Source: Aeromicrobium sp. PE09-221
GTDB lineage: Bacteria; Actinomycetota; Actinomycetes; Propionibacteriales; Nocardioidaceae
Assembly (NCBI RefSeq): GCF_002174305.1
Contig: NZ_MIJB01000025.1
Location: 124,001-188,000 of the forward strand
Direction: 5' to 3'
Length of the DNA stretch: 64,000 nucleotides
This document shows, piece by piece, positions 1 to 64,000 of the stretch (its first letter is position 1; each line of letters opens with the position of its first letter). Position numbers and translations under genes: made by a program. The notes beneath the pieces are model-generated. The model was given only the letters and a program-made list of their open reading frames with translations, was not told the DNA's origin and made no database searches.

Positions 1-221
1 GGCTTGCGCTCGAAGAGCTTCAGACCCTTGAGCCGCCGTTGGAGCATCCAGTCGGGCTCGTCCTTCTTGCCCGAGATGTCCCGGACGATGGCCTCGTTGA
101 GGCCGCGTTGCGCGGTGGCACCGGCCACATCGGGATCGGCCCAGCCGAACTCATAGTTGCCGACCTCCTTCAGACCGGGGTTCAGCTCCTCGATCTGATT
201 GGTCTCGTGCGTCGTGGTCAT
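1..221 (-). CDS. sufB: SufB, N-terminal part (cut by window edge)
   Basis: First 73 residues of SufB, the scaffold subunit of the cytoplasmic SufBCD complex that assembles iron-sulfur clusters. The gene reads leftwards and leaves the window. Visible family segments are GWADPDVAGATAQRG near residue 25 and VRDISGKKDEPDWML near residue 45. The ATG at 219-221 follows a GAGAGG ribosome site and overlaps the stop codon of sufR as ATGA, so the two genes form one translationally coupled operon. The rest of the protein cannot be judged from this window. Confidence 0.95.
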   Translation of the reverse strand, partial: MTTTHETNQIEELNPGLKEVGNYEFGWADPDVAGATAQRGLNEAIVRDISGKKDEPDWMLQRRLKGLKLFERK

Positions 222-910
222 GACGACACCCTCTCTGATGTGGGGGCTTTCGGAAGATGGGTGGTGCAGACACCGTCGCCGTGCGCGATGGTGGCGAGTC
301 GCTGGACGTGCGTGCCCAGGAGCTCGGCGAAGAGCTCGGTCTCCGCATCGCACAGCTGAGGGAACTCCCCCGCGACGTGCGCGACCGGGCAATGGTGCTG
401 GCACATCTGTTCGCCGGCTGGCGAACTGCTGACGGAGGCGGCGAAGCCGTCCTCGGTCAGAGCATGGGCGAGGAGCTGCGCACGCTCCTCGATGGTGTCG
501 ACCGAGACGAGCAGCCCGCGGTAGCGCTCCTCGAGTCCGGCCAAGCGGAACCGGGCGAAGGCCTTGACGGCGTCATCTCCGCCGGTGGCGTGCAGATACC
601 GCAGCGCGTCAGCTGCGAGATCGTCATAGGCCTGCGTGAACTGATCTCGTCCGGCGTCGGTAAGCACGAAGACCCGCGCCGGCCGGCCGCGCCGGCGCTG
701 GCCGACGATCCGTTCCTCGCGGGCGGCGATGAGGCCTTGTTCGAGGAGAGCGTCGAGGTGACGACGGACCGCGGCGGGCGTGAGATCCAGGTGCTCGGCG
801 AGGCTCGCGGCGGTCGACGCTCCGTGCGCCAGGAGGGACTCGGCCACACGCAGACGCGTCGGTGCGTCGTCAGTCGACGACGTCGCCTCGAGTGCCTGCA
901 TGTTTTTCAC
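218..910 (-). CDS. sufR: SufR-type iron-sulfur-sensing repressor of the suf operon
   Basis: Winged-helix repressor of 230 residues heading the suf operon. Residues about 15-80 form the DNA-binding domain (LTPAAVRRHLDALLEQG recognition region, then a basic QRRRGRPAR wing). The C-terminal part carries Cys170, Cys174, Cys187 and Cys215 in the family pattern CQHHCPVAH...QLCDAE...GDGVCTTH; in characterised SufR proteins such cysteines hold the Fe-S cluster that controls DNA binding. The GTG start at 910 is preferred over the in-frame ATG at 901, because a -10-like hexamer ends exactly six bases before it, which points to a leaderless mRNA. An operator-like palindrome overlaps that start, suggesting autoregulation. 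The stop overlaps the sufB start by four bases. Confidence 0.93.
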   Translation of the reverse strand: MKNMQALEATSSTDDAPTRLRVAESLLAHGASTAASLAEHLDLTPAAVRRHLDALLEQGLIAAREERIVGQRRRGRPARVFVLTDAGRDQFTQAYDDLAADALRYLHATGGDDAVKAFARFRLAGLEERYRGLLVSVDTIEERAQLLAHALTEDGFAASVSSSPAGEQMCQHHCPVAHVAGEFPQLCDAETELFAELLGTHVQRLATIAHGDGVCTTHLPKAPTSERVSS

Positions 911-921
911 AACACCAGTGT
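907..921. promoter_or_regulatory. Probable SufR operator
   Basis: Read on the minus strand, the 15 bases are ACACT-GGTGT-TGTGA, an exact fit to the ACACT-N5-TGTGA site described for mycobacterial SufR. It covers most of the putative -10 element and the GTG start of sufR, where a bound repressor would block polymerase. The match is seen directly; binding is inferred. Confidence 0.75.
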
Positions 922-946
922 GCCGTTATTCATTCCGGCCATTCAA
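917..946 (-). promoter_or_regulatory. sufR promoter, leaderless
   Basis: On the minus strand a TTGAAT -35 element (941-946) and a CACACT -10-like element (917-922) are separated by 18 bases. The -10 ends six bases before the GTG start of sufR, so transcription probably begins at the start codon. Confidence 0.55.
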
Positions 947-1093
947 CGAAGGATCGCCTTACCCAGCCCGTAACGTTCTGCCGGCGACCATGTACCGGCC
1001 CCGGCGGCGCTTCATCGGGCTGGCTCGTCCACCGCGGTATCGAGAGCCCCTCGTCACTGCCGGCGATATCGCCCGGCAGCGCGACCGCGGCGC

Positions 1094-1099
1094 TATCGT
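1094..1099 (+). promoter_or_regulatory. -10 element of the polymerase gene
   Basis: TATCGT ends five bases before the ATG at 1105. No convincing -35 is visible. The partly purine GTGAGG overlapping it could instead act as a ribosome site. Confidence 0.35.
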
Positions 1100-1104
1100 G
1101 AGGC

Positions 1105-2160
1105 ATGGCCAGTCCCGCCGCACACATCGACGCCGGTGGACGCGAAGTGCGCGTCTCCAGCCCCGATCGGATCATCTTCGAAGCGACCGATCTCACACCC
1201 GATATCACCAAGCTCGAGGTCGTCGAGTACTTCGTCAAGGTCGGTGACGGGCTCATGCGCGCACTCTGTGAGCGGCCCACGACCCTCGAGCGCTGGCCCA
1301 AGGGGGTCCGGGAGGACATGGACCTGTCGACGCGCCAGGACAACCATGGCGACGCCTTCTATCAGAAACGTGTGCCCAAGGGCGCACCCGACTACGTCGA
1401 GACGGTGCGGATCAACTTCCCCTCCGGACGCCGCGCCGACGAGATCTGCCCCACCGAGATCGCCGTCGCGGCATGGGCGGCCCACATGGGCACGATCACC
1501 TTCCATCCCTGGCCGGTGCGCCGCGCGGATGTCGACCGGCCCGATGAGCTGCGCATCGACCTCGACCCGCAGCCCGGCACGGACTTCCACGACGCCCAGC
1601 GTGTCGCTCGCAGCGCCAAGGATCTGCTGGAGGAGATCGGGATCCGCGGCTTCGCGAAGACCAGCGGCAATCGAGGGGTGCACGTCTTCGTGCGCATCGA
1701 GCCGCGCTGGACGTTCACCGATGTCCGCCACGCGGCACTCGCCTTCGGTCGCGAGCTGTCCCGACGGGATGACCGGGTCACCACCGCCTGGTGGAAGGAG
1801 GAGCGAGGCGAGCGCATCTTCGTCGACTTCAACCAGAACGCTCGCGATCGCACCATCGCGAGCGCCTACAGCCTGAGGCCGAAGCCCGGCGCGCCGGTCT
1901 CCACTCCCCTCACCTGGGACGAGCTCTTCGATCTCGACGATCCTCGCACTCTCAACCTCACCTCCGTTCCCGGACTGCTGGAGCGCCGTCCCGACGCCTG
2001 GTCATCGATCGACGATGAGGCCTTCGGCCTGGAGACGCTGCTCGAGTGGTACGCCCGCGATGAGGAGAACGGCGAGGGCGAGATGCCCTACCCCCCGGAC
2101 TATCCCAAGATGCCCGGGGAGCCGCGTCGGGTGCAGCCCTCCAAGGCCCGTCACGATTGA
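1105..2160 (+). CDS. LigD-like primase-polymerase (NHEJ PolDom)
   Basis: Stand-alone archaeo-eukaryotic primase-type polymerase domain of 351 residues, the kind that fills in broken DNA ends with (ribo)nucleotides during bacterial non-homologous end joining. Catalytic features are the Asp152-x-Asp154 pair in RIDLDPQPG, His193 in SGNRGVHVFV, and a later acidic residue in IFVDFNQN. Length fits PolDom alone: no ligase or phosphoesterase domain is fused. It is convergent with the ATP-dependent ligase at 2262-3368, so polymerase and ligase activities are encoded separately but side by side. No Ku gene is in the window. The last 30 residues are acidic and proline-rich and typical of these proteins. 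Confidence 0.92.
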   Translation: MASPAAHIDAGGREVRVSSPDRIIFEATDLTPDITKLEVVEYFVKVGDGLMRALCERPTTLERWPKGVREDMDLSTRQDNHGDAFYQKRVPKGAPDYVETVRINFPSGRRADEICPTEIAVAAWAAHMGTITFHPWPVRRADVDRPDELRIDLDPQPGTDFHDAQRVARSAKDLLEEIGIRGFAKTSGNRGVHVFVRIEPRWTFTDVRHAALAFGRELSRRDDRVTTAWWKEERGERIFVDFNQNARDRTIASAYSLRPKPGAPVSTPLTWDELFDLDDPRTLNLTSVPGLLERRPDAWSSIDDEAFGLETLLEWYARDEENGEGEMPYPPDYPKMPGEPRRVQPSKARHD

Positions 2161-2185
2161 GCCTTTTCAAAGTCAGCGCTCCCAG

Positions 2186-2239
2186 ACGGAGGATGTGATT
2201 GCACGGTTGCCCCGGCAACCGCCGGATCACATCCTCCGT
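2186..2239. terminator. Nested stem-loop between convergent genes
   Basis: A perfect 14-base inverted repeat (2186-2199 with 2226-2239) encloses a second perfect 8-base stem (2204-2211 with 2214-2221). It lies between the convergent polymerase and ligase genes and could terminate both transcripts. There is no U-tract on either side, so it could also be a dispersed palindromic element. Confidence 0.6.
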
Positions 2240-2261
2240 GCTTCACCCGCCGGGAACGAGG

Positions 2262-3368
2262 TCAGTGCGCCCCGAGCACCTCGTTGAGGTCATAGCGCGC
2301 GACCTCCTCGAGCTGCTCATAGGTGCAGGACTGCGGCTCCCGGTCCTCGCGCCAGCGCTTGAACCGTGCCGTATGCCGGAATCTCGCGCCGTCGCCCTCA
2401 CCCTCCATGTGCTCGTACCCCACCTCGGCGACGCGCTCGGGGCGCAGTGGCACGAAGGAGAGGTCCTTCGTACCCGTCCATCGGCTCTGTCCGCCCGGGA
2501 GCCGTCCGGACGCCTGAGCCTCCTCGTCCTGCCAAGCGGCCCAAGGATGCTCGTCATCCGCCGCGGCGACGAGCGGTGCGAGCTCCTCGATGAGCTCGGC
2601 GCGGCGCTGCTCGGTGAAGGATGCCGCGACACCCACGTGCTGGAGCCGGCCATCCGCCGCGTACAACCCAAGAAGCAGCGACCCCAGCAACGGGCGCGCG
2701 GGGGTCGAGGTCTTGTGCAACCGGTAGCCGGCGACGACCACGTCGGCGGTACGCGCGTGCTTGACCTTCAGCATCACGCGCCCGTTCGACACATAGGACG
2801 AGGCGAGCGGCTTGGCGACGACCCCGTCGAGACCCGCGCCCTCGAAGACCTCGAACCACTCGGTGGCTGTGGTCGTATCGCCGGTGACGCGGGTGACGCT
2901 CACCTGTCCGTCCAGACCGTCCAGCTCGGCCACCAGCAGCTCACGGCGCGTCGAGAAGGGTTCCTCGGTGACATCGTCATCGCCGATAGCCAGCAGATCG
3001 AAGACGACCAGACGCGCCGGCCACTGCTCGGCCAACAGCGTCACCCGCGATGCGGCTGGGTGGATGCGCTGGCTGAGCAGGTCGAAGTCCAGGCGATCAC
3101 CGTTCACCACCACGATCTCGCCGTCGACCACACAACGCTCGGGCAACGACTCCTTCACCGCCTCGACGAGCTCCGGGAAGTAGCGGGTCAACGGCTTCGT
3201 GGAGCGGCTGGCGATCTCCACCTCGTCACCGTCACGGAAGACGATCGCACGGAAACCGTCCCACTTCGGCTCGTAGACCAGACCACCCTCGATCGCATCG
3301 GCCTCGGGCACGCCCGTGACCGACTTGGCGAGCATCGGACGGATCGGCGGCATGACGGGAAGGTCCAT
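2262..3368 (-). CDS. ATP-dependent DNA ligase (LigC/LigD ligase-type)
   Basis: Nucleotidyltransferase-type DNA ligase of 368 residues. The adenylation motif is EPKWDGFRA, with the catalytic lysine in KWDG near residue 36; the later motifs DGEIVV, GLDGVVAKP and VMLKVKHAR follow in order, and a C-terminal OB-fold region ends with FRHTARFKRWRED. It seals nicks during double-strand-break repair. ATG at 3368 is chosen because MDLPVMPPIRPML is the family-typical N-terminus and a TACCTT -10 hexamer ends exactly six bases upstream; an in-frame GTG 18 bases upstream is less likely. Convergent neighbour of the LigD-like polymerase. Confidence 0.92.
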   Translation of the reverse strand: MDLPVMPPIRPMLAKSVTGVPEADAIEGGLVYEPKWDGFRAIVFRDGDEVEIASRSTKPLTRYFPELVEAVKESLPERCVVDGEIVVVNGDRLDFDLLSQRIHPAASRVTLLAEQWPARLVVFDLLAIGDDDVTEEPFSTRRELLVAELDGLDGQVSVTRVTGDTTTATEWFEVFEGAGLDGVVAKPLASSYVSNGRVMLKVKHARTADVVVAGYRLHKTSTPARPLLGSLLLGLYAADGRLQHVGVAASFTEQRRAELIEELAPLVAAADDEHPWAAWQDEEAQASGRLPGGQSRWTGTKDLSFVPLRPERVAEVGYEHMEGEGDGARFRHTARFKRWREDREPQSCTYEQLEEVARYDLNEVLGAH

Positions 3369-3374
3369 GGTCGC

Positions 3375-3380
3375 AAGGTA
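3375..3380 (-). promoter_or_regulatory. -10 element of the ligase gene
   Basis: TACCTT on the minus strand, six bases before the ATG at 3368; indicates a leaderless transcript. No clear -35. Confidence 0.45.
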
Positions 3381-3425
3381 ACCCACAGGGACGGATCCCG
3401 TGCGAATTCGCCACAGCGCGCAACC

Positions 3426-3431
3426 TAGACT
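3426..3431 (+). promoter_or_regulatory. -10 element of the ABC exporter operon
   Basis: TAGACT ends six bases before the GTG at 3438. There is no ribosome site, consistent with leaderless transcription of the exporter-ctaA operon. Confidence 0.45.
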
Positions 3432-3437
3432 GGACGG

Positions 3438-4358
3438 GTGCCACAGCCCGCCGTCGATGTCAGTGACCTGGTCATGCGCTACGGCGAGGTCACCGCCGTG
3501 GACGGGCTCTCCCTCCGTGTCGAGACCGGCACGATCACCGCCATCCTCGGACCCAATGGCGCCGGCAAGACCACCACTATCGAGACCTGCGAGGGTTTCC
3601 GCCGCCCCCAGCAGGGAACGGTGCGCGTCCTGGGGCTCGACCCCGTCAGAGATGCCGCGGAGCTACGGCCGCGCGTGGGGGTGATGCTGCAGTCCGGGGG
3701 TGCCTGGCTCGGTGTCCGCGCCGAGGAGATGCTGCGGCACATGGCGTCCCTCCACGCACATCCCCTGGACATCGATGCGCTCATCGAGAGGCTGGGTATC
3801 GGGTCCTTCGTCCGCACCGCCTATCGCCGTCTGTCTGGCGGCGAGAAGCAGCGGCTCAGTCTCGCGATGGCGATGATCGGCCGCCCTGAGCTGCTCTTCC
3901 TCGACGAGCCGAGCGCGGGACTCGATCCGCAGTCCCGGCGCGCCACCTGGGAGCTGCTCGTCGAGCTGCGCAACCACGGCGTGACCACCGTGCTCACGAC
4001 ACACTTCATGGATGAGGCCGAGGAACTCAGCGACGCCGTCTACATCGTCGACTCCGGCCGGGTCATCGCCGCAGGCACGCCACGCGAGCTCACAGGTGCC
4101 GATGCCCGCAACACACTGCACATCGTGGCGCCAGCCGGGCTCGACATCCACGCACTCGCCGGGTGCCTGCCCCCGGCGTCCACCGCCGACGAGCCCGTAC
4201 CGGGTCAGTACGTCGTCACCGGCGATATCTCACCCGCCCTCGTAGCCCGGGTCACGGCATGGTTCGGCGAGCACGATGTCCTGGTCGAGTCCGTCCTCGT
4301 GGAGCGGCGCTCGCTGGAGGACCGTTTCCTCGACCTCACCGGAAAGGCCCTACGGTGA
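3438..4358 (+). CDS. ABC-2 type exporter, ATP-binding subunit (DrrA-like)
   Basis: ATPase of 306 residues for an ABC-2 exporter. Walker A GPNGAGKTTT (about 34-43), Q-loop region MLQSGGAW, signature LSGGEKQRLSLAMA (about 130), Walker B ELLFLDEPSAGLDPQ and the H-loop VLTTHFMDEAEEL are all present. The C-terminal 80 residues form the extension common in DrrA-type subunits. The GTG start is supported by the adjacent -10. The stop overlaps the start of the permease gene (GTGA), so the two are translationally coupled and likely form one transporter. The substrate cannot be read from sequence; the linkage to heme A synthase is the only clue. Confidence 0.9.
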   Translation: MPQPAVDVSDLVMRYGEVTAVDGLSLRVETGTITAILGPNGAGKTTTIETCEGFRRPQQGTVRVLGLDPVRDAAELRPRVGVMLQSGGAWLGVRAEEMLRHMASLHAHPLDIDALIERLGIGSFVRTAYRRLSGGEKQRLSLAMAMIGRPELLFLDEPSAGLDPQSRRATWELLVELRNHGVTTVLTTHFMDEAEELSDAVYIVDSGRVIAAGTPRELTGADARNTLHIVAPAGLDIHALAGCLPPASTADEPVPGQYVVTGDISPALVARVTAWFGEHDVLVESVLVERRSLEDRFLDLTGKALR

Positions 4359-5128
4359 CCCTCGACCTGTCCCCCGCGCCCGGCGCCGCCCCGCGCGTCT
4401 CGATGCTGTGCGCGCAGACTCTCATGGAGCTGCGATTGCTCGCTCGCAACGGCGAGCAGCTGCTTCTGACCATCGTCATCCCCCTGATCCTCTTGATCGC
4501 CGGCACGCAGTCAAGTCGCATCGTCGACCTCGGTCCGGGACGCCCGATCGACATCATCGCCCCCGGTGTGCTCGCCCTCGCGGTGCTCTCCACCTCGTTC
4601 ACCTCGCTGGCGATCGCGACGGGTTTCGAACGCCGTTACGGCGTATTGAAGCGGCTCGGCGCCTCACCGCTGCCCCGCTGGGGCCTCATGGTGGGCAAGG
4701 TCGGCGCCGTGGTGATCGTGGAGATCGTCCAGCTCGCCCTCCTCAGCGCGGTCGCCCTGCTGCTCGGATGGGAGCCTGTCTCCGGGTTCACGCCCTGGCT
4801 CTGGGCGATCCTCCTCGTCGTGCTCGGCACTGCCGCCTTCGGGGCACTGGCGCTGCTGATCGCAGGTACGCTCCGCGCCGAGGCCACGCTCGCCGTCGCC
4901 AACCTCGTCTACGTGGTGCTGCTCGTCGGTGGGGCGCTGCTGGTACCGCTCGATCGCTACCCGGATGTCGCGCAGAGCGTTCTGGTGCTGCTCCCCTCAG
5001 GAGCCCTCGGTGAGGGGTTGCGCGAAACCTTCACTGTCGGGACCCCTCCGCTCCTCGCCATCGCTGTTCTCGCCGGCTGGACCGCTGTCGCCGGCTTCGC
5101 CACCGCCAGGAGCTTCTCATGGGAGTGA
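4355..5128 (+). CDS. ABC-2 type exporter, permease subunit
   Basis: Integral membrane protein of 257 residues with about six hydrophobic segments (near residues 36-52, 68-88, 110-135, 148-170, 178-200 and 232-252). The segment GFERRYGVLKRLGASPLPRW between the second and third helices is the typical ABC-2 permease cytoplasmic loop. Translation starts at a GTG overlapping the ATPase stop. The 3' end overlaps ctaA by ten bases, so exporter and ctaA form one operon. Partner of the ATPase at 3438-4358. Confidence 0.9.
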   Translation: MTLDLSPAPGAAPRVSMLCAQTLMELRLLARNGEQLLLTIVIPLILLIAGTQSSRIVDLGPGRPIDIIAPGVLALAVLSTSFTSLAIATGFERRYGVLKRLGASPLPRWGLMVGKVGAVVIVEIVQLALLSAVALLLGWEPVSGFTPWLWAILLVVLGTAAFGALALLIAGTLRAEATLAVANLVYVVLLVGGALLVPLDRYPDVAQSVLVLLPSGALGEGLRETFTVGTPPLLAIAVLAGWTAVAGFATARSFSWE

Positions 5129-6021
5129 AGGACCTCGTCCGCACCTCGGATATCCGGCAGCCGACCGTCCTCGGGTGGGCGTGGGCCTCCCTCGTCGCCA
5201 ATATCGGCATCATCCTCACGGGCGGTCTGGTGCGACTGACCGGGTCAGGTCTCGGGTGCCCCACCTGGCCGCGCTGCACCGAGGAGTCCTTCGTCCCCCA
5301 CTCGTCACTGGGATGGCACGGAGCCATCGAGTTCGGCAACCGTCTGCTGACCTATGTCCTCATCGCGATCGCGATCGGCACCTTCTTCGCCGTATGGCGC
5401 TGGGCCGGAGCGACCAGCACCATGAAACAGCTCACCGTGCTGATCGGCATCGGCATCCCGTTCCAGGGCGTCATCGGCGGCATCACGGTCCTCACCCAGC
5501 TGAATCCCTGGGTGGTCGCGCTGCATCTGCTGCTTTCCATGGGACTCGTCGTCGCCGCGACCGTCCTGCTCGTGCTCGTGCGGGGCGAGGACGGTTCGAG
5601 GGTCGATGACCTCACGCGACGGCTCGTGCTGTTCGCCTACGGTCTGCTGCTGATCGCGATCTACCTCGGCACCATCGTCACCGGCAGCGGCCCTCACGCC
5701 GGCGATGCCGATGCCCCGCGCAACGGCCTCGACCCGCTGTTCTGGACCCGCGTCCACGCCATGTCGGTATGGGCACTCGTGGCTGTGACACTCGTGGTGG
5801 TCTGGCGATTGCGCGGACACCGCGTCCAGCGTGCCGCATGGATCGTCCTGGCGGCGGAGCTCCTGCAGGGTGCGATCGGATATGTCCAGCACTTCACCGG
5901 ACTCCCGATCGGGCTGGTGGCCGTACATCTGGTGGGCGCCGCGATCCTGCTCGCGGCCACGACCCATCTCGTCCTACAGGTGGCTCCTCTCCGGCGCGAT
6001 CGCGAACCCGTCGACGCCTGA
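5119..6021 (+). CDS. ctaA: Heme A synthase
   Basis: Membrane-bound heme A synthase of 300 residues, oxidising the C8 methyl of heme O to make heme A for cytochrome c oxidase. About eight transmembrane helices are visible. The extracytoplasmic cysteine pair Cys47/Cys53 (GLGCPTWPRC), the His67/Glu71 pair in WHGAIEFGNR, and further conserved histidines in VVALHLLLS, RVHAMSVWA and VAVHLVGAA match the family. It starts inside the last codons of the exporter permease and is convergent with ctaB, which supplies its heme O substrate. It ends just before a small hairpin. Confidence 0.95.
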   Translation: MGVKDLVRTSDIRQPTVLGWAWASLVANIGIILTGGLVRLTGSGLGCPTWPRCTEESFVPHSSLGWHGAIEFGNRLLTYVLIAIAIGTFFAVWRWAGATSTMKQLTVLIGIGIPFQGVIGGITVLTQLNPWVVALHLLLSMGLVVAATVLLVLVRGEDGSRVDDLTRRLVLFAYGLLLIAIYLGTIVTGSGPHAGDADAPRNGLDPLFWTRVHAMSVWALVAVTLVVVWRLRGHRVQRAAWIVLAAELLQGAIGYVQHFTGLPIGLVAVHLVGAAILLAATTHLVLQVAPLRRDREPVDA

Positions 6022-6028
6022 TCGCTTC

Positions 6029-6045
6029 CTCACCAGGGCGGTGAG
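6029..6045 (+). terminator. Hairpin after ctaA
   Basis: CTCACC and GGTGAG pair around a five-base loop eight bases after the ctaA stop. The following region to 6193, before the ctaB stop, holds further GC-rich dyads (for example CCAGGC near 6053 with GCCTGG near 6080) but no gene. Confidence 0.4.
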
Positions 6046-6193
6046 CCATCAACCAGGCGGCGGCGCGGGGTGGGTTGCCTGGCCACCGCCCCACCCCCAC
6101 CCGCAGCTGAGGGGTGCGTCACTACGTACCGGAACGGCTCGACTACGGGATGACGCCACCGCCCGGGGCACGGTGGAAGAGCAGCTGCGAAGA

Positions 6194-7144
6194 TCAGCCG
6201 ATGAAGGGATCGACCGCGGCGGCGACGAAGAGCAGCGCCAGGTAGGCATTCGAGAAGTGGAAGAGCCGCATCGGCTTAATGACCGACAGCTGTTCCGTCT
6301 CGCGCGCGCGTGCGCGCAGATCATAGGCCTCGATGAGGAAGACGATGCCCAGCGTGATCGCGGCCGCCGGATAGAACCATCCGGTGTCGGCCACCGGCCA
6401 GACAGCCAGCGAGGTGACCACGGTCGCCCACGTGTACCAGACGATCTGACGTCCGACCTCCGCAGCCGGGGCGATCGACGGCAGCATCGGCACGCCAGCG
6501 GCCGCGTAGTCCTCGCGGTAGCGCAGGCCGAGAGCCCAGAAGTGCGGCGGGGTCCAGAAGAACACGATGAGGAAGAGCAGGAATGGTGCCCAGGCGAGCT
6601 CATTGGTGACGGCCGTCCAACCGATCAGCGGCGGGAAGCACCCCGCCGCGCCACCCCACACGATGTTCTGCGAGGTGCGCCGCTTGAGGATCATCGTGTA
6701 GCCGACGACATAGAACACATTGGCAGCGAGCGCCAGTCCCGCGGAGAGCCAATTGACCAGGAAGCCGAGCCACACCGTGGCGATCACGCCCAGGACGAGG
6801 CCGAAGACGAGCGCATTGCGCGTGCCCACCTGATGACGCGGCAGCGGACGACGCGAGGTGCGGCGCATCTTGGTGTCGATATCGGCATCGACCACGCAGT
6901 TGAGCGCATTGGCGCTGCCGGCCGCGAGCGCACCGCCCACGAAGGTCGAAAGGATGAGGGTGAACGACGGCACACCACGCTCGGCCAGGAACATGACCGG
7001 GACGGTGGTGAGCAACAGCAGTTCGATGATGCGCGGCTTGGTGAGCGCTACATACGCCTTGACGACATCGGCCGCGGAGGACCCGTGATCCTGCCGAGTG
7101 GACGACGAACCGTTGACGGGAGCCTCGTGGTCGACGGAAGTCAC
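6194..7144 (-). CDS. ctaB: Protoheme IX farnesyltransferase (heme O synthase)
   Basis: UbiA-superfamily prenyltransferase of 316 residues that attaches a farnesyl group to protoheme, giving heme O. The first Asp-rich motif spans NCVVDADID...RRTSRRPLP near residues 82-103; the second aspartate-containing loop ([16 protein letters not shown]) lies near 208. About nine membrane helices are visible. The GTG at 7144 has no ribosome site, but a TAGACT -10 ends six bases upstream, so a leaderless mRNA starting at GTG is likely. Convergent with ctaA, divergent from tkt. Confidence 0.95.
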
Positions 7145-7150
7145 CTGAGC

Positions 7151-7156
7151 AGTCTA
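7151..7156 (-). promoter_or_regulatory. -10 element of ctaB
   Basis: TAGACT on the minus strand, six bases before the GTG start of ctaB, in the 72-bp divergent region shared with tkt. Confidence 0.45.
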
Positions 7157-7216
7157 ACTCGTACGCAGTAGGCTCGGAGTGACCGGCTTCTGACACACGA
7201 TCTGGGAGTAACGCCC

Positions 7217-9379
7217 GTGAGCACTGCACCGTCCGCGCTGGACTGGAACGACCTCGACCGCAAGGCGGTCGACACCGCTCGTCTCCTCGCTGCCGACGCC
7301 GTCCAGAAGGCCGGCCACGGTCACCCCGGAACCGCGATGAGCCTGGCGCCCGCCGCCTATCTGCTCTACCAGAAGCTCATGCGCCACAACCCCGCCGATC
7401 CGCACTGGACCGGTCGCGATCGCTTCGTCCTGTCGTGCGGTCACTCGAGCCTCACGCAGTACGTCCAGCTGTACCTCGCGGGCTACCCGATGGAGCTGAA
7501 CGATCTCAAGAGCCTGCGCACCTGGGGCAGCCAGACGCCCGGCCACCCCGAGTACGGTCACACGCCGGGTGTCGAGGTCACCACCGGCCCCCTCGGCCAG
7601 GGCATCGCCAATGCCGTGGGCATGGCGATGGCGGCACGCCGTGAGCGCGGTCTTCTCGATCCCGATGCTGCCCCCGGTGAGAGCGTCTTCGATCACTCGG
7701 TCTATGTGATCGCCTCCGATGGCGACGTCCAGGAGGGCGTGTCGGCCGAGGCCTCTTCGCTGGCGGGGCACCAGCAGCTCGGCAACCTCACCCTTCTTTA
7801 TGACGACAACAAGATCTCGATCGAGGACAACACCGATGTCGCCTTCACCGAGGACGTCGCCGCGCGCTACGAGGCCTACGGCTGGCATGTCCAGACCGTC
7901 GACTGGACCCACGGTGGCACCGAGTACCGTGAGGACCTCGGCGCCCTCTGGGACGCCTACCAGCAGGCCGCGCAGGTCACCGAGAAGCCGAGCCTGATCG
8001 TCCTGCGCACCATCATCGCGTGGCCGGCCCCCAACGCACAGAACACCGGCGCCGCCCACGGCTCCGCTCTGGGTGACGACGAGATCCGTGCGACCAAGGA
8101 GGTGCTGGGATTCGACCCCGAGGCCACCTTCGCTGTGTCCGACGACGTCATCGAGCACACCCGTCAGGCACGCGTGCGCGGCGAGCAGGCGCAGACCGAC
8201 TGGCAGGACCGTTTCGACGCCTGGGCACAGGCCGATCCCGATCGCTATACGCTCTTCCAGCGCCTGTCCGCTCGCGAACTGCCCTCGGGCTGGGATGACG
8301 ACCTGCCCGTCTACGAGGCCGACGAGAAGGGCATCGCGACCCGGGTGGCCTCCGGCGAGTTCCTGACTGCCGCGGCCCCCAACCTCCCCGAGCTCTGGGG
8401 CGGCTCGGCCGATCTGGCCGGCTCCAACAACACGACTCCCAAGGGAGAGCCTTCGTTCATCCCGCCCCAGCGATCGACCGAGAAGTTCTCCGGCGACTGG
8501 TACGGACGGGTCCTGCACTTCGGCATCCGCGAGCACGCCATGGGAGCGATCCTCAACGGCATCACCCTCGAGGGACTGACGCGTCCCTATGGCGGCACGT
8601 TCCTCGTCTTCAGCGACTACATGCGTCCCGCGGTGCGGCTCGCCGCACTGCAGGAGCTTCCGACGACCTTCGTGTGGACCCACGATTCGATCGGCCTCGG
8701 CGAGGACGGTCCGACCCACCAGCCGGTCGAGCATCTGGCCGCGTTGCGCGCGATCCCCGGCCTCGATGTCGTCCGGCCGGGCGACGCCAATGAGACGATC
8801 GTCGCTTGGCGCACCATCATGGAGCGGCACCATCGTCCGGCCGGTCTGGTGTTGAGCCGCCAGAATGTACCGACCTTCCCCCGCGGCGTGGACGGTTACG
8901 GCGAGGCCGCGCTCACCGCGAAGGGCGCCTACATCCTGCTCGACACCGAAGGCACCCCCGATGTCGTCCTGGTCGCCACCGGCTCGGAGGTCCAGATCGC
9001 CGTCGCGGCTCGTGAGCAGCTCGCCGCCGAGGGCATCGCGGCCCGCGTCGTCTCCATGCCGTGCCGTGAGTGGTTCGAGGAGCAGAGCAGCGAGTACCGC
9101 GACTCCGTCATCCCGCCCTCGGTCCGCGCACGCGTGTCGATCGAGGCCGGCGTGGCGCTCGGCTGGCGCGATGTCGTCGGCGACGCCGGTCGCATCGTGA
9201 GCTTGGAGCACTTCGGCGCCTCGGCCCCCTTCGGGACCCTGTACGAGAAGTTCGGGCTCACGGGCGAGGCCGCCGCCGCGGCGGCCAAGGAGTCAATCCA
9301 GGCGGCCGCGACCCCCGACGCGGGTGTCCCCTTCGCTGCCCGCCCCACCGGCCCGGTGCTCCCGGACACCACCCACTGA
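7217..9379 (+). CDS. tkt: Transketolase
   Basis: Thiamine-diphosphate enzyme of 720 residues that transfers two-carbon units in the non-oxidative pentose phosphate pathway. Conserved stretches include [16 protein letters not shown] near residue 33, the TPP/metal site [19 protein letters not shown] near residue 170 with its downstream DDNKIS, and in the second half [14 protein letters not shown] and [14 protein letters not shown]. The GTG start follows GGGAG by eight bases. First gene of a rightward block tkt-tal-pgi-zwf-opcA-pgl that covers nearly the whole pathway. Confidence 0.96.
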
Positions 9380-9407
9380 CTCTCCTGACCCACCGAAGGA
9401 GCCCACC

Positions 9408-10496
9408 ATGACCGATCCTCTGGCAGCCCTGAGCGAGGCCGGCGTCTCCGTCTGGCTCGACGATCTCTCCCGCGAGCGCATCGAGAGCGGCAATCTCGCC
9501 GAGCTCGTCGAGCAGCGCCATGTCGTCGGCGTCACCACCAATCCGACGATCTTCGCGGCCGCCTTCGCCGAGAGCGAGCGCTACACCGAGCAGATGCGTG
9601 AGCTCAAGGCCGCCGGTGTCGACCTCGAGACCGCGGTCTTCGAGTTGATGTGCACCGATGTGCAGCGTGCCTGCGACATCCTGCGCCCGGTCTACGACCG
9701 GACCGACGGCCTCGACGGGCGCGTCTCGATCGAGGTCGATCCAGGACTGGCTCGCGACACCGACGGCACGGTCGAGCTGGCCGCGCGGCTCTGGCAGCGC
9801 GTCGACCGCCCGAACCTGTTCATCAAGATCCCGGCCACCCGCGAGGGCCTGCCGGCCATCGCCGCGACGATCGCCGAGGGCATCAGCGTCAACGTGACGC
9901 TGATCTTCTCCCTCGAGCGCTACCGCGATGTCATGGATGCCTATCTCTATGGCCTCGAGCAGGCCGCGGCCGAGGGGCGCGACCTCTCGGCGATCGAGTC
10001 GGTGGCCTCCTTCTTCGTGAGCCGTGTGGACTCCGAGATCGACCCTCGCCTGCCCGAGGACAGCCCGCTACGCGGCAAGGCCGCGATCGCGAACGCCCGC
10101 TTGGCCTACGAGGCCTGCGAGCAGGTCTTCTCCTCCGAGCGCGCGCAGGCACTGCTCTCTCAGGGCGGCAAGCTCCAGCGACCGCTGTGGGCCTCGACGG
10201 GCGTGAAGGATCCGAACTACTCTGACACGCTCTACGTGCGCGAACTCATCGTCGCCGATAGTGTCAACACCATGCCGGAGAAGACGCTACTGGCCTTCGC
10301 CGATCACGGCGAGGTGCCCGGGGACACGGTGACGGGCCGCTATGACGAAGCTCGCGATGTGCTGGCCCAGCTCGAGGGCCTCGGGATCTCTTACGACGAG
10401 GTGGTAGCGAAACTCGAGGACGAGGGCCTCGAGAAGTTCGACGCCTCCTGGGCCGAGCTGCTCGACACAGTCCGCGAGGAGCTGGACAAGGCATGA
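9408..10496 (+). CDS. tal: Transaldolase
   Basis: Transaldolase of 362 residues, exchanging dihydroxyacetone units between sugar phosphates. The Schiff-base lysine lies in [11 protein letters not shown] near residue 140; the N-terminal [10 protein letters not shown] and the later [15 protein letters not shown] are family hallmarks, and the length fits the long actinobacterial class. ATG at 9408 is chosen because GAAGGAG lies eight bases upstream. It follows tkt by 28 bases in the same operon. Confidence 0.96.
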
Positions 10497-10566
10497 GCGA
10501 GCGCACGATGAGTACCACCTCATACCGCCACCGTCCTATCGTGGCGCCCTTTCAGGCGGTGGCCCC

Positions 10567-12150
10567 ATGAGCGAGGGCGGTGACATCGCTCTGTCGGTCT
10601 CCGTCGGCGATCAGACCGGCTTCGACACGGCGCTGCAGGAGTCGATCGCCGCGGCGGTCGCGTCCGGCATCTTCGCCGAGGACGGCTCGCTGTGGGGTGA
10701 GGATGCCCGAGACGAAGCGAGCAAGCGGCTCGGCTGGACCGACGCCGTGGAGAGGTCGCGGCCGCTGGTCGCCGAGATCGAGTCATTGCGCGAGGAACTG
10801 CGCCTGCGCGGCGTCGATCGGATCGTGCTGTGCGGCATGGGTGGCTCGTCGCTGGCCCCGGAGGTCATCTGCGCCGCTCACGGCGTCGACTTGGTGGTCC
10901 TTGACTCCTCGCATCCGTCGATGGTCCGGTCGGCCCTCACCGATCTGGATCGAACGGCCGTCGTGGTGTCCAGCAAGTCCGGCGGGACGGTCGAGACCGA
11001 CAGCCAGCGACGGATCTTCGAGCAGGCCTTCCGCGACGCCTCGATCGATCCCGCCTCGCGCGTCATCGTCGTCACCGACCCCGGTTCGCCGCTCGAGGAA
11101 CTCGCGATCGACAACGGCTACCGCGTCTTCCGGGCGGATCCGACGGTCGGGGGACGCTATTCGGCCTTGACGGCCTTCGGCCTCGTACCGAGCGGATTGG
11201 CCGGCGTGCCCATCGGTTCTCTGCTGGATGAGGCGGCCGCGGTCCGCGATCGACTGGCCGCCGATACCCCGGGCAATCCTGCTCTCCGCCTAGGAGTCCT
11301 GCTGGGGGTGGCCGCGCGCGAACGGGCTGACAAGCTCGTGCTCGCCGATGTCTACGGAGAGGGCTTCGGCGAATGGGCCGAGCAGCTCGTCGCCGAGTCG
11401 ACGGGCAAGGACGGTACCGGGATCCTCCCGGTCGTCGTCGCCGCTCCCTCCTCACCGAACTTCACGCCGCACACCGGCGACAGCGTGCTGGTCGTCTCCG
11501 GTGAGGCCGAACGCCCGGACGCGCCGTGGTCGGCGTCGATCGAAGGCCCGCTCGGCGCGAGGTTCCTGCTGTGGGAGACAGCGATCGTCGTGGCTGGCCG
11601 GATCCTCGGCATCGACCCCTTCAATCAGCCCGATGTCGAATCCGCCAAACAGGCGGCCCGCGACCGTCTCGGGGGCGGTACGCAGGCGCCCTCGCCCGTT
11701 GTCAGCGAGGACGGCATCGATGTCTTCGGCACCTCGGCCTCGTCGCTGAGCGCCGCCGTGGACGAGTTGTTCGCCCAGCTCACGTCCGAGGGCTATCTGG
11801 CCGTACAGGCCTACCTGGACCGGTGGGAGCACGCCGACTTCGCCCAGGTGCGCGATCACCTCGCCGAACACCTCGGCCGGCCCGTGACCTTCGGCTGGGG
11901 GCCGCGCTTCCTGCACTCCACCGGCCAGTATCACAAGGGCGGAGCGCCGGTAGGGGTCTTCCTGCAGATCACCGACGAGCCCGCCGAGGACCTGCCGATC
12001 CCAGGCCGCGACTTCACCCTGGGGCAGTTCATCGCCTCACAGGCCGAAGGAGACGCCTCCGTGCTGCGGGACCACGACCGGCCGGTGCTGCGTCTTCACC
12101 TCCGCGACGCTGAGGCAGGACTCGAACGACTCAGGAGCCTCCTGGCATGA
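10567..12150 (+). CDS. pgi: Glucose-6-phosphate isomerase (actinobacterial tal-linked type)
   Basis: Phosphosugar isomerase of 527 residues with two SIS-like halves, interconverting glucose 6-phosphate and fructose 6-phosphate. The first half has CGMGGSSLAPEV near residue 88 and SSKSGGTVETDS near 138; the second half has the conserved HSTGQYHKGGAPVG near 455. It belongs to the divergent Pgi-like group often found beside tal and zwf in actinobacteria rather than to the classical Pgi family, so isomerase activity is inferred from family and context. It starts 70 bases after tal; no strong ribosome site is visible before the ATG. Confidence 0.85.
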   Translation: MSEGGDIALSVSVGDQTGFDTALQESIAAAVASGIFAEDGSLWGEDARDEASKRLGWTDAVERSRPLVAEIESLREELRLRGVDRIVLCGMGGSSLAPEVICAAHGVDLVVLDSSHPSMVRSALTDLDRTAVVVSSKSGGTVETDSQRRIFEQAFRDASIDPASRVIVVTDPGSPLEELAIDNGYRVFRADPTVGGRYSALTAFGLVPSGLAGVPIGSLLDEAAAVRDRLAADTPGNPALRLGVLLGVAARERADKLVLADVYGEGFGEWAEQLVAESTGKDGTGILPVVVAAPSSPNFTPHTGDSVLVVSGEAERPDAPWSASIEGPLGARFLLWETAIVVAGRILGIDPFNQPDVESAKQAARDRLGGGTQAPSPVVSEDGIDVFGTSASSLSAAVDELFAQLTSEGYLAVQAYLDRWEHADFAQVRDHLAEHLGRPVTFGWGPRFLHSTGQYHKGGAPVGVFLQITDEPAEDLPIPGRDFTLGQFIASQAEGDASVLRDHDRPVLRLHLRDAEAGLERLRSLLA

Positions 12151-12172
12151 CCGCGGGCAGAGCCGAGAAGCG

Positions 12173-13693
12173 ATGACTGCGGCGAACCCGCTGCGGGATC
12201 CCCGGGACCGACGGCTCCCGCGCATCGCCGGGCCCTGCAGCGTCATCATGTTCGGCGTCACCGGGGATCTGGCGCGCAAGAAACTCATCCCGGCCATCTA
12301 CGATCTGGCGCATCGCGGACTGCTGCCACCCGGTTTCGCCCTCGTCGGCTTCGCGCGTCATGACTTCGGCGACCGCACCTTCGCCTCGATGATCAAGGAC
12401 GCAGCGAAGGCCGGAGCCCGTACCGAGTGGAGCGAGACGGTCTGGAAACAGCTCGCTGCGGGTATCCGCTTCGTCCCGGGACAGTTCGACGACGACGACG
12501 CGTGGGACCGTCTCGCGGAGACCCTCGCCGAACTCGACAGCACCCAGGGCACCGGCGGCAATCACGCCTTCTACCTGTCGATCCCGCCCGGGCTGTTCCC
12601 GGTCGTCGTCTCCAAGATCAAGGAGCACGGCCTGGCCACGTCCAGCGAGGGCTGGCGGCGGGTCGTCATCGAGAAGCCGTTCGGCCACGATCTGGAGTCG
12701 GCGCGGGAACTGAACCGGCTCGTCGACGATGTCTTCCCACGGACGTCGGTCTTCCGGATCGACCACTATCTGGGCAAGGAGACGGTCCAGAACATCCTGG
12801 CTCTGCGCTTCGCCAATGGCATGTTCGAGCCGATCTGGAACAGCCACTACGTCGATCACGTGCAGATCACCATGGCCGAGGACATCGGGATCGGCTCACG
12901 AGCGGGCTACTACGACGGCATCGGAGCGGCCCGCGATGTCATCCAGAACCACCTGCTGCAGCTGATGGCGCTGGTCGCGATGGAGGAGCCGGTCTCGCTC
13001 GACGCGAACAGCCTGCGACTGGAGAAGCAGAAGATCCTCGCCAATGCCAGCGCGCCGGCGGAGCTGTCCAAGCACACCGCGCGGGCCCAGTACACCTCCG
13101 GGTGGGCCGGTGGCGTCGAGGTCGAGGGATATCTCGACGAGGACGGCATACCCGAGGACTCCCGCACCGAGACCTATGCCGCCATGCGGATCGACATCGG
13201 CACGCGCCGGTGGGCGGGTGTGCCCTTCTACCTGCGGACCGGCAAGAGGCTCGGACGCCGGGTCACCGAGGTGGCGGTGGTGTTCAAGCGCGCTCCCCAT
13301 CTGCCATTCCGCAAGCACGACGTGACCGAGCTGGGACAGAACGCGCTGGTCCTGCGGATCCAGCCAGATGAGGGTGTCACGCTGCGCTTCGGTGCCAAGG
13401 TCCCCGGCACGACGATGGAGATCCGCGACGTCAACATGGACTTCGCCTATGGTGGTGCCTTCGTCGAGAGCAGTCCTGAGGCCTACGAACGGCTGATCCT
13501 GGACGTCCTGCTCGGCGATCCCCCGCTCTTCCCGCAGCAGGAGGAGGTCGAGTTGTCCTGGAAGATCCTGGACCCGGTCATCAGGCACTGGCGGCGGCAA
13601 CGCACGATCGACTCCTATCAGGCCGGCACCTGGGGGCCGGAGTCGGCCGATGCCATGATCCGGCGCGACGGCCGTACGTGGAGGCGTCCCTGA
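12173..13693 (+). CDS. zwf: Glucose-6-phosphate 1-dehydrogenase
   Basis: NADP-linked dehydrogenase of 506 residues opening the oxidative pentose phosphate pathway. The Rossmann motif FGVTGDLARKKLIP lies near residue 27, VVIEKPFGHDL near 165, and the active-site RIDHYLGKETVQNI near 195, with its catalytic histidine and lysine. It starts 22 bases after pgi, and its TGA stop shares one base with the opcA start, so OpcA, its assembly/activation partner, is translationally coupled. Confidence 0.97.
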   Translation: MTAANPLRDPRDRRLPRIAGPCSVIMFGVTGDLARKKLIPAIYDLAHRGLLPPGFALVGFARHDFGDRTFASMIKDAAKAGARTEWSETVWKQLAAGIRFVPGQFDDDDAWDRLAETLAELDSTQGTGGNHAFYLSIPPGLFPVVVSKIKEHGLATSSEGWRRVVIEKPFGHDLESARELNRLVDDVFPRTSVFRIDHYLGKETVQNILALRFANGMFEPIWNSHYVDHVQITMAEDIGIGSRAGYYDGIGAARDVIQNHLLQLMALVAMEEPVSLDANSLRLEKQKILANASAPAELSKHTARAQYTSGWAGGVEVEGYLDEDGIPEDSRTETYAAMRIDIGTRRWAGVPFYLRTGKRLGRRVTEVAVVFKRAPHLPFRKHDVTELGQNALVLRIQPDEGVTLRFGAKVPGTTMEIRDVNMDFAYGGAFVESSPEAYERLILDVLLGDPPLFPQQEEVELSWKILDPVIRHWRRQRTIDSYQAGTWGPESADAMIRRDGRTWRRP

Positions 13694-14598
13694 TGGAGAT
13701 CGCACTCAGCGACACCAACGCCGGCGAGATCGCCCGCGCCCTGGTACGCGCACGCCATGGTGCCGGTAGCCCGGCGATGGACATGGTGCTGACGCTCCTG
13801 GTCGTCACCGATGACGAGAATGTCGCCGATGCCATGCAGACCGCCACAGCGCTGTCCACCGAACACCCGGCCCGGGTGATCGGCGTCGTCCTCGGCGACG
13901 GCCGTGGACGCGCTCGGCTGAACGCCAAGGTACGGGTGGGCGAGTCCTCCACGGGCGAGTCGATCCTGCTGAGGATCGCCGGCAAGCTCACACGGCACAG
14001 CGAGTCGGTGGTCCTGCCGCTGTTGCTGCCGGACTCGCCCGTCGTGATCTGGTGGCCAGCAGATGGACCGGCCGATCCCTCGAAGGATCCGATCGGTCAG
14101 CTGGCCCAGCGACGGCTGACCGATGCGGAGAGCACCCGGCAGCCTGTGCGGGCGTTGCGCAATGTCGCACGGCACTACGCCCCCGGCGATACCGACCTGT
14201 CGTGGACTCGGCTGACCCCGTGGCGTGCACTGCTGGCTGCCGCGCTGGACCAGTCCACCGGTACTGTCAGCTCGGGGTCGGTGGTCAGCGACGAGGGCAA
14301 TCCCGCGGCGGTGCTGCTGGTCGCCTGGCTCGAGAGCCGGCTGGGAGTGCCGATCAGCCATCGGCACGGTCCGGGCACGCAGATCAGCGAGGTCACGCTG
14401 GAGACCGACCTCGGCACCGTTCGCCTCACCCGTCAGGACGAGACGAGCTGCGAGTTCACGGTCCCCGGATCGGCCTCACGTGTCGTGCCGCTCGGTCGGC
14501 GGACACTGGCCGAGCTGCTTGCGGAGGACCTGCGGCGCCTCGATCCGGACGTGGTCTACGCCGAGACCATCGATCAGCTGCTGGAACAGAACATATGA
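13693..14598 (+). CDS. opcA: OpcA, glucose-6-phosphate dehydrogenase assembly protein
   Basis: Protein of 301 residues of the OpcA family, which activates or assembles Zwf in actinobacteria and cyanobacteria. Recognised from the N-terminal pattern SDTNAGEIARALVRAR, the central WWPADGPADPSKDPIGQLAQRR segment, and the position directly after zwf. ATG at 13693 forms a TGATG junction with the zwf stop; an in-frame ATG 15 bases upstream lies inside zwf and is less likely. No catalytic motif is expected. Confidence 0.93.
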   Translation: MEIALSDTNAGEIARALVRARHGAGSPAMDMVLTLLVVTDDENVADAMQTATALSTEHPARVIGVVLGDGRGRARLNAKVRVGESSTGESILLRIAGKLTRHSESVVLPLLLPDSPVVIWWPADGPADPSKDPIGQLAQRRLTDAESTRQPVRALRNVARHYAPGDTDLSWTRLTPWRALLAAALDQSTGTVSSGSVVSDEGNPAAVLLVAWLESRLGVPISHRHGPGTQISEVTLETDLGTVRLTRQDETSCEFTVPGSASRVVPLGRRTLAELLAEDLRRLDPDVVYAETIDQLLEQNI

Positions 14599-14613
14599 CC
14601 GAGGGAGGAGATC

Positions 14614-15315
14614 GTGACCGTACAGGTACTCGAGGACCGTGAGTCACTCGCGCGGGCCGTCGCCCACCGGATCAGCACTCGGATCGCCGAGCTCCATCAG
14701 ACGTACGCCCGAAGGCCCCGGCTGGTGCTCACCGGCGGCTCCATCGCCGGTGAGATCTACGAGTTGCTGACCGGAGACTCGTCGGTGTGGCGCGAGGTGG
14801 ACTACTACTGGGGCGACGAACGTTATGTCGAGTCGTCCTCCCCCGACCGCAACGAGTTCCAGGCGCGCGACTCCTTCTTCGCTCGCTTCGACATCCCCGA
14901 AGAACGTATCCACGCGATGCCCGCCGCAGGTGTACACGGCTCCAAAGAGGAGGCCGCAGATGCCTACGCCGCGCAGCTGCCCGATGAGTTCGATCTCGTC
15001 TTACTCGGCGTCGGACCCGACGGGCACGTCGCCTCGCTCTTCCCCGGTTTCGAGCAGTTGGCCGTCCTCGACCGCGACGTGGTGGCCGTGGATGATTCCC
15101 CTAAGCCCCCTCCGGAACGGCTCTCGCTGACCTTTCCGGCGCTCAATCGTACAACCGCGTTGTGGTTCGTGGTCGCCGGGGAGGACAAGGCCCAGGCGGT
15201 CGCCGCGGCCCTGGCCGGCAGCCCGGTCGAGGAGGTTCCAGCGGCAGGGGCCCGCGGTATCGAGGAGACGTTGTGGCTGCTCGATACCGAGGCGGCTGCC
15301 CGAATCCCCCGCTGA
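14614..15315 (+). CDS. pgl: 6-phosphogluconolactonase
   Basis: Lactonase of 233 residues hydrolysing 6-phosphogluconolactone, the step after Zwf. Family motifs are LTGGSIAGEIYELL near residue 32, DYYWGDERYVESSSPDRNE near 52, and LLGVGPDGHVASLFPG near 130. The GTG start has a GGGAGGAG ribosome site. It is the last gene of the pentose phosphate block and is convergent with the GntR gene; only 18 bases separate the two stops, with a weak dyad (GCTGA...TCAGC) there. Confidence 0.96.
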   Translation: MTVQVLEDRESLARAVAHRISTRIAELHQTYARRPRLVLTGGSIAGEIYELLTGDSSVWREVDYYWGDERYVESSSPDRNEFQARDSFFARFDIPEERIHAMPAAGVHGSKEEAADAYAAQLPDEFDLVLLGVGPDGHVASLFPGFEQLAVLDRDVVAVDDSPKPPPERLSLTFPALNRTTALWFVVAGEDKAQAVAAALAGSPVEEVPAAGARGIEETLWLLDTEAAARIPR

Positions 15316-15333
15316 GCAACGGCTTCGCGCCGG

Positions 15334-15993
15334 TCAGCCCTCGGACGGCTGTGCCCACTCGCTGCGAGTGTGCGCGAGATGTTCGCTGAGGAGCCGCTCG
15401 GCTGCCTCACCGTCGCCTTCGAGCACGGCGTTCAGGATGCTGCGATGCTCGCCGGCAGCCTCGCTCAGGGTGTGCGCATCGGACTCGCGGAGACCGTAGA
15501 GTCGTGTCTGGTCGCGGAGGATGGCGACCCAGTCCAGCAGTCGCCGATTGCCGTGGAGCTCAAGGAGTGCCAGGTGAAACTCCCGATCCGCGGCCAGGAA
15601 GGTGTTGACGTCCCGGTCCTCGGCCGAGACCTCCGTGGCACGCACCAGCTGGTCCAGTCGATCGCGCTCGGCGGTGAGATCGACATCGGCCAGCGCGCGG
15701 ACCGCAGGCACCTCGAGCATGAGTCTGAGCTCGAAGACCTCGTCGAGGTCGGCCGGAGTCAGCTCCGCCACCCGGAACCCGATATTGCGGACCGGCTCCA
15801 TGATGCCGGCGTTCACGAGAGTGAGCATCGCCTCGCGCACGGGGCTGACGGACACACCGAGCTCGCGGGCGAGTGCGGTGGCCGAGCAGACCTCGCCGCT
15901 CTTGATCTCCCCTGAGACGATCGCCTGACGCACGATCCGCAGGGCCTTGTCACGGAGGCTGTCATCGCGCTCCAGGGTTCTGGCGGAGATCAT
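15334..15993 (-). CDS. GntR-family transcription regulator, FCD (FadR-type) subfamily
   Basis: Regulator of 219 residues. Residues about 1-75 form the GntR winged helix (IVRQAIVSGEIKSGEVCSATALARELGVSVSPVREAMLTL spans the helix-turn-helix), and the rest is an all-helical FCD ligand domain (EVFELRLMLEVPAVR... and the metal-site-like DREFHLALLELHGN and EHRSILNAVLEGD). ATG at 15993 is chosen because it has a GAAGAGG ribosome site; the upstream frame overlaps the neighbouring gene. The ligand is unknown. It lies 92 bases downstream of the chimeric oxidoreductase gene, co-oriented, and a 14-bp palindrome precedes both genes, so it probably regulates itself and that gene. Confidence 0.88.
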   Translation of the reverse strand: MISARTLERDDSLRDKALRIVRQAIVSGEIKSGEVCSATALARELGVSVSPVREAMLTLVNAGIMEPVRNIGFRVAELTPADLDEVFELRLMLEVPAVRALADVDLTAERDRLDQLVRATEVSAEDRDVNTFLAADREFHLALLELHGNRRLLDWVAILRDQTRLYGLRESDAHTLSEAAGEHRSILNAVLEGDGEAAERLLSEHLAHTRSEWAQPSEG

Positions 15994-16036
15994 GGGTGCC
16001 TCTTCGACATGTCTCGTACAGTACCCCATCGGCACT

Positions 16037-16050
16037 GGTAATCGACTACC
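16037..16050. promoter_or_regulatory. Probable GntR/FCD operator, site 1
   Basis: GGTAATCGACTACC differs by one base from the perfect palindrome GGTAATCGATTACC. It lies 44 bases before the ATG of the GntR gene. A sister site at 20006-20019 precedes the chimeric gene. FCD-type GntR operators commonly have a GT...AC core of this size. Confidence 0.65.
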
Positions 16051-16084
16051 GTTCAAGGTGAATCGGCCGGTGCACGTATCGCCC

Positions 16085-19000
16085 TCAGATATCGAGGACC
16101 ACATCCCCGATCGGCACGGCGATACAGGTGAGACACCCGTCATCGGCCGGGTCCTCGCCGAGGTGAGCGATCGTTCCCGACACCACCCGGACGGCGCAGC
16201 TCTCGCACTGGCCGACCCGGCAGCCACTGGGCAGGATGCGTCCCTGTCTCTCGGCTGCCTGAAGAATCGAGCCGTCGGCCGGGGTCCAGTCGATCGGCTC
16301 TCCACCGCCCGCGAACCGGATCGCGGCCGGTCCGAGGTCCCGAGGCACCTCCACCGCGGCGTGGAAGTCCTCCCGGAAGACATCGAACCTCGGCACGCCG
16401 CGTGCGGTCAGCTCCTCCGTGACGTCGTCCATCAGACCCGAGGCACCACACAGGTAGACGAGGGGACGCTCGGCGACCGGCAGATCCAGATCGCCGAGCG
16501 ACAGCCTTCCCAGCGCGTCGAAATCACGACCCCGTCGATCCGCCGGCGAGGGCTGGGAGTACCAGGTGCGGATGCTCAGCTCCGGCAGTTCTCCCGCGAG
16601 CAGCTCCAGCTCCTCGTGGAACGGGTGCTCGAGGCCGTTGCGGAACACGGCGAGCAAGGTGATCGAGCGCGGTCGCTCGGGACGGTTCCGCAGCGCCCGG
16701 AGATAGCCGATGAAGGGCGTGATGCCGACTCCCCCGGCCACCAGGATGACAGGGCGATCGGTCGACAGCGGAGGGGTGAAGGTTCCCCGCGGACGCTCCA
16801 GCCACAGCTGCGATCCCGGCGTCACGTCCTCGTGCACGAAGCGGGAGATCACACCGTTCTCGACCCGCCGCACGGCGATGTCGACCGTTGACGCGCCCTC
16901 GCCACCTCCCGTCACCGAGTACGCGCGCGCCGGGCCGTCCTCACTGGCGGCGAGCAGCACGTGCTGTCCGGGGCGCACGGCCGGCATCGACTCCCCCGTG
17001 GCCGGGGTGAGGCTCAGTCCTGCCACCCCCTGCGCCTCGGACCAGGCGCGCAGGACGCGCATCTGCTGTCGGCCGGCCCAGTTCCCCTCGCTGAGCACGG
17101 GATCGGCCCTCAGCTCGCAGGCGACGGCGCGCAGGGGGACTGAACCGCTCGTCGGATCGTGCTCGTCATCGCTGAGCACCGCGTTGATGTTCAGCGAACC
17201 GTCCCCGCTGACCGGTGTTCGGGGCAATCCCAGCGGCGGACAGTCCTCCCACCACCCGAAGTCCGCGAGGACCACACTCGGATGCAGGTCATCGTCGACG
17301 TGGACGCGGGCTCGGGTCGTCCCGTTCGCCGTCTCGATGACGGCCCAGTCGCCGTCGATCAGGCCGCGAGAGTCCGCGAGCTCTGCGCTGATGTCGATCT
17401 GCGGGTCAGGGGCCCGCCTCCGCAGCGAGGCGACGTGCCGGTGCGAGCTGTGCACGTAGACACCGTTCTTGTGCGTCGACAGGACCAGCGGCAACGGGGT
17501 GTCGTCACGGCCCCGGTACGAGGTGATAGGCGCGACGAAGGTCGGCAGAGGGCGGTACCCATGTTCGAGCAGCTGCTGGGAGTACAGCTCCACCCGCCGT
17601 GTCGGTGTCGCGAAACCCGCGACTCCTCCGTCCTCACGGCGGAGGGCGTACTTCTCTCGTGCGGTGGGCTGCGGGACCCGCACCGTGTGCTCTCCGTCGA
17701 CGAGCTCCCGGAGGCTGACCCCGGCGGGCGCCAGATGCCACTCCCATCCCGCGCGGATGTCACCGTCGAAGAACTCCCCGCCGAGACCCAGCCTCGTGGC
17801 CAGGTCCACGGCGATCTCGTAGTCGGCGCGGGACTGACCGATCGGATCGATCATCCGAGGACGGTACTGGAGATACTCCACCGCCTCCTGTGTGATCTCG
17901 AAACCGGTCCGCAATGCCTCGCGTTCCCACGGACTGTTCGCCGGTAGGACGTAATCGGCGAGCTCAGCCGTCGGGTTCATGAACATATCCGTGTGGACAT
18001 AGAGATCCAGGGCCTCGATGGCCGCTCTGCTGCGCTCACCGTCCGCCTGCGAGACCGTCATGTTGTTGCCGAAGCTCACCAGTGCCCGCACTCGATAGGG
18101 GTCGCCGTCCAGGGCCGCCCGACAGAAGTGGCGAGCAGTCACCCAGCCAAGCCGGGGCGGGCCCAGCGGCAGGTCCTCGAGTCCGAGCGCCTTCTCCTTC
18201 TGCTCTCGCGGCAACAGATCATAGGGCGAGAGGGGATTCAGCGGAGGCGGCTGCAGCCACAGATTGCCACCGATCCGATCGCACGCTCCCAGCAAGGCGT
18301 AGAGCGTCGCGATGCACCGTTCGGTCTGCGTCGCATTGGAGTGCTGTCCCACCCCGGTCCACGAGTGATAGGCGATACGGCCCCCGCGGCTGAGCAACCC
18401 GAAGAAGCGCTCGAGCTCGGCGAGGCCGATCGTCGTCGCCTCGGCCACCGCCTCCGGCGTCCACTCGGCACTGTGCTCGCGCAACCGGGCGAAGGCGGGG
18501 CGTGCGGTGATCCGTCGGCCGTCGACGGTGCTCAGCTCGACGCTCCCGGCAAGGTCGACCTCGCCGGGACGCTCCAGCGGGTAGCCGGGGTCATACGCCC
18601 GGAGCGCTCCTGTGGCGAGGTCGCTGACCACGAATCCGCTTGCAGATCCGTCCTCCCAGAGCTGATCGGCGGTGACGAACCGTCCGGTCTCGTCATCGAC
18701 GAGCATCGGCGCATTGGTCCACGAGCGCACGAAGTCCGCGTCATAGGTCTCGGTCTGAAGCAGGTGGCGGACCGCGCCGAGCGCCAAGGCCGCGTCGGTC
18801 CCTGGCCGGACGCGCATCCACAGATCGGACTGCTGGCCGCTCCCGGCCTTCTTCGGGTCGATCACCACGACGGCTGCACCGCGGGCATGGGCCTCGGCGA
18901 TACGGCTCGCCTGCGCCAGCCAGGTGCGCGCGGGATTGTGACCCCAGAGCAGGATGGTCTCGGCCTCGTCGTAGTCCGGCACTCCGACACCGCGTCCGAA

Positions 19001-19834
19001 GGTGAGGGCGTGCGCATAGTCCTTGTGCCAGCCGCAGTTCTCGACCGCGTAGATGAGATTCGGGCTGCCGAAGATCCGGACCAGGCGCTCGATCCACTCG
19101 ATGCTGTCGACGATGGGTGTGCCGGACGGGGTCGTGGCGGCGAAGGCGACGGCGTCGACGGCTCGCTCGGCCGGGACGCCGTCGCGGCAGGCGAGGATGA
19201 TGTCTCCAGCCTCCGCGAAGGACGAGGCACGGGTCTCGACAGTGACGAAGGCCCGGTCGACGAGGGCGGTGTCGACCTCGCGCGCATCGGGCGAGTGGGA
19301 TCCGATGGCGACGACGGTCGTGTCCTCACGCAGCGATGCCGAATCGAAGAGCGGCAAGGAAGCCGAGGTGCAGCAGGCGACGATGTCCGCCTCCCCTACC
19401 GCTGCCGGAGAGCCGATCTCGGCCTCCAGCCCGGTCGCCGCCGCCCAGGCCACGAGCTGGTGCGTCCGTTCCGGGGATCGGCCCACCACGATGACCCGGC
19501 TCAGCGGGCGCACTGCACGAATGGCCTCGATATGACCGCGCGCCTGGGGCCCGGCGCCGAACACCACGAGGGTCGAGGCGTCCGCGGAGGCCAGATGACG
19601 GACCGCCAAGCCGGAGAGTGCGGCTGTGCGCAACACGGTGAAGCCGGCGGCATCGAAGATGACCGCCGGCTTCAGCGTCAGGCTGTCCGACAGGATCACG
19701 AGGCCCTGGATGCGGGGAAGGCCTCGCTGGTGATTCGTCGGAGACACCGAAGCCATCTTGACTCCCACGACGCCGTCGACCTGCGACGGCATGTAGAGCA
19801 GATGACCGTGGGGCAGATCCGTGCGGCTCCGCAA
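16085..19834 (-). CDS. Chimeric ORF: truncated ornithine-cyclodeaminase-like domain fused to N-truncated molybdopterin oxidoreductase/flavoreductase/2Fe-2S protein
   Basis: A single open frame of 1249 codons made of two unrelated genes. Codons 1 to about 225 are an ornithine cyclodeaminase/mu-crystallin-like domain (GVVGVKMASVSP; Rossmann FGAGPQARGHI near 92), lacking the last 60-100 residues of that family. At about codon 226 (near 19150-19170) it continues in frame as a molybdenum-bis-MGD oxidoreductase (WGHNPARTW near 297, DPKKAGSGQQSD, HSWTGVGQHSNATQ), but without the N-terminal CxxCxxxC [4Fe-4S] segment. From about codon 920 follows a ferredoxin-reductase module (RAYSVTGGGE, VAGGVGITPF), then a plant-type 2Fe-2S domain (GCRVGQCESCAV...GCLTC). 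The only start in this frame is TTG; the natural 5' end lies upstream in another frame. Probably a deletion product; function doubtful. Confidence 0.8.
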   Translation of the reverse strand: MRSRTDLPHGHLLYMPSQVDGVVGVKMASVSPTNHQRGLPRIQGLVILSDSLTLKPAVIFDAAGFTVLRTAALSGLAVRHLASADASTLVVFGAGPQARGHIEAIRAVRPLSRVIVVGRSPERTHQLVAWAAATGLEAEIGSPAAVGEADIVACCTSASLPLFDSASLREDTTVVAIGSHSPDAREVDTALVDRAFVTVETRASSFAEAGDIILACRDGVPAERAVDAVAFAATTPSGTPIVDSIEWIERLVRIFGSPNLIYAVENCGWHKDYAHALTFGRGVGVPDYDEAETILLWGHNPARTWLAQASRIAEAHARGAAVVVIDPKKAGSGQQSDLWMRVRPGTDAALALGAVRHLLQTETYDADFVRSWTNAPMLVDDETGRFVTADQLWEDGSASGFVVSDLATGALRAYDPGYPLERPGEVDLAGSVELSTVDGRRITARPAFARLREHSAEWTPEAVAEATTIGLAELERFFGLLSRGGRIAYHSWTGVGQHSNATQTERCIATLYALLGACDRIGGNLWLQPPPLNPLSPYDLLPREQKEKALGLEDLPLGPPRLGWVTARHFCRAALDGDPYRVRALVSFGNNMTVSQADGERSRAAIEALDLYVHTDMFMNPTAELADYVLPANSPWEREALRTGFEITQEAVEYLQYRPRMIDPIGQSRADYEIAVDLATRLGLGGEFFDGDIRAGWEWHLAPAGVSLRELVDGEHTVRVPQPTAREKYALRREDGGVAGFATPTRRVELYSQQLLEHGYRPLPTFVAPITSYRGRDDTPLPLVLSTHKNGVYVHSSHRHVASLRRRAPDPQIDISAELADSRGLIDGDWAVIETANGTTRARVHVDDDLHPSVVLADFGWWEDCPPLGLPRTPVSGDGSLNINAVLSDDEHDPTSGSVPLRAVACELRADPVLSEGNWAGRQQMRVLRAWSEAQGVAGLSLTPATGESMPAVRPGQHVLLAASEDGPARAYSVTGGGEGASTVDIAVRRVENGVISRFVHEDVTPGSQLWLERPRGTFTPPLSTDRPVILVAGGVGITPFIGYLRALRNRPERPRSITLLAVFRNGLEHPFHEELELLAGELPELSIRTWYSQPSPADRRGRDFDALGRLSLGDLDLPVAERPLVYLCGASGLMDDVTEELTARGVPRFDVFREDFHAAVEVPRDLGPAAIRFAGGGEPIDWTPADGSILQAAERQGRILPSGCRVGQCESCAVRVVSGTIAHLGEDPADDGCLTCIAVPIGDVVLDI

Positions 19835-19961
19835 CGGCGTGTGCTCGGTCGCCGTCCCGGTGCGCAGCGCGCCCTCCAGCGCGTTGATCGCCTCCTCATA
19901 GGAGACGAGACCGTCGAAATCGGCCGCGGTGACGAAAGGGAAGGGCGGATGAGTCGTGCAT
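19835..19961 (-). pseudogene. Out-of-frame 5' end of the ornithine-cyclodeaminase-like gene
   Basis: An ATG at 19959-19961 with an upstream GAGAGG opens a frame reading MHDSSALP; after one extra base in the run AAA (19935-19937, TTT in the sense strand) the homologous reading continues in the other frame as FVTAADFDGLVSYEEAINALEG..., the expected start of an ornithine cyclodeaminase-like protein. Removing one base joins it to the TTG-led frame at 19834. Either a genuine frameshift or a sequencing error. Confidence 0.7.
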
Positions 19962-19990
19962 GCGGTGTCGGGTACCTCTCGTGGGGTTCA

Positions 19991-20006
19991 CGGTCACCCC
20001 TGACCG
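19991..20006. promoter_or_regulatory. Second dyad in the chimera leader
   Basis: CGGTCA-CCCC-TGACCG, a perfect 6-base inverted repeat with a 4-base spacer, abutting the 14-bp palindrome at 20006-20019. It may extend the operator or form a short hairpin in the leader. Confidence 0.4.
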
Positions 20007-20019
20007 GTGATCGATTACC
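20006..20019. promoter_or_regulatory. Probable GntR/FCD operator, site 2
   Basis: GGTGATCGATTACC, one base from the perfect palindrome GGTAATCGATTACC and nearly the same as the site before the GntR gene at 16037-16050. It begins three bases after the -10 of the chimera promoter, at the expected transcription start, a position suited to repression. Confidence 0.68.
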
Positions 20020-20022
20020 CAT

Positions 20023-20052
20023 AACGTAGGGCCAGCCGTGTTATGGCGTCAA
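20023..20052 (-). promoter_or_regulatory. Promoter of the cyclodeaminase/oxidoreductase chimera
   Basis: On the minus strand TTGACG (20047-20052) and TACGTT (20023-20028) are separated by 18 bases. This is the best sigma70-like promoter in the window. It drives the transcript across site 2 and into the ATG at 19961. Confidence 0.6.
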
Positions 20053-20093
20053 CGGCGGAAGCGCAGAAATGTGAATGTAACGCAACGAGAGAA

Positions 20094-20130
20094 AGCCATC
20101 GCCCACGGAAGGACTCCGTGGGCGATGGCT
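20094..20130 (-). terminator. Terminator after rbpA
   Basis: Perfect 16-base stem (20094-20109 with 20115-20130) and a 5-base loop, 25 bases after the rbpA stop. In the direction of rbpA transcription it is followed by TTTCTCTC, a fair intrinsic terminator. Confidence 0.85.
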
Positions 20131-20155
20131 AGCGCAACAGTTCAGGGGCCGGCGA

Positions 20156-20509
20156 TCAGAAGATGATCTCCCCGGTCTTACGCTTGGTACGCAGAGTCTC
20201 GAGGGCCTCATCGAGGATCGATGCGGCCTCCTCCTCCGAGCGCCGTTCCTTCACATAGGCCAGGTGCGTCTTGTACGGCTCGATACGTGGAGCATCGGGC
20301 CGATTCTCCGCATCGCGGCTGGCCGGGAGTCCGCAGCGCGGGCAGTCCCACTCGAGCGGCACCTCGGCCTCGATCGCGAACTGCAAGGTCGTCCGATGGT
20401 CCTTGACGCAGAAGAACTCCACCGTCTGGCGGGGCGCCGCCTCGCCGCGCTCAGCCTCGCCCATCGGACCGGCACCGATCCGACTTCCGCGGATCGCTCC
20501 GGTCGACAT
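20156..20509 (-). CDS. rbpA: RNA polymerase-binding protein RbpA
   Basis: Actinobacteria-specific RNA polymerase-binding protein of 117 residues that stabilises promoter open complexes with the primary sigma factor. RGSRIG at the N-terminus, APRQTVEFFC near residue 30, a zinc site formed by FFC, KDH and CPRC, the EPYKTHLAYVKERR segment and a C-terminal sigma-interacting helix are all present. ATG at 20509 is chosen since it shares a base with the secG stop (TGATG), implying translational coupling; longer frames run into secG. It is the last gene of the gap-pgk-tpiA-secG-rbpA block, followed by a strong terminator. Confidence 0.93.
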   Translation of the reverse strand: MSTGAIRGSRIGAGPMGEAERGEAAPRQTVEFFCVKDHRTTLQFAIEAEVPLEWDCPRCGLPASRDAENRPDAPRIEPYKTHLAYVKERRSEEEAASILDEALETLRTKRKTGEIIF

Positions 20510-20745
20510 CAGGCGCTCACCTTCAGCAGCAGCCCGAGTGCGAACACGCATACGACCCAGACGAGGGCCACGCCGACCGTCAACCGGTCAAGATTGCGTT
20601 CTGCCACAGAGGATCCGCCGAGCGAGCTCGATACACCCCCGCCGAACATGTCCGAAAGTCCGCCGCCGCGGCCCTTGTGCATGAGGACCAGCACGATCAT
20701 CAGCAGGCTGCTGAGCGCCAGCAGGATCGAGAACAACAAGATCAC
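20509..20745 (-). CDS. secG: Preprotein translocase subunit SecG
   Basis: Small membrane protein of 78 residues, an accessory subunit of the SecYEG channel. Two transmembrane helices (about 3-23 and 55-75) flank the conserved cytoplasmic glycine-rich loop GRGGGLSDMFGGG. The GTG start follows GGAGG by about ten bases. It lies between tpiA and rbpA, the usual actinobacterial position after the triose-phosphate genes. Confidence 0.95.
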   Translation of the reverse strand: MILLFSILLALSSLLMIVLVLMHKGRGGGLSDMFGGGVSSSLGGSSVAERNLDRLTVGVALVWVVCVFALGLLLKVSA

Positions 20746-20760
20746 GAGACGTTTCCTCCG

Positions 20761-21564
20761 TCAGGAACCGGACAGATCCGGCAGATCGTAGAATCGGGCG
20801 ATCGCGGCGAACTCCTCGGCGTGCAGGCTCGCGCCACCGACAAGGGCACCATCGACATCGGGTTTGGCCATGATAGACGAGACATTCTGTGCCTTGACCG
20901 ATCCGCCGTACAGGATACGCGTCGACGTCGCGGTCTCGGTACCCCACGTCTCGGCGAGCCGCCCACGGATCGCCGAGCAGACCTCCTGCGCATCCTCGGG
21001 AGTCGCCACTTCGCCGGTGCCGATCGCCCACACCGGCTCATAGGCGATCACCAGTCCGGCGACCTGCTCGGCGGTGAGGCCCGCGAGCGAACCGTCGACC
21101 TGCCTCAGGGTGTAGGCCACGTGCTCACCGGACTGGCGCACCTCGAGGCCCTCCCCCACGCAGACGATCGGCGTCATACCGGCAGCGAGCGTCTTGCCCG
21201 CCTTGGTGTTGACCACAGCATCGGTCTCGCCGTGGTACTCACGGCGCTCCGAGTGGCCCACCACGACGTACGAGCAGCCGAGCTTGGCCAGCATCGCCGC
21301 GCTGATCTCACCGGTGTACGCGCCACCGTCGTGCTCGGAGACATCCTGGGCACCGTAGCCGATCTGCAGATGGTCACCGTCGACGAGGGTCTGCACGCTG
21401 CGGATGTCCGTGAACGGGGGAATCACGACGACCTCGGACTTGGCATAGTCGTGCTTCTTGTCCGACAGGGTCCAGGCGAGCTTCTGCACCAGCACGACAG
21501 CTTCGTGGTGGTTCAGATTCGACTTCCAGTTGCCCGCCATCAGCGGGGTGCGAGCATCGCTCAT
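20761..21564 (-). CDS. tpiA: Triose-phosphate isomerase
   Basis: TIM-barrel isomerase of 267 residues interconverting dihydroxyacetone phosphate and glyceraldehyde 3-phosphate. Substrate-binding GNWKSNLN at residue 11, catalytic histidine in VVVGHSERR near 102, catalytic glutamate in [11 protein letters not shown] near 175, and phosphate loop [10 protein letters not shown] near 223. Its ATG overlaps the pgk stop by four bases (ATGA). Confidence 0.97.
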
Positions 21565-22778
21565 GCCGTCACCTCCTCATCGAGAACGGCCAGACCCGGC
21601 AGGGTCTTGCCCTCCAGGTACTCCAGGCTGGCACCGCCACCGGTCGAGATGTGACCGAATCGGTCGTCGGAGAACCCGAGCTGACGGACCGCGGCCGCGG
21701 AATCTCCGCCACCGACCACCGAAAGACCGTCGACCTCGGTGAGCGCCTGCGCCACCGCCTTGGTGCCCGCGGCGAAGGCCGCCATCTCGAATACGCCCAT
21801 AGGCCCGTTCCAGAAGACCGTCCGCGCACCCCTGATGACCTCCGCGAAGTGCTCGGCCGAGTCCGGGCCGATATCGAGTCCGAGCTGATCGTCGGGGATC
21901 TCGTCGACCGGCACGACCGTCGCCGGAGCGTCGGCGGCGAACTCCGGCGCCACGACCACGTCCGTCGGCAGCACCAGCTCCACCCCCTTCTCCGCGGCAC
22001 GGTCGATATAACCCTTGGCGACCTCGATCTGGTCGGACTCGAGAAGGCTCTTGCCGACCCCATGACCCTGCGCGGCCAGGAAGGTGAAGACCATGCCGCC
22101 ACCGATCAGCAGGGTGTCGGCCCGGTCGATCAGATGGTCGATGACCCCGAGCTTGTCGGACACCTTCGAGCCGCCGAGTACGACCGCATAGGGACGCTCA
22201 GGGCTTTCGGTCAGGCGCCTGAGCACCTCGACCTCGGCTTCGACGAGACCGCCGACATAGGCCGGCAGGCGGCGGGCGATGTCGTAGACACTCGCCTGCT
22301 TGCGGTGGACGACGCCGAAACCATCGGAGACGAAGACATCGGCGAGCTCGGCCAGCTCATCGGCGAAGGCACCCCGTTCGGCATCGTCCTTGCTGGTCTC
22401 ACCGGCGTTGAAGCGCACATTCTCGAGCACTGCGACCTCGCCGTCACCCAGCGCCGCACTGATCCGGCGAGCTTCGGGGCCGACCGTGTCATTGGCGAAC
22501 AGCACCGGCTGTCCGAGGAGTTCGGCCAGGCGCTCGGCGACCGGCTTGAGCGAGTACTGCGGATCCGGCGCACCCTTCGGACGACCCAGATGGGCCGCGA
22601 CCAGGACCTTGGCGCCCGCATCGGTCAGACGCTCGATGGTCGGCACGCTGGCACGGACGCGGCCGTCGTCGGTGATGCGCTGGCCGTCCAATGGCACGTT
22701 CAGGTCGCTGCGTACCAGGACGCGCCGGCCACCGAGGTCGCCACCGGACTCCGACAGCAGAGTGTCGATCGTCTTCAC
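21561..22778 (-). CDS. pgk: Phosphoglycerate kinase
   Basis: Glycolytic kinase of 405 residues making ATP from 1,3-bisphosphoglycerate. Landmarks: [12 protein letters not shown] near residue 21, HLGRPKG near 59, [13 protein letters not shown] near 200, and the C-terminal nucleotide site [14 protein letters not shown] near 367. GTG at 22778 is chosen because GGGAG lies at normal spacing and VKTIDTLL is family-typical; an upstream extension overlaps gap. It overlaps tpiA by four bases and follows gap by 19. Confidence 0.96.
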
Positions 22779-22797
22779 GAGAAGCCGTCTCCCGCGA

Positions 22798-23850
<1,053 letters not shown>

Positions 23851-23890
23851 CTACTACTGCCGCTCTCGCCGAGCGTGTGGACCGACGCCC

Positions 23891-24874
23891 TCACTGATCG
23901 GGCAGGAGATCCTCATTCAGACCCGCCTCGGTGTCGGGGATACCGAGGTCCTGTGCGCGCTTGTCGGCCATCGCGAGCAGTCGGCGGATGCGGCCGGCGA
24001 TCGCGTCCTTGGTGAGCACCGGATCGTGCAGCTGGCCCAGCTCCTCCAGACTCGCCTGCCGGTGCTCCACGCGCAGCAGTCCGGCGAGCTTCAGATGATC
24101 GGGGACCTCGTCCCCGAGGATCTCCAGGGCACGCTGCGCCCGGGCACCGGCGGCGACCGCGGCGCGCGCGGAACGGCGCAGGTTCGCGTCATCGAAATTG
24201 GCCAGCCGGTTGGCGGTGGCCCGCACCTCGCGGCGCATACGGCGTTCCTCCCAGGCGAGCAGCGCCTCATGGGCTCCGAGCCGTGTCAGCAGCGCGCCGA
24301 TGGCCTCGCCGTCACGGATCACGACCCGGTCGGCACCACGTACCTCGCGCGCCTTCGCCGCGATGCCCAGGCGGCGGGCTGAGCCCACCAGCGCCAGTGC
24401 GGCCTCCGGCCCGGGAGCGGTCACCTCCAGAGAAGACGAGCGGCCGGGTTCGGTCAGCGATCCACGGGCCAGGAAGGCACCGCGCCACGCAGCCACCGCA
24501 TCACAGGACGCACCCGAGACGACCTGGGGCGGAAGCCCCCGGATCGGCCGGCCGCTGGCGTCAACCACACCGGTCTGCCTGGCCAGGGCATCACCCTCCT
24601 TGGCGACCCGCACGACATACGACGTGCCCTTGCGGATGCCGCCGTTCTGCAGCACCAGCAGCTCACTGTCGTGGCCGTAGACCTCGGCGATGTCCCTGCG
24701 CAGGCGACGCGCCATCGCGCCGGAGTCCAGGTCGGCTTCCACCACGATCCGGCCCGAGACGATGTGCAGTCCGCCAGCGAAACGCAGGATCGTGGAGACC
24801 TCGGCCTTACGGCAGCAGGACTTGGTGATCGCTGTCTGCGCCAGCTCGGACTTGACCTGGGTCGTCATCGCCAT
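23891..24874 (-). CDS. whiA: WhiA, sporulation/cell-division transcription factor family
   Basis: WhiA-family DNA-binding protein of 327 residues. The N-terminal two-thirds resemble an inactive LAGLIDADG homing endonuclease ([37 protein letters not shown]), and the C-terminal region carries the helix-turn-helix ([36 protein letters not shown] is the diagnostic segment). In streptomycetes it works in sporulation, but it is widespread in non-sporulating bacteria with roles in division. The start has AGGAGG at good spacing. Last gene of uvrA-uvrC-rapZ-yvcK-whiA. Confidence 0.95.
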
Positions 24875-24910
24875 CGGCGGTGTTCCTCCTCGAAGAGTGT
24901 TCGCTTCACT

Positions 24911-25846
24911 CTATGCCTCAGCGAAAACCCTCGTGAAGACCCGGGCGAGCAGCTCCGGATCGTGCTGATCCGGCCGCTCCTGCGAGGCAACATCGGCGCA
25001 CACCAGCGTGGCCCCGAGACGGCGAGCGGCATGCTGCAGGGCCGAGTCATCGGCCACACTCCGCCGGTCGGCCACTATCGCGTCCAGACGCAGATCGGGG
25101 GCGTGCTCGACGAGGACGTCCAGATGCGCCGAGGGCGTCAACCCCTCGGTCTCCCCCGGCTGATCGACCAGGTTGAGCACGAGGACCCGCCGCGCGCTGG
25201 TGCGCACCAAGGCCTCACGCAAGCTCGGGACCAGCAGATTCGGCATGACGCTCGTGAACCACGATCCCGGCCCCACGACGACCCAGTCGGCATCATCGAT
25301 GGCCGCTACCGATTCGGGACACGCGGGCGGATCGGCTGGCTCCAACCGGACTCCCAGGACCTCGCCGCGCGCCGAGGCGACTTGCGCCTGCCCGCGCACC
25401 CGCTCGACCGGATAGGGCGCGATCCGTGAGCGGACATCAGCCTCGATCGTCAGAGGGACCGAGGCCATCGGCAGCACGCGACCCTGCGCGCCGAGCAACT
25501 CGCCCACGAGCGCGAGACCGCTGACGGTATCGCCCAACCGGTCCCAGGTCGCGGCCAGCAGCAGATTGCCGAGAGCATGGTTGCCGAGGGGCCCGTCGCC
25601 GCTGAACCGGTGCTGCAGGATCCCCGCCCAGGTGCGTCCCCAGTCGTCATCGCGGCACAAAGCCGCCAGCGCCATCCGCAGATCCCCCGGAGGGAGGATG
25701 CCGAACTCCTCGCGCAGGCGTCCCGACGAGCCACCGTTGTCCGCCACCGTGACGATGCCCGTGAGGTCCTCGGTGACCCGTCGCAACGCCGCCAGACTGG
25801 CGGCGAGGCCGTGCCCTCCCCCGAGAGCGACGACGCGCGAACTCAT
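24911..25846 (-). CDS. yvcK: YvcK/CofD-like gluconeogenesis factor
   Basis: Protein of 311 residues of the CofD/YvcK family; in Bacillus and mycobacteria YvcK (CuvA) affects cell-wall precursor supply and binds UDP-sugars. VVALGGGHGLAASLAAL at the N-terminus, VADNGGSSGRLREEFGILPPGDLR near residue 35 and GPGSWFTSVMPNLLVP near 193 identify it. Its start overlaps the rapZ stop by four bases, keeping the conserved rapZ-yvcK-whiA order. Confidence 0.94.
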   Translation of the reverse strand: MSSRVVALGGGHGLAASLAALRRVTEDLTGIVTVADNGGSSGRLREEFGILPPGDLRMALAALCRDDDWGRTWAGILQHRFSGDGPLGNHALGNLLLAATWDRLGDTVSGLALVGELLGAQGRVLPMASVPLTIEADVRSRIAPYPVERVRGQAQVASARGEVLGVRLEPADPPACPESVAAIDDADWVVVGPGSWFTSVMPNLLVPSLREALVRTSARRVLVLNLVDQPGETEGLTPSAHLDVLVEHAPDLRLDAIVADRRSVADDSALQHAARRLGATLVCADVASQERPDQHDPELLARVFTRVFAEA

Positions 25847-26706
25847 TCCTTCCCCAGATCGCGGTGCACGACCAGCGTTCGGACCCCGTGCGCCCGCAAC
25901 CGCTCCGCAAGCGCCTCGGACATCGCGACACTGCGGTGCCGACCGCCCGTGCAGCCGATCGCGACGGTCAGGAAGTGCTTGTCCTCGTGGAGGAAGCCGT
26001 CGGTGAGCAGGGCGATGACCTGCTCGTAGCTGTCCAGGAACTCCTCGGCACGGGGCTGCTTCCCGACATACTCGCGGACCGGCTCGTCCAACCCGCTCAG
26101 GGCCCGGAGATCGTCGTCCCAGTACGGATTGGGCAGGAAGCGCATGTCGGCGACCATGTCGGCATCGATCGGAATGCCGTACTTGAAGCCGAAGGACACG
26201 ACCGTCGCCCGCAGCCCGTGCTGCTCGGGCACCTCGAAGGCGGCCTGCATGCGCTGGGCGAGCTGATGCGTGTTGAGTCGGGTCGTGTCGATGACGAGAT
26301 CCGCTGCCGCCCGTAGATTGCGCAGCAGATCGCGCTCGCGATCGAAACCGTCCATCAGCCTGCCCTCGTGGCTGAGCGGATGTGGCCTCCGCGCTGCCTC
26401 CTGGCGCCGCACGAGGACATCATCGGCCGCCTCCAGATACAGGATCCGGACGGCCACCCCGGAGGCCTTCACTACCTCGACCTGATCGACCAGGGCACCG
26501 AAGAATCCGCGCGAACGAGCGTCGACCACCAGTGCGAACCGATCGACATCGCCGGCCTCTCCGACCGTGCGCACCGCATCGGCCAGCATGGGTGCCGGGA
26601 GGTTGTCGATGACGTAGTAACCGAGCTTCTCCAAGACCTTCGCGGCAGTGCCGCGTCCGGCGCCGGTCATACCGGTGACCAGGACGACCTCGTTGATCCC
26701 GCTCAC
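25843..26706 (-). CDS. rapZ: RapZ-family nucleotide-binding protein
   Basis: RapZ/YvcJ-type P-loop protein of 287 residues. The P-loop is [13 protein letters not shown] (about 11-23), with Arg where most P-loops have Lys, as is common in actinobacterial members. [13 protein letters not shown] near residue 57, TTRLNTHQL near 141, SFGFKYGIP near 172 and [10 protein letters not shown] near 252 are the conserved segments. RapZ controls amino-sugar synthesis through a small RNA in enterobacteria; the actinobacterial role is not settled. It overlaps uvrC and yvcK by four bases each. Confidence 0.94.
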
Positions 26707-28661
26707 GTACTGCCCTCTCCGTCGTCGATGATCTCGCCCGTGCGGGTGTCGATCGCCGGCCCGGCCGGGGATCCGTCCCGTAGGGCCTGCACGATCGATT
26801 CTGCCGTAGCCGGTCCGATACCGGGCACCGCCTCGATCTCCTCGACGGTCGCGGCCCGGAGCTTCTTCAGCGAGCCGAAGTGCTTCATCAGCGCCTTGCG
26901 CCGCGTCTCGCCCAGCCCGGGGACCGGATCGAGCAGGCTCTCGACCATCGACCTGCTCCGCCGCGTCCGGTGATGGGAGATGGCGAACCGGTGGGCTTCG
27001 TCGCGCACCCGTTGCAGCAGATAGAGTCCCTCGCTCGTACGCGGCAGGATCACCGGGTCCTCGTCATCGGGCAGCCACACCTCCTCCAGCTTCTTGGCCA
27101 GGCCGCACAAGGCGATCCCGGTGATGCCGAGCTCGGCCATCGCGGCCTGTGCGGCGGCCACCTGCGGAGGACCGCCGTCGACCACGACCAGCGAGGGCGC
27201 ATAGGCGAACTTGCGCGGTTTGCCGGTCTCCGGGTCGATGCCGGGCTCTTCATCGCCCTGGCGATCGCGAGCCCGTAGATAGGCCTCGAATCGCCGCGTG
27301 ATGACCTCGTGCATCGCCGCGACATCGCTCTGCCCCTCGTGGCGGACGGTGAAGCGGCGGTACTCGGACTTGCGCGCGAGACCGTCCTCGAAGACCACCA
27401 TCGAGGCGACGATCTCGGTGCCCTGGAGGTTGGAGATGTCGAAGCACTCGATCCGCAGCGGCGGGTCGGCGAGTCCGAGCGCGGCCTGGATCTCCTCCAA
27501 GGCCAGGCTCCGCGCGGTGAGATCGCCACTGCGCTTGAGCTTGTGCCGGCCCATTGCCTGCTTGGCATTCTGCTCGACGGTCTCCATCAACCGCTTCTTG
27601 TCCCCACGCTGGGGGACGCGGATCCGCACGGGACCTCCCCGCTGCTCGCTGAGCAGCGCCTCGACCGCCTCCAGGTCCGCGGGAAGCTCGGGCACCAGTA
27701 CCTGCTTCGGGATCGCCTCGTCGGCCGCGTCCTGGTACAAGGTCATCAGCGCGTGCTGCACCAACTCGGCCAGATCAGCATCGTCCTCCTTGTCGGCGAC
27801 CCAGCCGCGCTGCCCCCGCACGCGCCCCCCGCGCACCGAGAAGATCTGAACAGCGACCTCGAGCGGATCGTCGACGAAACCGAAGACATCGGCATCAGTG
27901 CCGTCCCCGAGGACGACCGTCTGCTTCTCCAGGACGCGGTGGAGGGCGGAGAGGTCGTCACGGTACTTAGCCGCGAGCTCGTACTCCTGGCGTCCCGCGG
28001 CGTCGCGCATCTGCTGCTCGATACGGCGCGTGAAACCGGCAGTCTGGCCGCCCATGAAGGCCAGGAAGTCATCGACGATGTCGCGATGCTGCTCGGCGGA
28101 GACCCGTCCCACACAAGGGGCTGCGCACTTGCCGATGTCCCCGAGCAGACAGGGGCGGCCGATCGCCTTGGAGCGCCGGAACACCCCGGCCGAGCACGAC
28201 CGCATGGGGAAGACGCGCAGCAGGGTGTCGACGGTGTCGCGGATCGCCCAGGCGTGACCATAGGGGCCGAAGTAACGGACCCCCTTGCGCTGCGCACCCC
28301 GCATCACCTGGACGCGAGGGAACTCCTCACCCACCGTGACCGCGAGCCACGGATACGACTTGTCGTCGCGGTACTTGACGTTGAATCGGGGGTCGTACTC
28401 CTTGATCCAGGAGTACTCCAAGGCCAGGGCCTCGACCTCGGTGCCGACCACCGTCCACTCGACCGAGGCGGCCGTGGTGACCATCTGCTGGGTCCGGGGA
28501 TGCAGGTGCGCGATGTCCTGGAAGTAGGAGCTCAGACGCGGGCGCAGCGACTTGGCCTTGCCCACATAGATCACGCGGCGTTCGGCATCGCGGAAGCGAT
28601 AGACCCCCGGCTCGATCGGGATCTCCCCCGGCCGAGGTCGGTAAGTGGCCGGATCAGCCAT
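26703..28661 (-). CDS. uvrC: Excinuclease ABC subunit C
   Basis: Nucleotide-excision-repair endonuclease of 652 residues making both incisions around a lesion. The GIY-YIG domain is at residues 17-95 (GVYRFRD...[14 protein letters not shown]), a UVR motif near 205-240, the RNase H-like 3'/5' nuclease region near 395-560 ([12 protein letters not shown] and [13 protein letters not shown]), and a C-terminal helix-hairpin-helix pair ([31 protein letters not shown]). It starts six bases after uvrA and overlaps rapZ by four. Confidence 0.97.
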
Positions 28662-28667
28662 CGGCGC

Positions 28668-31526
28668 TCACGCCAGCAGGGGCGCGAGGAAGCGCCCCGT
28701 ATGGCTCGCCGGGTTGGCCGCGACATCCTCGGGGGTACCCTCCGCGACCAACATGCCGCCCCCGCTGCCTCCCTCGGGGCCCATGTCGATGATCCAGTCC
28801 GCGGATTTGATCACATCGAGGTTGTGCTCGATGACCAGCACCGAGTTGCCGGTGTCCACGAGGCGCTGCAGCACTCCGAGGAGTTTGCGGATGTCCTCGA
28901 AGTGCAGCCCTGTGGTGGGCTCGTCGAGTACATAGATCGTGCGGCCGGTGGAACGCTTCTGCAGCTCCGCCGCAAGCTTGACGCGCTGTGCCTCGCCGCC
29001 GGACAGCGTGGGCGCGGATTGCCCGAGTCGGACATAGCCCAGTCCGACGTCGACGAGCGTGCGCATATGGCGGGCGATGGCGGGGATGGCCTCGAAGAAG
29101 TCCACGGCCTCCTCGATCGGCATGTCGAGGACATCGGCGATCGTCTTGCCCTTGTAGTGCACCTCGAGGGTCTCGCGGTTGTAGCGCGCCCCGTGGCAGA
29201 CCTCGCATGGCACGTAGACGTCGGGCAGGAAGTTCATCTCGATGCGGATGGTGCCGTCGCCGTGGCAGGCCTCGCAACGACCGCCCTTGACGTTGAAGGA
29301 GAAGCGCCCCGGCAGGTAGCCACGCATCTTCGCTTCGGGAGTCTGCGCGAAGAGCTTGCGGACGTGATCGAAGACGCCGGTATAGGTCGCCGGGTTGGAG
29401 CGCGGTGTGCGGCCGATCGGCGACTGGTCGACGTGGATGACCTTGTCGAGATTCTCGATCCCGTCGATGGCACGGTGTCGACCGGGGATGGTGCGCGCCT
29501 TGTAGATCGCACGGGCGAGGGAGGTGTAGAGGATGTCGTTGACGAGCGTGGACTTGCCCGAGCCGGACACTCCGGTCACCGCGACGAGCTGACCGAGCGG
29601 GAAGGTGACGTCGATATCACGCAGGTTGTTCTCGCGGGCACCGCGGACGGTGACCTCGCGGCCCTCCTGCCGTGGTCGACGCTTCTCCGGGAGCGGGATG
29701 CTCTCCTTGCCGCTGAGGTAGCGACCGGTGAGGGAGTCGTCATCGGCGAGCAGCTCGTCGACGCTGCCCGACACCATCACCTGGCCGCCGTGTTCTCCGG
29801 CACCTGGTCCGATATCGACCACCCAGTCCGAGGTGCGGATGGTGTCCTCATCGTGTTCGACGACGATCAGCGTGTTGCCGAGGTTCTTGAGCCGGACGAG
29901 GGTCTCGATGAGGCGGTGGTTGTCACGCTGGTGCAGGCCGATGGATGGCTCGTCGAGCACGTAGAGCACGCCGACCAGTCCGGCGCCGATCTGCGTGGCG
30001 AGCCGGATGCGCTGGGCCTCGCCGCCCGACAGCGAGCCGGCGGCACGATCCAGCGAAAGGTAGTCCAGGCCGACATCGAGCAGGAAGCGCAGGCGCTCGT
30101 GGATCTCCTTGAGCACCCGGCCGCCGATCTGGCGCTCGCGGTCGTTCATCACGAGGTCGTCCAGGAACTCGGCGGCCTCAGCGATCGACAGATGGCACAG
30201 CTCGGCGATGTTCCTGGGGCCGTGCTTGGCCGATTCGATCGTGACCGCGAGGATGACCGGCTTGAGACGGGTGCCGTCACAGGTGGGGCACGGCACCTCC
30301 CGCATGAAGCCCTCGAGCCTTTCGCGATTGGTCTCGGACTCGGTCTCGGCATAACGCCGTTGGACGAAGCCGACGGCTCCCTCGAAGGCCGAATAGTAGG
30401 AGCGCTCACGTCCGTACCGGTTCTTGTAGCGGACGTGCACCTTGGTCTCGTGGCCGTGCATGAGCGCGTTCTTCACGTCACCGGGCAGCTCGATATAGGG
30501 CGTGTCGATGGAGAAGCCGAGCTCATCGGCCAGGGCCTCCGTCAGCCTCAAGAAGTACTCCGACACCTGGTTGTAGGCCCACGCGGCGATGGCTCCCTCG
30601 GCCAGGGACTTCTCCGGATCGGGGACGAGGAGCTCAGGGTCGACCTCCATCCGGCTGCCGATCCCATGGCACTCGGGGCAGGCACCGAAGGGCGCATTGA
30701 AGGAGAAGGACCGGGGTTCGAGCTCGTCGATCTGCAGGGGGTGGTCGTTGGGGCAGGCGAGCTTCTCGGAGAACCGGCGGTGCCGGGCCGGGTCGTCGGC
30801 GGGGAGGTCGACATAGTCGATCACGACGAGACCGTCGGCCAAGGCGAGCGCGGTCTCGACCGACTCGGTGAGTCGCTGCTTGGAGCTCGGCTTGACCGTG
30901 AGACGGTCGACGACGACATCGATGGTGTGCTTCTTCTGCTTGACCAGCTTGGGCGGCTCGTCGGCGAGCTGGTGCATCTCACCGTCGACGATCGCGCGGC
31001 TGAAGCCCTGCTGCTGCAAGGTGCCGAAGAGCTCGGTGTACTCTCCCTTGCGGCCGCGGATCATCGGCGCGAGGACCTGGAACCGCGTACCCTCCTCGCC
31101 GTCGAGGATGCGGTCGACGATCTGCTGCGGGGTCTGTCGGCTGATGGCCTCGCCGCACACCGGACAGTGCGGATGGCCGGCTCGCGAGTACAGCAGGCGC
31201 AGATAGTCGTAGACCTCGGTGATCGTGCCGACCGTGGACCGCGGATTGCGCGAGGTGGACTTCTGGTCGATGGACACCGCCGGGGAGAGTCCCTCGATGA
31301 AGTCGACATCCGGCTTGTCCATCTGGCCGAGGAACTGCCGGGCGTAGGCCGACAGCGACTCGACGTAGCGACGCTGGCCTTCGGCGAAGATGGTGTCGAA
31401 GGCAAGCGAGGACTTGCCCGATCCCGAGAGCCCCGTGAACGTGATGAGGGCATCACGGGGAAGATCGAGCGAGACGTCCTTGAGGTTATGCTCGCGGGCA
31501 CCGCGAATCACGAGACGATCGGCCAC
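28668..31526 (-). CDS. uvrA: Excinuclease ABC subunit A
   Basis: Damage-recognition ATPase of 952 residues. Two ABC modules are visible: Walker [14 protein letters not shown] near residue 32 and [13 protein letters not shown] near 650, with signatures [12 protein letters not shown] and [12 protein letters not shown]. The zinc modules have [22 protein letters not shown], and [15 protein letters not shown] pairs. Complete and full length. The GTG start has no ribosome site, but a TAGGCT -10 ends six bases upstream. No LexA box was found upstream. First gene of a five-gene leftward operon, divergent from the metallo-hydrolase. Confidence 0.97.
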
Positions 31527-31532
31527 CCGACC

Positions 31533-31538
31533 AGCCTA
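31533..31538 (-). promoter_or_regulatory. -10 element of uvrA
   Basis: TAGGCT on the minus strand, six bases before the GTG of uvrA; leaderless arrangement. Confidence 0.45.
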
Positions 31539-31626
31539 ACGAGGGCCACCGACAGTTTCTCTCGAGCGAGTTCCCCACCAGCTCCAACGGGCGGTGAGCT
31601 GTCCCACACCCCGCTTCCCGAGGCGC

Positions 31627-31632
31627 TAGGGT
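31627..31632 (+). promoter_or_regulatory. -10 element of the metallo-hydrolase gene
   Basis: TAGGGT ends seven bases before the ATG at 31640; leaderless arrangement. Confidence 0.45.
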
Positions 31633-31639
31633 CGGGGCC

Positions 31640-32293
31640 ATGACGTACACGGGAGAAGTCGAAGTCGGTGGAGCTCCGGACGTGCGGGAGGCCGGTGATC
31701 TGCGGATCACCAAGGTCGCCGTCGGGCCGATGAGCAACAACGTCTATCTGCTGCAGTGCACCATCACCGGCGAACAGGCGCTGATCGATGCGGCCGATGA
31801 GGCTCCGCGCCTGTTGGAGCTCATCGGCGGCGCGGGTCTTGCACGCGTCGTGACCACCCACCGCCACCCCGACCATGTACAGGCGCTCCCGGATGTCGTC
31901 GCCGCGACCGGTGCGCAGACCGTCGCCGGTGAGGACGATGCGGACGATCTGCCCGTCCCCGTGGACGTGCGGGTGCGGACCGGGGCTCGCATCGTGGTCG
32001 GCACCTGTGAGCTCGAGGTGATCGAGATCGTGGGCCACACGCCAGGATCGATCGTCCTGGCCTATGACGACCCCGACGGTATCGTGCACCTCTTCACCGG
32101 CGACTCGCTCTTCCCCGGCGGCGTGGGAAAGACCTGGTCCGAGGAGGACTTCCAGAGCCTCATCGGCGATGTCGAGGCCAAGATCTTCGGCCGCTTCGCG
32201 GACGACACCTGGTTCTACCCCGGCCACGGCGACGACTCCACCCTCGGCGCCGAGCGCCCGCACCTGTCCGAGTGGCGCGAACGCGGCTGGTGA
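31640..32293 (+). CDS. MBL-fold metallo-hydrolase (glyoxalase II-like)
   Basis: Metallo-beta-lactamase-fold hydrolase of 217 residues. The metal-binding motif is THRHPDHVQAL near residue 73, so the usual HxHxDH is present as HRHPDH; later ligands are GHTPGSIVL (near 133), GDSLFPGGVG (near 154) and YPGHGDD (near 193). Residues NNVYLLQC near 34 are typical of the hydroxyacylglutathione-hydrolase-like branch. The substrate is unknown. The frame stays clear of the convergent P450 stop by three bases. Confidence 0.88.
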   Translation: MTYTGEVEVGGAPDVREAGDLRITKVAVGPMSNNVYLLQCTITGEQALIDAADEAPRLLELIGGAGLARVVTTHRHPDHVQALPDVVAATGAQTVAGEDDADDLPVPVDVRVRTGARIVVGTCELEVIEIVGHTPGSIVLAYDDPDGIVHLFTGDSLFPGGVGKTWSEEDFQSLIGDVEAKIFGRFADDTWFYPGHGDDSTLGAERPHLSEWRERGW

Positions 32294-32296
32294 CTC

Positions 32297-33577
32297 CTAC
32301 CAGGTGACGGGGAGCCGGTCGATACCGAAGACGAAACTCAACTGCCGGAACTCCAGCTCACTCTCGGGTACCGCCAGGCCCAGCTTGGGAAACCTCCGCA
32401 GCAGCTTGGGGAGCACGATCCGCAGCTCCATCCGCGCCAGCTCCGCCCCGATGCAGCGGTGGATGCCGTGCCCGAAGGCCAGGTGCCCGCTGGTCGGCAC
32501 ACGATAGGGGTCGAACTCGTCCGGGCCCTCCCCCGCGCTCTTCGGGTCGCGGTTGGCCGCGCTCAGCGAGGCCAGGACGACATCGCCCTTCTTCAGCCGT
32601 GTTCCGAACAGCTCCATGTCCTGCTTGGCGAAGCGCGGGAACGCCACCTGCACGACCGCGAGATAGCGCAGCAGCTCCTCGATCACCCGGTCCACGGTCT
32701 CGCGATTGCCCGATCGCACGAGATCGGCATAGGTGGGATCGCGGTGGAGCACGATGGTGCTGAGCGCGATCATCCCTGCGGTGGTCTCGAAACCTCCCGT
32801 GAAGACACCGTCGGCGAGGCCCGCGAGGTCGACATCGGAGATCTCGTCCCCCTCGGCTTGCAGGATCTGCCCGATGAGCCCGGGCCCCGGGTCCACGCGC
32901 TGGCGCGCTACGGCCTCGAAGAGGAACTCGCGCTGGGCCGACACCGCGCCGAAGGCCGCCGCAGCGCCATTGGTGGCGTCGAACCGCTGGCTGCCCAGCT
33001 TCGCGAACTCCTCACGATCGTCATAGTCCAGACCCAGCAGCGCGCAGATCGTGTTGAACGGCACCGGGAAGGCGACGTGCTTGGCGAGATCGGACCCGGG
33101 GCCGGCCGCCTCGAGGGCATCGAGGGCCTCATCGGCGATCCGGTCGATCATCGGCTCGAGTCGCGCGAGCCGGCGCATCGTGAACTCCGGGGTGACGATC
33201 TTGCGCAGCCGGGTGTGCAAGGGCGGGTCCGTGAAACCGAGCCCTCCGATGTCATCGGAGGTCGCCGGCCCGGAACCGCTGAACAGATGACGGATGTCGT
33301 TCGAGTAGGTATCGCGCGCGGTGAGCACCTCGCGGGCCTCGGCGTACCCGGTGACCAGATACGCATCGAAGGCGAACGGGAGATCGAGCCGGCGCAGCGG
33401 TGACTCAGCCCGGTACTGAGCCATCTGGCCCACCGGATCGGTGCCCTCGCGTTGAAGCGGTCGCTTGGTCTCCTCGGGAATGAAGGAGATCCGGGAGAGA
33501 TCGATTCCACGTCTGCGCACATGCCGACGGGCCAATGCGCCGCCGAAGCGGGAACCGTAGGTCTTCAACAACGACAC
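32297..33577 (-). CDS. Cytochrome P450
   Basis: Soluble P450 monooxygenase of 426 residues. The heme-binding loop is FGHGIHRCIGAELAR near residue 372, with Cys as thiolate ligand; the K-helix ExxR is in EELLRYL near 297; and the oxygen-activating I-helix reads GGFETTAGM near 260. An N-terminal basic stretch (LARRHVRRRG) precedes the fold. The substrate is unknown; no ferredoxin or reductase gene is adjacent. GTG at 33577 is chosen because a TACGGT -10 ends exactly six bases upstream; the frame remains open for 22 further codons that look non-coding. Confidence 0.9.
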   Translation of the reverse strand: MSLLKTYGSRFGGALARRHVRRRGIDLSRISFIPEETKRPLQREGTDPVGQMAQYRAESPLRRLDLPFAFDAYLVTGYAEAREVLTARDTYSNDIRHLFSGSGPATSDDIGGLGFTDPPLHTRLRKIVTPEFTMRRLARLEPMIDRIADEALDALEAAGPGSDLAKHVAFPVPFNTICALLGLDYDDREEFAKLGSQRFDATNGAAAAFGAVSAQREFLFEAVARQRVDPGPGLIGQILQAEGDEISDVDLAGLADGVFTGGFETTAGMIALSTIVLHRDPTYADLVRSGNRETVDRVIEELLRYLAVVQVAFPRFAKQDMELFGTRLKKGDVVLASLSAANRDPKSAGEGPDEFDPYRVPTSGHLAFGHGIHRCIGAELARMELRIVLPKLLRRFPKLGLAVPESELEFRQLSFVFGIDRLPVTW

Positions 33578-33583
33578 CGCAAC

Positions 33584-33589
33584 ACCGTA
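33584..33589 (-). promoter_or_regulatory. -10 element of the P450 gene
   Basis: TACGGT on the minus strand, six bases before the GTG at 33577; leaderless arrangement. Confidence 0.4.
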
Positions 33590-33667
33590 CACGCACCGGT
33601 TGCCGCTCTGTCCGACGCGGAGCAGTGTTGGAGCACACACCACGGCCCTAGGGACGAGACACCGACG

Positions 33668-35013
33668 TTGGCGACGCCGACACCTCAGCAGCAGCCGGAG
33701 CTCCGGCGCGTGATAGGCCCCAATCTCCTCCTGCTGTTCATCATCGGGACACCCTCGGCACCGGCGTCTACGCCCTCACCGGGCAGGTGGCGGCCGAGGT
33801 CGGGGGTGCCGCCTGGCTGCCCTTCCTCATCGCCTTCCTGGTGGCCCTGCTGACAGCCTTCTCCTATCTGGAGCTGGTGACCAAGTACCCGCAGCCCGCC
33901 GGAGCCGCGCTGTACGTGCACAAGGCCTTCGGGATCCATCTGCTGACCTTCATGATCGCCTTCGCCGTCATGTGCTCAGGCATCACCTCGGCGTCGACGT
34001 CCGCCCGCGCCTTCGCCCCGAATCTGGCAGTCGGTGTGGGCTGGGAGGCCGGCGACACGTCGGTCATGGCCATAGCCCTCGGCTTCATGCTCCTCGTCGC
34101 GGCGATCAACCTGCGCGGTGTCAGCGAGGGCGTCAAGACCAATGTCGTGCTGACCATGATCGAGCTCTCGGGTCTGCTGCTGGTGATCCTGGTCGGCTTC
34201 TCTGCGATCGCGGGAGGGAATGTCGACTGGGGCCGCGTGGTCGCCTTCGAGACACCGGACGACAAGAGCGTGTTCCTGGCCGTCACGACGGCCACCTCTC
34301 TGGCCTTCTTCGCGATGGTCGGCTTCGAGGACTCCGTGAACATGGCCGAGGAGTGCCACGAACCGAATCGGATCTTCCCCCGGATCATGCTGACCGGACT
34401 GGGGATCACCGGGGCCACCTATGTGCTGGTCTCCATCTGCGCGGTCGCGCTGGTGCCGGTGGGCGATCTCGCCGGGAACGACACCCCTTTGGTCACCGTC
34501 GCCGAGCGGGGCGCACCGGATCTGCCGATCGCCGAGATACTCCCGTTCATCTCCATGTTCGCCGTGGCCAACTCCGCCCTCATCAGCATGCTGATGGCCA
34601 GTCGGCTGCTCTACGGCATGGCCCGCCAAGGCATCATTCCCGGAGCGCTCTCACGCGTGGGCCAGCGCCGCCGGACGCTGTATGTGTCGATCGTCTTCAC
34701 CACGCTCATCGCCCTGGCCCTCATCGCCTATGTCTCCTACGCCAGTGAGAACGCCGTCTCGGTGCTGGGCGGTACGACCTCGCTCCTGCTCCTGGCGGTC
34801 TTCGGCGCCGTCAACGCCCTGTTGGGCGTGATCTCGTGCCTCTATCTGGTGACGCCGCTCTCGGGCCGCCCGGTCGCCGAGTACGAGGTCGCCGGGATCC
34901 TGCTGGCCCTCGGCCTCGTGCTCAGCATCCCCATGTACCTCGCCAGCCGACGGCGCGGCGAGCAGCTGAAGGTCGGCTCCCTCGGCGGCGGATCACGCGA
35001 CGAGGAGGACTGA
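33668..35013 (+). pseudogene. APC-family amino acid permease with 5' frameshift
   Basis: Amino acid/polyamine permease-like membrane protein. The first frame reads ELRRVIGPNLLLLFIIG, then the frame is lost at GGG 33746-33748; adding one G restores the expected DTLGTGVYALTGQVAAEVGG and the rest continues open to 35013. About ten to eleven membrane helices are visible downstream (for example SYLELVTKYPQPAGAALYVHKAFG and GFEDSVNMAEECHEP, family segments). Near the C-terminus, FGAVNALLGVISCLYL seems to lack the charged cytoplasmic loop usually found between these helices, possibly an in-frame deletion. The TTG at 33668 is a tentative start. A downstream-only product from an internal start would miss the first helix. 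Confidence 0.75.
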
Positions 35014-35033
35014 GCTCGACTGCGCTCAGTCCT
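35006..35033. terminator. Bidirectional stem-loop spanning two stop codons
   Basis: Perfect 10-base stem AGGACTGAGC (35006-35015) with GCTCAGTCCT (35024-35033), 8-base loop. It includes the stop codons of both convergent genes, the permease and terC. Confidence 0.65.
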
Positions 35034-36012
35034 GCGCGGAGGCGCTGGATCGTTCGTGACGCGACGAATACCAGAGGCTTACCGCAGCGGTGACCGCCAG
35101 GGTCACCACGATGAACGCAAGGCTGGTGAGCGTCGGGATCACCGGCACCGGCACCGGCTCGCCGCCGTTGATGAAGGGCAACTCGTTCTCGTGCAAGGCC
35201 TCCAGCACCAGCTTGGTGCCGATGAAGAACAACAGGAAGGCGAGTCCGTAGGACAGGAACACCAGTCGTTGGAGGAGCCCGCCGATCAGGAAGTACAGTT
35301 GACGCAATCCCATGAGCGCGAAGACATTCGCGGTGAAGACGAGATACGGCTCCCGGGTCAGCCCGAAGATCGCCGGGATCGAGTCCAGCGCGAACATCAC
35401 ATCGGTGGTGCCGAGGGCCACGATGACCAGCGCCATCGGGGTGATGGCGCGCTTGCCGTCCTCGCGCACCACGAGTGTGAGGCCCCGCCACTCGTCACTC
35501 AATCGGAATCGTCGCCGCGCGAAACGCACGACCGCATTGTCGGCGCCCTCGTCGTCATCGCCACCGAAGGCGAGCTTGGCGGCTGTGTAGACCAGGAACG
35601 CCCCGAAGACATAGAACACCCAGGAGAGGTTCTCGATCGCCGCCGCGCCCACGGCGATGAAGATGCCACGGAACACGAGGGCCAGGATGATGCCGACCAG
35701 CAGTGCCTCCTGCTGGTACTTCCGCGGCACGCCGAAGCTGGCCATGATGATGATGAAGATGAACAGGTTGTCGATCGACAGGCTGTACTCGGTCAGCCAC
35801 CCGGCGAAGAATTCGATACCCCGGTCCTGGCCGTGACGCCACCAGACGAACAGCCCGAAGAGCACCGCCAGTCCGATATAGAAGGACAAGGCCAGGGAGG
35901 TCTCGCGGGTGGACGGCTCATGGGGCCGACGGGCGATGACCAGGATGTCGATGAGCAGGATGGCGATGGTGACGCCGAGGGTGATGCCCCATTCGAGCGC
36001 AGAGACGTTCAC
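35026..36012 (-). CDS. TerC-family membrane protein
   Basis: Integral membrane protein of 328 residues of the TerC family, linked in other bacteria to tellurite resistance and to manganese export/metal loading of secreted enzymes. About eight to nine helices are present, with the acidic metal-site segments EYSLSIDNLFIF near residue 75 and GTTDVMFALDSIPAIFG near 202. A cytoplasmic stretch GGDDDEGADN separates the halves. The GTG start follows GGAGG by nine bases. The 177 bases upstream contain no gene. Confidence 0.92.
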   Translation of the reverse strand: MNVSALEWGITLGVTIAILLIDILVIARRPHEPSTRETSLALSFYIGLAVLFGLFVWWRHGQDRGIEFFAGWLTEYSLSIDNLFIFIIIMASFGVPRKYQQEALLVGIILALVFRGIFIAVGAAAIENLSWVFYVFGAFLVYTAAKLAFGGDDDEGADNAVVRFARRRFRLSDEWRGLTLVVREDGKRAITPMALVIVALGTTDVMFALDSIPAIFGLTREPYLVFTANVFALMGLRQLYFLIGGLLQRLVFLSYGLAFLLFFIGTKLVLEALHENELPFINGGEPVPVPVIPTLTSLAFIVVTLAVTAAVSLWYSSRHERSSASAQD

Positions 36013-36189
36013 GCGTCATGTCCTCCGAGTGTGGGTGGGCCGCCGGAGGTCTCGCCCGTCGCTACCCGTCCCGTCGCTGAGGAATCTCCCTGGGCGGTGG
36101 CGCTGCGGCGAAGGCGCGGTGCCCTCCGTCGACCATTGTGACACCGACGCTGGCATGATCCGCGTCGAGGACCGCGCGGGACCGAGCCC

Positions 36190-36930
36190 TCAGCCGGCCG
36201 GGCCGTCGCGGTGGGCGCGGATCGTGACGTGCAGCGAGCGCCGCCGCACCTCGACATCGTCATCTGCCCCGCTAAGGGAATCGGGAGGAGCCGTCTGCGG
36301 TTCGAGGCAGAGCCCACTCGCGCGCTCGGTGTAGACCACCCACCAGGGGGTGTCCGCGACCAGCTCCAGCCCCAGCATGCCGGGCCAGCTGATGCGCGGA
36401 CTCGAGTTCAGTCGGAAACAGTCGTCCCACGGGCCGGGTGGCACACTGACGCGCCGCCCGGTGGGGAGGTGGTCATCGCCGCGTTCGAGCATCGACTCGG
36501 CCGATAACTCGATCGAGGCCGACACGCCTCCCAGCCGTCGCCGGAACCACGGATGGAAACCAAGGACCGAAGGACTTCCCGGCGGCGCGTCCCAGCTGAG
36601 TCGCAGGTGGAGGGCCATCGGGGCAGCCTCGTACCGCAGGCGGGCGGTGCCCGGAAGCGGACCATCGGCGATGTCCAGCGTCAGGATGCCGTCGTCGCCG
36701 AGGTCCCAGGCACGATCCCGGCCGAGGCCGTGCGGACGATGCCCACGCCACCGGCCCGCCCACGGCACCATCGGGAAGATGCCCGAGGCGGTGGAAGGGT
36801 CCTCATCGGGATCTCCGCTGTCGCCGACCACCTCGTGCCCGTCGAAGCGCAGCGACGTGATCCGTGCTCCCGCAGCCGGATCGATAGTCGCCTTGACGCC
36901 CTCGGCGGTCAGGCGCAGCTGTTCAGGCAC
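36190..36930 (-). CDS. Aldose 1-epimerase-like protein
   Basis: Galactose-mutarotase-fold protein of 246 residues, shorter than classical GalM (about 300-340). Conserved-looking segments are [15 protein letters not shown] near residue 21, [13 protein letters not shown] near 50, the histidine region LGFHPWFRR near 122, and [23 protein letters not shown] near 197, including the acidic residue expected to act in catalysis. The sugar substrate is unknown. The GTG start lies eight bases inside the end of uvrB, so the two are co-transcribed. Confidence 0.85.
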
Positions 36931-39001
36931 CGGCCTCGATCATGCCGCGCAGTTCCTTCTTGAGATCGCCGATCTCGTCGCGGAGACGGGCCGCAACCTC
37001 GAACTGCAGCTCCTCGGCGGCCTGGTGCATCTGCTGGTTGAGCTGGTCGATGAGCGAGGCCAGCTCGCCGGACGGCATGTCACCGGCGGCCTTCTCCCCC
37101 AGTGGCACGGCGACGCCCTTGCGGCGGTGGTCGCCCGTCGCAGCGAGCAGATTCTTGGTGTCGGCGTCTTCACGGGCGAGCATGTCGGTGATGTCGCCGA
37201 TCTTCTTGCGCAGCGGCTGTGGGTCGATGCCGCGCTCGCGGTTGTAGGCGACCTGCTTCTCGCGACGGCGGTTGGTCTCCTCGATCGCGAATTCCATCGA
37301 GTCCGTGATGGTGTCCGCATACATGATGACCTGGCCGGAGACATTGCGCGCCGCACGGCCGATGGTCTGGATGAGCGAGCGTTCGGAGCGCAGGAAGCCC
37401 TCCTTGTCGGCGTCGAGGATCGCCACCAGGCTCACCTCGGGCAGGTCCAGGCCCTCACGGAGGAGGTTGATGCCGACCAGGACGTCGTACTCGCCCATCC
37501 GCAGTTCGCGCAGCAACTCGACGCGCCGCAGCGTGTCGACCTCGCTGTGCAGGTAGCGCGTACGGATACCGGCCTCCAAGAGATAGTCGGTGAGGTCCTC
37601 GGACATCTTCTTGGTGAGTGTGGTGACGAGGACCCGCTCGCCCTTCTCGGCCCGGCTGTTGATCTCGTCGACCAGGTCGTCGATCTGCCCCTTGGTGGGC
37701 TTGACGATGACCTCGGGATCGACCAGGCCCGTGGGGCGGATGATCTGCTCGACCACGTCGCCCCCGACCTTGTCGAGCTCGTACGATCCTGGGGTGGCTG
37801 ACAGGTAGATGGTCTGGCCGATGCGCTCCAAGAACTCGGGCCACTTCAGAGGGCGGTTGTCCATCGCGCTGGGCAAACGGAACCCGTGCTCGACGAGCGA
37901 GCGCTTGCGGCTCATATCTCCCTCGTACATCGCCCCGATCTGCGGGATGGTGACATGGGACTCGTCCACCACGAGCAAGAAGTCGTCCGGGAAGTAGTCG
38001 AGCAGGCAGTTGGGGGCCGTGCCCGGGGCACGGCCGTCCATGTGCAGCGAGTAGTTCTCGATGCCCGAGCAGGTGCCGACCTGTTCCATCATCTCCAGGT
38101 CATAGGTGGTGCGCATGCGCAGCCGCTGGGCCTCGAGGAGCTTGCCCTCACGCTCGAGCACCTGGAGCCGTTCCTCCAGCTCACGCTGGATGCCCTCGAT
38201 GGCCCGGGTCATGACGTCCTGGCCGGCCGCGTAGTGCGTGGCCGCGCCGACGAAGAGCTCCTGGTCGTCGCTGAGCACCTCGCCGGTGAGCGGGTGGAGC
38301 GTCATGAGTCGCTCGATCTCATCGCCGAAGAACTCGATCCGCACCGCCATCTCCTGGTAGACCGGGAAAATCTCCAGGGTGTCGCCCTTGACCCGGAAGG
38401 TGCCGCGGGTGGCGGCGACGTCATTGCGAACGTACTGCGCCTGCACGAGGGTCCGGAGCAGCTCGTCTCGGTCGACCTCGTCGCCGACCTTGAAGCCGAT
38501 CATCCGGTTGAGGTACTCCTGGGCCGAACCCAGGCCGTAGATGCAGGAGACGGTGGCGACGACCACCACATCGCGACGGGTCAGCAGCGACCAGGTCGCG
38601 GAGTGCCGCAGCCGCTCGACCTCCTCGTTGATGGAGGAGTCCTTCTCGATATAGGTGTCGGACTGCGCGATGTAGGCCTCGGGCTGATAGTAGTCGTAGT
38701 ACGAGACGAAGTACTCGACCGCATTGTTGGGCAGCAGCTCACGCAGCTCATTGGCGAACTGGGCGGCGAGCGTCTTATTGGGCAGCAGCACCAGCATCGG
38801 GCGCTGCAATCGCTCGGCGATCCAGGCGGTGGTGGCGGTCTTGCCCGTACCCGTCGCACCCATCAGCACGACATCGGGGGTCCCATCCGCGATCCGCTTG
38901 CTGATCTCGGCGATCGCGGCGGGTTGATCACCGGCCGGTGCGTACTCCGAGACGACCTCGAACGGCGCCACCTGACGGGTCAACTCGGTCGCTGATCTCA
39001 T
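36923..39001 (-). CDS. uvrB: Excinuclease ABC subunit B
   Basis: Helicase-like damage-verification subunit of 692 residues. Walker [15 protein letters not shown] near residue 50, the beta-hairpin region [16 protein letters not shown] near 95, helicase motifs [15 protein letters not shown] and QTIGRAARN, and a C-terminal UVR motif ([28 protein letters not shown] region) for UvrC binding. ATG at 39001 is chosen: a TACGCT -10 ends seven bases upstream and the start fits the family. It is separated from uvrA and uvrC by about 5 kb. No LexA box seen. Confidence 0.97.
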
Positions 39002-39008
39002 GTCGACC

Positions 39009-39014
39009 AGCGTA
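39009..39014 (-). promoter_or_regulatory. -10 element of uvrB
   Basis: TACGCT on the minus strand, seven bases before the ATG at 39001, in the 53-bp divergent region with the TetR gene. Confidence 0.4.
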
Positions 39015-39042
39015 CGCCGAGCCACTGACAAGAACCGGTCGA

Positions 39043-39048
39043 TACAGT
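39043..39048 (+). promoter_or_regulatory. -10 element of the TetR gene
   Basis: TACAGT (within GATACAGT) ends six bases before the ATG at 39055; leaderless arrangement. Confidence 0.45.
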
Positions 39049-39054
39049 GAGCCC

Positions 39055-39729
39055 ATGTCACCAGACGAGCGGCGGGCACGCCGCGCCCGTGAGATCGTCG
39101 AGGCCACCCGCGCGCTATTCGACCAGCGCGGCATGCGCGAGGCGCAGATCGACGACATCGCCAAGAAGGTCGGTATCAATCGAGCCATCATCTACCGCCA
39201 TTTCACCACCAAGGAAGAGCTCTTCGCGATGACCCTGGTGGACTACCTGGGCGAGCTCGGCGACGAGATGGCAGCGGCCGATGCGAACGGCGGCACGGCG
39301 ACCGAGCGACTCGACGCCCAGGCCACGGCCTTCTTCGACTACGGCACCCGTTTCCCGGCCTTCGTGGACTGCGCACAGGCCCTTTTGCGCTACCGCGGCA
39401 CTGACCTCGTCGACGAGGTCAGTCAGGAGCGGCTCGTCGAGCTCGGCCAGGCGATGTTCCAGAGCCTCGATCATGTCGTGCGGGCGATAGAGGCCGGCAA
39501 CGCCACGGGCGAGTTCGCGGTCGCCGATCCCCAGCTGCTCGCCAATGTGCTGTACGCGCAGGGACTCGGCGTCTTGAACCTCCTGGGCTTCCAGAAGTCG
39601 ATCCGGGAGCTGAACTCGGGGATGCCGGTGATGGCCGATCTACCGCTCGGCGATGTCGTCTCCTGGGCCAAGCGGGCGATGATCGCCATGGCCGTCCCCG
39701 AGACCGTCCCCGCCGCCGGCGAGGGGTGA
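39055..39729 (+). CDS. TetR-family regulator next to fatty-acid genes
   Basis: TetR/AcrR-type regulator of 224 residues. The N-terminal HTH spans about 8-55 ([48 protein letters not shown] region), followed by a helical ligand domain. It is convergent with the thiolase gene and close to a FabG/MaoC pair, so control of this lipid locus is plausible; the equivalent mycobacterial locus also has a nearby TetR gene. The effector is unknown. The ATG is supported by the leaderless promoter. Confidence 0.88.
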
Positions 39730-39747
39730 GACTCCACCCCTCGCCGG
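39716..39747. terminator. Stem-loop between TetR and thiolase genes
   Basis: Perfect 13-base stem (39716-39728 with 39735-39747) and 6-base loop. It contains the TetR stop codon and ends just before the thiolase stop, so it can serve both. Confidence 0.75.
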
Positions 39748-39751
39748 TCGC

Positions 39752-41062
39752 TCAGGCCTCGAGGATCGCGACGACGCCTTGGCCGCCCGCCGCGCAGACC
39801 GAGATCAGTCCGCGGCCTGAGCCCTTCTCGTGCAGCAGCTTGGCGAGATTGGCCACGATCCGTCCGCCCGTCGCCGCGAAGGGATGGGCCGCGGCGAGTG
39901 ACGAGCCCTTGACGTTGAGCTTGCTGCGGTCGATGGAGCCGAGCGGGGCGTCGAGGCCGAGCTTCTGCTTGCAGTAGTCGGCGTCCTCCCACGCGGCCAG
40001 CGTGGTGAGCACCTGCGAGGCGAAGGCCTCGTGGATCTCGTAGAAGTCGAAGTCCTGCAGCGTCAGGCCGTTGCGCTCGAGCATCCGCGGCACCGCGTAG
40101 ACCGGGGCCATCAGCAGGCCCTCGCCGCCGTTGACATAGTCGACCGCCGCGGTCTCGTAGTCGGTGACATAAGCCAGCGGCTCCCATCCGCGTCGCGCAG
40201 CTTCGTCCTCGGAGGCCAGCAGCACGACGGAGGCGCCATCGGAGAGCGGGGTGGAGTTCGCCGCCGTCATGGTGGCACGCTCCCCGAGCTGCTTGCCGAA
40301 GACCGGCTTGAGCTTGGCGAGCTTCTCCACGCTGGAATCGGCGCGCAGGTTGTTGTCGCGCTCCACACCCTTGAAGGGCGTCACGAGGTCGTCCTGCCAA
40401 CCTTCCTCATAGGAGGCGGCGAGATGCCGGTGCGAGGCCACCGCCAGCTCGTCCTGGGCCTCGCGGGTGATGCCCCATTCATCCCCGGTGAGCGCCTGGG
40501 AGTCGCCCATCGACAGACCGGTGCGGGGCTCCTCGTTGCGGGGCTGGTCGGGGGCGAGGTGCTGCGGGCGGATCTTGCTGAGCAGCTTCAGCCGCGTCGG
40601 CGTGTCCTTGGCGGCGTTGACCTGGAGCAGGATCTTGCGGAGCTTGTCGCCCACGGCGAGCGGGGCATCGCTCGTGGTGTCGGTGCCACCGGCGATGCCG
40701 TAGTCGATCTTGCCGAGGGCGATCTTGTTGGCCACTTGGATCGTGGCCTGCAGGCCGGTGTCGCAGGCCTGCTGGATGTCGACGGCCGGGGTGGCCGCGG
40801 AGAGCTTCGAGCCGAGCACCGTCTCGCGGGTGAGGTTGAAGTCCCGGCTGTGCTTGAGCACCGCGCCGGCGACGACCTCACCGGGACGCTCGCCTTCCAG
40901 CCCGAACCGGTCGACGAGGCCGTTCAGCGCCGCCGTCAGCATCTCCTGATTGGAGACACCCGCGTAGACCGTGTTGGAACGTGCGAACGGGATGCGGTTG
41001 CCGCCGATCACCGCGACGCGGCGGACGGTGGCGTCGTTGGCCGGAGCCGACTTCTGGGCCAT
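39752..41062 (-). CDS. Acetyl-CoA C-acyltransferase (FadA2/FadI-like thiolase)
   Basis: Thiolase of 436 residues. The nucleophilic cysteine is in DIQQACDTGLQA near residue 99, the histidine in YEIHEAFAS near 343, and the second cysteine in SVCAAGGQG near 423; HPFAATGGR is also conserved. It belongs to the long FadI/FadA2-type subgroup used in fatty-acid or cholesterol side-chain breakdown. It is divergent from a two-domain FabG with MaoC, the same arrangement as fadA2/fabG4/htdX in mycobacteria. The start has GAAAGG upstream. Confidence 0.92.
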   Translation of the reverse strand: MAQKSAPANDATVRRVAVIGGNRIPFARSNTVYAGVSNQEMLTAALNGLVDRFGLEGERPGEVVAGAVLKHSRDFNLTRETVLGSKLSAATPAVDIQQACDTGLQATIQVANKIALGKIDYGIAGGTDTTSDAPLAVGDKLRKILLQVNAAKDTPTRLKLLSKIRPQHLAPDQPRNEEPRTGLSMGDSQALTGDEWGITREAQDELAVASHRHLAASYEEGWQDDLVTPFKGVERDNNLRADSSVEKLAKLKPVFGKQLGERATMTAANSTPLSDGASVVLLASEDEAARRGWEPLAYVTDYETAAVDYVNGGEGLLMAPVYAVPRMLERNGLTLQDFDFYEIHEAFASQVLTTLAAWEDADYCKQKLGLDAPLGSIDRSKLNVKGSSLAAAHPFAATGGRIVANLAKLLHEKGSGRGLISVCAAGGQGVVAILEA

Positions 41063-41143
41063 GACGGACCTTTCTTCGCAGGAGCTGGGGCGTCCGTGTG
41101 GACTCGCCTGTCACGGCAGGCTACAGTCACACTAACGCGTTCA

Positions 41144-41158
41144 GATACCGAGAGTATC
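41144..41158. promoter_or_regulatory. Dyad in the thiolase/FabG divergent region
   Basis: GATAC-CGAGA-GTATC, a 5-base inverted repeat with a 5-base spacer, 24 bases before the FabG start; a nearby AACGCGTT (41135-41142) is also self-complementary. Candidate site for the TetR regulator at 39055-39729, weak evidence. Confidence 0.3.
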
Positions 41159-41181
41159 CGATAGATAGGACACATGTCGCG

Positions 41182-42519
41182 ATGACCGACCGTTACCAGT
41201 CGCTGATCCAGAATCCGATCGCCCAGTTCCTGGTCAAGAACATCGGCCTGCCGAATCCGCCGGAACTCAAGCGCTGGGACGGAGGCCCCCTCGTCGACGG
41301 GACCGTACTGCTCGGCGGCTCCTCGGACGGACTCCTGTTCGGCGCACTCCCCCAGTTGCTGAAGAACGACGGGATCGAGACGACCACGGTCCGCGCGGAA
41401 GGACGCCGCTACGCCGGACTCGTCTTCGACGCCACCGATCTGGCCTCGACGCGCGACCTCGTCGCGCTGCAGGCGTTCTTCACTCCGGTGCTGCGCCAGC
41501 TGGCCTCCTGCGGCCGCGTCGTCGTGCTCGGCACACTGCCGGAGCGTACGACCAGCTCCGGAGCGGCCATCGCACAGCGCGGACTCGAGGGCTTCGTGCG
41601 GTCGCTGGGCAAGGAGATCGGCGGCAACGGCAGCACCGCCAATCTCGTCTACGTCTCCCCCGACGCCGCCGACGCGGTGGACTCGACGCTACAGTTCCTG
41701 CTCTCGCCGAAGTCCGCCTTCGTGGATGGTCAGGTCATCAGGATCGGCACCACCGATCTCTCCGACACCGAGCAGCCGGCCGAGGCCGGCGCACCCCTCA
41801 CCGGCAAGATCGCCCTCATCACCGGCGCATCCCGCGGCCTCGGAGCCGCCATGGCGCGCACGCTCCACCGCGACGGTGCCACCATCGTGGGTCTGGACGT
41901 CCCGCCGCTGCAGGGCGACCTCGAGAGTCTTATGGAGGAGCTCGGCGGGTCCTCGATCATCGCCGACATCACGGCCGATGACGCCCCCTCCACGATCGCC
42001 GAACAGCTGAGCGACGGCGTCGACATCGTCGTCCACAATGCCGGCATCACGCGCGACAAGCGGCTCAAGAACATGAAGCCCGAGAATTGGGACAAGGTCA
42101 TCGACGTCAGCGTGGGCGCACCGCAGCGCATCACCGACGAACTACTCGATCGCGGGCTGATCCACGATGGCGGTCGCATCATCGGTATCTCATCCATCGC
42201 GGGTATCGCCGGCAACAACGGTCAGACCAACTACGGCACCGCGAAAGCCGGCGTCATCGGTTTCGTGCAGGATCTGGCACCGCGACTCACCGACCGGCGG
42301 ATCACCGTCAACGCGATCGCCCCGGGCTTCATCGAGACCGACATGGTCAAGACGATGCCGATCGGCATCCGCGAGGCCGGCCGCCGGCTCAGCTCCCTGT
42401 CACAAGGCGGGCAGCCGGTCGACGTCGCCGAGGCGATCGCCTGGTACGCCCATCCCGGCTCGGGTGCGATCACCGGCAATGTCGTGCGTGTCTGCGGTCA
42501 GGGGTTCCTCGGTGCCTGA
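41182..42519 (+). CDS. Two-domain 3-oxoacyl-ACP/CoA reductase (FabG4-like)
   Basis: High-molecular-weight FabG of 445 residues. Residues 1-210 are a degenerate Rossmann-like domain; residues about 220-445 are a complete short-chain dehydrogenase with ITGASRGLGAAMA near 225, NAG in VHNAGITRD near 295, and the catalytic Ser-Tyr-Lys in SSIAGIAGNNGQTNYGTAKAG near 337-355. This layout matches mycobacterial FabG4 (about 454 residues), which reduces long-chain beta-ketoacyl-CoA. ATG at 41182 is used because MTDRYQSLIQNPIAQF is family-like. Its stop lies inside the start of the MaoC gene. Confidence 0.92.
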   Translation: MTDRYQSLIQNPIAQFLVKNIGLPNPPELKRWDGGPLVDGTVLLGGSSDGLLFGALPQLLKNDGIETTTVRAEGRRYAGLVFDATDLASTRDLVALQAFFTPVLRQLASCGRVVVLGTLPERTTSSGAAIAQRGLEGFVRSLGKEIGGNGSTANLVYVSPDAADAVDSTLQFLLSPKSAFVDGQVIRIGTTDLSDTEQPAEAGAPLTGKIALITGASRGLGAAMARTLHRDGATIVGLDVPPLQGDLESLMEELGGSSIIADITADDAPSTIAEQLSDGVDIVVHNAGITRDKRLKNMKPENWDKVIDVSVGAPQRITDELLDRGLIHDGGRIIGISSIAGIAGNNGQTNYGTAKAGVIGFVQDLAPRLTDRRITVNAIAPGFIETDMVKTMPIGIREAGRRLSSLSQGGQPVDVAEAIAWYAHPGSGAITGNVVRVCGQGFLGA

Positions 42520-43399
42520 GGAGACCACGCGTACATTCGACTCCGCTCCAGCGGGACTCCCGCTGATGATCAAGGCGGCGCTGCCGGCTTTGCCCGTCAT
42601 CGGATCGCTGCCGGGGATCAAGCACTCGCGCGGCGATCTGCCCCGGACCACCCTGCTCCGCCGGGGAGTCACCACCGACCAAAGGCATCTCGACCGGTAC
42701 CGGCGGGTCTGCGGATTCGCCCCCTCGTCTTTCCTTCCGGCGACGTACCCGCATCTCGCCGCGCACACGCTGCACCTCACGATGATGACGGACACATCGT
42801 TCCCCTTCACCCCGATGGGCGCGGTGCATCTGCGCAACCGGATCACCCAGCATCGCCCGATCGGAGTGGCGGAGTCCTACGACATCTCCCTGCGCGCCGC
42901 GCAGCTCACCCCGCATCCGAAGGGCCAACTCGTCGAGCTGCTCTCCGAGGCACGTGTCGGCGACGAGCTCGTCTGGGACGAGAGCATGACGGTCTTCTTC
43001 CGGGGCCGCAACGGGAGTGGGCCCGAGCCGACGACACCCCCGTTGGACCGTCTCGACGCTCCGCGCGGACCCGTCCATTGGACGCTGCCCGGCAGCCTGG
43101 GCCGCAGCTACGGGGCTGTGTCCGGTGATCGCAATCCGATCCATCTGTACCCGCTCACCGCCAAGGCCTTCGGCTTCCCCCGCAATATCGCGCACGGCAT
43201 GTGGACCAAGGCCAAGTGCCTCTCAGCCATCGACGCCCTTCCCAACGCCTATACCGCCACCGTGGAGTTCAAGAAGCCCATCCTGCTGCCCAGCACGATC
43301 GTCTTCGGTACCGAGGAGCAGCCGGGACGTACGGTCTTCGGCGTGCGGAGCCAGGACGGCGCGACGGAGCATCTCGTGGGGACCATCGTCGCCTCTTGA
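42512..43399 (+). CDS. MaoC-family 3-hydroxyacyl-CoA dehydratase (HtdX-like)
   Basis: Double hot-dog hydratase of 295 residues. The C-terminal hot-dog has the catalytic motif YGAVSGDRNPIHLYPLTAKAFGFPRNIAHGMW (Asp and His of the D-x-N-P-x-H core) near residue 205; the N-terminal half is a degenerate hot-dog. GTG at 42512 overlaps the FabG stop by eight bases, so reductase and dehydratase are coupled and probably work in sequence on the same acyl-CoA. Resembles HtdX, encoded next to fabG4 in mycobacteria. Confidence 0.9.
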   Translation: MPEETTRTFDSAPAGLPLMIKAALPALPVIGSLPGIKHSRGDLPRTTLLRRGVTTDQRHLDRYRRVCGFAPSSFLPATYPHLAAHTLHLTMMTDTSFPFTPMGAVHLRNRITQHRPIGVAESYDISLRAAQLTPHPKGQLVELLSEARVGDELVWDESMTVFFRGRNGSGPEPTTPPLDRLDAPRGPVHWTLPGSLGRSYGAVSGDRNPIHLYPLTAKAFGFPRNIAHGMWTKAKCLSAIDALPNAYTATVEFKKPILLPSTIVFGTEEQPGRTVFGVRSQDGATEHLVGTIVAS

Positions 43400-43491
43400 C
43401 CGCAAAGGACGAACGATGTGGCTCCGCGGTCGCCCTGACAACCACCAGAGCACATCGTCGGTGTCCTCCCCTCGAGCCAGGAACGAACGGA

Positions 43492-43536
43492 CGCCTACTC
43501 ACCGCGCACTGACGAGGACGGCCGCCTACTCACCGC
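43492..43536. repeat. Short direct repeat in the MaoC-TesB gap
   Basis: Two copies of CGCCTACTCACCGC (43492-43505 and 43523-43536), 31 bases apart. The 186-bp gap between the convergent genes holds no convincing gene. Confidence 0.5.
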
Positions 43537-43563
43537 TCGCCACCGGCACGCCGCTGGCGAGCG
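43534..43563. terminator. Stem-loop between MaoC and TesB genes
   Basis: CGCTCGCC (43534-43541) pairs with GGCGAGCG (43556-43563) over a 14-base loop that itself can pair further. It lies 22 bases before the TesB stop (on its downstream side) between convergent genes. Confidence 0.5.
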
Positions 43564-43585
43564 AGCGTGCCGGGGGTTGGGCGGG

Positions 43586-44449
43586 TCAGCGGCGCGGGCG
43601 GATGAGTCCCTCCTGCGCCACCGACGCCACCAGCGTGCCGTCCTGGGCGTAGACCTTCGCCGTGCTGAAGCCTCGCGACGAGCCCGCCCACGGCGAGGTC
43701 TGGTCGTAGAGCAGCCACTCGTCCGTGCGGAACGGACGGTGGAACCACACCGTGTGGTCCAGCGAGGCCGGGGACACCCGCGGAGAGTTGATGATGAGGC
43801 CGTGGGGAACCAGCGAGGCGCCCAGGAGGCTGAAGTCGCTGTAGTAGGTGAAGGCCGCATTGTGGATGCGGGGATCGTCCGGCAGTTCGCCGGCGGCTTT
43901 GAACCACATGCGCTGGATCGCCGGGACCCGTTCGGGCGAGGGATCATCGGCGGCGCGGCCCTCACCCACATAACGCATGTCATAGCCACCCCATTCGGCG
44001 TGCCACTGCTCCGCCGATCCCTCGTCGATGAGCTGGATGAGGTCCGACATCGATGTGGCGTCCTCGGGCACACCGATATCGGGCATCGCGTCCTGATGCT
44101 CCCAGCCCTCCTCCTCGCGCTGGAAGGAGGCGGTCATGTAGAAGATGATCTCGCCGTGCTGGCGCGCCGCGACCCGGCGCGTCGTGAAGGATCGGCCGTC
44201 ACGGACGTTCTCGACGTCATAGACGATCGGTATCGACGGATCGCCACCGAGGATGAAGTAGGCGTGCAAGGAGTGGATGTGGCGGTCCTCCGGCACTGTC
44301 AGCTGAGCGGCCATCGTCCCCTGGGCGGCCACCTGGCCACCGAAAACCCGCTTGAGACGGGAGTTGACCGGTTGCCGGCCTCGGAAGAGACCGACCTCCA
44401 AGGGTTCGAGATCGAGCAGGTCGACGACTTCGTTGATCGAGGCAGGCAC
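43586..44449 (-). CDS. tesB: Acyl-CoA thioesterase II (TesB)
   Basis: Double hot-dog thioesterase of 287 residues releasing fatty acids from acyl-CoA. Typical segments are FGGQVAAQGTMAA near residue 37, HSLHAYFILGGDPSIPI near 60, and in the second half the active-site region NSPRVSPASLDHTVWFHRPF with the conserved Asp, then WLLYDQTSPWAGSSRGF. GTG at 44449 is preferred because a TAGACT -10 ends seven bases before it; an alternative in-frame GTG at 44455 would leave only one base between -10 and start. Confidence 0.9.
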   Translation of the reverse strand: MPASINEVVDLLDLEPLEVGLFRGRQPVNSRLKRVFGGQVAAQGTMAAQLTVPEDRHIHSLHAYFILGGDPSIPIVYDVENVRDGRSFTTRRVAARQHGEIIFYMTASFQREEEGWEHQDAMPDIGVPEDATSMSDLIQLIDEGSAEQWHAEWGGYDMRYVGEGRAADDPSPERVPAIQRMWFKAAGELPDDPRIHNAAFTYYSDFSLLGASLVPHGLIINSPRVSPASLDHTVWFHRPFRTDEWLLYDQTSPWAGSSRGFSTAKVYAQDGTLVASVAQEGLIRPRR

Positions 44450-44456
44450 GGTCACG

Positions 44457-44462
44457 AGTCTA
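44457..44462 (-). promoter_or_regulatory. -10 element of tesB
   Basis: TAGACT on the minus strand, seven bases before the GTG at 44449; leaderless arrangement. Confidence 0.4.
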
Positions 44463-44514
44463 GTGGCTGAGCGGACGCCGAGGGCCTGGTGCGGAGGCGT
44501 TCCTCCTCACGTGA

Positions 44515-45444
44515 TCAGCCGTGGTCGTCGGGACGATGCTGCGCGAGGAAGCGCTCGAGCTGCGCGGCGAGCTCATCGCCGCTCGGCAGGTGACCGTCGT
44601 CATCGAGGAGAGAACGCGCGGCACCGCGCGCGAAGGCGTCGTACTGCTCTTCCAGGCCGTTCAGCACGTCCTCGCCGTTCTGCTCGTGGATCTGCTCCTC
44701 GATCTGCGCGATGGCCGCGGGCTGCTGAGCGCGGAGGTCCTCCAGATCGAAGGTCAGACCCGTGCGCAAGCCGGCAGCCTCCAACACGGCGATCGCGGCC
44801 GTGGGGTACTCGACCTGCGTCAGATAGTGCGGCACGTGGACGACATAGCCGACGGCGTCGGTTCCCCGCTGGCCCAGACGATACTCGAGCAGCGTCTGCG
44901 CCGAGGCGGGCACCGTGATCTCGGCCTCCCAGAGATTGCGGCGATCCACGAGCTCCGGTCGCGTGGCGTGGGCCGTGATCATCGGCGGGCGCGTGTGGGG
45001 CACTCCCATCGGCACGGCTCCCAGACCTACCACGAGCGAGACATTCTCGCGCTCGATGACGTCGATCACCTCGCGGACGAATCCCTCCCAGCCGAAATCC
45101 GGCTCCGGGCCGGACAACAGCAGATATTCACGCCCCGTGATGTCGTACTCGCGTGTGATCGCAAGGCGGGGCTGCTCATAGGAGCGGTAGTGGTCGGCGT
45201 CGAAGACGATCGGCGGACGGCGCGCGCGGTAGTCATAGACGGGATCGAGGTCGAACTCGTGCACGGTCACGCCGTCGGTGCCGCGCAACTGCCGGGCGAC
45301 CAACGATGCGGACGATCCGGCGGTCAGGAAGCCGTCCAGGACATGGAGCAGCACAGGCCCCTCACCGGTGTTGCGATCAGGTCGCGACTCCCGCTTCTCG
45401 GGTCGCAGAGCTTTCGGTAACCACTTCGGTGTCAACATCGTCAC
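44515..45444 (-). CDS. PAC2-family protein
   Basis: Protein of 309 residues of the PAC2 family, named for a eukaryotic proteasome assembly chaperone; the bacterial role is not known. [20 protein letters not shown] near residue 30, [17 protein letters not shown] near 145 and [18 protein letters not shown] near 200 are typical. An acidic coiled segment near the C-terminus follows. GTG at 45444 overlaps the dxs stop (GTGA), implying coupling to dxs; an ATG six bases downstream is an alternative. The operon link to an isoprenoid enzyme may be positional only. Confidence 0.85.
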
Positions 45445-47324
45445 CGCCTCGTCGTATTCCCGTGCAGGGACGCAGCGGTGTCCGCGGCGATGGCCGGACC
45501 CGTGAGACCTTCGCGCTCGAGGATCACGGCACGCTTGGCGTGATCGAGGAAACGCTGGCCGACCCCGTGGATGCGGACCGGCGTACGGACTCCGGCATCG
45601 AGGAGCGCACAGGCGATCGTCGAGCCGACGCCGCCCTGACGCCCGTTGTCCTCGACCGAGACCACCAGGCGGTGATCGTCGGCCAGCTCCACCACCGCGG
45701 GGTCGAGGGGCTTGATCCACCGCGGATCGACGACCGTGCAGCCGATGCCGTCCGCGGCGAGCTTCTCCGCCGCATCGAGGGCGACGGCCGCCATGGTGCC
45801 AGCCCCGACGAGCAGCACCTCCGGTTCGGCATCGCGGCGCAGGACATCGACACCGCCGATCTGATCGACGGCCGGGATGTCGTCGCCCACGGGCCCCTTC
45901 GCGAAGCGCACGACGCTGGGGGCGTCATCGACCGCGACCGCCTCGCGCAGGAGCTCGCGCAGGCGGGCTCCATCACGCGGCGCCGCGATGTGGATCCCCG
46001 GCACCAGCTGGAGCAGCGACAGATCCCACATGCCGTTGTGACTGGCGCCGTCGTCACCGGTCACTCCCGCCCGGTCCAGGACGAAGGTGACGCCACAGCG
46101 ATGGAGTGCGACGTCGAGGAGCACCTGGTCGAAGGCCCGGTTGATGAAGGTCGCGTAGACGGCGACCACCGGGTGCAGACCGCCCATCGCCAAGCCAGCG
46201 GCGCTGGTGGCCGCGTGCTGCTCGGCGATGCCGACATCGAAGACACGGTCGGGGAACTTGTCCGCGAAGGCGTCGAGGCCGACGGGATAGAGCATGGCGG
46301 CGGTCAGACCGACGACATCGGGGCGTTCGTCGGCGATCCGCACGATCTCATCGCGGAAGACCGAGGTCCACCCCGCCGGGGCCACCGAGGTGGCCTCACC
46401 CGTTGTGCGGTCGAAGGGAGTCGACTGGTGCATCTGGTCGTTCTCATTGGCCACCGCGATGTCGTAACCCTGGCCCTTGGTGGTGATCGCATGGACCAGG
46501 ACGGGACCGCCGAAGCGCTTGGCTGCCGCGAGGGCCTGCTCCATCGCGCCTCGATCGTGTCCGTCGACCGGACCGATGTACTTGATGCCGAGGTCCTCGA
46601 ACATACCCTGCGGGGCGAGGGCATCCTTCATGCCCTTCTTCACCGCGTGGAGCGCCTCATAGGCGACCTCGCCGAGGCGGTGGCCCGAGGTCAACCGCTC
46701 GCGGATCGCCGTCAGCGTGGGCTCATAGCGAGGATTGGTCCGGATCTCGGTCAGCTTGTTGGCCAGGCCGCCGACCGTGGGGGTGTAGGACCGACCGTTG
46801 TCGTTCACGACCACCACCAGTCGTCGGGACTGATCGGCCGCGATGTTGTTGAGCGCCTCCCAGGCCATGCCGCCGGTAAGCGCACCGTCGCCGATGACGG
46901 CGACGACATGATTGTCGCGACCCGTCAGCGCGTTGGCACGCGCCAGGCCGTCGGCATAGGACAGGGACGTCGAGGCGTGCGAGTTCTCGACCCAATCGTG
47001 CTCGGACTCCGCGCGTGAGGGATAGCCGGAGAGTCCGCCCTCCTGACGGAGCCGCTCGAACTCGCCGGCGCGCCCTGTCAGCATCTTGTGCACATAGGCC
47101 TGGTGCCCGGTGTCCCAGACGAGACGATCGCGCGGGGAGTCGAAGACCCGATGCAGGGCGATCGTCAGTTCGACGACGCCGAGATTCGGCCCCAGATGCC
47201 CACCGTTGGTGGCGACGGACTCCAGCAGGAGCTCGCGAATCTCCTCTGCGAGTTGCGTGAGGTCGTCGTCACCGAGGTCCCGCAGATCAGCGGGTCCCGA
47301 CAGCGAGCGCAGCAGACTGGCCAT
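45441..47324 (-). CDS. dxs: 1-deoxy-D-xylulose-5-phosphate synthase
   Basis: Thiamine-diphosphate enzyme of 627 residues opening the MEP pathway to isoprenoids from pyruvate and glyceraldehyde 3-phosphate. [13 protein letters not shown] near residue 40, [13 protein letters not shown] near 75, the TPP motif [16 protein letters not shown] near 145, and the catalytic glutamate region [17 protein letters not shown] near 360 are present. ATG at 47324 is used: a TACGAT -10 ends six bases upstream. The in-frame extension upstream is non-coding. Coupled to the PAC2 gene. Confidence 0.96.
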
Positions 47325-47330
47325 TGCCCC

Positions 47331-47336
47331 ATCGTA
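47331..47336 (-). promoter_or_regulatory. -10 element of dxs
   Basis: TACGAT on the minus strand, six bases before the ATG at 47324; leaderless arrangement. Confidence 0.45.
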
Positions 47337-47387
47337 ACCAGCCTCGCCCACGGCGCCCGTGCACCTCGACCTCTCGGCGCACAGGGG

Positions 47388-47891
47388 TCAGACCTGGTGG
47401 TAACGGCCGCGCACATGGCTCAGCGCGGTCGTGCCCTCGATGGCGATGTGCTCCACGAGCGCGACGATCTGTTCGCTGTAGCCGAGGGGTGAGACCGACA
47501 CGACCCGCGCTCCGATCCAGCTGCGCCCGTCATGTGCAGGCCCCCACTGCGTCTGTGTCCACGAGCCGAGGGTGAACGGACCGCCGGGGGCCGGAGCCGT
47601 CCCCGCGAAGGCGTCGGCGAGGAACTGGTCGCCGTCGTCGAGCAGACTGATCGCGACCGACGTGTCGACGTCGATCGCGTCACGCAGGTCGGAGTCGGGA
47701 TCGACCAGGATCACGACGTGCGGCGGCTCTCCGTCGGCCACCAGCAGCGAGGAGACGGTGAGCCCGGCACGCCGGCGTCGCTCCCCCGCCGCAACGACGG
47801 TCACCGGGGCAGCCAGCCGTCCGCGGAAGCGCCGCAGCGCGTCGCGCTCGGGTTCGGGCGGTACGAAGGGATGCTCGGTGTGGATCGTCAC
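47388..47891 (-). CDS. Flavin reductase-like (FMN-binding split barrel) protein
   Basis: Protein of 167 residues of the flavin reductase domain family. RFRGRLAAPVTVVAAGE near residue 22, GLTVSSLLVADGEPPHVVILVDPDSDLRDAI near 43 and SWIGARVVSVSPLGYSEQIVALVEH near 124 match the fold; it would bind FMN/FAD and supply reduced flavin or act as a small oxidoreductase. It is coupled to the TetR gene by a GTGA overlap, so it belongs to that regulator's operon. Confidence 0.85.
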   Translation of the reverse strand: MTIHTEHPFVPPEPERDALRRFRGRLAAPVTVVAAGERRRRAGLTVSSLLVADGEPPHVVILVDPDSDLRDAIDVDTSVAISLLDDGDQFLADAFAGTAPAPGGPFTLGSWTQTQWGPAHDGRSWIGARVVSVSPLGYSEQIVALVEHIAIEGTTALSHVRGRYHQV

Positions 47892-48523
47892 ATGTCCAGG
47901 CTACGGCGAGGTGATGGGAGCTCTGCCGGCTCCCACGCTCCCGCGTAGCCGGCGACGAGGGCGCTGATCTCGTCCAGCACGATGTCACGTTCGAAGGCCG
48001 GCTCGTCGAGCACCCAGCGCAGGGCAACGTTCTCCAGCGCCAGCACCACTACCCACGCCGTGACCACGGGATCGGGACGTCGGCTGAGCTGAGGATTCGC
48101 CCGTAGATACAGTGCGAGCAGTTCGCGAACCCGCCGCTCCACGACGATGCGTCGAGTCCGGTTCTGCCCCGCCGGCAGCTCCTCGGCCAACACCCGCAGC
48201 AGCACCCGGTCCGATTCCAGCGCGGACAGCAGCGCGTCCGCGGTATCGCGGATCATCGCCCGCCCGGTGTCGCCCGCCCTTTCCCCCAGCGCAGCGACCA
48301 CACGTTCGGTCACCTCCTCCCAGTAGCGATCGATGATCACGTCCAAGATGGCCGTCTTATCGGTGAAGTACTGATACAGCGACCCTGGGCTGATGCCCGC
48401 GACCTCGGCGATCCGGTTCGTGGAGAAGGCGTCGTAGCCATGGGTGGCGAGCACCTCGCGGCCCGCCGCGACGATGCGTTCCACCATCTGTCGCGAGCGT
48501 GCCTGTCGTGGGGTCTTCCGCAT
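47888..48523 (-). CDS. TetR-family regulator divergent from MpaB-type oxygenase
   Basis: TetR/AcrR regulator of 211 residues. HTH at about 8-55 (GREVLATHGYDAFSTNRIAEVAGISPGSLYQYFTDKTAIL region) and a helical C-terminal domain of the kind seen in TetR_C_17-like members. ATG at 48523 is chosen for its start-like MRKTPRQARSRQMVERIV and a TACGCT -10 six bases upstream; the frame stays open upstream without coding character. A 20-bp palindrome lies in the divergent region, fitting self-regulation and control of the oxygenase. Confidence 0.9.
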   Translation of the reverse strand: MRKTPRQARSRQMVERIVAAGREVLATHGYDAFSTNRIAEVAGISPGSLYQYFTDKTAILDVIIDRYWEEVTERVVAALGERAGDTGRAMIRDTADALLSALESDRVLLRVLAEELPAGQNRTRRIVVERRVRELLALYLRANPQLSRRPDPVVTAWVVVLALENVALRWVLDEPAFERDIVLDEISALVAGYAGAWEPAELPSPRRSLDM

Positions 48524-48529
48524 GGCACG

Positions 48530-48535
48530 AGCGTA
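48530..48535 (-). promoter_or_regulatory. -10 element of the TetR gene
   Basis: TACGCT on the minus strand, six bases before the ATG at 48523; leaderless arrangement. Confidence 0.45.
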
Positions 48536-48564
48536 GGACCTCCGAACTGCCGAACGCGACTTGT

Positions 48565-48584
48565 ATGCGAGCCTTTGCTCGCAT
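48565..48584. promoter_or_regulatory. Probable TetR operator
   Basis: ATGCGAGC-CTTT-GCTCGCAT, a perfect 8-base inverted repeat with a 4-base spacer. At 20 bp it has normal TetR operator size, and it lies between the TetR gene and the oxygenase gene, 12 bases before the oxygenase start. Confidence 0.7.
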
Positions 48585-48596
48585 GAGGATGAGGAG

Positions 48597-49784
48597 ATGA
48601 TCCCGACACGGTTTCGTGAACGCCAGGAGCGCGGCGCCCGTATCGGCCGGCCGCTGAAGTACCTCGGCCGCGTCGGCGAGGTGGACGAGGAGCTCCTCGA
48701 CCGGCTCGGCAGAGGATTGACCGAGCGCGACGAGCCCGGCGCTGCGCTCGCCGACGCGATCCGATCTCGCGAGGTCTCCCTGCCACAACTGGAGGCCGTG
48801 CTCACCGGCGGCATCGCGGCGGTCACCGATGCCCCCGAACCACTGCGCACCTTCTTCACCGAGGTCACCACCGTGCCCGATTGGGTGGACTGGAAGCTGA
48901 TCGACGACGGTGGGCGCGTCATGAACCGGCTGAGGCAGAATGCCGCGGATGTCCTCATGCAGCTCTCGCTCATCGGCGGCTATCGCTTCGGTGGCCCTAC
49001 GGATCTCCTGGTGGCCACCGGCGGGCTGTCCGGCGACGGCACTCTGCGGCGTCTCGCCGAGACCCAGAAATGGACCATCTCGCTGTCGGCCCCGGGCGGG
49101 CTGCGTCCGGGAGGCGAGGCCTGGCGACTGACCGTGCACGTCCGCGTCATGCACGCCCTGGTGAATGCGTCCTTCGAACCACGCTGGGACAACGAACGCT
49201 GGGGTCTGCCGATCAATCAGACGGATCAGGCCGGCACGCTCGGCCTCTTCGACGGAGCGCTCATCATCGGCTGCCGCGCGCTCGGCGTGCGGATCAACGG
49301 GGCCGACGCGCGAGCCTTGATGCACCTGTGGAGGTGGGTGGGCCACCTGATGGGAGTCCCGGCCGATCTGCTCACCGATGACGAGTGGGAGCGTCACCGG
49401 ATCAACTACCACGTGCTGCTCGCCCAGGCGGGGATCAGCGAGGCCGGGCCGAAGCTCGCTCAGGCGATCGTCGCGGCCCAGGACGACCGCGGCTACCCCG
49501 GATGGCCGCGGTCGCTCCGGCGAGTCAGGGCCAGCTACGAGCGAGAACGGCTCCTCAGCATGCTCACCACCTTCCTCGGTGTCCGGAGCATGCGCGAGCT
49601 CGGCTTGCCGATCCGGCCTCCCTGGGCCTTCGCCTATCTGATCCCGCTCAACACGATGCGGTACCACGTCCTCGGCCGCACGCGCGTCGGCTCGCGGCTG
49701 CTGGGCGCCTGGGGCGATCGGACCAGCCGTCGGATCCTCGACGCCTACTTCGGTGGTGAAGAGGAGTCGCTGGCCGAGCTGTAG
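48597..49784 (+). CDS. Oxygenase of the MpaB/rubber-oxygenase (DUF2236) family
   Basis: Protein of 395 residues related to latex-clearing/MpaB-type heme b oxygenases. The diagnostic region is GEAWRLTVHVRVMHALVNASF near residue 178, with histidines and arginine expected around the heme; NQTDQAGTLGLF and HLWRWVGHLMGVP follow. No signal peptide is visible, so it is probably cytoplasmic. The substrate is unknown. ATG at 48597 follows GAGGATGAGGAG. Its divergent TetR neighbour and intervening palindrome suggest inducible expression. Confidence 0.85.
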   Translation: MIPTRFRERQERGARIGRPLKYLGRVGEVDEELLDRLGRGLTERDEPGAALADAIRSREVSLPQLEAVLTGGIAAVTDAPEPLRTFFTEVTTVPDWVDWKLIDDGGRVMNRLRQNAADVLMQLSLIGGYRFGGPTDLLVATGGLSGDGTLRRLAETQKWTISLSAPGGLRPGGEAWRLTVHVRVMHALVNASFEPRWDNERWGLPINQTDQAGTLGLFDGALIIGCRALGVRINGADARALMHLWRWVGHLMGVPADLLTDDEWERHRINYHVLLAQAGISEAGPKLAQAIVAAQDDRGYPGWPRSLRRVRASYERERLLSMLTTFLGVRSMRELGLPIRPPWAFAYLIPLNTMRYHVLGRTRVGSRLLGAWGDRTSRRILDAYFGGEEESLAEL

Positions 49785-49803
49785 TGAGCTGAGGAGCTCC
49801 CGT

Positions 49804-49860
49804 TGAGTGTGACGTTTGGACGGTGAAAGACCGAGATCCACCGTCCAAACGTCACACTCA
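49804..49860. terminator. Long perfect hairpin between oxygenase and aconitase genes
   Basis: A perfect 22-base inverted repeat (49804-49825 with 49839-49860) around a 13-base loop fills the gap between the two convergent genes. It probably ends both transcripts. It lacks a U-tract and is longer than a usual terminator, so a dispersed palindromic repeat is possible. Confidence 0.7.
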
Positions 49861-49875
49861 GCGAGTACCCGGTGC

Positions 49876-52689
<2,814 letters not shown>

Positions 52690-52762
52690 GGTCTTCTCCT
52701 TCGCGTGGTCTTCATCCATCCTGCCGACCTTCCGCGCGGGCGCATCACTGAGGCCGACCTAA

Positions 52763-52780
52763 TATCTTGACATCAAGATA
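52763..52780. promoter_or_regulatory. MarR-type operator upstream of acnA
   Basis: TATCTTGA-CA-TCAAGATA, a perfect 8-base inverted repeat with a 2-base spacer, 74 bases before the acnA start. Size and symmetry fit MarR-family sites; a MarR regulator, TamR, controls aconitase in Streptomyces, but I cannot confirm that its site has this exact sequence. No MarR gene is in the window. Confidence 0.6.
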
Positions 52781-52837
52781 CCTTGCGACCACGGGGCTCT
52801 CAACGAAGGCGACCCTTACCCAGGCCGCGCACGACCG

Positions 52838-55351
52838 TCATCGCAATGCGCTGAGGGCACGTAGCACGGCGCGTCCCTGCCGCACCCGTGATTCCCAGGT
52901 GATGCCGATCGCCAGCAGCACGAGTCCGAGGATGCCGAAGAGGATCCAGCGCTGGACCGCCATCGCCACCGGCCACAGGTTGACGACGACCAGGACCGCG
53001 AGCACGACGGCGCCGACCACGAAGGGCGCACGCCACGAGCGCCACCATCCGATGCCGATCGCCACGACGGCCGCCGCTCCCAGCAACCAGGCCCGAAGGC
53101 TCGTCGGGTCGGCGACGGCCTGCGGCAGTGACGGCAGGAAGGCGACCGCCAGCCCGACCCCGAGCGCGGAGACCGTGCCCAGCGAGCTGTCACGCCACAT
53201 GAACCAGCCGCCGATGCCCAAGGCGAGCACGGCGAGCGGCACCGTGAAGGCCTCGACCGCCCGAACATCCTGCCCGATCACCAGGAAGATCCACGCCAGT
53301 ACAGCGAGGGTCGCGGCCGGGATCAGGCACCAGCGGCGGTCGGACACGTCGAAACCGGCGCCGAACAGGACGAGCGAGAGCAGGAGGAACAACAGAGCCA
53401 TCCAGGTGGCGTCGTCGGCGCCGAGTCCGGTCGCCAGACCGTAGAGGGCGATCGAGGCCGCGGCCACTTCCAGGGTGAGCCGGACCGGCTGCTCCTCGAC
53501 TCCCCACGTGGCGAGGGCGAAGCACACGATGGCGACCAGGACGAAGAACAGCGCCGCGATGGACCCATCGATGCGCTGCCATTCCACGAGACCGCTGCCG
53601 GAGGCCACGACCCCCAGGACGACGGCTGCGCTGCTCACGGCCACCGACGGGATCTCTCGGGTCAGCGCCGCGACGACGAGCGCAGCCAGGGCGACGATCC
53701 CGAAGGCCACGAAGACCATCTCGCTCGATGCCTCCGACGGGAACGCCATGCCCACCAGCACGATGACCGTGCCGATCTGGTCCGCGACGGGGCGCCGGAC
53801 CGCCGCGCAGGCCACGACGGCCGCCGCGAGGACGCCGGCGACGACGAACCAGCCGAACGGCACACCGATAGCCGCGAGAGTGACCCCGAATCCGCAGGCG
53901 ACCGCGGCCGCGAGCGCGGTGTAACGGATGACCGCCAGCAGGTCGGTGCTCCATCGCGCGCTCACGACCACGGCGATGATGACGGCCGCTGCCGCCGAGG
54001 CGTACGCGAGCACGCCCAGACCGAAGGGTTCGGGGAGCGAACCGTTCCAGGGGCCGTAGAAGCTTCGCGGCCACGCCTGCAGCCAGCCGAGACCGACGAG
54101 GCCCAGGCCGGCGACGGCCAGCACAGCGGCGGCCCACCTGCTCCCGAGTGCCCAGGTCCGGTGTCCACTCCCGAGCGAGGCGGTCAGCGCGCCGACCGCG
54201 GCCACCGTGGCGATCGCCGCCTCGGGGACGGTCGCACCGCCTACTCCAGTCGCCACGAGCAGCGTGAGGCCGAGCAGGGCCCCGCCAGCAGAGACGCTAC
54301 GACCGCGCGGAGCCACGACGGCACCCGCGGCGAACACGATCGAGAGCAGGAGGAGCGGTATCCCGTGAGCCTCCAGCAGGAGCTGCCGCGGCTCCGGATG
54401 CGCGAGCGCATCGACGATCGAGGAGACCACGAGGAACGGCAGCACCACGACGAGGGGCGGAGCCACTCCCCAGCCGGCGACCGTTGCACGACCGCGCCAG
54501 GCGAGCACTGCCACGATGGCCGCAACGCCCATAGCGGCGAGACCGGCCCAGAACGGCCGCCAGCCGAGATCGAACCACAGGTAGAACAGGAGCGTGGGCA
54601 CGGCGACCCAGGGGGTCAGCGCTGCTACCGCCTGCGGGACCACGAGAGACCGGCCGAATCGCGGACGGGTCACCACCACGATGACGATCGCGATGGTGGA
54701 CACCACGACTGCCCAGGCGGCGACATAGAGACCGGGATCGACGGCCTCGAGGCCGAGCAGCCCTTGGGCGCGGGCCGCGAACCAATCGAGGGTCAGCAGG
54801 CCCAGCGTCACGCACCACAGCGCCTCGGCCGAACCGCGGAGGCGCCGACGCGAGAGCTCCACCGCCCCCGCCGCCGCCAGGGCGGTGGCTCCCAGCAGCA
54901 CCATGGAGCGGCCAAAGAGGCCCAAGCGGTCCCAGGAGACGGTGATGAAGATCGTCGCGGCCACGAGCAGCAGCAAGGCGCCGAGGGCCAGGATGACCCC
55001 GCCCACATTCACTCCGCCGCGCCTTGTCGGCGCCGACCCGGTCGGCTGGGCCGGGAACTGCGGGAAACCGCCGTCCGCCACCGGCCCGGTCGAGATGCGA
55101 GGGGCCGCTGGTGGAGGGCCCGGTGCAGGTGCTACCGGAGACTGCGGCGCCGACGGCCGCGGCGCGGAGGTCTCCGCGCCGGGAGCCCGGGTCTCGTGAC
55201 CCCGGGCGATCAGGCGATCGGCCTCCTGCAACCGCTCCCACAGCGTGGCAGCCGTGACACCACGCAGCGCGAATCCGCAGTGGGGGCATCTCGGCTGCCC
55301 TTCGATACGACCTCGGCAGGCAGGACAGGCGTGGGGATCCGCGTAGCGCAC
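52838..55351 (-). CDS. Very large polytopic membrane protein with N-terminal zinc ribbon
   Basis: Protein of 837 residues with no recognised function. Residues 9-25 form a zinc-ribbon-like CPACRG...CPHCG, a short helix follows (about 35-50), then a proline/alanine-rich linker (55-110), then about two dozen hydrophobic helices to the C-terminus, with hardly any long loops. Such zinc-ribbon plus multi-helix proteins occur across actinobacteria as hypothetical proteins. The GTG start follows a GAGAGGGTGA stretch. It lies 15 bases after the TrmA-type gene in the same direction, so the two are probably co-transcribed. Cytoplasmic zinc ribbon and membrane body are inferred from composition. Confidence 0.8.
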   Translation of the reverse strand: MRYADPHACPACRGRIEGQPRCPHCGFALRGVTAATLWERLQEADRLIARGHETRAPGAETSAPRPSAPQSPVAPAPGPPPAAPRISTGPVADGGFPQFPAQPTGSAPTRRGGVNVGGVILALGALLLLVAATIFITVSWDRLGLFGRSMVLLGATALAAAGAVELSRRRLRGSAEALWCVTLGLLTLDWFAARAQGLLGLEAVDPGLYVAAWAVVVSTIAIVIVVVTRPRFGRSLVVPQAVAALTPWVAVPTLLFYLWFDLGWRPFWAGLAAMGVAAIVAVLAWRGRATVAGWGVAPPLVVVLPFLVVSSIVDALAHPEPRQLLLEAHGIPLLLLSIVFAAGAVVAPRGRSVSAGGALLGLTLLVATGVGGATVPEAAIATVAAVGALTASLGSGHRTWALGSRWAAAVLAVAGLGLVGLGWLQAWPRSFYGPWNGSLPEPFGLGVLAYASAAAAVIIAVVVSARWSTDLLAVIRYTALAAAVACGFGVTLAAIGVPFGWFVVAGVLAAAVVACAAVRRPVADQIGTVIVLVGMAFPSEASSEMVFVAFGIVALAALVVAALTREIPSVAVSSAAVVLGVVASGSGLVEWQRIDGSIAALFFVLVAIVCFALATWGVEEQPVRLTLEVAAASIALYGLATGLGADDATWMALLFLLLSLVLFGAGFDVSDRRWCLIPAATLAVLAWIFLVIGQDVRAVEAFTVPLAVLALGIGGWFMWRDSSLGTVSALGVGLAVAFLPSLPQAVADPTSLRAWLLGAAAVVAIGIGWWRSWRAPFVVGAVVLAVLVVVNLWPVAMAVQRWILFGILGLVLLAIGITWESRVRQGRAVLRALSALR

Positions 55352-55366
55352 GAGGTCACCCTCTCG

Positions 55367-56575
55367 TCAAGGACGCACCGGTGCAAGCACAGCGACGCAT
55401 TCGACATGGTGTGTCATCGGGAAGAGCGCGAACGCGCGCAGTGCGACCAGCTCGTACCCGAGGCGCCCGAAGGACGCCAGGTCCCGGGCCAGCGCGGCCG
55501 GGTCACAGGCCACGTAGACGATGCGCCGCGGTCCGAGGCCGGCGATCGGCGCGACCGCGGCCTTGGCCCCCGCACGCGGCGGATCGAGGACGACGACATC
55601 AGCGGCGATGCCCAGCCGCCGGGCCGCGAGCGCCTTCTCGACCGAGGCCCGCATCGTCGTCACGTTCGTCCGTCCGGCGAGATTCTCCCGGGCATCCTCG
55701 TGGCCCCCACGGGCACCCTCGACGCTGACCACCTCGCCCGTCGGGCCAGCGGCATCGGCCAGGAAGGCCGAGAACAGCCCTGCCCCGGCATAGAGGTCGA
55801 GGATCCTATCGCCGGCGCGGACATCCGCTCCGGCCATCACGGCATCCACGAGGGTTGCAGCGGCGCGCGGATGTACCTGCCAGAAGCCGGACCCGCTGAC
55901 GCGGAAGGACCGCTCCCCCACGAACTCCGTGACGGATCCATCGCCACCACGCACTCGGCCGTCGACGCCCACGATGCCGTCAAGGGGGCCTAGACCCTCG
56001 GGAACCACATCATCGGTGACCACCACACGCTCTCCAGCCGACGAGACCACGGCCTCGACCGGCCCCTGACCCCAACGGACCGAGGGGACCTCCGGCGCGT
56101 CCGGATGGGCGATCAGGCATCGATCGACGGGCACCACCTCATGGCTGCGGTGCCGCCGCAGGCCGGCACGGCCCTCGTCGTCCACCGCGTAGCTCACCCG
56201 GGTACGCCAGCCGAGGTCATCAGGAGACACGGCCTCGACCTCCACCGCGCGATCGATACCCGCGAGTCGCTGAAGCTGCTCGCGGACCACGGAACCGAGG
56301 AGGCGCCGCTGTCCGGCCGGCGAGACATGCTGGAAATCGCATCCGCCACAGGTGCCCGCGTATCGGCAGGGCGGTGTCACACGATCCTCCGCGGCCTCCA
56401 GTATCTCCACGGCGTCGGCCCGTAGGAACCGTTTGGACCGCTCGGTGATCTCGATGCGCGCACGCTCCCCTGGTAGCGCATGCCGCACGAACACGACCTG
56501 ACCGTCGAGCCGGGCGACGCAATGGCCACCATGTGCCACCGGCCCGATGTCCACGATCGGGCGCTCGGAACTCAC
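55367..56575 (-). CDS. TrmA/RlmCD-type RNA uracil-C5 methyltransferase
   Basis: SAM-dependent methyltransferase of 402 residues acting on a uracil in rRNA or tRNA. An N-terminal TRAM domain (about 1-58), a [4Fe-4S] cysteine cluster CRYAGTCGGCDF near 70, the SAM motif LDLYAGAGLFSAFL near 265, VVLDPPRAGAK near 330 and the nucleophilic cysteine in YVACDPAALARDL near 356 are all present. The GTG start overlaps the stop of a permease remnant (GTGA), a relic of a former operon. Which nucleotide is modified is unknown. Confidence 0.9.
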   Translation of the reverse strand: MSSERPIVDIGPVAHGGHCVARLDGQVVFVRHALPGERARIEITERSKRFLRADAVEILEAAEDRVTPPCRYAGTCGGCDFQHVSPAGQRRLLGSVVREQLQRLAGIDRAVEVEAVSPDDLGWRTRVSYAVDDEGRAGLRRHRSHEVVPVDRCLIAHPDAPEVPSVRWGQGPVEAVVSSAGERVVVTDDVVPEGLGPLDGIVGVDGRVRGGDGSVTEFVGERSFRVSGSGFWQVHPRAAATLVDAVMAGADVRAGDRILDLYAGAGLFSAFLADAAGPTGEVVSVEGARGGHEDARENLAGRTNVTTMRASVEKALAARRLGIAADVVVLDPPRAGAKAAVAPIAGLGPRRIVYVACDPAALARDLASFGRLGYELVALRAFALFPMTHHVECVAVLAPVRP

Positions 56576-56778
56576 CGAGGACCCCCGAAGCCTGGACGCA
56601 GGTCACCGGCAGCCGCTGCATCATCATGGGGAGTTCGGTCATGGGCCGAGGTGAGCTGGTAGGGAACGCTGACGGCGAGGACTCCGGGCATGAACAACAG
56701 TCTGCTCTTCAGACGCAAGGCGGTCTGATTGTGCAATAGCTGCTCCCACCACCGGCCGGCGACGTATTCGGGGCCCGT
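56572..56778 (-). pseudogene. C-terminal remnant of an APC-family permease
   Basis: A short frame reads PEYVAGRWWEQLLHNQTALR then LKSRLLFMPGVLAVSVPYQL before its stop, which overlaps the start of the RNA methyltransferase. This is the recognisable C-terminal cytoplasmic tail of the APC-type permease that usually precedes this gene, together with two trkA genes, in actinobacteria. The remaining 400-600 residues and both trkA genes are absent. The rest of the 320-bp gap up to DUF3159 (56779-56894) shows no gene. Confidence 0.75.
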
Positions 56779-56894
56779 TTCAGGGCACCGGCGATGCTCA
56801 CCGAGCGAGCGTATGCCTGTGCCGGAGGTGCGCCACCGACGTGGGCGATGATGTGGATCACATCTGAGCACCGGTGCGTGGAGGCGAGCGACGC

Positions 56895-57578
56895 TCAGGC
56901 CGAGGTGCCGTCGAGCGGCGTCCTATTACGGCTCAGCATCCACCCCATCGCGACGAGCGATGCGACCTGCAGGGGCCATCCCATCGCGATCTTCGCGGTG
57001 CCCAGCAGGGCGATCTGGTCGGCAAGATATAGGGGGTACTGGACCACGACACGCAGCACACAGGGCGCGACGAACAGCCACGTCATCTGGGTGCACAGTC
57101 TCCGCATACCGCGATCGGAACGCCAACCGGTGACATCCCCCACCACCGCGCCGACGAGGAATCCCACCGCCGGCCAGCCGATGAGGATCGTGAAGACGAA
57201 GATCACCGCGTAGGCACCGTTGTAGAGGATGCCCGGAAGGAAGACGTCACGGGCCTCCCCGGAACGCGACGCGAACAGCGCAGCGATCGCGATCCCCACC
57301 AAGGCGTTGAAGACGAACTGCGGATTGGACCGCTGCATGACACGGACGACCAGCAGCACCACCGCGACAGCGGCGCTCAGGATCAGGCTCTGGCGCAGTT
57401 CGTCGGTGACCAGGAAGCTCACCGTGAACACGATGGTGGGGATCGCGCTCTCCACGACTCCACGCCCACCGCCGAATGCCTCGGACAGCCGGCGACGGAC
57501 GAGTTGCTCGACCGTGGTGATATCCGCACGACCCGTGTCGGCCTCCTCGTCGGCCGGTGATCCGTTCTGCTCAGCCAT
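56895..57578 (-). CDS. DUF3159 membrane protein
   Basis: Actinobacterial membrane protein of 227 residues with a charged 40-residue N-terminal region and five to six helices (near 45-62, 68-85, 92-108, 120-150, 165-185 and 200-218). VVESAIPTIVFTVSF near residue 41, NPQFVFNALVGIAIAALFASRSG near 85 and FLVGAVVGDVTGWRSDRGMRRLCTQMTW near 140 identify DUF3159. Function unknown. Third gene of the conserved dut-DUF3710-DUF3159 order. Confidence 0.88.
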   Translation of the reverse strand: MAEQNGSPADEEADTGRADITTVEQLVRRRLSEAFGGGRGVVESAIPTIVFTVSFLVTDELRQSLILSAAVAVVLLVVRVMQRSNPQFVFNALVGIAIAALFASRSGEARDVFLPGILYNGAYAVIFVFTILIGWPAVGFLVGAVVGDVTGWRSDRGMRRLCTQMTWLFVAPCVLRVVVQYPLYLADQIALLGTAKIAMGWPLQVASLVAMGWMLSRNRTPLDGTSA

Positions 57579-57614
57579 GGTGTCCCGTCACCCGTGCGCG
57601 CACGGTGCTCCTCA

Positions 57615-58268
57615 CTAGCCGGCGTCGTCCGACGGCGGCTGCCCCTGGGGAGCGGCTCCGGGCGGCAGCTTCAACGGCAGGGGCTCCCGCACCATGCGCG
57701 GCTCGTCGCCCCGGACGACGATGACATCGCGCAGGATCTCCAGCAACGGCTCCGCAGCGGCCTCGTCTCCGGCTGCCGCACCCAGCAGAGTGGCGCGCAG
57801 CAGCCAACGGGGCCCCTCGACCGCGAGAATGCGCGAGTCCTGCGTGCCAGTGCGCCCGTCCTGAGTCTGCACCTGCACACGGAACCGCAGCTCATCGCCG
57901 AAGGGACCGTCGGTCTCCTTCCACTCGCCGTCTCGGCGGTCGACCTCGCGCTTGAGGTCCTGGAGCACGTCGCTCCATTCGCCACCGGAGCGGGACGCGG
58001 CGAAGATCCGCAGCTCCATGGCCGAGTTCGCCCCTTCGAGCACCACGAGCACCGAGGAGAGGGCGCCGTTCTCCTGGGGAAGCTGCAGACCCACTCCGTC
58101 GCGTCCCTTGATGCGCAGCGAACCGAGATCGACATAACCGGGGGCCTCGGGGTCCCGCTCGGAGGAGTCCCACGGCCCACCGGCACGTGGTCCCAGCTTC
58201 ACGGGGTCGAACTCCGGCGCCTCCGGCATCTCCTGCTCGGGCGTCTGATTCTTGCGTCGGCCGAACAT
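57615..58268 (-). CDS. DUF3710 protein
   Basis: Actinobacterial protein of 217 residues without known function. MFGRRKN at the start, GPWDSSERDPEAPGYVDLGSL near residue 33, FAASRSGGEWSDVLQDLKREV near 90, and GPRWLLRATLLGAA near 150 are characteristic. No membrane segment or catalytic motif is seen. ATG at 58268 shares a base with the dut stop (TGATG), so it is translated with dut. Confidence 0.9.
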   Translation of the reverse strand: MFGRRKNQTPEQEMPEAPEFDPVKLGPRAGGPWDSSERDPEAPGYVDLGSLRIKGRDGVGLQLPQENGALSSVLVVLEGANSAMELRIFAASRSGGEWSDVLQDLKREVDRRDGEWKETDGPFGDELRFRVQVQTQDGRTGTQDSRILAVEGPRWLLRATLLGAAAGDEAAAEPLLEILRDVIVVRGDEPRMVREPLPLKLPPGAAPQGQPPSDDAG

Positions 58269-58747
58269 CAGTCTTCCTCTCCTACTTTCGGAGCCTGCGC
58301 CAATGAGGCGTGGCCACCCGATGAACCGTAGCCCCCTTCGCCCCGGTCCGACAGCGGGAGTGCCGAAGTTTCCGTGAATCGGACCTGCTCCACCCGCTGG
58401 ATGACCAACTGGGCGATGCGATCGCCACGCGAGATGTGCACGGTGTCCCGCGGGTCCCCGTTCACGAGCAACACCGCGATCTCTCCACGATAACCGGCGT
58501 CGATCGTGCCGGGTGCATTGACGATGGAGAGCCCGTGGCGCAGAGCCAGTCCGGAGCGCGGGTGCACGAAGCCCGCGTAACCCGCCGGCAGCGCGAGCGC
58601 CACCCCAGTGGGCACGAGGACCCGCTCCCCCGGTGCGATCACGGCATCGACGCGGGCCACCAGGTCCGCTCCCGCGTCGAGATCGTGCGCATAGGACGGT
58701 ACGGGCAGATCGGGGTCGAGCCGGCGCAGCAGCACCTCGGTCGTCAT
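58268..58747 (-). CDS. dut: dUTP diphosphatase
   Basis: Trimeric dUTPase of 159 residues that hydrolyses dUTP to keep uracil out of DNA. All five family motifs occur in order: [30 protein letters not shown] with the catalytic Asp, RIAQLVI, and the C-terminal glycine-rich [13 protein letters not shown] at 58747 is chosen as [11 protein letters not shown] is typical. It heads dut-DUF3710-DUF3159 and is divergent from the DUF3093 gene across a palindromic element. Confidence 0.95.
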
Positions 58748-58755
58748 GAGGTCCG

Positions 58756-58761
58756 ACCTTA
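58756..58761 (-). promoter_or_regulatory. -10 element of dut
   Basis: TAAGGT on the minus strand, eight bases before the ATG at 58747. It lies immediately outside the palindromic element, whose body would supply the upstream promoter region. Confidence 0.35.
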
Positions 58762-58765
58762 CCCA

Positions 58766-58930
58766 AGGCCGTGTCTGGTGATCTACGGCCGTTGCGAGCG
58801 GCGTATCCACGGGATGCCTCACCAGGCGCCGGAGCGACGCCATACGGGACATTGTCTTGCGAGCGACGGCAACGTGGTGAGGCGCCCGTGGGACGTCGCG
58901 CAGTAGGCCGGGGATCACCAGACGCGGCCT
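58766..58930. repeat. 165-bp palindromic (MITE-like) element
   Basis: Terminal inverted repeats of 18 bases (58766-58783 with 58913-58930, one mismatch that can pair as G-U) enclose a second inverted repeat (58807-58824 with 58875-58891, with a one-base bulge). A direct repeat TTGCGAGCG also occurs twice inside (58792-58800 and 58858-58866). It has no coding capacity and fills most of the dut/DUF3093 intergenic region. No target-site duplication is obvious. It could be a non-autonomous transposable element or a structured RNA/attenuator. Confidence 0.55.
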
Positions 58931-58964
58931 AAGGCCGTTGACGGCCATCAGGCACAGTAGTGAT

Positions 58965-59420
58965 GTGCCACCCCCGACGACCGTCCACCGTGAACGTCTC
59001 ACCGTCACCGCCCCCTGGTGGGTCGCCGTCGGGATCTTCGCGGTGATCATGGGCTGGCTGCTCTGGGTCGCGGCGACTCCCGTCATCGCCCTGGTGACAG
59101 CGGTCGGCACGCTCGTCGTCGCCGGTGCACTGGTCGCGTTCTACGGTTCGGTGAAGATCGAGGCCGACTCGGACGGGCTGCGCGCGGGACGCGCCTTCTT
59201 GGACGCCGCCCATATCGGCACGGTCGAGCCCCTGGACGCGGCCGCGTGGCGCCGGGCTGTCGGCCCCGAGGGGGACGTGCGCGCCTTCACCTTGTTGCGA
59301 CCCTATGTGCGCACCGGCGTCCGGGTCACGGTCGACGATCCGGACGATCCGACGCCCTTCTGGCTGGTGTCGACCAGATTCCCCGGCTCCGTAGCGCGGG
59401 CGCTGCACGGGATTCCCTGA
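58965..59420 (+). CDS. DUF3093 membrane protein
   Basis: Small actinobacterial protein of 151 residues with two adjacent transmembrane helices (about 18-38 and 42-62) and a cytoplasmic C-terminal domain. [17 protein letters not shown] and the ending [15 protein letters not shown] are characteristic of DUF3093. Function unknown. GTG at 58965 is used because it follows a CACAGT -10-like hexamer by six bases; the frame is open 27 bases further upstream. Its upstream region is the palindromic element. Confidence 0.85.
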
Positions 59421-59516
59421 CCCGAGCCGTTGCACGCGACCACGCCCTCGACACCCCTGGTCGGGCGGTCTGCGTCACAATGGTTCGGACATAACGAGCA
59501 CGACGGAAGGGCACCG

Positions 59517-59876
59517 GTGGGCAAGCGCAAGAAGCAGCAGCGAGACGCCGCGACGACGAGTGTCGACGAGGCGAAGGCCCAACGCCGGCTCGGCCGTGGC
59601 ACCTGGAAGGTGATGGACGCCGGCGCCACGATGGTGGGCGCCGTCCTCGCTCCCCGGGTCTCCAATGCCGCCTGGCGCGCGGTCACCGGACGCAAGCCTC
59701 CGTCGAGCTCTCGCCATCCCGAGCTCAGCACGGCTGAGGCCATCGCCTGGGCGGCAATCGGCGGAGCCGTGATCCAGATCGTCCGAACCGTCGTCCGACG
59801 GGGTGTGGCGACCTACTGGGTCAAGTCCACCGGGGATCTCCCCCCAGGCATGAAACACCTCGACCGGGACTCCTGA
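59517..59876 (+). CDS. DUF4235 protein
   Basis: Small protein of 119 residues. A basic N-terminus (KRKKQQRD) is followed by GTWKVMDAGATMVGAVLAP, AAWRAVTGRKPPSS, and EAIAWAAIGGAVIQIVRTVVRRGVATYW, the DUF4235 pattern, with two hydrophobic segments that may lie in the membrane. Function unknown. GTG at 59517 has GGAAGG upstream; the earlier in-frame ATG lies in sequence of non-coding character. It lies 96 bases after the DUF3093 gene. Confidence 0.82.
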   Translation: MGKRKKQQRDAATTSVDEAKAQRRLGRGTWKVMDAGATMVGAVLAPRVSNAAWRAVTGRKPPSSSRHPELSTAEAIAWAAIGGAVIQIVRTVVRRGVATYWVKSTGDLPPGMKHLDRDS

Positions 59877-60069
59877 GCTCGTGTCAGCTCACGCACCCGG
59901 GACGAATGGTGATGCGTTGAGGCCGCTATAGCGACCCCAATGCATCGAGCTTCGAGCGGGTGTAGACCGACGATGACGCGTCCGGGCTGCTAGGACGACC
60001 GTGATGCATCGACATCGGTCCGCACCGCCGCGTCCTCCGCGGCGTCGCCGGCGCGGCGCCCGAACGAGA

Positions 60070-60104
60070 CGAGGCCCGGACCCCCCGATGGGGTCCGGGC
60101 CTCG
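60070..60104. terminator. Strong GC stem-loop between DUF4235 and DUF4193 genes
   Basis: Perfect 15-base stem (60070-60084 with 60090-60104) and 5-base loop, 22 bases after the DUF4193 stop (leftwards). It probably terminates DUF4193 and can also stop transcripts from DUF4235. The remaining 190 bases of this gap hold no gene. Confidence 0.8.
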
Positions 60105-60126
60105 GTCGTATCGAGGACGGGCTGGA

Positions 60127-60426
60127 TCAGTCCGCGCAGTCGCGGCAGATCGGCTGGCCATTCTTCTCGGTGGCCAGCTGGCTGCGGTGATGCACCAGGA
60201 AGCAGGACATGCAGGTGAACTCGTCCGACTGCTTCGGGACGACCTGCACCGCCAGTTCCTCGTGCGAGAGATCCGCTCCCGGCAATTCGAAGGATTCGGC
60301 CGCTTCGACCTCGTCCTCGTCGACCTTGCCGGAGTTCTGCTCGTGCCGACGCGCCTTCAGCTCCTCGATGCTGTCCTCTGACTGCTCTTCCTCAGTCTTG
60401 CGAGGTGCGTCGTAATCGGTGGCCAT
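60127..60426 (-). CDS. DUF4193 zinc-ribbon protein
   Basis: Acidic actinobacterial protein of 99 residues. The N-terminal MATDYDAPRKTEEE and middle VDEDEVEAAESFELPGADLSHEEL regions are typical, and the C-terminus holds a CMSC...CRDC zinc ribbon (near residues 71-97). Function unknown; very conserved in actinobacteria. ATG has GGAG upstream. It stands alone between the inositol-monophosphatase-like gene and a terminator. Confidence 0.92.
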   Translation of the reverse strand: MATDYDAPRKTEEEQSEDSIEELKARRHEQNSGKVDEDEVEAAESFELPGADLSHEELAVQVVPKQSDEFTCMSCFLVHHRSQLATEKNGQPICRDCAD

Positions 60427-60522
60427 CTACTCTCCGTCCCGTGCGTGTCAACCGGCGCGATTCTGCCACATCCATCCAAGCGCGGCTGATCGAGATCGTG
60501 CTGTGGCGCCGAAAGACACGAT

Positions 60523-61329
60523 CTACAGACCACAAGTGCGGACGAGTTCGGAATATTCCTCCCAGATATCGGGGCGCGCCACCATCGTCAGACGCTTGCC
60601 GGCGGGGCCTTCGAGGCCGCCCACGACGAGCCCGGCCTCCGCGGCGATCAGACCTCCCGCCGCCAGGTCCCACGGGTTGAGTCCCTGCTCCGCATAGGCA
60701 TCCAGCTCCCCCGCCGCGACGGCGACCAGATCCAGCGCCGCCGATCCGATCCGCCGTATATCGCGTATTCGGGGCAGCAGCCGCGCGATCGCGGCGGCCT
60801 GTCGCTCTCGCGTCGGCGCGTCGTAGGCGAAGCCCGTCCCCACGAGCATCTGCGACAGCGGTGCCGAGGGCGGACCGTGAAGGGTCTCGCGCTCGTCGCC
60901 TCGCCAGCGCCACGCGCCGCCACCGGCGACGGCCCCGTACTCGCTGCCGGTGGCGATGTTCACCACATAGCCGACCGTGGCCGTAGGGTGCGTGGCATCG
61001 GTCCGCGCCGCGATGGAGACCGCGTAGGCGGGGATTCCATAGACGAAGTTCACGGTGCCGTCGATGGGGTCGACGATCCATTCGACACCGCTCGTACCGA
61101 TCACGTCCTCGCCCTCCTCGCCGACGAAGCCATCGTCCGGCCTCGCCGAGAGGATCCGATCGCGGATGAGCCGCTCACTCGCGCGATCGATCTCGGTGAC
61201 CGCGTCCGTGGGGCTGGACTTGGTGGCGACGACGCCGACACGGCCGGCTGGCCGGAGCCGTCGCACGAGCTCGGCGGCTTCGAGGCCGACCTCGCGGCCC
61301 AGTGCGAGGAGCTCGTTACGTTCCGTCAT
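60523..61329 (-). CDS. Inositol monophosphatase-family phosphatase
   Basis: Mg-dependent sugar-phosphate phosphatase of 268 residues. Metal-binding motifs are FVGEEGEDV near residue 68, [12 protein letters not shown] near 85, and the C-terminal [18 protein letters not shown] near 218. The substrate may be inositol 1-phosphate, histidinol phosphate or another sugar phosphate; this cannot be decided here. ATG at 61329 overlaps the ferrochelatase stop by four bases, so the two genes are coupled. Confidence 0.9.
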
Positions 61330-62366
61330 GCGAGGACCGGCAGCTCGGCACGGGCATTGAGACAGCATCCCACCGGGCAGCGATCGGGCCAGGGACCGTC
61401 CTGACCGCAGGCCGGCCTGTCCGGCTCCTCGCCGCGCTCGGCCGCCGCACGCTCGAGCACGAGCTCGCGGACCAGCGCGACGAAGCTCGGGTGGACCCCG
61501 GGGGTCGGCACCCGGACGAAGCCGAGTCCGAGGTCCTCGGCCGTCTGCGCCGCCTCGGTGTCGAGATCGTAGATGACCTCCATGTGATCGGAGATGAAGC
61601 CGATCGGCACGACCGCCACCGATGCCACTCCCTGGCCGGCCAGGTCGGCCAGATGGTCGTTGATGTCCGGCTCCAGCCACGGAGTGTGCGGGGAGCCGGA
61701 CCGGGAGCAGAAGGCCAGACTCGTCGAGACCCCATCGAGCTCCGCGGCGATGAGTCCGGCGACCTGGCGGTGCTGGTGCAGATACGCGCCGACACCGGCA
61801 CCTCCGCTGGCCTCGTTCATCGCATCGGGGATCGAGTGGGTGACGAAGACGACGTGCGTACCGGCGGGCATGTCGGCGAGCGCGGACCGCGTCTCCTCCA
61901 CGAAGGGACCGACGAATCCCGGATGGTTGTAGTAGTGCCGGAGCTTGGCCAGCTCGAGCGGCAGGCCCTCTTGGGCTTCATAGAGGTTCTCGCGGTACTG
62001 GCGACATCCGGAGTACGACGAGTAGGCGCTCGTCACGAAACACACCGCGCGTCGTACGCCATCGGCCGCCATCCGCTCGGTCGTCTCGCGCAGATACGGA
62101 TCCCAGTTGCGATTGCCCCAGTACACGGGCAGATCGATACCGTGCTCCGCGAGATCGGCCTCGACCGCTGCGATCAGCGCGCGATTCTGGTCGTTGATGG
62201 GGGACTTGCCACCAAAGCCGAAGTAGTGCTCACCGACCTCGACCAGCCGGTCGCGCGGGATGCCCCGCCCACGGGTCACATTCTCCAGGAACGGCACCAC
62301 ATCATCGGGTTTCTCCGGGCCGCCGAAGGAGACGAGAAGCAGGGCATCGAAGGGGCGAGCATCCAT
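61326..62366 (-). CDS. hemH: Ferrochelatase (coproporphyrin III type likely)
   Basis: Iron-inserting chelatase of 346 residues. [15 protein letters not shown] near residue 13, [10 protein letters not shown] near 82, the catalytic histidine in VFVTHSIPD near 175, and the second active-site part [16 protein letters not shown] near 255 are present. Cysteines in YSGCRQY and in the C-terminal [16 protein letters not shown] can bind the [2Fe-2S] cluster found in actinobacterial enzymes. Actinobacteria usually use the coproporphyrin branch (CpfC), so that substrate is more likely than protoporphyrin. The start has GGGAG upstream. It provides heme for ctaA/ctaB and P450 functions elsewhere in the window. 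Confidence 0.95.
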
Positions 62367-62507
62367 GTCAGCGATTCTCCCATCTGCTCGGTCGCGACCT
62401 TCCCCCGCACGACCGATACCGTCTCCGCCGACGGGATGACCCAGGCAGCGATCAGATCACCCTCAGAGCCGATGGATCCACGGCTCGAGGAGACGAGACT
62501 GCTGACC

Positions 62508-63218
62508 ATGGACACCCACGACTCCCCCGCCCCCGTGCTCGTGGCCACGGACGTGACCAAGGCCTACGAATCGACAATCGCCCTCGCCGGCGCGTCCCTC
62601 TCGGTGAGCGCCGGCGAGTCTCTCGCCATCATGGGTGCCTCGGGCTCGGGCAAGACGACATTGCTGCACTGTCTGGCCGCCGTGATCCCACCGGACTCCG
62701 GCTCGATCCGCATGAGCGTTCCGGGCGCGCAACCGGTCGAGCTGGCCGGCTTGGACGAGGAGGCGCGATCGCAGCTGCGACGCACCCGCTGCGGATTCGT
62801 CTTCCAGGAAGGTCTGCTGCTGCCCGAGCTCTCCGCACTCGAGAATGTCGCGCTGCCGCTCATGCTGACCGGCCATCCTCGTCCCGAGGCGGAGCGCGCG
62901 GCGGCACCCTGGCTCCGCTCCCTCGGTCTCGCGGGTATGGAGGATCGCCGGATCGGCCAGCTGAGCGGTGGTCAGGCCCAGCGGGTGGCCATCGCCCGCG
63001 CACAGGTGACGGGAGCGCCGGTCGTCTTCGCCGACGAGCCCACCGGCGCACTCGACTCCGCGACCTCCTCCGATGTGATGGACGCACTGCTCTATGCCAC
63101 GTCGGGCCAGGGTCGCAGCCTCGTCCTCGTCACGCACGACGCCGCCGTCGCGGCCCGATGTGATCGCACGCTGCACATGCGCGACGGGCGGATCGTGCGC
63201 GAGAAGGTCGCCCGATGA
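62508..63218 (+). CDS. ABC transporter ATPase of the LolD/FtsE-like (MacB) class
   Basis: ATPase of 236 residues. Walker A MGASGSGKTTLLH near residue 42, Q-loop FVFQEGLLLPEL near 97, signature LSGGQAQRVAIARA near 155, Walker B PVVFADEPTGALDS near 175 and the H-loop VLVTHDAAVAA are complete. The ATG at 62508 is preferred by family alignment; an in-frame ATG at 62472 is possible, and neither has an ideal ribosome site. Its stop overlaps the FtsX-type permease start (ATGA), so the two form one transporter; such pairs often export peptides or lipoproteins or give antibiotic resistance. Confidence 0.88.
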   Translation: MDTHDSPAPVLVATDVTKAYESTIALAGASLSVSAGESLAIMGASGSGKTTLLHCLAAVIPPDSGSIRMSVPGAQPVELAGLDEEARSQLRRTRCGFVFQEGLLLPELSALENVALPLMLTGHPRPEAERAAAPWLRSLGLAGMEDRRIGQLSGGQAQRVAIARAQVTGAPVVFADEPTGALDSATSSDVMDALLYATSGQGRSLVLVTHDAAVAARCDRTLHMRDGRIVREKVAR

Positions 63219-64000
63219 GCGGCTCGTCCTCGGGTCCACGCCGGGTACTCGGGCTGGTCGGACTGCTGACCCGGCCGAGCCGTCAGGGTCGCGCCGCGAT
63301 CCTCCTGCCGTCGGTGGCCTTCACGGTCACCACCGCGATCTTGTTGACGGTCGTCTCCGGCACGTTGATGTTCATGCGCGACGACCGTCCCGGTGACGAT
63401 TTCGCCCCGGGATACATGGTGCTGAGTCTCGCGGCATTACTCTTCCTCGCCGTCCCGACGGTCTCCCTCGGAGCCTCGGCGGCCCGGCTCTCGGCCCGCC
63501 GCCGCGACGACCGGCTGGCCACTCTGCGTCTCCTGGGCGCGAGCACGCGCGAGGTGAGTGCGTTCACCGTCATCGAGGCGACGATGATCGCCGCGGCCGG
63601 GAACCTCGCCGGGATCGTGCTCTTCGGCGTCCTCCTTCCGCTCGTGGCACAACTGCGGTTCTTCGGTGAGCGCATCGGTGTGGCGGCCCTGTGGCCTGGT
63701 TGGCCGGTGCTGGTGCTCGTTCCCTGCGCGGTGACCGTGCTCGCCGGGCTGAGCGCTGTGCTCGGCCTGCGGCGGGTGCGGCTGACGCCGCTCGGGGTGC
63801 GTCAGCGCACCGACCCGCAACGCCGCAGCCTGCGGCGCACCGCCACCGGGATCGCCGTCCTGGCGGCCCTCGTGCTCGTCCTGTCCCAGATCGGCATGTT
63901 CACCGCGGTCCTCGGGACGGCCGTGGTCATCACCATCGTGCTCGGCACGTTCGGGGCCGGCCTGGCCGTGCTCAATCTGGTCGGCCCACCTGTCATCGCC
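63215..64000 (+). CDS. FtsX/MacB-type permease, N-terminal part (cut by window edge)
   Basis: First 262 residues of an integral membrane permease that runs off the right edge. Helices lie near residues 28-50, 65-85, 118-145, 160-185, 210-230 and 235-258. The segment RRRDDRLATLRLLGASTREVSAFTVIEA near residue 92 is the typical FtsX-domain loop. The stop is not in the window. Partner of the ATPase just upstream; substrate unknown. Confidence 0.88.
   Translation, partial: MSGSSSGPRRVLGLVGLLTRPSRQGRAAILLPSVAFTVTTAILLTVVSGTLMFMRDDRPGDDFAPGYMVLSLAALLFLAVPTVSLGASAARLSARRRDDRLATLRLLGASTREVSAFTVIEATMIAAAGNLAGIVLFGVLLPLVAQLRFFGERIGVAALWPGWPVLVLVPCAVTVLAGLSAVLGLRRVRLTPLGVRQRTDPQRRSLRRTATGIAVLAALVLVLSQIGMFTAVLGTAVVITIVLGTFGAGLAVLNLVGPPVIA

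Follow-up and report, generated by a model that had tools for sequence, protein, structure and literature searches.

In-frame fusion of an ornithine cyclodeaminase-family gene to a molybdopterin oxidoreductase gene in Aeromicrobium sp. PE09-221: a probable recent pseudogene

The window, by which we mean the whole stretch of 64,000 nucleotides analysed here, contains on its minus strand a single open frame in which part of an ornithine cyclodeaminase (OCD)-family gene runs into part of a gene for a molybdopterin (Mo) oxidoreductase with ferredoxin reductase-like (FNR) and 2Fe-2S domains. The frame lies beside a gene for an intact regulator and between two similar candidate operators, and the features of the locus are as follows.

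15334..15993, minus strand: intact GntR/FCD regulator gene, 219 amino acids from ATG 15993 (open reading frame, Pfam and comparison)
16037..16050, minus strand: candidate operator GGTAGTCGATTACC, upstream of gntR and matching the one at 20006..20019 (sequence)
16085..19834, minus strand: chimeric open frame that runs to the stop over 1249 codons, TTG being the first permitted start (open reading frame, with domains by Pfam)
16085..19150, minus strand: Mo/FNR/2Fe-2S remnant, residues ~104-1126 of 1126, with the [4Fe-4S] segment gone (Pfam, blastp and alignment)
19150..19157, minus strand: deletion join, 8 bases common to both alignment blocks (DNA comparison with Aeromicrobium piscarium)
19151..19834, minus strand: OCD-family remnant, residues 43-270 of 315, with the last 45 residues deleted (DNA blocks and blastp)
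19896..19961, minus strand: frame from the native OCD ATG (19961), stopping after 21 codons (list of open reading frames and A. piscarium alignment)
20006..20019, minus strand: candidate operator GGTAATCGATCACC, resembling a palindrome and lying upstream of the OCD start (sequence)

In blastp comparisons with the intact A. piscarium proteins, residues 1-228 of the chimera matched residues 43-270 of the 315-residue OCD-family protein, and residues 227-1249 matched residues 104-1126 of the 1126-residue Mo protein. Pfam located OCD_Mu_crystall at residues 9-214, Molybdopterin at 237-680 (with the profile entered only at position 49), Molydop_binding at 783-904 and Fer2 at 1185-1241, together with FAD_binding_6 and NAD_binding_1; PF00384 scored 83.7 bits (cut-off 24) and PF01568 66.5 bits (cut-off 26.8). 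Molybdop_Fe4S4 (PF04879) was not among the eight Pfam families found in the chimera, whereas it was detected in both intact Mo proteins. Specifically, Cys11, Cys14, Cys18 and Cys45 of the [4Fe-4S] segment, which all 12 full-length relatives in the alignment possess, are missing, while Cys144 is retained and the 1,021 codons past the join contain no stop. The OCD domain is not full-length either, covering positions 50-260 of the 314 in PF02423 whereas the intact protein of A. piscarium covers 7-309; the chimera scored below the cut-offs of two NCBIfam delta1-pyrroline-2-carboxylate reductase equivalogs, NF004793 (162.6 versus 322 bits) and NF045512 (121.1 versus 400 bits). The open frame, Pfam and blastp therefore agree with a preliminary description, in which an OCD part without its C-terminus was joined to a Mo oxidoreductase without its [4Fe-4S] segment and followed by FNR and 2Fe-2S domains; the roughly 225 OCD codons given there come to 228 when matched from TTG 19834, and the adjoining GntR regulator named there is an intact protein of the FCD type. 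The order Mo-FNR-2Fe-2S is the usual layout in a widespread family.

At the same locus, A. piscarium Co35 (NZ_VLNT01000003.1, here L036; also L068) carries intact genes for the OCD-family protein (L036:3249-4196, 315 residues), a transporter, the Mo protein and GntR. In the window, two blocks of this locus (L036:2706-4059 and 6000-9828) directly adjoin and overlap by 8 bp; with both halves aligned, the join, previously put near 19150-19170, falls at 19150-19157. GCCG is identical at both parental sites in A. piscarium, and CGA-N-GCCG occurs at both. Compared with the intact locus, about 1,948 bp is missing, corresponding to the C-terminus of the OCD-family protein, the entire transporter and the [4Fe-4S] segment of the Mo protein. 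The join had been attributed to a deletion between neighbouring co-oriented genes that kept frame; the co-orientation, the common cluster and the kept frame were borne out, but the two genes do not directly adjoin, since both closest relatives have a complete transporter gene between them. Relocation of the deleted segment within the genome was considered and rejected, as the transporter found no match in this assembly although both positive controls (G009 and G430) were matched.

We found a second lesion, absent from the preliminary description. Relative to A. piscarium, one base has been inserted in the T run at 19935-19937, approximately at codon 9 after the native ATG, and the frame from this ATG meets a stop at 19898-19896. 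Position 19961, taken earlier as the right end of the fused frame, is therefore where the ancestral OCD gene had its ATG, which the insertion has put out of frame with the chimera; the chimeric frame is thus open from stop to stop but without a credible start. Upstream of TTG 19834 the fused frame has no ATG, GTG or TTG, and inspection by eye revealed no GGAGG-like run at the normal distance, just a GAG triplet 10-12 bases ahead of the TTG.

Taken together, these data are very probably best explained by a recent pseudogene, produced by two lesions, one deletion and one insertion, in a four-gene catabolic cluster. The ancestral cluster would have encoded an OCD-family reductase, a SCFA_trans/TIGR00366 transporter, a NAD(P)H-linked Mo-bis-pterin oxidoreductase and GntR. 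Loss of about 1.95 kb between short repeats by deletion would have joined the first gene to the third, with a one-in-three chance of keeping frame, and the insertion of one base behind the native start would have separated the fused frame from its start codon. The fusion product is presumably either not made or not active. Judging from frames that are otherwise clean and amino-acid changes that are still few, the lesions appear to be recent. Counting against a pseudogene are the kept frame, the lack after the join of a stop and, in the part aligned, of an uncompensated indel, the intact regulator, which has no amino-acid change in the window lineage, and a low dN/dS after the join (0.067/0.592 over 1,008 codons), which may mostly reflect the time before the lesions. 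Lineage-specific amino-acid changes numbered 36 in the window and 18 in A. piscarium (binomial p 0.02); once synonymous codons (103 and 82, respectively) were included, the signal was weak (Fisher p 0.16), and strong relaxed selection was set aside as proof of gene death. Positions with 80% or greater conservation across ten outgroups account for 5 of 30 window-specific and none of 16 A. piscarium-specific changes, which favours a pseudogene. On the other side, the sites changed in the window were not significantly more conserved than those changed in A. piscarium (p 0.13), and their conservation was, if anything, a little below the average (0.54 versus 0.61, p 0.15). A recent foreign insertion was also considered and rejected on composition, because the GC content at 15-20 kb (0.682-0.691) lies inside the flank range (0.640-0.707) and gives no compositional signal.

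An assembly or sequencing error, with the organism really possessing intact genes, is unlikely. The genome is a draft of 111 contigs and an extra base in a short T run is an error of a kind that some platforms make, but the contig concerned is 218 kb long, an overlap of 8 bp at the join would be too short to mislead ordinary assembly, and the transporter is missing despite a stated completeness of 99.99%. In addition, the coding sequence of the stretch compared with A. piscarium, the part after the join being aligned from 19120 on, contains no other uncompensated indel.

Distinctly improbable, too, is a functional new fusion enzyme, in which a Rossmann NAD(P) domain would be tethered to a flavin/2Fe-2S reductase, with translation beginning at TTG 19834 or at a non-standard start, or relying on +1 slippage. 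The 1249 open codons, the retained Cys144, FNR and 2Fe-2S domains and the low dN/dS would suit such an enzyme; however, a credible start is absent, the OCD part is 42 residues short at its start (counted from TTG) and 45 at its end, the four [4Fe-4S] cysteines kept in all relatives aligned are gone, and a homologous fusion was found neither in 396 genomes nor in plasmid records. The earlier proposal of a new protein, should the fusion be fixed, is not supported, on the same grounds, namely the lack of a usable start and the loss from both halves of parts kept in intact relatives. Very improbable, in our view, is low-level translation of the fusion, either starting at TTG 19834 or made possible by slippage on the CCC-TTT-C run close to the native start, with the product having acquired a new role as an NAD(P)H-dependent, diaphorase-like electron donor whose Mo domain is only a scaffold. 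A normal two-domain family with OCD preceding the Mo oxidoreductase can practically be dismissed: an OCD gene was associated in 7 of the 15 Mo-homologue loci examined, but the genes were separate and their order varied in all seven; among matches to a join-spanning query in 396 genomes of the phylum (E up to 1e-15) the window alone covered both halves, the others overrunning the join by at most 36 residues; and of 72,556 plasmid records searched, none of the 427 matching covered 80% of the query.

As a probably dead gene, the fusion has little importance as a new protein. It would be a clean example of a single deletion at short repeats that yields an in-frame gene fusion, yet a non-functional one, and it is a warning that automatic annotation should not call such a frame a multidomain enzyme. 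The intact cluster of transporter, Mo/FNR/2Fe-2S protein and OCD-family reductase, found in Actinomycetes and Proteobacteria, poses the more interesting biological question. It may act as an electron chain, from NAD(P)H through flavin, 2Fe-2S and 4Fe-4S to Mo, which would deliver an imino acid for reduction to an amino acid by the OCD-family enzyme. One might guess that pyrrole-2-carboxylate or 2-keto acid oximes are the substrates yielding this imino acid. The entries listed by literature searches describe no substrate for the intact transporter/Mo/OCD cluster, and searches on A. piscarium and on a molybdopterin/ornithine cyclodeaminase/ferredoxin reductase gene cluster found nothing; PMC10667639 was set aside as unrelated in the passages considered.

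Among known systems, A. piscarium Co35 shares with the window the pgl-rbpA site, the regulator and the candidate operators, with 85.5-85.7% DNA identity over two blocks, but differs in that the OCD, transporter and Mo genes are intact and separate. Brevibacterium yomogidense DSM 24850 (NZ_JABASY010000003.1) has the same OCD/transporter/Mo order with an adjoining GntR gene, but this gene is divergent, the genes are intact and the other neighbours differ; in both relatives the preliminary description's two halves are separate genes. The modules of Rhodococcus opacus 1CP pR1CP1 and of genome G430 share GntR, Mo/FNR/2Fe-2S, OCD-family and TIGR00366 or SCFA-type transporter genes but are ordered Mo-OCD-transporter, with identities of 45-49% for Mo and 30-35% for OCD. 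Genes for proline dehydrogenase and pruA lie near the R. opacus module, a single case that fits the pyrrole-2-carboxylate guess; the neighbours in Agrobacterium cucumeris, Phaeobacter and Paraburkholderia differ, and the region of a Paracoccaceae copy has an aspartate-dehydrogenase-like gene and no OCD match. By sequence, acetylene hydratase (PDB 2e7z, E 9.5e-56) is the best match to the intact Mo protein among solved structures, and one of its cysteines aligns with Cys144, but its 727-residue chain matches Mo residues 26-779 only and none of FNR/2Fe-2S. The best solved relative of the intact OCD-family protein is a delta1-pyrroline-2-carboxylate reductase (PDB 6t3e, E 1.2e-36); the copy in the window is truncated at both the N-terminus (42 residues, from TTG) and the C-terminus (45 residues).

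On the minus strand, 1249 open codons run from a TTG at 19834 to a stop ending at 16085, and Pfam places in this one frame, in order, OCD/mu-crystallin, molybdopterin, dinucleotide-binding, FAD-binding, NAD-binding and 2Fe-2S domains. The preliminary description had proposed an in-frame chimera of a truncated ornithine-cyclodeaminase (OCD)-like gene and a truncated molybdopterin (Mo) oxidoreductase, formed by deletion between two neighboring genes; its domains are borne out by this series, and its join by comparison with Aeromicrobium piscarium Co35, the nearest named relative among the genomes compared here. There, the genes of the cluster (locus L036) are separate open frames:

OCD gene, 315 aa
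SCFA_trans transporter gene, 474 aa
Mo/FNR/2Fe-2S protein gene, 1126 aa
GntR gene, same cluster

Among the matches listed for 37 Aeromicrobium genomes, own included, high identity over the Mo part was found in the own genome and A. piscarium only; the listing reached E ~1e-12, far weaker than expected of a high-identity Mo match.

Two blocks of L036, 2706-4059 (85.7% identity) and 6000-9828 (85.5%), abut in the window with an overlap of 8 bases. In A. piscarium coordinates, this implies a loss of ~1,948 bp, which removed the last 45 OCD residues, the entire transporter and, from the Mo protein, roughly residues 1-103. We regard the chimera as a real deletion-fusion. GCCG is identical at both parental sites, with CGA-N-GCCG common to them as a pattern, as read from A. 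piscarium rather than from the ancestral bases of the window lineage; such short shared repeats fit illegitimate recombination, four matching bases being, by themselves, weak evidence for it. The chance that such a join keeps frame is one in three.

A 301-residue query spanning the join (E up to 1e-15) found matches in 81 of the 396 genomes compared from the phylum, counting the own one; both halves were covered by the window alone, all other matches being one-sided and overrunning the join by at most 36 residues. Among plasmids, 427 of 72,556 records matched, none covering 80% of the query. The preliminary description had allowed for a new protein fixed in a lineage; neither set yielded a fused form beyond the window, or a second two-half match that would make OCD-Mo a known order. 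Without the fusion, the Mo/FNR/2Fe-2S protein is common, with at least 80% of it matched in one place in 27 plasmid records; at E up to 1e-60, matches to it occur in 4 of the 394 genomes compared from the class, counting the own one. In Mesorhizobium amorphae pM0123d (L050 7001-10458), the homologue is annotated in two pieces with the 2Fe-2S domain separate, possibly a frameshift in another copy, and a shorter homologue (L098, G254:C3:51755-54163; residues 5-801 only, one internal TGA) is either a reductase-less form or a decaying copy.

Cys11, 14, 18, 45 and 144 are present in all 12 full-length Mo protein relatives (A. piscarium, Brevibacterium yomogidense DSM 24850 and ten plasmid-borne proteins), and the window copy retains only Cys144, the counterpart in alignment of an acetylene hydratase cysteine that we take to be the metal ligand. 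The Pfam Fe4S4 domain, present in both intact proteins scanned, was not found in the chimera; without the 4Fe-4S cluster, the electron route from flavin/2Fe-2S to Mo would probably be cut. Molybdenum cofactor synthesis appears to be present, as far as a single MoaA-type match (PF06463) goes. A second lesion lies near the native OCD start, ATG 19961, whose position is conserved: relative to A. piscarium, one extra base, which could be a sequencing error, stands at about the ninth codon, and translation from this ATG ends after 21 codons. Since the chimera frame has no ATG, GTG or TTG from the preceding stop up to TTG 19834, it lacks a normal start. Most probably, the chimera is a pseudogene of recent origin.

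No uncompensated coding indel interrupts the alignment with A. piscarium between 19120 and the end of gntR; it contains three compensating gap pairs, the gaps spaced 7 bases apart, that may be artifacts of alignment. In the Mo part, window and A. piscarium differ by a dN of 0.067 and a dS of 0.592, with dS of 0.49-0.76 in six neighboring genes. Polarized with B. yomogidense as outgroup, lineage-specific changes (window vs A. piscarium) numbered 31 vs 16 amino acids and 76 vs 67 synonymous codons in Mo, 5 vs 2 and 27 vs 15 in OCD, and 0 vs 2 amino acids in GntR. The window amino-acid excess, at p 0.02, is suggestive; set against synonymous change, it is not significant (p 0.16). Sites at least 80% conserved in ten outgroups took 5/30 window-specific changes, one site with no outgroup letters being excluded, and 0/16 A. 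piscarium-specific changes (rank p 0.13, not significant). Because neutrality over the whole branch would leave far more decay, the lesions, if they ended function, would be young.

The cluster sits between genes that we take, from their sequences, to be pgl and rbpA. Thirty pgl loci from 43 matching genomes were compared, 28 of them from genomes other than the own one and that of A. piscarium; none of these 28 has cluster genes within ~1.5 kb of pgl (E up to 1e-3), and 26 have rbpA within that distance, so that the cluster is probably an insertion common to the two close species. Since the cluster is patchily distributed and has a match in Brevibacterium, it was probably acquired horizontally; base composition gave no signal of foreign origin. 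In other Aeromicrobium (L069, L070, L082, L083, L086), the pgl-rbpA interval (window ~15316-20160) is short or holds ~1 kb of different cargo, by eye a CtaG-resembling membrane protein and an alpha/beta-hydrolase-like protein, and it thus looks like a variable insertion spot. No Rfam family reached gathering score in window 1-64000. Two candidate operators were located:

20006-20019, GGTAATCGATCACC, ahead of the OCD start
16037-16050, GGTAGTCGATTACC, ahead of gntR

These are the only exact matches in the window to their combined pattern. When up to 2 mismatches are allowed, the pattern matches 5 times, at three sites, where 1.06 matches would be expected, a descriptive count since the pattern was built from these same two sites. 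A. piscarium conserves both candidates; in B. yomogidense, no comparably clear pair was seen by eye.

A non-random sample of 15 loci with a homologue of the Mo protein was drawn from two named genomes, from 11 plasmid records chosen among the 20 best and from two further genomes. An OCD homologue is nearby in 7 of these loci and the transporter in 5, and thus the fused genes look like functional partners. OCD-family genes 44-46% identical to the OCD half also occur away from pgl in two other Aeromicrobium genomes (L008, G023:C2:223425-224171; L009, G036:C40:87480-88226). The portions of the literature covered by our search named no substrate for the intact module. Loci in both Actinomycetes and Proteobacteria carry this intact module, made up of a Mo/FNR/2Fe-2S protein, an OCD-family reductase and a transporter of SCFA/TIGR00366 type (L036; L037, B. 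yomogidense; L044, Rhodococcus opacus 1CP pR1CP1; L049; L097, genome G430). The order OCD, transporter, Mo of A. piscarium is also that of B. yomogidense, in which the GntR gene is divergent.
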